34,026 nucleotides of DNA from assembly GCA_017882785.1 (NCBI GenBank), contig JADGOV010000024.1, positions 1 to 34,026 of the forward strand. Direction: 5' to 3'. Each line of letters starts with the position of its first letter. Positions within the stretch are counted from its first letter, which is position 1. Of this stretch, positions 1 through 34,026 are shown in pieces. Both the position numbers and the translations under genes were made by a program. Source of the DNA: Frankiaceae bacterium (lineage in GTDB: Bacteria > Actinomycetota > Actinomycetes > JADGOV01). The notes under the pieces are model-generated. The model worked only from the letters and a program-made list of their open reading frames with translations. It made no database searches and had not been told where the DNA came from.

Positions 1-144
1 GCCGACTCGGACTACCTCTACGAGGGCGGCGTCTTCACCCCCGACGTGGTGGAGACCTGGGTCGACTACAAGCGGTCGGCGGAGGTGGACGCGGTTCGGC
101 TGCGCCCGCACCCGTACGAGTTCGCGCTGTACTACGACATCTGA
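1..144 (+). CDS. glnA: Type I glutamine synthetase, C-terminal end (partial)
   Basis: The window opens in frame with the last 47 codons of a glutamine synthetase, the ATP-dependent enzyme that makes glutamine from glutamate and ammonia. The visible tail contains [17 protein letters not shown] and ends [13 protein letters not shown], which is the characteristic end of the GSI-beta (GlnA1) enzyme of actinobacteria. The gene start and active site lie outside the window. GlnE, which adenylylates this class of GS, and a second GS gene lie downstream, matching the glnA1-glnE-glnA2 order of Mycobacterium. The last 14 bases, including the stop codon, recur at 2003-2016 on the far side of the AbiE cassette. 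GlnA1 identity rests on the tail motif plus synteny and is fairly secure. Confidence 0.93.
131..144 (+). repeat. 14-bp direct repeat, left copy (end of glnA1)
   Basis: The sequence ACTACGACATCTGA encodes the last four residues and stop of GlnA1. An identical copy is at 2003-2016. The pair flanks the AbiE toxin-antitoxin region and looks like a target-site duplication or att-type repeat. Confidence 0.7.
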
Positions 145-176
145 TTCAGGGTTTCGACCCCTGTCAATATTTACCG

Positions 177-238
177 AAAACGGCGGCTGAACTGCGGAAA
201 CGTCTTTCGACGTCTTCCAGCGTCAGCCGCCGTTTTTC
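177..238. terminator. Long-stem bidirectional terminator after glnA1
   Basis: Perfect 14-bp inverted arms AAAACGGCGGCTGA (177-190) and TCAGCCGCCGTTTT (223-236) enclose a 32-nt loop. The right arm runs into TTTTT on the plus strand and the left arm gives a T-run on the minus strand, so termination is possible in both directions. A smaller hairpin, CAGGG-N7-CCCTG, sits just upstream at 147-163. The terminator separates glnA1 from the AbiE promoter and lies inside the repeat-flanked segment. Confidence 0.75.
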
Positions 239-276
239 GTTGTCGTGCGGACCCGCTGGGAGCCTCCATCACCACC

Positions 277-316
277 CGACAACATTTGTTCCCGCAAAAC
301 GGTACAATCGTTGTCG
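277..316 (+). promoter_or_regulatory. AbiE promoter with leaderless start and inverted-repeat operator
   Basis: A -10 hexamer TACAAT at 303-308 is followed after 7 nt by the GTG at 316, as expected for a leaderless mRNA. No good -35 is visible. Perfect 7-bp inverted arms CGACAAC (277-283) and GTTGTCG (310-316) flank the -10 about three helical turns apart. The 10-mer CGTTGTCGTG occurs at 238-247 and again at 309-318. AbiEi antitoxins of known systems autorepress by binding inverted repeats at their own promoter, so these arms are the natural operator candidates. The operator role is inferred. Confidence 0.55.
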
Positions 317-972
317 TGGCTGACTCGACCCTTGCTCGCCTCGGCTCCATCGCGGAACGGCGGTGGGGCCTGTTCACCACCGCCCAGGCCGAGGCCGCAG
401 GGGTTGCTCGCAAGCAGCTCGTACGGATGGCAGCCTCCGGCGCGATCGAACGACTCGCACACGGGGTCTATCGCACGGCTGGCGCTCCCCCACAGACCCA
501 CGAGGCCATCTACGCCACCTGGCTCGCGCTCGGCGGCGCCACGGCTGCCCGGACCGAGTCAGGGGTCGCCCCGCTCGTAGCCGCTGGAGTGACTGCCGCC
601 GTGGTGCAGGAGATCGGGGACTTCTTCCTCGACGGACTCGACTTCATCGTCCCCGCGCGCAAGGGCACCCGGCTTCCCGACGTACGGCTACGCATCCGGC
701 ACCTGAGCCCCGAGGATGTCGTTCCCGTCAACGGCCTACCCACTCTCACGGTCGAGCGCACCATCACCGACCTCGTCGAGATCGGCACCGACACGTCACT
801 GGTCGCCGACGCGCTGCGCGATGCCGTGCGCATGGGGAAGGTCGTCGCACCCGAACGCCTCCTGTCCGATCTCTCGGCCCTCGCCTCACGTCGAGGCAAC
901 GATGCTGATCGCCTCGCCGAGGAACTCATCGGACTGGTCGGCGCACCTGTCGAACGAAGCGATCGTGGCTGA
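316..972 (+). CDS. abiEi: AbiEi-family type IV antitoxin / transcriptional repressor
   Basis: A 218-residue protein with an N-terminal winged-helix region (about residues 15-65; motifs WGLFTTAQAEAAGV and RLAHGVYRTAG), the AbiEi_4-type domain, followed by the antitoxin C-terminal domain. AbiEi proteins neutralise the AbiEii nucleotidyltransferase without direct binding (type IV) and repress their own operon. The track begins ten codons earlier at TTG 286. I prefer GTG 316 because a TACAAT -10 lies inside the longer version at leaderless spacing and because homology-like sequence begins near here. The stop TGA (970-972) overlaps a GTG at 965 that begins the ancestral toxin frame, giving an 8-nt coupled overlap. 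Family assignment is confident; function is inferred from the family. Confidence 0.85.
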   Translation: MADSTLARLGSIAERRWGLFTTAQAEAAGVARKQLVRMAASGAIERLAHGVYRTAGAPPQTHEAIYATWLALGGATAARTESGVAPLVAAGVTAAVVQEIGDFFLDGLDFIVPARKGTRLPDVRLRIRHLSPEDVVPVNGLPTLTVERTITDLVEIGTDTSLVADALRDAVRMGKVVAPERLLSDLSALASRRGNDADRLAEELIGLVGAPVERSDRG

Positions 973-1019
973 GGAACCGGGCTACGGCGACTGGCGCTCT
1001 CTGGAGCTGGCCATCAAGG

Positions 1020-1955
1020 ATGCCGCCAAGAAGCGCCAAGAAGAAGGCGCAGCAGGCCGGGGCCGGCGTCAGCTCGGCGACCGTGGATGCGCAGATCCGC
1101 CAAGCCCGCTACGACCGATTCCTCTCCCGCGTCTTCGCCGAGGGTGAGGCATCGGAGTGGCTGCTCAAGGGCGGGCTGAGCATGCTCGCCCGGGTCCCCC
1201 GGTCTCGCACCACGAAGGACGTCGACCTCGCCGCCCAGCACGCTGCAGACCTCGGAGAGGCCGAGCGGACTCTGTCGGCTCTGGTTGCGGTCGATCTCGG
1301 TGATCACCTGTCGTTCAGGCTGATCCGCTCGATGCCGACCGGCCTGGACGACAACCAGCCCGGGGTAGAGACCCGACGCCTCGTCTACGCGTGCCTCGAC
1401 GTCGACCACGACACCCAGATCGACACCGTGACCGTCGACATCGTCGTCGGCCCGGCTCCGGTCGGGAGCCCGGAGGTCGTCGACCCGGCCAACCGGCTGC
1501 ACCTACGCCGACCGCTCGTCACTCGCCCCTACCGGCTGTTCCCCGTGGCCGACCAGATCGCCGACAAGGTCTGCGCCACGATGAGCACCAACTACCCCGG
1601 CGGCAAACGCAGCAGCCGGGTAAAGGACCTGGTCGACCTCGTCGTCCTGGCGCACTCCCAGACCGTCGACCTGGCCGAGCTGCGGTTCGCGATCGCCAAC
1701 AAGCAGGCGATCAGCGGCATGGAACCGTTCGACCACTTCGACATCCCCGCCGACTGGCGCCGTACCTACCCAGCGACGGCCAAGGGAGTGCCGTCGGCGC
1801 AGACGTACAAGGCCGACACGGCAGCAGCCCTCGCCGCCTCGTTCGTCGGGCCAGCCCTGGAGAAGAGCTCGAACACCGGCACCTGGGACCCCCAGAACCT
1901 CCAGTGGAGCGCGACGGCGAGCGTACCCAGAGCCTACCCAGCAGATTCAGAATGA
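1020..1955 (+). CDS. abiEii: AbiEii-family nucleotidyltransferase toxin with frameshifted N-terminus
   Basis: The DUF1814/AbiEii core is complete: LLKGGLSML followed by RTTKDVDL is the nucleotidyltransferase motif (GG-S ... D-x-D), with VDIVVG, then ADKVCATM and RVKDLVDLVVL as the later conserved blocks. Toxins of this class act as GTP-dependent or tRNA-modifying nucleotidyltransferases. The N-terminus is unusual. A second frame starting at GTG 965, inside the end of abiEi, encodes VAEEPGYGDWRSLELAIKD, then is thrown out of frame at a perfect 10-bp tandem duplication (1024-1043). Removing one copy joins 965 to 1955 in a single ORF of about 326 codons. As it stands, only ATG 1020 can start the core, with no clear ribosome site, so the protein is shortened or weakly expressed. 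It could also be a sequencing error or a phase-variable state. Confidence 0.82.
   Translation: MPPRSAKKKAQQAGAGVSSATVDAQIRQARYDRFLSRVFAEGEASEWLLKGGLSMLARVPRSRTTKDVDLAAQHAADLGEAERTLSALVAVDLGDHLSFRLIRSMPTGLDDNQPGVETRRLVYACLDVDHDTQIDTVTVDIVVGPAPVGSPEVVDPANRLHLRRPLVTRPYRLFPVADQIADKVCATMSTNYPGGKRSSRVKDLVDLVVLAHSQTVDLAELRFAIANKQAISGMEPFDHFDIPADWRRTYPATAKGVPSAQTYKADTAAALAASFVGPALEKSSNTGTWDPQNLQWSATASVPRAYPADSE
1024..1043 (+). repeat. 10-bp tandem duplication causing a +1 frameshift in abiEii
   Basis: CGCCAAGAAG occurs twice head to tail (1024-1033, 1034-1043). Ten bases is 3n+1, so the second copy shifts the reading frame. With one copy the GTG 965 frame reads through ...DAAKKKAQQ into the AbiEii core. 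Confidence 0.85.
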
Positions 1956-2002
1956 GCGTTTGCGCAGGTCAGCGCGGGGTGGTCAGTCACTACCATCTGA
2001 GC

Positions 2003-2016
2003 ACTACGACATCTGA
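2003..2016 (+). repeat. 14-bp direct repeat, right copy, with a degenerate neighbour
   Basis: Exact copy of the glnA1 end ACTACGACATCTGA. A near copy lacking two bases, ACTACCATCTGA, lies immediately before it at 1989-2000. On the minus strand the right copy supplies the final codons and TAG stop of the PAP2-kinase gene, so glnA1 and that gene would have overlapped tail to tail if the intervening DNA were absent. Confidence 0.7.
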
Positions 2017-3413
2017 GCAAGGAAGCCGACGTCGCCGCCGAACACCGATCGGGCGGCGGCGGCGGTGACCTCGGCACCGACCGCCGCGGCGAGCGTGTCC
2101 CGCATGGCGTCCAGATCGGCGTCCAGATCGGTCGCGTCGGCTGGGGCCACGGCCTCGTCGAAGTCGACCAGCCACACCCGCCGCTGAGCGTCGACCAGGA
2201 CGTTCTCCGGCGACAACGCCCGGTGCGCCAGGCCCACGGCGCGTAGCCGGCTGACCTGCCGCCAGGCGTCGCGGGCGAGGTTCCCGCCGTCCCCGACACC
2301 ATTACCCGTCTCGCCGCAGCCGGCGACGGCGATCGAGCGGGCATCCACCCAGGGATGCACGAGCAGACCGGTGCCGTTGCCGTAGCCTCCTACGGACAGG
2401 ACCTCGGGCACGCGTACGCCGGCCGCCTTCGCCAGCTGCCCCATCGCGGCCTCCCGGCCGACCTGCTCGACGGGAGTGCCTCCTCCTCGAGGAGGTCGGC
2501 CGCTAGGCTTCCGGCCGCCCGTGAGGGCCAGCCACATCCGGTAGAGCACATCGACGTCTCGCCGCTCTCGCGGGACGACCTTGAGGAACAGTCGCCTCCC
2601 GTCCACGGTGTCCGCCACGAAGGGGGCCGAGCGCCGGGCGTCGAGGTCGACGGCCGTCAGATCCGCAATAGCGTAACCCCGTTCGGCAAGCGCGCGCCGC
2701 AACCCCCGCACCGAGGGCCGGCCCGTCGGTGCGCCCAACAGCAGGTGGGTCAGCGCACCGACCCCCCAGCCCAGCGCGGCGCCACCGAGAACGTCGAGCG
2801 GCAGGTGCGCGCCCACGTAGAGCCGACTCACACACACCACGCCGGCCAGCGCCCACAACACCCGTCGGGACCGGCGACCCACGTAAGGAGACAGCAGCGT
2901 GGCCAGCGCGACGGCCACCGCAGCGTGTCCGGACAGGTAGCCCGATCCGCCGGCCGGGGCGCCGCGGACGTGAACCCCGGCGAGCAGCACATCCGGCCGA
3001 GGGCGGACGATGACCGTCTTGATCACCTTTGCCAGCAGCCAGACTCCGCCACCGGCGATGCAGATCTCGGCCGCCAGCCGGAAACGTCGATACGCCAGCG
3101 CGCCGGCCGCCGCGACGGGCACCGCGAGGATGTTGCCCATCTGCATGACGGGCCACAACAGCCCGATCCAGGCGTCCGGCAGGTCGTTGAGCAGCCGGAA
3201 CAGGTCCGCCTCGGTGATGGCGACCCGCTCCCGGTGGACGAAGACCGCGGTGATCACCAGCGTGCCACCGGCCAGGACGACGCGGACCGCGTCGCCGGGA
3301 TGCCGCGGCAGGGCCCACCCCGATCCGCCGCCCGCTGCCCCCCTGCCGTCGGGTGGGCTGGGCGGCCGGGCCCGGCGCCGCCCGACGGGACGCCGCGGGG
3401 CTGGACGGGTCAC
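2004..3413 (-). CDS. PAP2 phosphatase fused to a degenerate kinase-like domain
   Basis: A 469-residue fusion. Residues about 40-230 form a multi-pass PAP2 (type 2 phosphatidic acid phosphatase) domain with all catalytic signatures: K132...RPRP (137-140), SGHA (161-164) and SRLYVGAHLPLD (196-207). These enzymes remove phosphate from lipid phosphates or undecaprenyl pyrophosphate at the membrane. Residues about 240-469 resemble a small protein-kinase/LPS-kinase fold: FLK (K278), AHRALSPEN and VDFDE. The catalytic-loop aspartate expected in HRD is alanine (A399), while N404 and D417 remain, so this half is probably a pseudokinase. GTG start; the GTGA overlap with the upstream gene's stop (4 nt) indicates translational coupling. 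Its 3' end lies in the 14-bp repeat next to AbiE. Substrate unknown. Confidence 0.8.
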   Translation of the reverse strand: MTRPAPRRPVGRRRARPPSPPDGRGAAGGGSGWALPRHPGDAVRVVLAGGTLVITAVFVHRERVAITEADLFRLLNDLPDAWIGLLWPVMQMGNILAVPVAAAGALAYRRFRLAAEICIAGGGVWLLAKVIKTVIVRPRPDVLLAGVHVRGAPAGGSGYLSGHAAVAVALATLLSPYVGRRSRRVLWALAGVVCVSRLYVGAHLPLDVLGGAALGWGVGALTHLLLGAPTGRPSVRGLRRALAERGYAIADLTAVDLDARRSAPFVADTVDGRRLFLKVVPRERRDVDVLYRMWLALTGGRKPSGRPPRGGGTPVEQVGREAAMGQLAKAAGVRVPEVLSVGGYGNGTGLLVHPWVDARSIAVAGCGETGNGVGDGGNLARDAWRQVSRLRAVGLAHRALSPENVLVDAQRRVWLVDFDEAVAPADATDLDADLDAMRDTLAAAVGAEVTAAAARSVFGGDVGFLAQMS

Positions 3414-5635
3414 CTGGTAACCCTGGGGTCGAGCCGCAATCTGCCGTCGGAGCGCTCGGCCAGCGCGGCCTGCAGCGATCGGCGTGACTCGTACCCCAGA
3501 ACCAACGGCGCCTCCCCGGCCACCTGGCCGGTCACGTCAGGGCTGTTCGAGGTGGAGGTGAGCCGGTAGGTGACGCAGCCGCCGGGAAACACGTCGTGAT
3601 AGACAGCCTCGAAGGTGGTGCCGCTGGGCGGACGCTGGAAGCGGCGTACCCGGCTGTCGGCGGAGTCGATCTCGGTGGCTCCCCGCACGTCACAGCTGGC
3701 GACGAGCCGGGCGACCAATGCCCCACTCCCCGCCCTGTCGTTGTCGAAGGTGTAGGTCGATTGCCCGCTGCGGGCCGCGACATGGTCCAATCGCCAGCCG
3801 GCCGGCAGGGTCAGCACGCAGGGCAGCAACGAGGAGGAGGGCACCGACTGGGCCGTGAGCCACATCGGGGCCAGCTGCCGGCAACTGAGGGCGGAGACCC
3901 CCAGCGAAGTGATGTCCTGCTGTCGGAAGGTGAACAGCGACCTGCTCTGCACGATCAGTAACGCTGCCAGCAGCACGCAGATCCACAAGCCGACCCGCCG
4001 CAGGTTCCAGCGTTGGATCGCGACCGGGGCCGGCGGTTCCGGCAGCAGGCGGATGAACTCGCCGTGCAGATCCCGGCCCTGGGCCCGCAGCGCGTGCCGC
4101 AGCTGCGACGGCAGCGCCAGCCCGCGGGCAGCGGCGAACGCCTCCCCGATGTCGGCCAGGCTGAAGTACTGCTGCGCGCGCTCGTAGACCCGCTCCGTGC
4201 TGCTCTGCAGGGCCAGGCACAGCATCATGTTGGCCAGGTCGACGGCCTGCCGCCACGGGCTCGGCCGCAGCTCGGCGAAGGCGACGTCGATGAGCAACAT
4301 CCGGCCGTCCCGAACGAGCAGGTTGGAGGGCTTGATGTCGCGATGGGCGAGGCCGGCATCCCAGAGCTGCCGGACGATCCGCAGCCCGGCATCGATGACG
4401 TCGTCATCGACCTGCACCTCTCCGAGCTCGACGGCGCCCTCGAAGAACTCGGTGACCAACAGGTACTCCCGCTCGGGAGTCAGCTCGGCGACTCCGCCGG
4501 GCGCCGGCGTGGGCAGGCTGTGGTCCCGGAACAGGCGCAGGGCGTAGTCCTCCTGCTGCACGAGCCGACGCACGGTCGTGAACGGCTTCTCGTCCTCCAA
4601 TCGGCCGTAGAGCAACTCACGGCCCAGCTTGTACCAGCGGTCGGAACGGAGGTGGTTCTCGGCGTACAGCTTGCCGAACAGGCTGGTGTCCGGGTTGCCG
4701 CGCACCCGGATCCGCAGCGGCGTGGAGCCCGCGGAGCCGGCAAGTCCGAACGGGGTGATCTCGCCGACGACGAGGCCGAGCTGCTCTTCGAGGGCCCGCT
4801 GGATCGCGGCACCGCGGGCGCCGCCGACGTCGAGGTGCGCCGACCGGCCCCGCTTGTAGGTGATCGGGAACGCCTCGTTCGGAGTGAACATCCGGAACGC
4901 CACCAGCGGAATGGCCACCCCGATGGCCGCGCCGACGGCCACATCGACCGGGGTTTCGACACCGAGGCTGATCCGGGCCAGGGCGACCAGTCCGACGAGC
5001 ACCACCCCGGCCCACTTGCCGTAGTTCCGCCAGCGCCCCTCGGGCACCAGCGTGTACAGCGCCGCCACGATCGTCGCGGACAACGCCGCCACCTGCAGCG
5101 AGGGCAGCGCCCAGCCGCCCCAGCTGCCCCGGATCGGCACGTCGAACGGGCGGGGGCGCTGGGCGGCCGGGACGATCACCTCGAAGAGCAGGGCGGCGAT
5201 GTTCCACGCCACGAGAAACACCACGAGATGCCGCAGTCGCCGCAACACCAGCAGCGCGACCACCAGCGTCCACAGCAACACGGTGAGCAGCGGCAGCGCC
5301 GCGGCCGCCGCCAGGCACCGGGTGAGCCTGGCATATCCGGGAACCGACACCGCGCTCAACCAGCGCACAACAGCGTCGTCGGCAACGGTGATCGCGACGG
5401 CGGGTCCCCGCCAGCCCGCGGAGAACACCGTGACCGACACCGTCACGAGGATGAACGCGGCGACCAGCCACCCCACGCCACTGCGGCGCACATGACGCGG
5501 CAGGGGTGGCGGCTCTCCCGACGGACGCCGCCGCCGGGCAACAAGCTGCAGCCCGCCCATACGCTGCCTGCTCGGATGCGATGGGTGTGCCGGACGGGCG
5601 GAGTCGAACGTGCCAGGTGCCTCCACGCTGCTCAC
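3410..5635 (-). CDS. Degenerate PAP2 domain fused to kinase-like and extracytoplasmic domains
   Basis: A 741-residue membrane protein. Residues about 50-250 are a multi-helix PAP2-like domain that keeps RPRP (160-163) but has PSLQ (178-181) where PSGH is expected and RISLGVETPVDV (221-232) where the catalytic histidine belongs, so phosphatase activity is doubtful. Residues about 280-530 are kinase-like with K322, an intact catalytic loop HRDIKPSNLL (D433, N438) and LIDVAF (D450) in place of DFG. A transmembrane helix at about 547-570 leads to a ~170-residue extracytoplasmic tail with four cysteines, possibly two disulfides. GTG start at 5635. It is the first gene of a two-gene operon with the PAP2-kinase protein downstream (GTGA overlap). 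The two proteins look like complementary paralogues. Function unknown; an envelope lipid or glycan-lipid role is inferred. Confidence 0.75.
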   Translation of the reverse strand: MSSVEAPGTFDSARPAHPSHPSRQRMGGLQLVARRRRPSGEPPPLPRHVRRSGVGWLVAAFILVTVSVTVFSAGWRGPAVAITVADDAVVRWLSAVSVPGYARLTRCLAAAAALPLLTVLLWTLVVALLVLRRLRHLVVFLVAWNIAALLFEVIVPAAQRPRPFDVPIRGSWGGWALPSLQVAALSATIVAALYTLVPEGRWRNYGKWAGVVLVGLVALARISLGVETPVDVAVGAAIGVAIPLVAFRMFTPNEAFPITYKRGRSAHLDVGGARGAAIQRALEEQLGLVVGEITPFGLAGSAGSTPLRIRVRGNPDTSLFGKLYAENHLRSDRWYKLGRELLYGRLEDEKPFTTVRRLVQQEDYALRLFRDHSLPTPAPGGVAELTPEREYLLVTEFFEGAVELGEVQVDDDVIDAGLRIVRQLWDAGLAHRDIKPSNLLVRDGRMLLIDVAFAELRPSPWRQAVDLANMMLCLALQSSTERVYERAQQYFSLADIGEAFAAARGLALPSQLRHALRAQGRDLHGEFIRLLPEPPAPVAIQRWNLRRVGLWICVLLAALLIVQSRSLFTFRQQDITSLGVSALSCRQLAPMWLTAQSVPSSSLLPCVLTLPAGWRLDHVAARSGQSTYTFDNDRAGSGALVARLVASCDVRGATEIDSADSRVRRFQRPPSGTTFEAVYHDVFPGGCVTYRLTSTSNSPDVTGQVAGEAPLVLGYESRRSLQAALAERSDGRLRLDPRVTR

Positions 5636-5731
5636 TGCCTCAGCTGTTGGCCACAGGTAGGATCCCGTGGAGACTACCCCGTGCCGCGCACCGGCAGCAG
5701 GACTGCGTTGTGCGGCTCGTGCGTCCGCGGG

Positions 5732-6427
5732 TCAGCTGTAGCGGCCCCGCAGCACGCTGTGACTGGAGTGCCGGGGGTTGCCGTCGTCGCGCTGCAGGCT
5801 GACGTCGACGGCGGCGTAGGCGGTGACCAGCGCGGCGGGGAGGTGGAAGCTCGCTCGCCCGTCCGGCGCGAGCACCCCGATACCGACCATCTTCGAGGTC
5901 GTCGGCTCGAACAGCCAGACCTCGTAGAACTGGCCGGGACCGGGCGCGGTCAGGCCCTTGGTAGCGACGGTCATGTCGGTGCGCCGCCCGGGTAGGCGCA
6001 TGGTGACCACTCCGCGAGCGTCGCTGCCGGACGTGGCACGCAAGGCCGCGGTCTGCACCGAGGCAGGCGACGCCGGCCCCCCGGCGTCACGGGTCACCCA
6101 TGCGATCCCACCAGCGGCCAGCAGCGCGATGACCGCGGCGGCCGCGGCCAGCCGGGCACGCGGCCGCCGCGGCGTCTGGAGGGGCGGCAGTTCGGCGTCC
6201 AGCGCCGCCAACGGCTCGGCCGCCAGGTGATCGTGCGCCCGGAACGGGCTCGCCTGCCCGAACACCCGAGCGGAGGAGAGGAGCGCGCCGGTGGCCGCGG
6301 CGGTGCTGACGAGGCTGCGACGACAGGCATCGCAGGCCTTGAGGTGCGCCACGACCTGGGTCGTCTGCTCGCGAGGGAGGTCGCCACTCAGGAGCGCCGG
6401 CAGATCGTCCGGGACATGCTCGGTCAT
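5732..6427 (-). CDS. Zinc-dependent anti-sigma factor (RskA-like)
   Basis: A 231-residue single-pass membrane protein. The N-terminal zinc anti-sigma (ZAS) motif is H28-x3-C32-x2-C35 (HLKACDAC), a helix spans about 92-111, and the extracytoplasmic C-terminus carries the RskA-type signature QFYEVWLFEP with later GIGVLAPDG. Such proteins hold an ECF sigma factor at the membrane until regulated proteolysis releases it. The track's longer ORF begins upstream; the true start is ATG 6427 because it overlaps the sigma-factor stop in ATGA and is preceded by GGAGGG. This tight coupling to the sigma gene supports a cognate pair. Confidence 0.9.
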   Translation of the reverse strand: MTEHVPDDLPALLSGDLPREQTTQVVAHLKACDACRRSLVSTAAATGALLSSARVFGQASPFRAHDHLAAEPLAALDAELPPLQTPRRPRARLAAAAAVIALLAAGGIAWVTRDAGGPASPASVQTAALRATSGSDARGVVTMRLPGRRTDMTVATKGLTAPGPGQFYEVWLFEPTTSKMVGIGVLAPDGRASFHLPAALVTAYAAVDVSLQRDDGNPRHSSHSVLRGRYS

Positions 6428-6963
6428 GATCCCTCCGCACCGTAGCCGAGTGATCCGGCCAGTCTGCGCAGCCCGCGCGCCGTCCAACTCTTGACCGTGT
6501 TCAGTGGCACGCCGAGTTCAGCGGCGATCTCCCCCTGGGTGCGGGATTCGAAGTAGGCCAGGTGCAGGGCCGCGCGCTGGCCCGCGGGCAACGAGGCCAC
6601 GGCTGCCCGAACCTCAGCGGCGAAGGCCAGCCGGTCGGCGACGTCGCGACCGTCCTCGCCGGCCAGTCCGCGCAGCGTGTCGATGGGGACGACGGTGGCG
6701 CGCCGCTGTCGCAAGGAGTCGATGGCGCGCTTACGGGCAATCCCGAGAACCCACGCCTCGATGCTGCGGGTGGGGTCGAAGCGGTCGGCGGAGCGCCAGA
6801 CCTCTATGAACACCCGTTGCAGCACATCCTCCGCGTCCTCCCGGCCCAGGTAACGGCGCAGGTAGGACAGCACGAGCGGGCCGAGCGCCGCGTAGCACTC
6901 CTCGAGAGCCAGGCGATCACCGGTTGCCAGGCGATCACCGATCGCGCTCGGCCCGCTCGTCAT
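6424..6963 (-). CDS. ECF-family RNA polymerase sigma factor (SigK-like pairing)
   Basis: A 179-residue sigma-70 family protein with only regions 2 and 4: LSYLRRYLGREDAEDVLQ and VFIEVWRSADRFDP (region 2, about 30-70), and LPAGQRAALHLAYF with TQGEIAAELGVPLNTVKSW (region 4 helix-turn-helix, about 120-165). Start ATG 6963 has GGAGGGG four bases upstream; the longer track ORF runs into the neighbouring gene. It is coupled to the RskA-like anti-sigma by ATGA and lies 16 nt after a secreted-protein gene, so the three probably form one operon and the secreted protein may be part of the response. A direct 15-bp repeat (6908-6922, 6926-6940) encodes a duplicated GDRLA near the N-terminus. Confidence 0.9.
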   Translation of the reverse strand: MTSGPSAIGDRLATGDRLALEECYAALGPLVLSYLRRYLGREDAEDVLQRVFIEVWRSADRFDPTRSIEAWVLGIARKRAIDSLRQRRATVVPIDTLRGLAGEDGRDVADRLAFAAEVRAAVASLPAGQRAALHLAYFESRTQGEIAAELGVPLNTVKSWTARGLRRLAGSLGYGAEGS

Positions 6964-6979
6964 GACCCCTCCTACCGCG

Positions 6980-7504
6980 TCAGCGACCCAGCACGGCGGT
7001 GACCGTGGCCGTCCCGACCCGAAGGCCGGCGGTGAAGACCGACGTGTGCAGGGCACCGTTGAGGCCAGTTGCGGCACCGGCGGTCAGGGTGGCCCCGACG
7101 TTGTCGACCCGAACGCCGGACGAGGTGGGCGTGATCGTGGCGTTGTTGAGGTTCAGGTCGAAGACCGGGATGCGGGCGTGGAGGGCCGGCACGTACCCCG
7201 TCAGTCGCGGAGCGTCCCCGAGGACGACGCGGAAGCCCTGAACGGTCAGCGACCGCTTGTTCCCCAGATTGTAGAAGTGCAGCCCTCCGGAGTGACCGAT
7301 CGCACCGCTGACCTTCGCCAGGTTCAGCGAGCCGCCCGTGATCGGGAAGGTGTAGCGAACGGTCGGGCCGGCGGCGCCGTGCGTGACCGAGGCGGTGTCC
7401 GCCGCAGAACCGGCGGTGACGGCCCCGGCCGGGGCGGCGAGCGCGCCGGCGAGCAGCGGGGCGGCCAGGGTGGCCGCGGCGGTGCGGGTGTTGCGTGACC
7501 TCAC
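6980..7504 (-). CDS. Secreted HtaA-like beta-rich protein
   Basis: A 174-residue exported protein with a signal peptide RTAAATLAAPLLAGALAAPAGA (about residues 6-28). The body is beta-rich: TFPITGGSLNLAKVSGAIGHSGGLHFYN, then LDL/VDNVG repeats and a final VGTATVTAVLG, resembling HtaA-type surface domains of actinobacteria. Start GTG 7504 is chosen because GAGGAG lies five bases upstream and the signal peptide then begins properly; the track ORF adds 25 unlikely residues. It lies just upstream of the ECF sigma/anti-sigma pair on the same strand. In Mycobacterium the SigK/RskA pair controls secreted antigens, which suggests a similar link here. The HtaA assignment is from pattern only, and heme binding is not implied. 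Confidence 0.65.
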   Translation of the reverse strand: MRSRNTRTAAATLAAPLLAGALAAPAGAVTAGSAADTASVTHGAAGPTVRYTFPITGGSLNLAKVSGAIGHSGGLHFYNLGNKRSLTVQGFRVVLGDAPRLTGYVPALHARIPVFDLNLNNATITPTSSGVRVDNVGATLTAGAATGLNGALHTSVFTAGLRVGTATVTAVLGR

Positions 7505-7695
7505 GGGTACTCCTCGGTAGAGACGCTGACCTCCGGTCCTTCGTACGGTCGATATCCGATGGTTGCACAATCTTTGCATAACTTTGCGTCATCCGACTGG
7601 CGCCCTCGGTGTGGCCGCCGCCGCGACGCCTGCTTCTGCTGCCAGCTGAATTGTCGGAGCCGGGCATAACGCCATGCTTCTGGCACACTGTTCAG

Positions 7696-8508
7696 ATGGG
7701 TGATCGACGAGGGGTGCTGCGCCCGCAGCGGCCACAGCGGTGGACGGTGACGCGTCGCCCCCGGATCTGGGAAGAAATCCTCTTCATCGCGCTCGCGTAC
7801 GAGCTCTACTCGCTGGTCCGCAACGGGGTGCCGACCCACGAGGCGACGGCCTTTGCGAATGCGTACGCCGTCCTCGGCGTGGAGAATGCGCTGCGGCTCG
7901 GCGTCGAGCCGGCGGTCAACGGCGCGCTGGCGGGCGCCGCCTGGCTCTCGACCGTGGCCGCCTACTGGTATGCCACCATGCACTTCGTCGTGACCATCGC
8001 GGTGTTGGTCTGGCTGTGGCGGGTGCATCCGCTGCGCTACCGGGCGGCGCGCTCGGTGCTGATGACGACCAACCTGGTTGCGCTTCTGGGGTTCTGGCTC
8101 TTCCCGCTTGCCCCACCGCGGATGCTCCCCGGCTTCGTCGACACCGTGGCCCGCGACCACATCTGGGGGTCCTACGCCTCCAACGGAGTTGCCTCGGCGT
8201 CCAACCAGTTCGCCGCGATGCCCTCGATGCACGTCGGCTGGTCGCTGTGGTGCGGCATCGTCATCGTCAGCCTGTCCCGGCGATCATGGGTCCGGGCGCT
8301 GGGCGCGCTCTACCCAGTGATCACGGTCGCGGTGATCATCGGCACCGCGAACCACTACGTGCTGGACGCCGTCGGTGGGGTGGCGGCGTTGGCGTGCGGG
8401 TTCATGGTGCAACGGCTGCGCACCGGTCAACCGGCGTTCGGCACTCCGGTGCCGGTGTCGTCCGCCCCGGCGTCCCCGCACCCCGGCGAGCTCCGCGACG
8501 CGGCCTGA
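7696..8508 (+). CDS. PAP2-family phosphatase, AUR1/inositol-phosphoceramide-synthase-like
   Basis: A 270-residue integral membrane protein with about six helices. The catalytic motifs of the PAP2_3/AUR1 subgroup are present: AMPSMHVGWS (PSMH) and GTANHYVLDAVGG (H...D). Proteins of this group transfer or hydrolyse phospho-head groups on membrane lipids. The track starts at 7609, but ATG 7696 is preferred: CACACT (7684-7689) lies six bases upstream, a weak leaderless -10, and MGDRRG then precedes the first conserved block. It is divergent from the secreted-protein/sigma operon and converges with the hydrolase across a shared hairpin. The exact substrate cannot be read from sequence. Confidence 0.8.
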   Translation: MGDRRGVLRPQRPQRWTVTRRPRIWEEILFIALAYELYSLVRNGVPTHEATAFANAYAVLGVENALRLGVEPAVNGALAGAAWLSTVAAYWYATMHFVVTIAVLVWLWRVHPLRYRAARSVLMTTNLVALLGFWLFPLAPPRMLPGFVDTVARDHIWGSYASNGVASASNQFAAMPSMHVGWSLWCGIVIVSLSRRSWVRALGALYPVITVAVIIGTANHYVLDAVGGVAALACGFMVQRLRTGQPAFGTPVPVSSAPASPHPGELRDAA

Positions 8509-8524
8509 CGGACCGGCCCGTCAG
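8505..8524. terminator. Compact bidirectional terminator containing both stop codons
   Basis: CTGACGG (8505-8511) and CCGTCAG (8518-8524) pair perfectly around a six-base loop. The TGA of the PAP2 gene (8506-8508) and the TCA (reverse-strand TGA) of the hydrolase (8521-8523) both sit in the stem, so the two convergent genes share one hairpin. There is no T-run. Confidence 0.55.
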
Positions 8525-9522
8525 CCTGCCCGGAGGAAGGCGCTGACCGTCGCAGTCGTCTCACCAGGCGCCTCCTCCGGCACGAAATGACCGACGCCCG
8601 GCAGCGTGACGAACTCGGCGACGGAACCCAGCTCCCGGGCCACTGCTTCCCCGACGCGTATCGGGAGCACCGGGTCGGCCGCGCCCCAGAGCACCAAGGC
8701 CCGCTCCGGGCGGGGCCGACCCAGGCCCATCGAGGGCGGCCGTGTTGCCCGGCGACCGCGCAACGCCGACGTGTCGAGCAGTCCCGCCAGCGGCCGCGAG
8801 GACACCAGGCGGTTGCGGGCAGCCGCCCGGTAGTAGCCCAGCAGAGCCGAGACCCGGGACGGGTCGTCGTAGGCCGTTGCGTAGTACTCGAGGACGTCGT
8901 GGTCAATAGGGGTCCGAGCCCGCCAGCAGTAACGGATCATCCCCCGGACCAGGTCTCGGCCGCCGAGCGCGAACGCGATCTCGGGTGCCAGCGGGAGGGC
9001 GAAGAAGGGGATGTGCGGGGCGCGGCGATAGTCGATGTATCGGTACGGCGCACTGATCACGACGAGCCGGCGGACGAGCTCCGGGCGGGCGCCGGCCAGG
9101 GCAAGGGCCAGCGAGCCGCCCCAGTCGTGACCGACGACGTCCACCGGGCCGTCGACCACGTGCACGACCAGCGCGGCCAGCTCCCGGACGATAGTGCGGA
9201 TGTCGTAAGGCCCGGCGACCTCGCTGCCGCCCAACCCCTTGAGGTCCGGCGCAATCACCACCCGATCGGTGGCCAGCTCCGGCAGCAGATGTCGCCACAT
9301 CGCGGCGGTCTGCGGCACGCCGTGGAGCAGCAACGTCGGAGGCGTGTCCCGTCCGCCAGTGCCGTCACCATCACCGTCATCGTCCCTGGCTCCGACATCG
9401 GCACCGGCACCGTCACCGGGGTCGTGGTCGGCGCCGGAGTCCGCGGCATCCGCCCGGTAGACCCGTAACCGGACGCCTTCCACGGCGACGTCCCGGCACT
9501 CGGTTCCCGGCAGCACGATCAC
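8521..9522 (-). CDS. Alpha/beta hydrolase, epoxide-hydrolase-like (Asp nucleophile)
   Basis: A 333-residue alpha/beta hydrolase. The oxyanion motif is HGVPQT (about 67-72), the nucleophile elbow is GHDWGGS with D133 as nucleophile, and the catalytic histidine lies in GVGHFVPEEAP near the C-terminus. An Asp nucleophile followed by Trp is typical of soluble epoxide hydrolases and haloalkane dehalogenases rather than esterases. An Asp/Gly-rich insertion (about residues 24-59) interrupts the first beta strands, which is unusual. GTG 9522 is chosen because it overlaps the glnE stop (GTGA), giving coupling to glnE; the track start at 9861 lies deep in glnE. Its co-expression with glnE has no obvious metabolic reason. 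Confidence 0.82.
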   Translation of the reverse strand: MIVLPGTECRDVAVEGVRLRVYRADAADSGADHDPGDGAGADVGARDDDGDGDGTGGRDTPPTLLLHGVPQTAAMWRHLLPELATDRVVIAPDLKGLGGSEVAGPYDIRTIVRELAALVVHVVDGPVDVVGHDWGGSLALALAGARPELVRRLVVISAPYRYIDYRRAPHIPFFALPLAPEIAFALGGRDLVRGMIRYCWRARTPIDHDVLEYYATAYDDPSRVSALLGYYRAAARNRLVSSRPLAGLLDTSALRGRRATRPPSMGLGRPRPERALVLWGAADPVLPIRVGEAVARELGSVAEFVTLPGVGHFVPEEAPGETTATVSAFLRAG

Positions 9523-12518
9523 TGGGCGAAGACCCTCTCCACGACGGCCCGGGCACGCCGGGTGACCCGACGGTAGTCCTCGAGGAGCCGTGCAGAGTCC
9601 CGCGGGGGGTAGCCGAGCGCGCGGGCCACGCCCGCAAGCTGTCGACCGGTGGTGGGTACGGAGTCCGAGGCCCGGCCGCTGACCAGCATGGTCGCGTTGC
9701 GGATCCGACTGGCCAGGCGCCAGGCCGCCGCGAGCGCCTGCGCGTCGGCGGCCGGCAGGAGCCCCGCTTCCGCAGCCGCCGCCAGTGCCGGCAGCGTGGC
9801 GGTCGTGCGCAGTCCGGGCCGCTCCGCGGCGTGCCGCAGCTGAAGCAACTGGACCACCCACTCCACGTCGGCCAGTCCACCGCGGCCCAGCTTGGTGTGC
9901 AGCGCCGGATCGGCGCCGCGCGGAAGTCGTTCGTTCTCCACCCGGGCCTTGAGCCGGCGGATCTCGCGGAAGGCCGTCGTGCTGATGCCGCCCTTGGGCC
10001 AGCGCATCGGGTCGATGGTCGAAAGGAAGCGGGCAGCAAGCTGCTCGTCACCCGCGATCGGGCTGGCCCGCAGCAGCGCCTGAGACTCCCACGTCGCCGA
10101 CCACCGGGCGTAGTACGCCGCGTAGGAAGCCAGGCTGCGGGTCAGCGGTCCTTGCCGGCCCTCGGGTCGCAGATCCGCGTCGACCACGACCGGCGGATCG
10201 GCTGCCGGAATGGCCAACAGGCGTCGCACCTCCCCCGCCACCTCAGTGGCCGCCTGGGCCCCCACGTCGTCCGCGACGCCGGTCGGATCGTGCACGAAGA
10301 GCACGTCGGCGTCGCTGCCGTACCCCTGCTCCCGACCGCCGAGACGCCCCATGGCAACGATCAGGACGACCGCCGGAGGGTCGCCGCCGCGCTGCTCGGC
10401 GACGCTGCACACGGCCGCGTCCAACGCCGCCGCCAGCGTCGCGGCGGTGATGTCCGCCAGCGCCGTACCCACCTCGGGAAGGTCGATCAGGCCCAGCAGA
10501 TCGGCGCAGGCCACCCGGAACAGCTCCTGTCGGCGCAGGCTGCGCACTGCGGACACCGCCGCTTCAGCGGAGTCGCTGCGCGCCGCGGTAGCCCGAAAGA
10601 CCTGCTGCAACGCCTCCGCCGAACGCGGCTGCAGCTCCGCGTCGTCGCCGAGCATCGCCACAGCTTCCGGCGCGCGGGCGAGCAGGTCGGCCACGTACCG
10701 GCTGGTGGCGAGCAGCCGGGCCAACCGCTCGGCCGCCGCCTGCTCATCGCGGAGCAGCCGCAGATACCAGTGGGTACGCCCGAGCGCGTCGCTCACCTGG
10801 CGGAAGGACAACAGCCCCGCATCCGGATCGGCCGCGTCGGCGAACCAGCCGAGCATCACCGGCAGCAGGGTGCGTTGGATGGCGGCCCGCCGACTGATGC
10901 CGGACGTCAGCGCCTCGAGGTGGCGCAGTGCGCCGGCCGGGTCGGCGAAGCCCAGTGCCACCAGCCGGTCCTGGGCGGCCTCCGGGGACAGCCGGGCCGC
11001 GTCGGCCGGCAACCGGGCGACGGCGGTGAGCAGTGGCCGGTAGAACAACTTTTCGTGCAGCCGACGGACCTCGCGGGCCTGCCGGGCGTGTTCGCTGCGC
11101 AGGGCGGCGACGGCGTCACCGCGGAAACCGGCGGCCCGCGCAAGCCACCGCAACGCGGGGTCGCTCGTGGGCAACAGGTGCGTGCGCCGCAGGTGCTGCA
11201 GCTGCAGCCGGTGTTCCAGCAATCGCAGGAACTCATACGCCGAGGCCATCGTGTCGGCGTCGTGGCGACCGACGTAGCCGCCCACCGAGAGCGCCCGCAG
11301 CGCGGCCAATGTGCCGCCGACGTGCAGAGTGGGATCGCTGCGACCGTGCACCAACTGGAGGAGCTGGACGGCGAACTCGACATCCCGCAGGCCACCCGGG
11401 CCGAGTTTGAGCTCGCGGTCGGCCTTGCCGGCGGGCAGCGTGGCGGCCACCCGCTGCCGCATCGCCTGCACGTCCGGCACGAAGTCGGGTCGGCCGGCGG
11501 CGGCCCAGACCATCCGGTCGGTCATCGCAACGTAGGCGGCGCCGAGTTGGCGATCCCCGGCTATGGGTCGGGCCTTGAGCAGCGCCTGGAACTCCCAGGT
11601 CTTGGCCCAGCGGAGGTAGTACGCCTCGTGACTGGCCAACGTACGGACCAGCGGTCCGGCCCGGCCTTCGGGTCGCAACCCCGCGTCCACCGGCCACAAC
11701 GTGCCCTCAGCGGTGGTCGCCGAGCAGATCCGCATCATGGCGGCGGCGAGCTGCTCGGCTGTCCGCAGCGCGGCCGCCTCCGAATCTGCCCCGGCAGCTG
11801 CCCCCGCGTCTCCCGGGGGCGAATCCGGCGCCGCGAGGAAGATCACGTCCACGTCACTGACGTAGTTGAGCTCGGCGCCGCCGCACTTTCCCATGCCGAT
11901 GACGGCTAGCCGGCACGGCGCACCACCTGCGGGCAGCTGCGCCCGCGCGATGGACAGCGCCACCTCGAGCGCGGCCCCGGCCAGGTCGGCCAGGACCCGA
12001 CCCACCTGCTCCAGCGACAGGCTGCCGGTCAAGTCGCGAGCGGCCACACCGAGCAGCTGGCGCCGATAGGCCACCCGCAGGGCGTCCACCGCGGCCGAGG
12101 ACGCGCCGTACGGAGCGACCGCCTCCTGCACGGTCGCGGTCAGCTGCCCTGCGGTAAAGCCGGTCGCTCCCTCGGTCGGTGAATCGGGCACCGCGAGTGC
12201 GCGCCAGTCCCCGGGATGGCGGGCCAGGTGGTCTCCGAGCGTGGCGCTGGCGCCCAGTACGGCCACCAGCCGCGCGCGCAAGGCCGGATCGGTGTGCAGC
12301 GCGGCGAGCAGCGCGTCCCGGTCATCCGCGGCGTCCAGCAGACGCTCCAGCGCGCGCACGGCAAGATCGGGATCGGCGGCGTCGGCGACGGCCGGCTCGA
12401 TCTGCGGGTCCTCGAGCAGCCCGATTCGCACCAGAGCCCGCTCTGTGCCGTCGGGATCGCGGAAGCCCAGCCGGACCAGCCGGCTGGAGGCCAGTTCGCC
12501 TCGGGGATGCTCGCTCAC
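9519..12518 (-). CDS. glnE: Bifunctional glutamine synthetase adenylyltransferase/deadenylylase
   Basis: A 999-residue GlnE, which adds AMP to, and removes it from, a tyrosine of GlnA1 to tune glutamine synthesis. Two nucleotidyltransferase domains are visible: GKCGGAELNYVSDVDVIF in the N-terminal half (deadenylylase) and GRLGGREQGYGSDADVLFVHDP in the C-terminal half (adenylylase), each followed by an LRPEGR block and DVE (RDVEFAVQLLQL; ADVEWVVQLLQL). Length fits actinobacterial GlnE. The start is GTG 12518, overlapping the amidotransferase stop by four bases (GTGA); the track's 1226-residue version extends into that gene. The gene sits between glnA1 and glnA2 as in Mycobacterium, though about 9 kb of other genes separate it from glnA1. 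Confidence 0.95.
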   Translation of the reverse strand: MSEHPRGELASSRLVRLGFRDPDGTERALVRIGLLEDPQIEPAVADAADPDLAVRALERLLDAADDRDALLAALHTDPALRARLVAVLGASATLGDHLARHPGDWRALAVPDSPTEGATGFTAGQLTATVQEAVAPYGASSAAVDALRVAYRRQLLGVAARDLTGSLSLEQVGRVLADLAGAALEVALSIARAQLPAGGAPCRLAVIGMGKCGGAELNYVSDVDVIFLAAPDSPPGDAGAAAGADSEAAALRTAEQLAAAMMRICSATTAEGTLWPVDAGLRPEGRAGPLVRTLASHEAYYLRWAKTWEFQALLKARPIAGDRQLGAAYVAMTDRMVWAAAGRPDFVPDVQAMRQRVAATLPAGKADRELKLGPGGLRDVEFAVQLLQLVHGRSDPTLHVGGTLAALRALSVGGYVGRHDADTMASAYEFLRLLEHRLQLQHLRRTHLLPTSDPALRWLARAAGFRGDAVAALRSEHARQAREVRRLHEKLFYRPLLTAVARLPADAARLSPEAAQDRLVALGFADPAGALRHLEALTSGISRRAAIQRTLLPVMLGWFADAADPDAGLLSFRQVSDALGRTHWYLRLLRDEQAAAERLARLLATSRYVADLLARAPEAVAMLGDDAELQPRSAEALQQVFRATAARSDSAEAAVSAVRSLRRQELFRVACADLLGLIDLPEVGTALADITAATLAAALDAAVCSVAEQRGGDPPAVVLIVAMGRLGGREQGYGSDADVLFVHDPTGVADDVGAQAATEVAGEVRRLLAIPAADPPVVVDADLRPEGRQGPLTRSLASYAAYYARWSATWESQALLRASPIAGDEQLAARFLSTIDPMRWPKGGISTTAFREIRRLKARVENERLPRGADPALHTKLGRGGLADVEWVVQLLQLRHAAERPGLRTTATLPALAAAAEAGLLPAADAQALAAAWRLASRIRNATMLVSGRASDSVPTTGRQLAGVARALGYPPRDSARLLEDYRRVTRRARAVVERVFAQ

Positions 12519-13258
12519 GGCTCGAGCCGGTGTTGGCGACGCTGGGCAGCCGCCGCAGCGGTCACGGCGAAGCGGGTCGCCATGGGCCGCCAGGTGTCGA
12601 TCAGCTCCTGCTGTCGGGAGACGAACGCATCGAGCAGGGCAACCGCATCCAGCCCGTTGGCGCCCAGCGCGCCGGGGTCGTGCGCGGCCCACGAGGCGGC
12701 AATCTCCGGCGTCACCTCCGGGTGCCACTGGATACCCCACGTCGAGTCGCCGATCCGGAACGCCTGACAGGCATACCTTGGTGACGACGCCAGCACGACC
12801 GCGTCCAGCGGCACTTCCGCCACGCCGTCGTAGTGCCACTGGATCGCCGGCACACGGGGCGGCAGCGTACCGAGCAGGTGATCCCCGACCGCGGCCGCGG
12901 CCATCGACACCTCGCACAGGCCGATCTCCGGACCCGCCGGGTCGCCGACCTGCACCCGGCCGCCGAACTGGACCGCGAGCAGTTGCGCCCCGAGACAGAC
13001 TCCGAGCGTCGGCACATCGGCAGCCACGGCGGCGCTGAGCAGCGCGCGCGTGGGACGCAGCCAGGGGGCGCGCCCCTCCTCGTAAGCGGACATCTCCCCG
13101 CCGAGCACAATCAGCGCATCGCCGGGAACCGTACTGGGCACCGGCTCCCCCTCGTACGGCCGGATCACGTCGAGCTCTAGGCCGGCGGCCGGCAGCCACT
13201 CCCCCAGCCAGCCCGGCGGGTCACTGCCGGCCAGCTGGATGACGACCGCCCGGGGCAT
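12515..13258 (-). CDS. Class I glutamine amidotransferase (GATase1)
   Basis: A 247-residue stand-alone class I amidotransferase. The nucleophile motif is GVCLGAQLLA (Cys about 90), the His-Glu pair lies in GIQWHPEVTPE, and LIVLGGEMSAYEE and QWHYDG are further family blocks. Such proteins release ammonia from glutamine for a partner synthase or act as gamma-glutamyl hydrolases. No synthase partner is adjacent. ATG 13258 is preferred, with GAGCGAGG seven bases upstream. The gene overlaps glnE by four bases, so it is co-expressed with nitrogen control genes; whether it is a glutamine-catabolic enzyme is inference. Confidence 0.85.
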   Translation of the reverse strand: MPRAVVIQLAGSDPPGWLGEWLPAAGLELDVIRPYEGEPVPSTVPGDALIVLGGEMSAYEEGRAPWLRPTRALLSAAVAADVPTLGVCLGAQLLAVQFGGRVQVGDPAGPEIGLCEVSMAAAAVGDHLLGTLPPRVPAIQWHYDGVAEVPLDAVVLASSPRYACQAFRIGDSTWGIQWHPEVTPEIAASWAAHDPGALGANGLDAVALLDAFVSRQQELIDTWRPMATRFAVTAAAAAQRRQHRLEP

Positions 13259-13321
13259 GACGCGACCTCGCTCTCCGTCGACCGACCATCCCGACGATCT
13301 CACCCGACCCGCGGTGGGTTT

Positions 13322-13359
13322 CCCGTGGTGCCAGCCCCGTCCCGTGGTGCCAGCCCCGT
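13322..13359 (+). repeat. Perfect 19-bp tandem duplication
   Basis: CCCGTGGTGCCAGCCCCGT occurs twice head to tail (13322-13340, 13341-13359) in the spacer between glnA2 and the amidotransferase gene. Confidence 0.9.
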
Positions 13360-13362
13360 CTG

Positions 13363-13426
13363 CGCCGATCATGCTAAGACGTACGCTCGGAAGCGGCGGT
13401 GAACGGCCTTTCGAGCATGATCGGCG
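13363..13426. promoter_or_regulatory. 13-bp inverted repeat between glnA2 and the amidotransferase
   Basis: CGCCGATCATGCT (13363-13375) and AGCATGATCGGCG (13414-13426) are perfect inverted arms with a 38-nt spacer, in the 193-bp gap downstream of glnA2. It could be a terminator stem without a T-run, a protein-binding element, or a small repeat element. Its position right after the 19-bp tandem repeat is notable. Confidence 0.65.
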
Positions 13427-13451
13427 GCGAACCCCGGGAACCCAGCACCCG

Positions 13452-14792
13452 CTACAGCAGCGGCAGGTAGCGCTCCAACTCGAAGGGGGTGACCCGGCGC
13501 CGGTATTCCGACCACTCCTCCTTCTTGTTGCGCAGGAAGAAGTCGAAGACGTGCTCGCCGAGGGTCTCCGCCAGCAGCTCCGAGCGTTCCATCACCGAGG
13601 TGGCCCGGGCCAGCGAGTCCGGCAGCGGCTCGATTCCCAGGGCGACCCGCTCGCCGTCGGAGAGCGTCCAGACGTCGTCCTCGGCGCCCTCGGGGAGGTC
13701 GTAGCCCTCCTCGATGCCCTTCAGTCCGGCGCCCAGCATGACCGCGAAGGCCAGGTACGGATTGCACGCCGAGTCCGGCGAGCGGATCTCGACTCGGGTG
13801 GCCTGACCCTTGTGCGGCTTGTACATCGGCACGCGCACCATCGCCGAACGGTTGTTGTGACCCCAGCACACGTACGCCGGCGCCTCGCCGCCGCCGTAGA
13901 GCCGCTTGTAGGAGTTGACCCACTGGTTGGTCACGGCAGTGATCTCGGCGGCGTGCGTGAGCAGGCCTGCGATGAAGGCCCGGCCGACCTTCGACAGCTT
14001 GAAGGGGTCCGCCGGATCGTGGAAGGCGTTGCGATCACCCTCGAACAGCGAGAGGTGGGTGTGCATCGCCGAGCCCGGCTGGTTCTCGAACGGCTTGGGC
14101 ATGAACGAGGCGTAGACGCCCTGGTCGAGGGCGACCTCCTTGACGACCAGCCGGAAGGTCATGATGTTGTCCGCGGTGGTCAGCGCATCCGCGTACCGCA
14201 GGTCGATCTCCTGTTGGCCCGGCGCCACTTCGTGGTGACTGAACTCCACCGAGATGCCGACCTGTTCCAGCACGTCGATGGCGCGCCGGCGGAAGTCGTG
14301 GCCGGCGTCGTGCGGGGTGTGGTCGAAGTAGCCCCCGGCATCGACCGGCGCCGGTAGGTCACCGGGTGACTGCGGCCGTCCCCGCAGCAGGAAGAACTCG
14401 ATTTCGGGGTGGGTGTAGAAGGTGAACCCGGACTCGCTGGCCCTGCCCAGCGCGCGCTTGAGCACGTACCGCGGGTCGGCGTAGGACGGCGACCCGTCGG
14501 GCAGCAGGATGTCGCAGAACATCCGCGCGGTGCCCGGCTCCCCGCGGCGACCCGGCAGGACACCGAACGTGGACGGATCGGGCCGGGCCAGCATGTCCGA
14601 CTCGTGGACGCGGGAGAAGCCTTCGATCGCCGACCCGTCGAACCCGATGCCCTCGGCGAAGGCGCCCTCGAGCTCGGCGGGGGCCACCGCCACGGACTTG
14701 AGGAAGCCGAGCACGTCGGTGAACCAGAGCCGGATGAAACGGATGTCCCGTTCTTCGATGGTACGAAGGACGAACTCCTGCTGCCTGTCCAC
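13452..14792 (-). CDS. glnA2: Glutamine synthetase GlnA2 (GSI-alpha type)
   Basis: A 446-residue type I glutamine synthetase, the same length as Mycobacterium GlnA2 and starting with the same kind of sequence (DRQQEFVLRTIEERDIRFIRLW). Conserved GS blocks include FDGSAIEGF, HPEIEFFLL, the ATP/metal region HTHLSLFEGD, and KPHKGQATRVEIRSPDS. The region around the usual adenylylation tyrosine (NLY-DLP in GSI-beta) reads DDVWTLSDGE, so this copy lacks the target of GlnE. Start is GTG 14792 with TAACCT (14799-14804) at leaderless spacing and no Shine-Dalgarno. The gene follows the glycosyltransferase after nine bases but appears to have its own promoter within that gene's stop. Confidence 0.92.
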   Translation of the reverse strand: MDRQQEFVLRTIEERDIRFIRLWFTDVLGFLKSVAVAPAELEGAFAEGIGFDGSAIEGFSRVHESDMLARPDPSTFGVLPGRRGEPGTARMFCDILLPDGSPSYADPRYVLKRALGRASESGFTFYTHPEIEFFLLRGRPQSPGDLPAPVDAGGYFDHTPHDAGHDFRRRAIDVLEQVGISVEFSHHEVAPGQQEIDLRYADALTTADNIMTFRLVVKEVALDQGVYASFMPKPFENQPGSAMHTHLSLFEGDRNAFHDPADPFKLSKVGRAFIAGLLTHAAEITAVTNQWVNSYKRLYGGGEAPAYVCWGHNNRSAMVRVPMYKPHKGQATRVEIRSPDSACNPYLAFAVMLGAGLKGIEEGYDLPEGAEDDVWTLSDGERVALGIEPLPDSLARATSVMERSELLAETLGEHVFDFFLRNKKEEWSEYRRRVTPFELERYLPLL

Positions 14793-14798
14793 AACCGA

Positions 14799-14804
14799 AG
14801 GTTA
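14799..14804 (-). promoter_or_regulatory. Leaderless -10 of glnA2
   Basis: TAACCT lies six bases before the GTG start of glnA2 and overlaps the TAA stop of the upstream glycosyltransferase gene. No -35 stands out. Confidence 0.5.
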
Positions 14805-16103
14805 CGGCGTCAGCGCCGCTGCCGACGGCCCACCGGGCGATGATCCCGCCGGGAAGTCGGCTGTCGGGTTGTCGGGCCGCGCCGGCAGCCCTGACGCAGC
14901 CGACACGCCGCGGCCAGCGCCGAGGAGTGAGTAGACCCCCCGCACCCGACGGGCCAGCACGTCCCAGTCGTAGGACGGCGCGCGGGCCCGGGCCTGGGCG
15001 TGCATGCGGGCCCGCCCCCGCGGGTCGGCGAGCAGGCGGTCCAGCGCGGCGGCGAGTGCTGCCGGATCGCCGGGCGGCACCAGCAGGCCGGTTCGACCGT
15101 GCATGACAACCGCCGGCAGGCCGCCGGTGGCCGCGGCAACCACCGGCACACCGACCCGCATCGCCTCGACCGCCACCACACCGAGTTCTTCGTACCGGCT
15201 GCATACCGCCAGGACGTCCGCCGCCGCGAGCACGCCCGGTATCCGGTCATGGGGCACCGCGCCGAGCAGAGCGACGACATCGGCCAGTCCCTGCTGGCGT
15301 ACGACGTGTCCAAGGAATCGTCGCTGCGGACCGTCGCCCACCACCACGACCGTGGCGCCGGCGGTCCTGAGCAGGGGCGCAGCCCGCAGCAGGGTCAGGA
15401 CATCCTTGCGCTGGTCCAACCGTCCGAGCGAGAGCACCCGCGGCCCCGGCAGGGCCGCCACCTGGCCATCCGGCATCCGCCCATCGAACACCGCGGGCTC
15501 GAAGCCGGATGGGATCACGTAGACACGGTCACCGGGTATGCCGTCCTCGACCAACGCGGCGGCCGTACGGGGAGTCAAGGTGATCACCGCGTCCGCCCGG
15601 GCCAGGACACGCCGCTCCATCGCGCCACCCAGCGCCTTGCGTACCACCGACCGGACGTCGTCCGGGATCGTGGTGTGCTGAAGACTGGTGTGCAGCGTGA
15701 CGACCAGCGGCACGTCCAGCCGGCGAGCCAACGACGCGGCCATCGGCAGTAGGCCGACGTCCTCACCCTGGTGCGCGTGGATGAGGTCGACTCCCCCGTG
15801 AACGTGGCGCAGCGCAAGCCGGGCCACCGCCGGGTAGAGGTCGCGCAGTGCCGGTCCTCGTGACCCCACGCCCGGCAGACGCCATCCGCCCACCGGGAGG
15901 CGATGCACCTCGCTGCGCGTCCCGAGTGATTCCCGTGCCGCTGCGCCGGGAGAACCTGCCGTGACGATCCGCTGCGCCACACCGAGCCGGTCGAGGGCGC
16001 GGGACAGCGCACCCGCGTGCGACTCCATGCCTCCGACCGGGCCGCCTGGCTCCGGAAGCACCGTCGTCGCGGGGAAGGCGGCGCACAGCCGCAGGACGCC
16101 CAT
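14802..16103 (-). CDS. Glycosyltransferase family 4
   Basis: A 433-residue GT-B fold glycosyltransferase. The N-terminal domain has [16 protein letters not shown] and [10 protein letters not shown]; the C-terminal domain has [19 protein letters not shown] and the GT4 donor-binding E-x7-E motif in [12 protein letters not shown], followed by [19 protein letters not shown]. Such enzymes transfer a sugar from a nucleotide sugar to lipids or glycans. A disordered Pro/Ala-rich tail follows about residue 395. ATG 16103 shares one base with the stop of the phosphodiesterase gene (TGATG), so the two are translationally coupled. The acceptor is unknown. Confidence 0.87.
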
Positions 16104-16840
16104 CAGCCGGCCGGCGCCGCGGCCGGACGGGTCAGGGCGCGACGCAGCGTCCCCGGTTCGTCCGTGATCACCGCACTCACGCCGGCGATGTCCAGCAGCC
16201 GGGCGTCCACCGCCCGATTCACCGTCCAGCAGCGCAGCGTGACTCGCTGCCGTACGGCCCGCTCGGCGATGCTGTGGTCGGCGAGGACTGTTGCCACGTG
16301 GGCATGAAGCCCGGAATGCCCCCCGGCCACAGCCCTGTGCAGGGCCACGACGGCGGGCACATCGGATCCGGTGACCAGTGCCCGGGACAGCATCGGCTCA
16401 CGGCGGGCCAGGACCGAGAGCACACCCGGGCAGGACGAGGACACCACCGCCTGTTCGCGCACACCGCCTCTACGCAACGCCAGGACAGCGGCCGCGGCCA
16501 GTGCCTGCCCGTCCCCGTCCACCTTGAGTTCCAGGACGAGCAGCCCGCGCCCCGCCGCCACGCCCACCACGTCGGTCAGCGTCGGGACGTGATGCCCACC
16601 GGGCAGCCGCACACCGCGCAGCGTCGCGTAGGTCGAGGTCCGCACCTGCTGCCCCACCCAGGCGATGCGCCGGAGGTCGGCATCGTGCAGGCAGACCGCG
16701 ATCCCGTCGGCAGTGAGCCGGACGTCGACCTCCACGCCGTCGGCACCGCCGGTCAACGCCGCGTCGACGGCGGCCGTGGTGTTCTCCGGTGGTCCGGCCG
16801 GCCAGACCTGCCCGCGGTGTCCGATGATCTGCACGGTCAT
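16103..16840 (-). CDS. Glycerophosphodiester phosphodiesterase family protein
   Basis: A 245-residue TIM-barrel GDPD. The motif [16 protein letters not shown] carries the catalytic His-Arg and the PENT block; [10 protein letters not shown] supplies the metal-binding Glu-Asp pair and LHDADLRRI the second catalytic histidine. LELKVDGDG and the late CWTVNRA complete the family pattern. The enzymes hydrolyse glycerophosphodiesters to sn-glycerol-3-phosphate and an alcohol. ATG 16840 is chosen over the upstream track start because the family begins just before IGHRG. No signal peptide, so it is probably cytoplasmic. It heads a coupled pair with the GT4 gene and is divergent from nadE. Confidence 0.88.
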
Positions 16841-16948
16841 CAGGGTGGCTCGTGCCGGAAACCGTGAGTTGGCGCGCAAGAGAACGGCGGCCGACAGGTG
16901 GGGGACGTTTCGGCCTCGCGAGGACGAGGCCGAGCCGCGGGACCCGAT

Positions 16949-16954
16949 TAGGCT
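16949..16954 (+). promoter_or_regulatory. Leaderless -10 of nadE
   Basis: TAGGCT ends seven bases before GTG 16962, with no Shine-Dalgarno in between. Confidence 0.5.
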
Positions 16955-16961
16955 CGATGCC

Positions 16962-18773
16962 GTGCCGATGCTCCGCGTCTCACTCGCCCAGGTCGACGCC
17001 GTGGTCGGCGACCTGGCCGGCAATGCCGACCTCGTGCTCCGGTGGTGCCGCCATGCCGCGGACCGCGGCGCGCACCTGGTCGCTTTTCCGGAGATGGTCC
17101 TCACCGGCTACCCGGCGGAGGACCTGGTGTTGCGGCGCTCGTTCATCGACGCCTCCCTGCGGGAGTTGGCAGGATTGCCAGCGCGGTTGGCGGCCGATGG
17201 GCTTGCGGACCTCGCCGTCGTCGTCGGCTACCTCGACCGCCGGCCCGACGCGCTACCCCGGATCGGGCGCCCGGCCGGCGAACCCCAGAACGCGGTGGCG
17301 CTGCTGCACGGCGGGCAGGTGGTGGCCCGCTACGCCAAGCACCATCTGCCGAACTACGGCGTGTTCGACGAATACCGCTACTTCGTCCCGGGATCCTCCC
17401 TGCCGATCGTGCGCCTGCACGGCATCGACATCGCCATGACCATCTGCGAGGACCTCTGGCAGGACGGTGGCCCTGTCAAGGTGGCCACGGTGGCCAACGC
17501 CGGGCTGCTCCTGTGCGTCAACGGGTCACCATATGAACGGTCGAAGGACGACACGCGACTGGCGTTGGCCCAGCGACGGGCCGTCGAGGCAGGCGCTCCA
17601 CTGGCGTATGTGAACCTCGTCGGCGGCCAGGACGAGCTGGTGTTCGACGGCGACTCGCTCGTGGTCGACGCGACCGGCCGGCTGCTGGCCCGAGCACCAC
17701 AGTTCAGCGAAGGGCTGCTCACCCTCGACCTGGAATGCGCGCCGGCGTGGGACGACCGCGTCGGCACCGTGCCGGCCGGCGGCGGGACGGACCTCGCGGT
17801 CGTTCGCATGACGGTCAGCAGCGAGCCCCTCCCCCCACCGGCGGGCCCGATCAGTGGCGGGATCGCCGATCCGCTCCCGGAGGACGCCGAGATCTACAGC
17901 GCGCTGGTCACCGCGACCCGGGACTACGCGCGGAAGAACCGCTTCGCCTCGGTGGTCCTCGGGCTCTCCGGCGGCATCGACTCCGCATTGGTCGCCACGA
18001 TCGCCTGCGATGCGCTCGGGCCGCAGGCCGTGCACGTGGTCGGTATGCCGAGCCGGTGGTCCTCGGACCACTCCGTCTCCGACGCCGAGGAACTCGCCCG
18101 CCGCCAGGGCCTGGCTTGGGTGCTGCAGCCGATCGCGCCGATGGTGGACGCCTACTCCGCCCAGCTGGACCTGCACGGTCTGGCCGCGGAGAACCTGCAG
18201 GCCCGGGTGCGTGGCACGCTGCTGATGGCGATGTCCAACGAGTCCGGCCACCTGGTACTGACCACGGGCAACAAGAGCGAGCTGGCGACCGGTTATTCCA
18301 CGCTGTACGGGGACTCCGCCGGCGGCTTCGCCCCGGTGAAGGACGTGCCGAAGACGCTGGTCTGGCGCCTGGCCCGCTGGCGTAACGCCACCGCGGAAGC
18401 GCGGGGGGAGGTCGCGCCGATACCCTCTGAGTGCATCAGCAAACCGCCGTCGGCGGAACTCTCACCAGGTCAGCTGGACAGCGACAGTCTGCCCCCCTAC
18501 GACGTACTCGATCAGCTGCTCATCGACTACATCGAGCGCGACCTCGGTCATGACGCCCTGCGGGCCGCCGGGCACGACGCCGAGCTGGTGGAACGGGTGA
18601 TCCGGTTGGTGGACGCAGCGGAGTACAAGCGGCGGCAGTACCCCCCCGGGCCGAAGATCTCACTGCGGGCGTTCGGGCGGGACCGCCGACTGCCCATCAC
18701 CTCACGATGGCGGGAGCCGGCCGCACCCGAGGTGCGCGAGCCGGAGACCCTCCCGGAACCCACGCCAACCTGA
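16962..18773 (+). CDS. nadE: Glutamine-dependent NAD+ synthetase
   Basis: A 603-residue two-domain enzyme that amidates nicotinic acid adenine dinucleotide to NAD+ using glutamine. The N-terminal nitrilase-type glutaminase has its Glu-Lys-Cys triad in FPEMVLTGYPAEDL, KHHLPNYGVFDEYR and ICEDLWQD. The C-terminal synthetase has the ATP-binding LGLSGGIDSALVAT (about 335-348), LTTGNKSELATGYSTLYGD and KPPSAELSPGQ. Start GTG 16962 is favoured by a TAGGCT -10 seven bases before it; ATG 16968 is the alternative. The track's longer 702-residue ORF lies opposite the phosphodiesterase gene and is not supported. The C-terminus ends in a Pro/Glu-rich tail. Confidence 0.95.
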   Translation: MPMLRVSLAQVDAVVGDLAGNADLVLRWCRHAADRGAHLVAFPEMVLTGYPAEDLVLRRSFIDASLRELAGLPARLAADGLADLAVVVGYLDRRPDALPRIGRPAGEPQNAVALLHGGQVVARYAKHHLPNYGVFDEYRYFVPGSSLPIVRLHGIDIAMTICEDLWQDGGPVKVATVANAGLLLCVNGSPYERSKDDTRLALAQRRAVEAGAPLAYVNLVGGQDELVFDGDSLVVDATGRLLARAPQFSEGLLTLDLECAPAWDDRVGTVPAGGGTDLAVVRMTVSSEPLPPPAGPISGGIADPLPEDAEIYSALVTATRDYARKNRFASVVLGLSGGIDSALVATIACDALGPQAVHVVGMPSRWSSDHSVSDAEELARRQGLAWVLQPIAPMVDAYSAQLDLHGLAAENLQARVRGTLLMAMSNESGHLVLTTGNKSELATGYSTLYGDSAGGFAPVKDVPKTLVWRLARWRNATAEARGEVAPIPSECISKPPSAELSPGQLDSDSLPPYDVLDQLLIDYIERDLGHDALRAAGHDAELVERVIRLVDAAEYKRRQYPPGPKISLRAFGRDRRLPITSRWREPAAPEVREPETLPEPTPT

Positions 18774-18780
18774 GCCGACG

Positions 18781-18830
18781 GCTGGTCGAGGGCTAGTCGA
18801 GGGCTAGCCGAGGGGTAGCCGAGGGGTAGC
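18781..18830 (+). repeat. 11-bp tandem repeat, about 4.5 copies
   Basis: Units GCTGGTCGAGG, GCTAGTCGAGG, GCTAGCCGAGG, GGTAGCCGAGG and a partial fifth follow one another from 18781, just after the nadE stop. Successive units differ by one or two bases, suggesting stepwise slippage. Confidence 0.85.
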
Positions 18831-18861
18831 GGGAGCTTCCGGTCCTGTCGCCGGCGCCGAC

Positions 18862-18867
18862 TACCGT
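18862..18867 (+). promoter_or_regulatory. Leaderless -10 of the GAF protein gene
   Basis: TACCGT lies six bases before ATG 18874, with no ribosome site between. Confidence 0.45.
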
Positions 18868-18873
18868 CAGCGG

Positions 18874-19659
18874 ATGCCGTGGCGGGGGTTCCAGACAGGT
18901 CGCAATTGGGTGACGTCGCACCTGCTGGGGTCGCTGCTGATCGTCGGGGCGGTGACCGCCGCGGTCGGCGCCTTCGTGGTGAACAGCGCTCTCGGACCGG
19001 CAGCCGGTCCCCGGCGCCACTGGCTGGTGCTGCTGGGCGGCAGTCTGACCGCGGCCACCATCCTGCTCGGTGCCATTCAGCAGCACCGGACCAGCCGCCG
19101 ACTCAAGACTGCGGAGGAGGTGGCGGTCGAGGCGGAAGAGGATCTGACGCTCACCCTCAACGCGGCCCTGGCCCCGATCACCAACTACCTCGGCGAGTTG
19201 GCCGACACGGCCCATCCCGCGAGCCGTCACATCATCGTCGGTCAGCTGCTCCAGGCCGTGGTGGACGCTGCGGTCACCTTGACCGCTTCCGGTTCCCGCA
19301 GCACGTTCTACGTCCGAGACACCGCCGGCAAGGCGCTGTCCCGGGTGGTGTGGGCCGGGCGCTCCCGACTGCCACGACCGGGCTTTCACTCAGGCACACC
19401 GGACGGGGAGTTCGTCCTCGACCTCGTCGAGCGAGCCGAGTTGCTCGTCGTGGACGACGTCGCGGCCCATCCGATGGTGACGCCGAGTGAGTACGCCGGG
19501 TATCGCACGGTCATCGCCGTCGCGGTCACAGCGGGCGAGCGACGGCTGGGGCTGCTCACCGTGGACGCCCCATTGCCGGGGGACCTCACCCGGACGGACG
19601 TGGAGTTGGTCAGGGTGCTCGCCAACCTGCTCGGCTCCGGGCTGGCTCAGGCGTCGTGA
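18874..19659 (+). CDS. Membrane protein with GAF-like domain
   Basis: A 261-residue protein. Two transmembrane helices at about 18-36 (LLGSLLIVGAVTAAVGAFVV) and 50-66 (LVLLGGSLTAATILLGA) are followed by a charged helical linker (about 70-100) and a GAF-like sensor domain (about 125-258) with STFYVRD, VLDLVERAELLVVDDVAAHP and GYRTVIAVAV. GAF domains bind small molecules or mediate dimers, and many sit in signalling proteins. There is no kinase, cyclase or phosphatase domain, so it may be a stand-alone sensor or adaptor. The stop overlaps a GTG at 19656 that opens the next ORF. Ligand unknown. Confidence 0.7.
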   Translation: MPWRGFQTGRNWVTSHLLGSLLIVGAVTAAVGAFVVNSALGPAAGPRRHWLVLLGGSLTAATILLGAIQQHRTSRRLKTAEEVAVEAEEDLTLTLNAALAPITNYLGELADTAHPASRHIIVGQLLQAVVDAAVTLTASGSRSTFYVRDTAGKALSRVVWAGRSRLPRPGFHSGTPDGEFVLDLVERAELLVVDDVAAHPMVTPSEYAGYRTVIAVAVTAGERRLGLLTVDAPLPGDLTRTDVELVRVLANLLGSGLAQAS

Positions 19660-19719
19660 TGCCCCCGGTGATCGTGATCCGCCGCGCGCCACGGGGAGGC
19701 TTCCACGCGAGCGCGGCGG

Positions 19720-19725
19720 TATTCT
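19720..19725 (+). promoter_or_regulatory. -10 candidate for the 58-residue protein
   Basis: TATTCT at 19720-19725 precedes a purine-rich AAGGGAGAG and ATG 19749, which supports starting the small gene at 19749 rather than 19656. Confidence 0.35.
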
Positions 19726-19748
19726 GGCAACAGGTGAAGGGAGAGTCC

Positions 19749-19925
19749 ATGGTGCGACGGGAGAAGGTCTTCAGTCTCCGCGGGCGCCGGTGGGTGAGCG
19801 GCGCCCTGCCCGCGGAAGAGTATTTCGCGCAGGCGCGGGAGCAGGCGCGGGAGCAGGCGCGGCGGACGGTCGCCGACCGGTTGGCACGCGGCGACCGCCC
19901 GGCGCGGGCGATCAACGGTAGCTGA
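19749..19925 (+). CDS. Small charged hypothetical protein (58 aa)
   Basis: I do not recognise a named family. From ATG 19749 the protein begins VRREKVFSLRGRRWV and continues into a strongly helical, charged segment with an in-frame QARE repeat (AQAREQAREQARR), created by a 12-bp tandem DNA repeat at 19831-19862. AAGGGAGAG lies a few bases upstream of the ATG. The track version starting at 19656 overlaps the GAF gene's stop (GTGA) and is the alternative if the two are coupled. The gene ends 14 bases inside the oppositely oriented MFS gene. Confidence 0.55.
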   Translation: MVRREKVFSLRGRRWVSGALPAEEYFAQAREQAREQARRTVADRLARGDRPARAINGS

Positions 19926-21483
19926 CCGAGCCTGTCCCCGCCGCTGAGGACGCTGTGGCGGGCGCCCGATCCCGCTGCCTCGCCTTCCCCGGAAGCCATC
20001 GCCAGACCACGACCGCGCCGAGGAAGGCCACCACCGCCGAGCCCAGGGACGCGAGATGCATCGCGTGGATGAACGCCGCGTTCGCCGGCGCCAGCAACGC
20101 GTCGAGTCGGCCCCCGGCGCCGCTCACGAGCGCCTGCGTCGCACCGAGGGACTCCGCGGCGGCGGTCCGCACCGGCGCCGGAATCGGCAGGTGCTCCAGG
20201 ACGGCGTTCATCCGACCTCGGTAGGCGGCGGACAGGATCGAGCCGATGATCGCCACGCCGAGAGCGCCGCCGACCTGGCGAACGGTGTTGTTCACCGCTG
20301 ACCCGGCGCCGGCCCGTTCCCGGGGCAGGGTGGACATGATCGATTCGGTTGCCGGCGCCATCGTGTTCGCCATCCCGACTCCCTGGACGAACAGCAGCCC
20401 CTCCAGTACCCAGATCGAGGTGCTCCGGTCGATGAGCTGGTACATGAGGAAGGCGACGGTCACCAACAACAGCCCCGTCGTGCACACCGCCTTGGCGCCG
20501 AAGCGCTTGACCATCGCGGCGCTGCGGGGGGCGAAGACAGCGAGCGCGATCGCGATGGGGAGCAGCCGCACACCGGCCTGGAGCGGGGTGTAGCCCCTCG
20601 CGAACTGCAGGTAGAACGTGAGGTAGAACGTCGCCCCGAACAGCGCGAAGAAGGCCGCTGTGACCGCCGCGCAGGCCGCGGAGAACGCCGGGTTGCGGAA
20701 GAGCGAGATGTCGAGCGAGGGGTACGGGCTGTGTCGTTCCACGATCACGAAAACGGCGAGGACGACGACCCCGGCGAGCAGGGAGCCGACCACCAGGGGC
20801 TGCCCCCACTTGCCCAGCTGGCCACCCTTGATGATGCCGTAGACCACCAGCACGAGGCCCGCCATGGACAACAGGACACCCAAGACGTCGATGCCCTGTG
20901 GATGGGGATCCTTCGACTCCGGCACGAGCACTGAGATGGCGACCAGGCCGAAGAGGACGAAGGGCACGTTGATCAGAAAGACGGACCCCCACCAGAAGTG
21001 CTCCAGCAGCGCACCGCCGGTGATCGGTCCGATGGCGACAGCCAGCCCGGTGAAACCGGCCCAGATCCCGATCGCCTTGCCGCGTTCGTCGGCATCGAAC
21101 ACGTTGGTGATGATGGACAGCGTCGAGGGCAGGACGGCCGCGCCGCCGATGCCCATCAGCGCCCTCGTGGCGATGAGCATGACTGGTGAGGTGGCGAAGG
21201 CACACAGCGCGGAGGCCGTGCCGAAGAGCACCATGCCGATCATCAGGATCCGCTTGCGGCCGAAGCGGTCGCCCAACACCCCGTAGGTGAACAGCAGCCC
21301 GGCGAAGACCAGCGTGTAGGCGTTGACGAACCATTCCTGCTGACTCTGGGAGGCGTCCAGCGTCTCCTCGATGGTCGGCAACGCGACGTTGAGAATCGTG
21401 TTGTCCAACACGACCACGAGCAGACAGACGACGAGGACCGCGAGGATGTACCACCGGCGGTTGTGGATGGTCACCGAGTCCAT
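19912..21483 (-). CDS. DHA2-type MFS transporter (14-TM drug/proton antiporter)
   Basis: A 523-residue exporter of the DHA2 branch of the major facilitator superfamily. Family signs are LDNTILNVALPTI in TM1, GDRFGRKRIL between TM2 and TM3, RALMGIGGAAVLPSTLSI in TM4, GIWAGFTGLAVAIGPITGG in TM5, and about 14 hydrophobic segments. Such proteins expel hydrophobic drugs or metabolites using the proton gradient. The start is ATG 21483; a 14-bp duplication places a second ATG at 21497 in another frame, making an 8-codon ORF across the real start. A 19-bp palindrome at 21544-21562 is a plausible repressor site, but no regulator gene is next to it. Substrate unknown. Confidence 0.9.
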   Translation of the reverse strand: MDSVTIHNRRWYILAVLVVCLLVVVLDNTILNVALPTIEETLDASQSQQEWFVNAYTLVFAGLLFTYGVLGDRFGRKRILMIGMVLFGTASALCAFATSPVMLIATRALMGIGGAAVLPSTLSIITNVFDADERGKAIGIWAGFTGLAVAIGPITGGALLEHFWWGSVFLINVPFVLFGLVAISVLVPESKDPHPQGIDVLGVLLSMAGLVLVVYGIIKGGQLGKWGQPLVVGSLLAGVVVLAVFVIVERHSPYPSLDISLFRNPAFSAACAAVTAAFFALFGATFYLTFYLQFARGYTPLQAGVRLLPIAIALAVFAPRSAAMVKRFGAKAVCTTGLLLVTVAFLMYQLIDRSTSIWVLEGLLFVQGVGMANTMAPATESIMSTLPRERAGAGSAVNNTVRQVGGALGVAIIGSILSAAYRGRMNAVLEHLPIPAPVRTAAAESLGATQALVSGAGGRLDALLAPANAAFIHAMHLASLGSAVVAFLGAVVVWRWLPGKARQRDRAPATASSAAGTGSVSYR

Positions 21484-21515
21484 GTCACCGAGTCCATGTC
21501 ACTGGGGTCACTGGG
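21470..21515 (-). repeat. 14-bp and 9-bp tandem duplications at the MFS start
   Basis: GTCACCGAGTCCAT is present twice (21470-21483, 21484-21497), followed by GTCACTGGG twice (21498-21506, 21507-21515). The first duplication copies the start codon and first codons of the MFS gene out of frame. Confidence 0.9.
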
Positions 21516-21543
21516 GTCCTAACGGGCATCAACGGGTATTACG

Positions 21544-21562
21544 ATACGGACCAGTTCCGTAT
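21544..21562. promoter_or_regulatory. Palindromic operator candidate between MFS and panB genes
   Basis: ATACGGA-CCAGT-TCCGTAT has perfect 7-bp arms and a 5-base centre, the size of a typical TetR- or MarR-family site. It lies about 60 bases upstream of the MFS start in the 179-bp divergent spacer. The regulator is not identified. Confidence 0.5.
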
Positions 21563-21662
21563 TTCCCCCTCCTTCTGACCTCTGCGGACCTGCGCAAACC
21601 CAGCCGTGCGACCATAACCCGTCCGGGGACGCCTCGAGGGTGCCCCGAGGCCGGAGGTAGAC

Positions 21663-22493
21663 GTGACCGAGCAGACGCTGTACGGGCCAGGCCGCAGCCG
21701 ACGGGTGCGTATACCGCACCTGCAAGCGGCCAAGGAGCGCGGGGAGCGCTGGCCCATGCTCACCGCCTACGAGCAGTACGCGGCGAAGATATTCGATGAG
21801 GCCGGTATACCCGTGCTGCTGGTCGGTGACTCCGCGGCGAACAACGTCTTCGGCTACGACACCACCCTTCCGGTCACGGTGGAGGAGCTACTCCCCCTGG
21901 TCCGGGCTGTGGTGCGCAGCACCAGCCGGGCCCTGGTCGTCGGCGACCTGCCGTTCGGCAGCTACCAGGTCTCCCCTGCCCAGGCACTGGACACGGCGGT
22001 GCGTTTCCTGAAAGAGGGTGGGGCGCACGCCGTGAAGGTGGAGGGCGGGGTCGTCGTGGCGCCACACGTACGCGCCCTGGTCGACGCGGGAGTTCCCGTG
22101 ATGGGCCACCTGGGCTTCACGCCCCAGAGCGAGCACCTCATCGGCGGCTACCGGGTGCAGGGCCGCGGTGCCGGTGCCGACGGCCTGGTGGAAGCCGCCG
22201 TCGCGCTGCAGGCGGCGGGCGCGTTCGCCGTTGTCCTGGAAATGGTGCCGGCGGAGCTGGCCAAGCGGGTCACCGGGGAACTCACCATCCCGACCATCGG
22301 CATCGGTGCTGGTGTGCACTGCGATGCCCAGGTCATGGTGTGGCAGGACATGGCCGGACTACGGCCGGACCCGGTGCCGCGCTTCGTCAAGCGGTACGCC
22401 GACCTACGCACGGTGTTGACCGACGCTGCCCGGACCTTCGCCAGCGAGGTACAGGGCGGGACGTATCCGGCAGCCGAACACGGTTACGAGTAG
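21663..22493 (+). CDS. panB: 3-methyl-2-oxobutanoate hydroxymethyltransferase (PanB)
   Basis: A 276-residue (beta-alpha)8 enzyme that makes ketopantoate from alpha-ketoisovalerate and methylene-tetrahydrofolate, the first step of pantothenate and CoA synthesis. Metal and substrate blocks are visible: [35 protein letters not shown] (GDS), [29 protein letters not shown] and [10 protein letters not shown], followed by [12 protein letters not shown] 21663 has GGAGG six bases upstream. Its place near glnE and glnA2 repeats the Mycobacterium gene order. Cytoplasmic. Confidence 0.95.
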
Positions 22494-22553
22494 GGATTCT
22501 CGCCAATTAGTAACTGTAAGCGATTTGGTGATTTCATTCCGTAGCCACTGCCC

Positions 22554-22559
22554 TATGCT
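22554..22559 (+). promoter_or_regulatory. -10 candidate for the subtilase gene
   Basis: TATGCT lies 75 bases upstream of ATG 22634 in an AT-richer spacer; a weak TTTCAT 16 bases before it could be the -35. Confidence 0.3.
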
Positions 22560-22633
22560 CGCCTCGACATCCTCTGCGCATCGGGCCGTCGGTGGTACTC
22601 GCGGGGAGGCCCGCCGTCCCGCAGGGAGCCTCG

Positions 22634-24580
22634 ATGCAGTCCAGGTCGTCCGATTCGTCGGGGGCGCGGTCGTCGGGGGCACGGACACGGCGAACCTGGG
22701 CCGTGCTGCCCGTTACCACTGCGGCCGTGGTCGCGGCGCTCACAGGTGCCGCAGCCGTGTCGAGCCCGGCGCGCAGTGCGACCGATGCGTGGAGCCCGCA
22801 CGGTGGCACCCACCGTTACCTCCTGACCGCGCGCGGCGCCGCGGACCTCCCCGCATTACGGGCGAAGGCCGCTGCCGAAGGCGGCTCCGTCACGGCGGAG
22901 ATCCCGGACCTGGCCGGAGCGGTCATCGTCGCCTCCCGCCGCGTTCGCAACGCGTTGGCGGCGGACCCCCGGACCCTCGGGGTCGGCACCGACGATGTCC
23001 GCCCCATCGCCGAGGCGGACCCGGGCGTGCGCCCTGCGCAGGCCCCTGGTCTGCTCGGCGCCCACGCGGTCTTCCCACCCCCAGCCGCCACCCCAGCCGA
23101 TACCGGAGCCGACACCGCCGGCGCGGCGGACCCGGCGTTCGGCTATCGGGGACTGCAGTGGGACTTCCGCCGGATGGGACTCCTCAAGGGCTGGGCGCGT
23201 ACCGCGGGGAGTCCCGCCGTGACGGTCGGCGTCGCCGACACCGGCCTGGACTTCACCCATCGTGACCTGGCCGGCCAGGTCAGCGTCGTGGTGGACTTCG
23301 CTGCCGACGATCCCACCTGCGCCACGACCCGCGGGGTCTCCGATCGCCAACTCGCCGAACAGTACGGGGGGCCGGCCAACGGCGACTGGAACGGTCACGG
23401 CTCCTGGGTCGGGGGGAACGTCGCCGGGGCGCTCAACGGCGTCGGCCTCAACGGCCTGGCCCCTCGCGTGCGCCTCGTGAGCCTCAAGATCTCCCAATTC
23501 TGTGGCTCGACGACGGACGCGACGATTCTGCGCGCGATCCGCTACGCGGCTCTCCACCGCATCGACGTCGTCACCATCTCCTTCGGCGGCTTCCTCGACC
23601 GACGCGATCCGGCCGGCAACGATACCTACCGGGCCTACGCCGCGGCGGTGGCCTACGCCCGCAGCCGCGGCACGATCGTTGTGGCATCAGCCGGCAACGA
23701 CCACGTGCGGGTGGGTCCGGGTGGTCGGGTCATGAGCCACGGCACCATCACCACACCGGGCACCGACGTGGCCTCCGACGTCTACGGCGACTACCAGGTG
23801 CCTGGTGGGGTTCCCGGCGTTGTCGACGTCTCGGCCACCGGCAACCTCGTCAATCGACCGTCCTCCCAGTGCCCGGCAGGCACCATCGGGGCTGCCGACG
23901 ACCTCAACGCGACGTGCAAGCCGCGCAGCGACCGGCACCAGGCGCCCACCGTCGGGACCCAGGACCAGCTGTCCTACTTCAGCAACTTCGGTCCCCGGAT
24001 CGACCTCGCGGCCCCCGGCGGGGCCCGCAAGTTCAACCTGCCGTACTGGGACCGGGGTGGCACGCCGGGCTTTCCGTACACCGCTGGCGACCTGACCCGG
24101 GTGTGGGAGGACTTCAGCATCACCTCGAACTGGGCACTGGAGATCCCCTGCTACACCTTCACGCGGGGTTCCGGCTTTCCCCAGGGGCAGTGCTACACCG
24201 CACTCCAGGGCACGTCGATGGCCGCACCGCACGTCGCTGCCGCCCTGGCGCTGACGGCGAGCGCCTCTCCGGCTTGGCGGCACCAGCCCTCGGCGCTGAT
24301 CGGCGCGGTGAAACGCAACGCGCTGCCCCGGCACAACACCACCCAGGTGCTCTCGGCTACAGATCGATCACCGGCCGATCTGGACGGCACGCCGTGCGAG
24401 AGCGGCTACTGCCATCTGGGCGGCGCGCGGATCTCCGACGCCGACGCCTACGGGGCCGGGTTGGCCCAGGTACCCACGGCTGACCGGTCGCCGCCAGCTG
24501 CCGCTCGGGTCAACGGGTCTGCTCCAGTTGCCGGCGCAGCAGCTCGGGGGCGGTCACCAGGGACGGTCCGTACCAGGTGA
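22634..24580 (+). CDS. Secreted S8 family serine peptidase (subtilase)
   Basis: A 648-residue subtilisin-like protease. A signal sequence (about 19-48, TTAAVVAALTGAAA) precedes a propeptide-like region and the catalytic domain: Asp202 in VGVADTGLDFTHRD, His255 in NGHGSWVGGN and Ser about 528 in QGTSMAAPHVAA. ASAGNDHV supplies the oxyanion asparagine. GHGS replaces the usual GHGT. ATG 22634 has GGGAG upstream; the track's earlier start is less likely. Several cysteines (DPTCAT, FCGST, IPCYTF, GQCYTA, PCESGYC) suggest disulfides in an extracellular protein. The last 71 bases overlap the convergent BtuF-like gene, so the C-terminal ~23 residues may be a read-through extension. Confidence 0.88.
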   Translation: MQSRSSDSSGARSSGARTRRTWAVLPVTTAAVVAALTGAAAVSSPARSATDAWSPHGGTHRYLLTARGAADLPALRAKAAAEGGSVTAEIPDLAGAVIVASRRVRNALAADPRTLGVGTDDVRPIAEADPGVRPAQAPGLLGAHAVFPPPAATPADTGADTAGAADPAFGYRGLQWDFRRMGLLKGWARTAGSPAVTVGVADTGLDFTHRDLAGQVSVVVDFAADDPTCATTRGVSDRQLAEQYGGPANGDWNGHGSWVGGNVAGALNGVGLNGLAPRVRLVSLKISQFCGSTTDATILRAIRYAALHRIDVVTISFGGFLDRRDPAGNDTYRAYAAAVAYARSRGTIVVASAGNDHVRVGPGGRVMSHGTITTPGTDVASDVYGDYQVPGGVPGVVDVSATGNLVNRPSSQCPAGTIGAADDLNATCKPRSDRHQAPTVGTQDQLSYFSNFGPRIDLAAPGGARKFNLPYWDRGGTPGFPYTAGDLTRVWEDFSITSNWALEIPCYTFTRGSGFPQGQCYTALQGTSMAAPHVAAALALTASASPAWRHQPSALIGAVKRNALPRHNTTQVLSATDRSPADLDGTPCESGYCHLGGARISDADAYGAGLAQVPTADRSPPAAARVNGSAPVAGAAARGRSPGTVRTR

Positions 24581-25298
24581 GGTGGCGTCCGCTCACGCAG
24601 GCCACCGGCGTCGTGCGGAACGCCTCGGGCCCGTCGTCCCAGGAGAAGGCGTAGGGCTCGTCGGGAAGGACGACCAGGTCGACCGGCGGCAGGTTGGCCA
24701 GGGAGATGCGCGGATAACGATCCGCGGCGCCGGCCAGCACGTTGTCCACACCGAGGCGTCGGAGCACGTCGCCGGCGAAGGTGTCACGCCCCACCGCCAT
24801 CCACGGCCGACGCCAGATCGGTATCACCGCGCGGCGCCGGGGAGTGGACCGTACCTGCGGGCCCGGCGGTTGCCAGGCGGTCACCGCCTCCTCCAGCCAC
24901 GCGGGCCTGGGCAGCTGGAGTGCGCCGAGCATCCGGCCGAGCGAACTCAGGCCGTCCGTCACGGACCGCGGCGCGGTCACCCACACCACCACGCCGGCAG
25001 CCCGCAGCGCGGCGATGTCCGCCTCGCGGTTCTCCTCGTCGTTGGCCAGGACGACGTCGGGCCGCAGGTCGATCACGGCCGCCAGGTCGGGGTTCTTCGT
25101 GCCGCGGACCCGGGTCACCTGCAGCGTGGGTGGATGCGCGCACCAGGCCGTGGCGCCGACCAGCAGCTCGGGAGCCGTGGCGGCGACGGCCTCCGTCAGC
25201 GAGGGCACCAGCGAGACGACCCGGGCGATCGAAGGCGGTAGCGCGACCGGTGTGCCGAGGTCGTCGCGCTCAGACGTCGGTGACCCGGAGTCCGGCAT
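24510..25298 (-). CDS. BtuF-like helical-backbone metal receptor (periplasmic-binding fold)
   Basis: A 262-residue member of the helical backbone metal receptor superfamily, related to BtuF-type cobalamin or siderophore binding proteins: RVVSLVPSLTEAVAA, AWCAHPP, VRGTKNPDLAAVIDLRPDVVLANDEEN, and a C-terminal lobe with YPRISLANLPPVDLVVLPDEP. There is no signal peptide or lipobox, so it looks cytoplasmic, a trait of one actinobacterial subgroup whose role is unsettled. No ABC permease or ATPase is adjacent. It overlaps npdG by 29 bases and is probably co-expressed with it. The substrate assignment to corrinoids is a guess from family resemblance. Confidence 0.78.
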   Translation of the reverse strand: MPDSGSPTSERDDLGTPVALPPSIARVVSLVPSLTEAVAATAPELLVGATAWCAHPPTLQVTRVRGTKNPDLAAVIDLRPDVVLANDEENREADIAALRAAGVVVWVTAPRSVTDGLSSLGRMLGALQLPRPAWLEEAVTAWQPPGPQVRSTPRRRAVIPIWRRPWMAVGRDTFAGDVLRRLGVDNVLAGAADRYPRISLANLPPVDLVVLPDEPYAFSWDDGPEAFRTTPVACVSGRHLTWYGPSLVTAPELLRRQLEQTR

Positions 25299-25956
25299 GG
25301 GCCTTGTACCGTCGATTGACCGAGATCAGATTCGCGGTGAGCGCCTCGACCTGACCGGCGTTGCGCAGCGGCCCGCCGTAGATCCCACGCATGCCGGGGA
25401 TGCTCGAGGCCAAGCCGGCGACCAGGTCGGTCGCGGCCCGGTCATCGCCCAGCACGAACACGTCGGTGTCGACCTCCGCCCGCGCGAGATCGAGCAGGTG
25501 AACCGCCGAAACGTGGTGGAAGGCGGCCACCACCCGGCTGCGCGGCAAGGCGGCGGCCGCCTGCTCCGCGGCGCTGCCCTCCTCGACCCGCACGGGGTAC
25601 GCGCCCCGCTTGTCGAAACCGAGTGGGTTCACGCAGTCCACGACGATCTTTCCGGCCAGGTGCTCGGCCATGTCGTCCAACAGCGTCCGGTGCCCCTCGT
25701 AAGGCACGGCGACGATGACGACGTCGCCCTCCCGCGCGGCTGCCTCATTGGCGGCACCGGTGATGGCGAGGCCGGGCTCGGCGGTGGTCAGGTCGGCCGC
25801 AGCCTGGCTGGCCCGCTCCGGGGTGCGGCTGCCGAGGATCACTCGACGCCCGCCGGCCGCGAGCCGACGGCCCAAGCCCCTTCCCTGGTCCCCGGTGCCG
25901 CCCAGCACGCCGACGGTCACCGGCACCCCGTCCGCGCCAAGGGGAAGATCGACCAC
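25270..25956 (-). CDS. npdG: F420:NADPH oxidoreductase (NpdG family)
   Basis: A 228-residue Rossmann-fold protein. GVLGGTGDQGRGLGRRLA is the nucleotide-binding glycine motif, LGSRTPERA the NADP 2'-phosphate contact region, then VVIVAVPYEGH, VVDCVNPLGF and the C-terminal GGPLRNAGQVEALTANLISVN. Family enzymes move hydride between NADPH and coenzyme F420, which actinobacteria use widely. GTG 25956 has CAAGAT at leaderless spacing (25963-25968). The gene leads a two-gene unit with the BtuF-like receptor. A related NADP-dependent reductase without F420 is the alternative. Confidence 0.85.
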   Translation of the reverse strand: MVDLPLGADGVPVTVGVLGGTGDQGRGLGRRLAAGGRRVILGSRTPERASQAAADLTTAEPGLAITGAANEAAAREGDVVIVAVPYEGHRTLLDDMAEHLAGKIVVDCVNPLGFDKRGAYPVRVEEGSAAEQAAAALPRSRVVAAFHHVSAVHLLDLARAEVDTDVFVLGDDRAATDLVAGLASSIPGMRGIYGGPLRNAGQVEALTANLISVNRRYKAHAGLRVTDV

Positions 25957-25962
25957 TCGCCT

Positions 25963-25968
25963 ATCTTG
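25963..25968 (-). promoter_or_regulatory. Leaderless -10 candidate of npdG
   Basis: CAAGAT on the minus strand ends six bases before GTG 25956. Confidence 0.35.
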
Positions 25969-26074
25969 CCAGCTGCTCAGGCCCGTCGGCGGAGGTGCCT
26001 AGGCGGATCGGCGTATCGGCGAATTGGGCCGATCGGCCGTACGCATCGGCCCGCCGCCACCCGATAACGTGATC

Positions 26075-26320
26075 ATGACGCTGCTACTCGCTCTGGTCGT
26101 GGGCTGGTGTCTGGCCTCTGCGACGATCGCGTTCGGGCTCGGGCCGCTGCTGCAGGGCGCCGCCGCTCTCGCCGATGTCCACGAGACCCCTGTCCGGCGA
26201 TCGAGCGCACCGCCACCGGCTCGGGGGTGCGGTGCCACCGCATCGATCCGCCTCCCCAGCCCCGGTCTCGCAGCGCCCGAGCCGGTCGCCGACGCCGGTC
26301 CGGCGCCGATTCGGCCCTGA
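26075..26320 (+). CDS. Small membrane-anchored protein (81 aa)
   Basis: Not recognised. From ATG 26075 the protein starts with a hydrophobic helix (TLLLALVVGWCLASATIAFGL, about 2-22), then a Pro/Ala-rich tail with no domain. GATAAC at 26063-26068 is six bases before the ATG, consistent with a leaderless transcript; the track's start at 26024 would place this element inside the gene. It lies 37 bases before the AIM24 gene and is divergent from npdG. It could be spurious, since the tail is low-complexity. Confidence 0.4.
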   Translation: MTLLLALVVGWCLASATIAFGLGPLLQGAAALADVHETPVRRSSAPPPARGCGATASIRLPSPGLAAPEPVADAGPAPIRP

Positions 26321-26357
26321 GGAACCGCGCCGCGCTGCCGGCTGGTGTGATGGGTGC

Positions 26358-27023
26358 ATGCGCAGCGACCTCCTCGGCAACAATCTCGAGCAGCAGACGG
26401 CCGACCACTTCGCACTGCAGAACCCGCGCATGCTGCGGGTTCGCCTCGCCGGCGAGCTGATGGCCCGGCAGGGTGCGATGGTGGCCTACCAGGGCGAGAT
26501 GGACTTCGCCTACCAGGGCTCCGGCGGGCTGGGCAAGATGTTCAAGAAGGCGCTCACCGGCGAAGGCGTACCGCTGATGCGGGTCAGCGGCCGCGGCGAC
26601 GTCTTCCTGGCCGACGGCGCCAGCGAGATCCACGTCCTCACACTCGACAATGAGTCGATCACCGTCAACGGGCGCAACGTGCTGGCCTTCGACCCCGCTC
26701 TGAAGTGGGACATCCGCCGGGTGGAAGGTGTGTCGGTAGTCGCCGGCGGCCTGTTCAACACGGTGTTCACCGGTACCGGGCAGATCGCGGTGACCGCCCA
26801 CGGCACGCCCGTTGTGCTCTCGGTCGACGCACCCACCTTCGCCGACCCGCAGTCCGCCGTAGCCTGGTCCAGCACCCTGACCGTCTCGGTGCGTCGTACC
26901 GCCGGTGCGAGCGCGTTGATCGGTCGCGGTTCCGGGGAGGCGTTCCAGCTCGGGTTCAGCGGATCGGGCGTCGTGATCGTCCAGGCCAGCGAGGGGCCGA
27001 CGGTAGCACCGCATACTCACTGA
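26358..27023 (+). CDS. AIM24 family protein
   Basis: A 221-residue protein of the AIM24 family (beta-rich, named after a yeast mitochondrial protein; bacterial members of uncertain role). Signatures are LRVRLAGELMARQGAMVAYQGEMDF, GRGDVFLADGASEIHVL, LAFDPALKWDI and GTGQIAVTAHG. There is no signal peptide and no membrane helix. The track ORF starts far upstream at 26175, but the conserved part begins at ATG 26358, and a TGTGAT at 26346-26351 may be its -10. No partner gene suggests a function. The large minus-strand ORF 26073-27020 is its shadow. Confidence 0.83.
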   Translation: MRSDLLGNNLEQQTADHFALQNPRMLRVRLAGELMARQGAMVAYQGEMDFAYQGSGGLGKMFKKALTGEGVPLMRVSGRGDVFLADGASEIHVLTLDNESITVNGRNVLAFDPALKWDIRRVEGVSVVAGGLFNTVFTGTGQIAVTAHGTPVVLSVDAPTFADPQSAVAWSSTLTVSVRRTAGASALIGRGSGEAFQLGFSGSGVVIVQASEGPTVAPHTH

Positions 27024-27054
27024 TTCGGGGCGGAACCGGCCCTTCAGCGGTTAC

Positions 27055-27213
27055 TCAGGACAGACCCGCCAGGCGTCGACGCTCGGCTCGCTCCCCCTCC
27101 CTGCGCCTCTCCAGCCGGGCCTGCCTCTCGGCTTGGAGTCGCTTACCAGCTTCGGTTCCGGGTAATTCGGGCGCCGGCTGATACTTGAGAGGCAGTCTGT
27201 TCTGATCACTCAT
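27055..27213 (-). CDS. Small charged protein (52 aa), missing from the ORF track
   Basis: A 53-codon ORF on the minus strand, below the track's length limit. It begins ATG AGT GAT CAG and gives MSDQNRLPLKYQPAPELPG followed by a strongly charged helix rich in Arg and Glu (RLQAERQARLERRREGERAERRR), ending LAGLS. The purine-rich AAGAAAAG lies just upstream of the ATG. It converges with the AIM24 gene 31 bases away. The sequence has a folded-helix look rather than random translation, but I know no family for it. Confidence 0.5.
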   Translation of the reverse strand: MSDQNRLPLKYQPAPELPGTEAGKRLQAERQARLERRREGERAERRRLAGLS

Positions 27214-27709
27214 GGCTTTTCTTCATTCTTGAATGGTTTCATTCCAGCCCGTCCGTCGCGTCGCCATTGTACAGCTTGGAGCCGGGCACGTTGCTGGCAG
27301 GAGAGGGCCCTCAGCACGCCGCCACCGCCAGCGCGCGCCGGGACTAGTTTCCGCTGCTCGGGCGGGAGAGGGTCCTGGGACGCGGAGCGGGCGATCCTTC
27401 GCGCCGCCTGTCGCCGGAGAATGGCGTCGTAGCCGCCACGAGAGGCTCAGCAGAGTGAGTATCCGAGTTCGGTATCTCTCGGGGAGAACACCCCCGAATT
27501 CTGTTTCGTCGCCATCAGCGTGGCGGTGCGGAAGAGGGCACGTCTCCGCTGAGGTAGGCGGTCCCGCGTCCGATCGTTCATCTGGGGCGACTGCCAGACC
27601 CGGTCGCACCGGCCGGGGAACCCACGGAGCCGCCGAATGGTTGGATGCCACCCAAGAGGTCGTCAGCGGACGGGCCTGGGCAGGTCGTTGCCGAACCGGA
27701 GGAGACATC
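27214..27709. other. 496-bp spacer without a supported gene
   Basis: No reading frame here shows family-like sequence; the upstream extension of the next ORF is Arg/Ser/Pro-rich and looks spurious. Near the left end CATTC (27224), GAATG (27231) and CATTC (27240) form an alternating inverted array, possibly a binding site for the flanking genes. The right end holds the GGAGGAG ribosome site of the next gene. Confidence 0.5.
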
Positions 27710-28273
27710 GTGAGTGACGTTGACGTGCTGGCCAGCGTGCTGACCAAGGACCAGGCGCTGGTTTCCGCTGTCAACCCCGAGCAGTTGGGTGCCCCGACGC
27801 CATGCCCGGAGTACGACGTCCGCGCCCTTGTCAACCACATTGTCGGCTGGCTTCAGGTGTTCGCGGCCGGAGTCAACGGGCGCACGTTCGACGGCGATCC
27901 TGCAGCTTTCGTCAGCAACGATCCGGTGACCGACTTCCAGACCGCCGCCGCTGAAACCGTCACAGGGTGGCGCTCCGGTGGAGTGGACCGCGCGGTCCGC
28001 CTGACCGGCCCGGAGTTGCCCGGTCACATGGTTCTCGCGATGACGCTGATGGAGTACGTCACCCACGGCTGTGACCTGGCCGCGGCGACAGGCCAGGCCG
28101 TGCCCTTCAGCGACGAGGAACTCGCGATCACCCTGGACCGGGCGCGGGCCACCCTGCCGGACCAGTACCGCGGCGAGGGCAAGCCGTTCGGCTCTGTGAT
28201 CGACGTTCCAGAGGACGCTCCCGTCTTGGACCGGTTCCTCGGCTTCATGGGCCGGTGTCCGCGACACGGATGA
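27710..28273 (+). CDS. TIGR03086/DinB-fold metal-binding protein (mycothiol-type)
   Basis: A 187-residue member of the TIGR03086 (maleylpyruvate isomerase N-terminal, DinB-like four-helix) family. Marks are PTPCPEYDVRALVNHIVGWLQVFA with the first metal histidine, and MEYVTHGCDLAAATG with Glu and the second histidine. Family members include mycothiol-dependent enzymes, but most are of unknown reaction. GTG 27710 follows a strong GGAGGAG six bases away; the track's start at 27233 is rejected because the extra N-terminus is low complexity and no family member has it. It stands alone, and its C-terminus ends before the glycosyltransferase wreck. Confidence 0.85.
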   Translation: MSDVDVLASVLTKDQALVSAVNPEQLGAPTPCPEYDVRALVNHIVGWLQVFAAGVNGRTFDGDPAAFVSNDPVTDFQTAAAETVTGWRSGGVDRAVRLTGPELPGHMVLAMTLMEYVTHGCDLAAATGQAVPFSDEELAITLDRARATLPDQYRGEGKPFGSVIDVPEDAPVLDRFLGFMGRCPRHG

Positions 28274-28282
28274 GGGACCAGC

Positions 28283-29500
28283 TCAGCTCGACAGGTGCCG
28301 AAGCTTGAGCCAGGCCGCGTGCCAACCGCCGATCACGCCGGTGCAGCGGAACACCGCGGTCCGCTGGGTCTCCTCGTTGCTCACCGGTCCCACAAGGCGG
28401 CGGAAGAGCGTGCGGCCGAAGAAGTAGGCGCTCGGCGCGCCGTCCTCCCATACGACCACGACCGGAGCGACACCGGCTGGTGGAGGTCCCCACAGCCCGT
28501 AGCCATTGTGGCCACTCCAGGCATGCGGGAGGCCTCGGCTCGGCCCGTAGCGGTCCACCGCGCCCGCTTCCCCGTAGTTGCTCGTGAAGATCCCCGCCCG
28601 GGCGCGTGCCTGGCCGGGGACGGACCGGTATGCCGCCGCCACCTCATCGACGAGCGGCTGCCAGCCGGCGGTCTCGCGCAGGTTCTCCCCGAGTCCACTC
28701 CAGATCGAGGCGTCCAATGTGCGGGCGGAGAGTACGGGAACGGTCGCCGGAAGGATGTGCGCCGCGCTGACCAGGACCGCGCCCAGCGCCCACCACCACC
28801 TGCGCCCCCGCCGCTCGGCGACCACTGCGCCAGCCGCGATGAGCACCGGGTAGATGCCGGCCGGGTAGTAGCCTTGCCCCGCGGTAAGGATGAGGACGGC
28901 GAGCACGACGAGCCAGGCCCACGCCAGCACCCGGTAGGCCCGCCACGCATCGTCGCGCCACAGCGAAGCCACGCCGGTCACCCACAGGTAGGTCGCACCG
29001 AGGCTGAACAGCACCAGCTGCAGGGCGAAGAAGCCGACCCGCTGACCGGGTGTGCCGTACTCCGCGCGGATCTCCCGCGCCAAGGTCAGCTGCGGCCACC
29101 CGTGCGCCGCCTGCCAATACAGCACCGGCGCCCACGCCGCGACCGCGACCGCCACGCCGACCCAGAGCCAGCGACTGCGCAGCCCCACCGAACTCCGGGG
29201 CCAGCAACCCGCTCAACACCGTGACCGCCACCGCGGCGAACAGGGCGGGGGCGCGGAAGACGGCCAACGAGCCGTGGCCGAGGCTGTTCATCCACCGGGC
29301 TACCAGCGGCGTCAGCGGCGGTTGATCCGGATAGCCCCAGGCCGGATGTCGTCCGCAGGCCAGGAAGTACAGCTCGTCGCGGTGGTAGCCGTACTACTGT
29401 TGACCGCTACCAACAGCGCCGCGACGCCGCCGACGATCGCAGCCAACGTACCGCCGGCGACCGGGGGAAGCTCCCTGCTCCCGGTGGCTCCTACTGTCAC
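28283..29500 (-). pseudogene. Broken GT39/ArnT-like membrane glycosyltransferase
   Basis: Three fragments in different frames form one gene. The C-terminal 301 codons (28283-29188) read LRSRWLWVGVAVAVAAWAP and QAAHGWPQLTLA, the multi-helix part of PMT_2-type glycosyltransferases that use polyprenyl-phosphate sugars. A second frame (about 29190-29393) gives the family's signature RDELYFLACGRHPAWGYPD then QPPLTPLVARW, with the catalytic-type Asp-Glu. A third frame (to 29500) gives an N-terminal helix (GTLAAIVGGVAALLVAVNSS). A frameshift near 29394 creates a TAG, and about 100 residues are missing between EFGG and LRSR near 29185. The family is normally about 500 residues. The protein cannot be made intact, barring assembly error. 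Confidence 0.8.
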
Positions 29501-29711
29501 CTCCTGCCGCCTACCCTGTTCGGGCGTCGGCCTATCCTGCGACGAGCTACCTCACCGACAACCAGCGCATCCTTGTCGACGGCAGGTGAAGACTGACGCC
29601 CTTGATCTATGGCTACCGCGTCTGGTTCTGGTCGGCCGCTGTGCCGACCTGACCCCACGAATGCACGCTCATGCGCGCGAAGCTACCTTGCAGCACACCA
29701 AGCTAGTGCAC

Positions 29712-29783
29712 ATGGGAAGCAGGAACAGCGCGGGGATTCTCTTGTTCCGCAAGGCTGGTTCGGGTGTGGAGGTGCTCCTCGGG
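29712..29783 (+). pseudogene. NUDIX hydrolase N-terminal remnant
   Basis: ATG 29712 opens MGSRNSAGILLFRKAGSGVE then VLLG, the usual first strand of NUDIX hydrolases (compare SAG-LL-R-GVEVLL). After about 24 codons the similarity stops and the reading frame runs into integrase-derived DNA. No NUDIX box is present. The 29501-29711 stretch before it holds no recognisable gene. Confidence 0.6.
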
Positions 29784-29790
29784 ACGAGCC

Positions 29791-30024
29791 CGGCTCGGCT
29801 ACGACCGCGCCCGGGTGCTGTTCGGCCAGCACACCGGCTGGGACTGCACCAGCTCCGCAGCCACCCACCTCGGCGAGCACGGCGTTCCGCTCCAGCTGAT
29901 CATGGCGAAGACCCGGCACCGCAACCCCCGCACCGCCATGCGGTACATCCGGCCCGGCAGCCAAGCTGTCGCCGAGGTCACCGAACTCCTTGACATCGCC
30001 CCACCCCGACGACCGGAACCAGCA
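29791..30024 (+). pseudogene. Tyrosine integrase C-terminal remnant
   Basis: The frame reads RLGYDRARVLFGQHTGWD, then THLGEHGVPLQLIMAKTRH and RNPRTAMRYIRPG, then AVAEVTELL. This matches the C-terminal catalytic end of XerC-like site-specific recombinases, with the nucleophile Tyr in AMRYIRPG. The expected box LHQLRHSAATH, holding the conserved HxxR, is replaced by DCTSSAATH, so residues that activate the tyrosine are gone. Only the last ~75 residues of a ~300-residue protein remain, joined to a NUDIX scrap. 30025-30266 is without a supported gene. Confidence 0.75.
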
Positions 30025-30266
30025 AGATCAAAGACTTGGCGGGCCGGGACAGGCACCCAGCGCCGGGCCTACTCAGCGACAGCGTGGCGGCCACAGACTG
30101 CAGCAGCGCGTGACGTGCCCCGGATCATCCGATGTGGCTGTGGCAACAAGCGGTCGCCCCGGCGCGCCTCCCGTCGGGGACGCGCCAAGAGCTGGCAGCG
30201 CGGCCACCACGGTCTCGGTATGCGGGGCCATGGGATACGCCCATTGCCCGCCGGCAAGGAGTGGAC

Positions 30267-31472
30267 TCACCGTGCCAGGCTGGTTCGCAGAGCAATCACC
30301 CGCTTGACGGAGGTGAGGAAGGCGGCGCGCCCGAGAGTCCCGCCGCGCAGCGCGCGCGCCAGGGCGCTCGCCCCGTTGATCCCGTCGCTGACGTTCTCGC
30401 CGGAGAACAGGAGCAGATCCAACCCCGCCCTGGCGGCAAGTACCCCGCGCACTGGAAGGGTGCCAAAGGCACGCAACGCGCCCGCTTCGAGGGCATCGGT
30501 CACGGTTACTCCACGGAATCTGAGCCGCTGACGCAGTTCCTTCTCGACGATCGTCGACGACAGCCCGGCCGGCCAGTGGGCATCGAACGCCGGATAGACG
30601 GCCCACGAGACCATCACCAAACGAACCCCGGCGGCGATCGCGGCCTGATAGGAGGCTTCGTCCACGCCGCGAAGCGACGGCAACGACAGGTCCAGTGTCA
30701 CCGGTCGCAGGTCAGTGTTCTGGGCCGTCGCGGCCGCCCCGAGGCCGGGGAAGTGCTTGGCGGTGGCGGCAACGCCGGCCTGTTGCTGTGCCGTGATGAA
30801 CGTCGAGCCGAGCTGCGACACCCTCGAAGCGTTGCCGCTGTAGGAGCGCTGGAACTGGTCGAGGAAGTCACCGGCCTTCCTGTACACGTCCAATACCGGA
30901 GCCAGGTTCACGTTCATGCCCACCCCCCGCAGGTTATGACCGGCACCTGTTCCGGCCTGGCTTGCAAGCAACATGCCGTTGGGTGAGCGGCCGATCTGCC
31001 GCTCCGCGAGCACCGGGGCACCCGGGAGGCGGCGCACGAGGCCGCCCTCCTGGTCGGTCAGCATGAGCAACGGCGCCCGCACCGGGCTCTTCTTGTTAGC
31101 TTGCTGTAGTTCTTTGATGACCACGCGGATCTGATCGAGGCTCGAGATGTTCCCGTTGAAGAAGATGACCCCCGCCGCCTCACCAAGACTGATCTTGGCA
31201 AGCAGGCTGGCCGGAGGTGTCAGGCCGCCGTAGCTGTAGATCACCCGCTGACCCGCGAGTTGCTGAGGCGACAGCCCGGCCAGCACGGCGTCGCCTGCCA
31301 CAGCTGCCGGCCTGGCCGGTTGGGTCGCCGCCGGTTGGGTCGCCGCCGAATGGGTCGCGGGCGTGCTCGGCGCGGAACGCGGCTTGTCGGCCACCGCGTT
31401 GCCGCACGCGGAGGGGAGTCCCACCGCAAGCAGTGCGCCCGACGACAGGATGATCTTGCTGATGGGGCTCAA
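30267..31472 (-). CDS. GH3-family beta-N-acetylhexosaminidase-like lipoprotein
   Basis: A 401-residue glycoside hydrolase family 3 protein of the NagZ/LpqI type, which removes N-acetylglucosamine from cell-wall fragments. A lipobox LPSAC (about 19-23) marks it as a lipoprotein; a Thr/Ala/Pro linker (30-60) with a 15-bp DNA repeat encoding AATQP follows. The barrel has LMLTDQEGGLVRRLPG, NLAPVLDVYR, AKHFPGLGAA and the nucleophile-type Asp in VTVTDALEAGAL. KHFPGLG replaces the KHFPGHG of classic NagZ, so the usual His of the acid/base loop is absent; this also occurs in actinobacterial relatives. TTG 31472 is backed by GGAGAGGGA upstream. Substrate is inferred. Confidence 0.83.
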   Translation of the reverse strand: MSPISKIILSSGALLAVGLPSACGNAVADKPRSAPSTPATHSAATQPAATQPARPAAVAGDAVLAGLSPQQLAGQRVIYSYGGLTPPASLLAKISLGEAAGVIFFNGNISSLDQIRVVIKELQQANKKSPVRAPLLMLTDQEGGLVRRLPGAPVLAERQIGRSPNGMLLASQAGTGAGHNLRGVGMNVNLAPVLDVYRKAGDFLDQFQRSYSGNASRVSQLGSTFITAQQQAGVAATAKHFPGLGAAATAQNTDLRPVTLDLSLPSLRGVDEASYQAAIAAGVRLVMVSWAVYPAFDAHWPAGLSSTIVEKELRQRLRFRGVTVTDALEAGALRAFGTLPVRGVLAARAGLDLLLFSGENVSDGINGASALARALRGGTLGRAAFLTSVKRVIALRTSLAR

Positions 31473-31843
31473 GCTGTCCCTCTCCGTACGCGTGCTCCAG
31501 GCGACTCGCCCCGGGAAATGGGCAGCGAATCGATCAGGTGAACGACCGCGTCAGGATCTTGGGTCAACTTGAGTTCGGCATCACGAGGGAGGAACTTCAG
31601 AGAGAACGCAACGGGATGTCGGGCTCGATCACCAAACTGTTCAGCCAACCGATCAGGCTCATGACGCCCGCCCAATGGACCCGGGCCGGCCCCGCCACAG
31701 CGTTGCTCCCCACCTGGGTGCAATACCAGCCCCGAACGTTCCTGGGAGTGGGCACTCGCTCACGCCCAGCGGTATCAGCGAGAAGCAGCCAACTCCCACA
31801 GCCGAGGTTAGCCAAAGAAATCTAAGTCGAATACCTGCCTGAA

Positions 31844-31862
31844 TTCGAAGAACTTCTTCGAA
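31844..31862. promoter_or_regulatory. Perfect 19-bp palindrome
   Basis: TTCGAAGAA-C-TTCTTCGAA has nine-base arms around one base. GAATTCG (31841-31847) and CGAATTC (31877-31883) form a further overlapping inverted pair. It could bind a dimeric regulator or be the end of a small element; no nearby gene claims it. Confidence 0.5.
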
Positions 31863-31971
31863 GGCGCAGGCCATCACGAATTCTGATTCGCCAGGGTCAA
31901 CAAGCTTCCAATAAATGAGACTGTCCGCCCATCGCGGCTGCACATGCCTTTGGCGGGCTTAGTGTTGAGAG

Positions 31972-31995
31972 CCGGCCGCTAAAGTAGTCGGCCGG
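31972..31995. other. GC-rich hairpin in the spacer
   Basis: CCGGCCG (31972-31978) pairs with CGGCCGG (31989-31995) across a ten-base loop. A second, weaker stem (CCCTC-TCG-GAGGG) follows at 32005-32017. The pair could be a terminator or structured RNA. Confidence 0.35.
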
Positions 31996-32175
31996 GCAAT
32001 AAGGCCCTCTCGGAGGGGTCAAGAGTCCTCATCCGATTGCGCCGTGGCCTCACCCCTTTGCTCCATTCCAACACGGTGTGAAAAGTCTACTCTCAGGGTA
32101 GATGAAGATTGGGCGTGCTCAGGAACGTGATTTGACATTCCAAGATTCTTTCAGGAACGCGCCAAGCTGGCAACA

Positions 32176-32457
32176 ATGAGCAGAAAGCAGTCAGGAGGGA
32201 CACCCAGCGAGATCGCGGAGCAGCGGGCGATTGTCCAGGCCGCGCCCGGCGAGAACTACTCCTTAACCAGCACATTGCTGCCCTGGGGGGCTGGGGCTCA
32301 CGAGTTGACCGAGGAGCAGCAGACTCAGATTCGGCAGGCTCTGCGGGACTCGGTTGCACCACGGACCGAGCGGCTGTTCCTAAGGCAACTCGGGCGCGGC
32401 GCGAGTATCTCTAGAGAAGGATCCCCTCGCCCCCGGCAACGAGAGTGGTCAGGATGA
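32176..32457 (+). CDS. Hypothetical protein (93 aa)
   Basis: Not recognised. The first 65 residues are polar and mildly helical (SEIAEQRAIVQAAPGEN, ELTEEQQTQIRQALRD); the tail is Arg/Ser-rich and may be run-on. No good ribosome site precedes ATG 32176. Base composition is lower in GC than the core genes, as for the neighbouring zinc-ribbon genes. Confidence 0.35.
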   Translation: MSRKQSGGTPSEIAEQRAIVQAAPGENYSLTSTLLPWGAGAHELTEEQQTQIRQALRDSVAPRTERLFLRQLGRGASISREGSPRPRQREWSG

Positions 32458-32502
32458 ACGTAGGGACAATCACCGGCTGAACCATAGGTAAGGGAACAGA
32501 TC

Positions 32503-33315
32503 ATGAAGTGCAAGAATGGCCACGAGATTTCACCTGGGGCTCGCTTCTGTAAGGACTGCGGAGGCAGGCCTCATCAGCCGATGCACAGGCGTCCATGGCT
32601 GTACGTTCTGGCAGCCCTAGTGGTGCTCGCCGCAGGCGTCGGTGTTGGTGCCAATATCATGATCAACAACAATAACGCTGCCATCGCGAAGGTGCAGCTC
32701 CAAGTCAAGGTCGACCGAGACGCCGCTGCGGCGAAGGCTAGGGCCGCGGCCGCCAAGGTCAAGGCTGATGCGGCCGCAGCCAAAGCCAAGGCTGCTGCGG
32801 CTGCCGTAAAGGCCCAGCAGGCTGCCGCGCTAGCAAAGGCCGGAAAGGATGCCGCCGACGCTAGAGCGATGGCAGAGCGTGCGCAGGCTCAGGCCAACGC
32901 TAGGCCGCAAGTGATCGTCGTACCGGGGCCTGTCTCAGGGGCTCCGTACTATGACTCCAGCAGTGCCTCAACTACTCTGAACACATACTTCGACGGCATC
33001 AGCTCTGGCGATTACGCGACCGCCTACGCTCAGCTCTCTGCTCGTGAGCAGTCGAACAATGGCAGCCTCAGCGAATGGAGTTCTGGACTACTCACGAGTA
33101 TCGACACGAACGTGGTGGTCAATAGCGTGAGCAACCAAGGTAGCGGAACCATTGTGGCGAATGTGTCCTTCCACAGTCATCAGGCTCCCGAGCAGGGCGT
33201 CAACCCTGGTGAGACCGACACAAACTGGAACATCGACTACACGATGGTGCCCGGCCCTGGCGCTGGAGGTTATCTAATCGACAACACCTCCAATGCCTCG
33301 CATTCGGCCGGCTAG
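32503..33315 (+). CDS. Zinc-ribbon membrane protein with coiled-coil stalk and NTF2-like tail
   Basis: A 270-residue protein. The N-terminal zinc ribbon is C3-x2-GH ... C16-x2-C19 (MKCKNGHEISPGARFCKDCG). A transmembrane helix follows at about 31-50 (LYVLAALVVLAAGVGVGANI), then an Ala/Lys heptad stalk (about 58-134) and a C-terminal globular domain (about 155-265; LNTYFDGISSGDYATAYAQL) like NTF2/SnoaL-type lipoprotein domains. The ribbon should be cytoplasmic and the tail outside. ATG 32503 has AAGGGAAC upstream. The gene is less GC-rich than the core. A frameshifted paralogue follows 85 bases later. Function unknown; envelope sensing is a guess. Confidence 0.75.
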   Translation: MKCKNGHEISPGARFCKDCGGRPHQPMHRRPWLYVLAALVVLAAGVGVGANIMINNNNAAIAKVQLQVKVDRDAAAAKARAAAAKVKADAAAAKAKAAAAAVKAQQAAALAKAGKDAADARAMAERAQAQANARPQVIVVPGPVSGAPYYDSSSASTTLNTYFDGISSGDYATAYAQLSAREQSNNGSLSEWSSGLLTSIDTNVVVNSVSNQGSGTIVANVSFHSHQAPEQGVNPGETDTNWNIDYTMVPGPGAGGYLIDNTSNASHSAG

Positions 33316-33400
33316 CAGTTGGACATTCTCCGACTGATGGAGATTGCCGGGTGCGGGTTCCGGAGGAATCGCTTTCGAACATCAAGCGATAGGAAAGATC

Positions 33401-33925
33401 ATGAAATGCATCGAGGGCCACGACAACCCGGAGGATGCCAGATTCTGCCAGGAGTGTGGAGTCAGGATCCAGTCGACCGAGGAGCCAGCACAGGAGCCTC
33501 TGGGGCAGTTCCGGGGCTCCACGGATGACACGTACATCCCACAACCCACGGGACCCCTGGACCCAGTGTGGTCGAGTTCGTCAAGAAGACCAGCGTCAAC
33601 CAGCAAGCTGTCGCTGGTGTCAGTGCCCTCTTGATCATCCTCGCCATTGTCATTGGGGTCAGTGCCGGTGGCGGTTCCGGCAGCGACAGCACTCCCGCGT
33701 CTCCAGCTGCTCAGCTTGGTTAATATCCCGGTGGCGTTGGGTAAGGATATTGGTGCCCAGGCCACTGTAAACCAGACAGACGGATCTTCGCCAACGGTTG
33801 ATTGCATTCCGGCTGCTGCCCATCAATTTACCTGTCACAGCACCTGGTCTGACGGTACGCCCGGACAGACTATGACCGCCACGGTCTCTCCGGGTGGCAC
33901 TACTTGGATGACAGATAGCAATTAA
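33401..33925 (+). pseudogene. Zinc-ribbon membrane protein disrupted by two compensating frameshifts
   Basis: ATG 33401 (AGGAAAG upstream) opens MKCIEGHDNPEDARFCQECG, a paralogue of the previous protein's zinc ribbon. The frame ends at TGA 33632-33634. The next expected part, a transmembrane helix (VAGVSALLIILAIVIGVSAGG), is in a different frame from about 33568 and ends at TAA 33721. A C-terminal secreted-type domain (KDIGAQATVNQTDGSSPTVD, FTCHSTWSDG; DUF4333-like pattern with two cysteines) returns to the first frame and ends at TAA 33925. Two shifts near 33565 and 33710 explain the pattern. It may be a recent pseudogene or hold two sequencing errors. Confidence 0.7.
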
Positions 33926-33970
33926 TCATGTTGGCTATCCATTTCACTGCCAGGACCGTAGGCTCGCTTC

Positions 33971-34026
33971 GTGCCATCTCGTGGCCTGCACTACCCGGGG
34001 TCGTACGCCGAACTGCGGGCGTGGTT
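33971..34026 (+). mobile_element. Start of an IS transposase (IS1595-like), cut by the window end
   Basis: GTG 33971 starts VPSRGLHYPGSYAELRAWF, which resembles the opening of IS1595-family transposases (YPGS-EL-AWF). Only 18 codons are visible, and neither the DDE domain nor the element's ends can be seen. Its place beside degraded genes and an integrase remnant fits an accessory region. Confidence 0.5.

Follow-up and report, generated by a model that had tools for sequence, protein, structure and literature searches.

The DNA between 28286 and 30012 of the window (the whole stretch of 34,026 nucleotides that was analysed) is, with a probability of roughly 0.92, a cluster of ordinary pseudogenes, in which a decayed GT39-type glycosyltransferase gene lies beside a fusion of NUDIX hydrolase and tyrosine recombinase (integrase) fragments. 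This is ordinary genome decay and there is no sign of a functioning system. The evidence comes directly from the pieces themselves, from their lesions relative to intact relatives, from the breakpoint between two of them, and from the finding that no att-like repeat exceeds the chance level. All three relics had been recognized in an earlier note made from the DNA alone; they are present at that place, with coordinates refined as follows.

28286-29188, minus strand: C-terminal piece of the glycosyltransferase gene, about 301 codons in an open frame with a GTG at 29188; 66 % identical to the intact frame in genome G026
29184-29393, minus strand: middle piece of the glycosyltransferase gene, in another frame, with the RDELYF first-loop motif; 68-70 % identical to the intact orthologue
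29393-29497, minus strand: N-terminal piece of the glycosyltransferase gene, identified by its frame and orthologue alignment; separated from the middle piece by a one-base frameshift
29712-29783, plus strand: start of a NUDIX hydrolase gene, 24 codons long and ending before the NUDIX box; matches the N-termini of intact NUDIX-like proteins
29776-29790, plus strand: breakpoint between NUDIX and integrase homology
29776-30012, plus strand (start about 29776-29782): 3′ end of a tyrosine recombinase gene, ~79 codons, the HxxR region wrecked by small deletions; Pfam, DNA and protein matches
29844-29858, plus strand: LHQLR codons, still present but not in the frame used by the remainder of the integrase tail, from frame reading and DNA alignments

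The window is an entire contig (C151) of a draft genome of 3.2 Mb in 230 contigs, 99 % complete and with 1.6 % contamination. The nearest genomes used for comparison are of the same class only, none being from the same order or below. Elsewhere in the window, AbiEi/AbiEii-type genes at 286-1955 on the plus strand (PF13338, E 2e-14; PF08843, E 1.3e-20) form a type IV toxin-antitoxin-like pair, and between 31000 and 34026 the G+C content falls from about 0.70 to 0.58 toward the contig end. A literature search for comparable cases turned up nothing more specific than general papers about integrases and pseudogenes.

Glycosyltransferase pseudogene

Three frames on the minus strand, from 28286 to 29497, together spell one GT39/PMT_2-type glycosyltransferase gene, and eight uninterrupted orthologues in other genomes align across all three pieces. 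Comparison with these confirms the frameshift and the large internal deletion that had been proposed for this gene, and maps both. The frameshift is of one base, just before YGYHRDELYF, around 29393-29400. The deletion is at the end of the middle piece (29184-29188). When a 489-residue stretch of the best orthologue (G026, 66 % identical over the C-terminal tail) was used as the query, only its residues 30-108 and 188-488 were matched in the window; these two matches overlap by 35 bases and the real loss is therefore about 80-90 codons, or roughly 250-270 bp. Much of the PMT_2 domain has gone with it. The family name GT39, which we take over from the earlier note, was tested here as the presence of PMT_2 in the intact orthologue (PF13231, E 3.8e-19, residues 54-215 of the stretch), and it is on this orthologue, not on the window pieces, that the PMT_2 assignment of the relic rests. 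Homology to intact members across most of its length supports descent from the GT39/PMT_2 family; the single frame, first-loop Asp/Glu motif and full PMT_2 domain of a functional member are not found together.

No second copy of the gene was found in this 99 % complete genome. In the genome_contigs collection, the gene matched no more than a relative at 38 % and a short segment at 61 %. In the relatives, no NUDIX start is found near the intact glycosyltransferase gene, which is the only gene there in common with the window, one weak protease match (L031) excepted; no ancestral linkage between the glycosyltransferase and NUDIX genes is therefore demonstrated.

A tRNA-Gln called by ARAGORN across the deletion junction (29124-29198, minus strand) was considered as an integration target and judged to be a false positive. 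Even with the threshold relaxed to E 1, Rfam gives no tRNA at this place, and the stretch beneath the call is mostly conserved glycosyltransferase coding sequence.

NUDIX fragment

The stretch 29712-29783, MGSRNSAGILLFRKAGSGVEVLLG, matches the N-termini of NUDIX-like proteins from five other genomes, near their starts, in agreement with the earlier note, which took it for the 24-codon start of a NUDIX hydrolase. The best match is 82 % over 22 aa (E 1.7e-4, G019), and the one intact relative that was checked has the NUDIX domain (PF00293, E 1.9e-16). The fragment stops where most of its relatives go on with HMGGPFWA. By pattern scan there is no NUDIX box (GX5EX7REUXEEXGU) in the window, so the fragment lacks what defines a NUDIX hydrolase. 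Ten NUDIX domains are present elsewhere in the same genome, none of them a close match to the N-terminus of the fragment.

Integrase relic

On the plus strand the sequence from 29776 onward is SGRARLGYDRARVLFGQHTGWDCTSSAATHLGEHGVPLQLIMAKTRHRNPRTAMRYIRPGSQAVAEVTELLD, which corresponds to the C-terminal region of a tyrosine recombinase that occurs both on plasmids and in genomes of actinobacteria. The tail had previously been put at about 75 codons; its presence is borne out and its length is now about 79. Pfam Phage_integrase is matched at E 0.0011, below the curated cut-off, and a relative in genome G323, in which a longer frame is retained, has 75 % DNA identity over about 200 bp. Several of the closest relatives in other actinobacteria look broken too, in Nonomuraea (L072, 3200-4220), G291 (L096) and G125 (L097).

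It had been suggested that the HxxR box (LHQLRHS) was replaced by DCTSS. This is not so, as the LHQLR codons persist at 29844-29858 in another frame. DNA alignments to the Nonomuraea and G323 copies give net losses of one base before and eight bases after LHQLR, which produce the 'DCTSS' reading while the outer frame is kept. The active site is thus destroyed despite the surviving codons. A functional tyrosine recombinase has R...HxxR...Y in one frame; here, the N-terminal Arg region is absent and HxxR is out of frame, and homology to the C-terminal Phage_integrase domain identifies the relic as a recombinase by descent.

On another contig (C196) the same genome has an intact recombinase of 367 aa that belongs to the same broad family, so such elements do occur in it. 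About a dozen further Phage_integrase matches were seen in this genome (G000), one of which, on C105, is split in two; C19, C196, C198 and C176 are among the other contigs with matches. Phage origin of the relic was rejected, there being no match to it in the phages collection and none confirmed in viral_contigs.

With two of the lesions being single-base and the overall frame restored in both the glycosyltransferase and the integrase, the frameshifts in this draft assembly of 230 contigs might be sequencing or assembly errors, the glycosyltransferase at least being truly intact. Errors in the consensus could account for the one-base lesions; however, the loss of about 80-90 glycosyltransferase codons, the cut NUDIX gene and the missing N-terminal part of the integrase are not single base-call errors, although a misassembly could mimic them, and the main genes of the window are long open frames that read through, as judged by inspection only. 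It is very improbable that such errors explain the cluster.

Junction and repeats

Among integrase relatives with a full tail, the strongest start to match at the DNA level at 29782-29790, and the NUDIX match ends at 29783. The junction is thus a sharp breakpoint within both coding regions, the two homologies meeting within a few bases. Among 395 genomes of the class, no match spans it.

Recombination by a tyrosine integrase would leave att repeats beyond the limits of the integrase gene. A search for such repeats flanking the cluster found nothing of the kind: the longest exact repeat common to 28000-28600 and 29650-30550 is 12 nt, which is within the range for Markov-shuffled sequences (mean 10.1, maximum 14 nt) and therefore at chance level, and a general search found no direct repeat longer than 16 nt. 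The direct repeat beside the integrase that would mark an integrated element with att sites is thus absent above chance; very short or imperfect att cores may be present. With repeats at chance and no phage or viral match, site-specific integration is not supported. Since the breakpoint lies inside both genes, illegitimate recombination fits better than an integrase-mediated event. The earlier proposal, a mobile element recombining with host genes and then decaying, is therefore supported as to the decay of host genes beside an integrase relic and unsupported as to site-specific recombination.

The same breakpoint could mean that illegitimate recombination has a local hot spot here, in which a NUDIX/integrase fusion was trapped and decay is ongoing. 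As this one breakpoint is what speaks for it, there is only a slender chance that this is the case.

Coding signal

Codon usage was scored, in bits per codon, with a model built from thirteen intact genes of the window. Scores are positive for the middle (0.38) and C-terminal (0.33) pieces of the glycosyltransferase and for the integrase piece (0.22); the N-terminal glycosyltransferase piece (0.06 on 35 codons) and the NUDIX piece (0.10) score weakly and are too short to judge. Past 30012 the open frame scores -0.28 and runs antisense over a glycoside hydrolase gene, so the 255-aa ORF at 29764-30531 is, as called, unlikely to be a gene.

The least probable explanation is that the remaining frames, both open with a GTG start, are small functional genes, since the 301-aa glycosyltransferase tail from the GTG at 29188, well conserved though it is (66 %), has lost a large part of the PMT_2 domain along with the RDEL motif of the first loop, and the 255-aa frame has neither a coding signal over its antisense part nor, in the class genomes searched, any match that spans its fused form.

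Probable history

For the pseudogene cluster, we infer both an order of events and illegitimate recombination as the mechanism. The glycosyltransferase gene would have lost its function via the one-base frameshift and the internal deletion; an adjacent illegitimate deletion or rearrangement would have joined the 5′ end of the NUDIX gene to what was left, at the 3′ end, of a tyrosine recombinase gene of the plasmid/island type, the active site of which would then have decayed further by small deletions. The damage to the glycosyltransferase need not be connected with the integrase. Counted against decay are the 301 glycosyltransferase codons still open without a stop.

As far as the draft genome shows, these observations suggest that the glycosyltransferase and the NUDIX gene have been lost from the lineage. 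For annotation there is a risk that a gene caller could list the glycosyltransferase in truncated form, along with a spurious protein of 255 aa.

Comparison with known families

Compared with the NUDIX subfamily starting SAGILLxRxxGxGVEVLLGHMGGPFWA, the fragment shares the first 24 residues, but is cut off and without the NUDIX box. Relative to the actinobacterial plasmid/island tyrosine recombinases (Phage_integrase, PF00589; relatives in Nonomuraea and on Streptomyces plasmids), the integrase relic lacks the N-terminal part, the first catalytic Arg, and an in-frame HxxR, whereas the C-terminal ~79 codons are alike, the Nonomuraea copy being 63 % identical in aa and about 75 % identical in DNA. 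Likewise, although frameshifted and without about 80-90 codons, the glycosyltransferase relic shares with the actinobacterial GT39/PMT_2 (PF13231) family its sequence, the length of its tail, and the YGYHRDELYF and HGWPQL/SNYGEAGA motifs.
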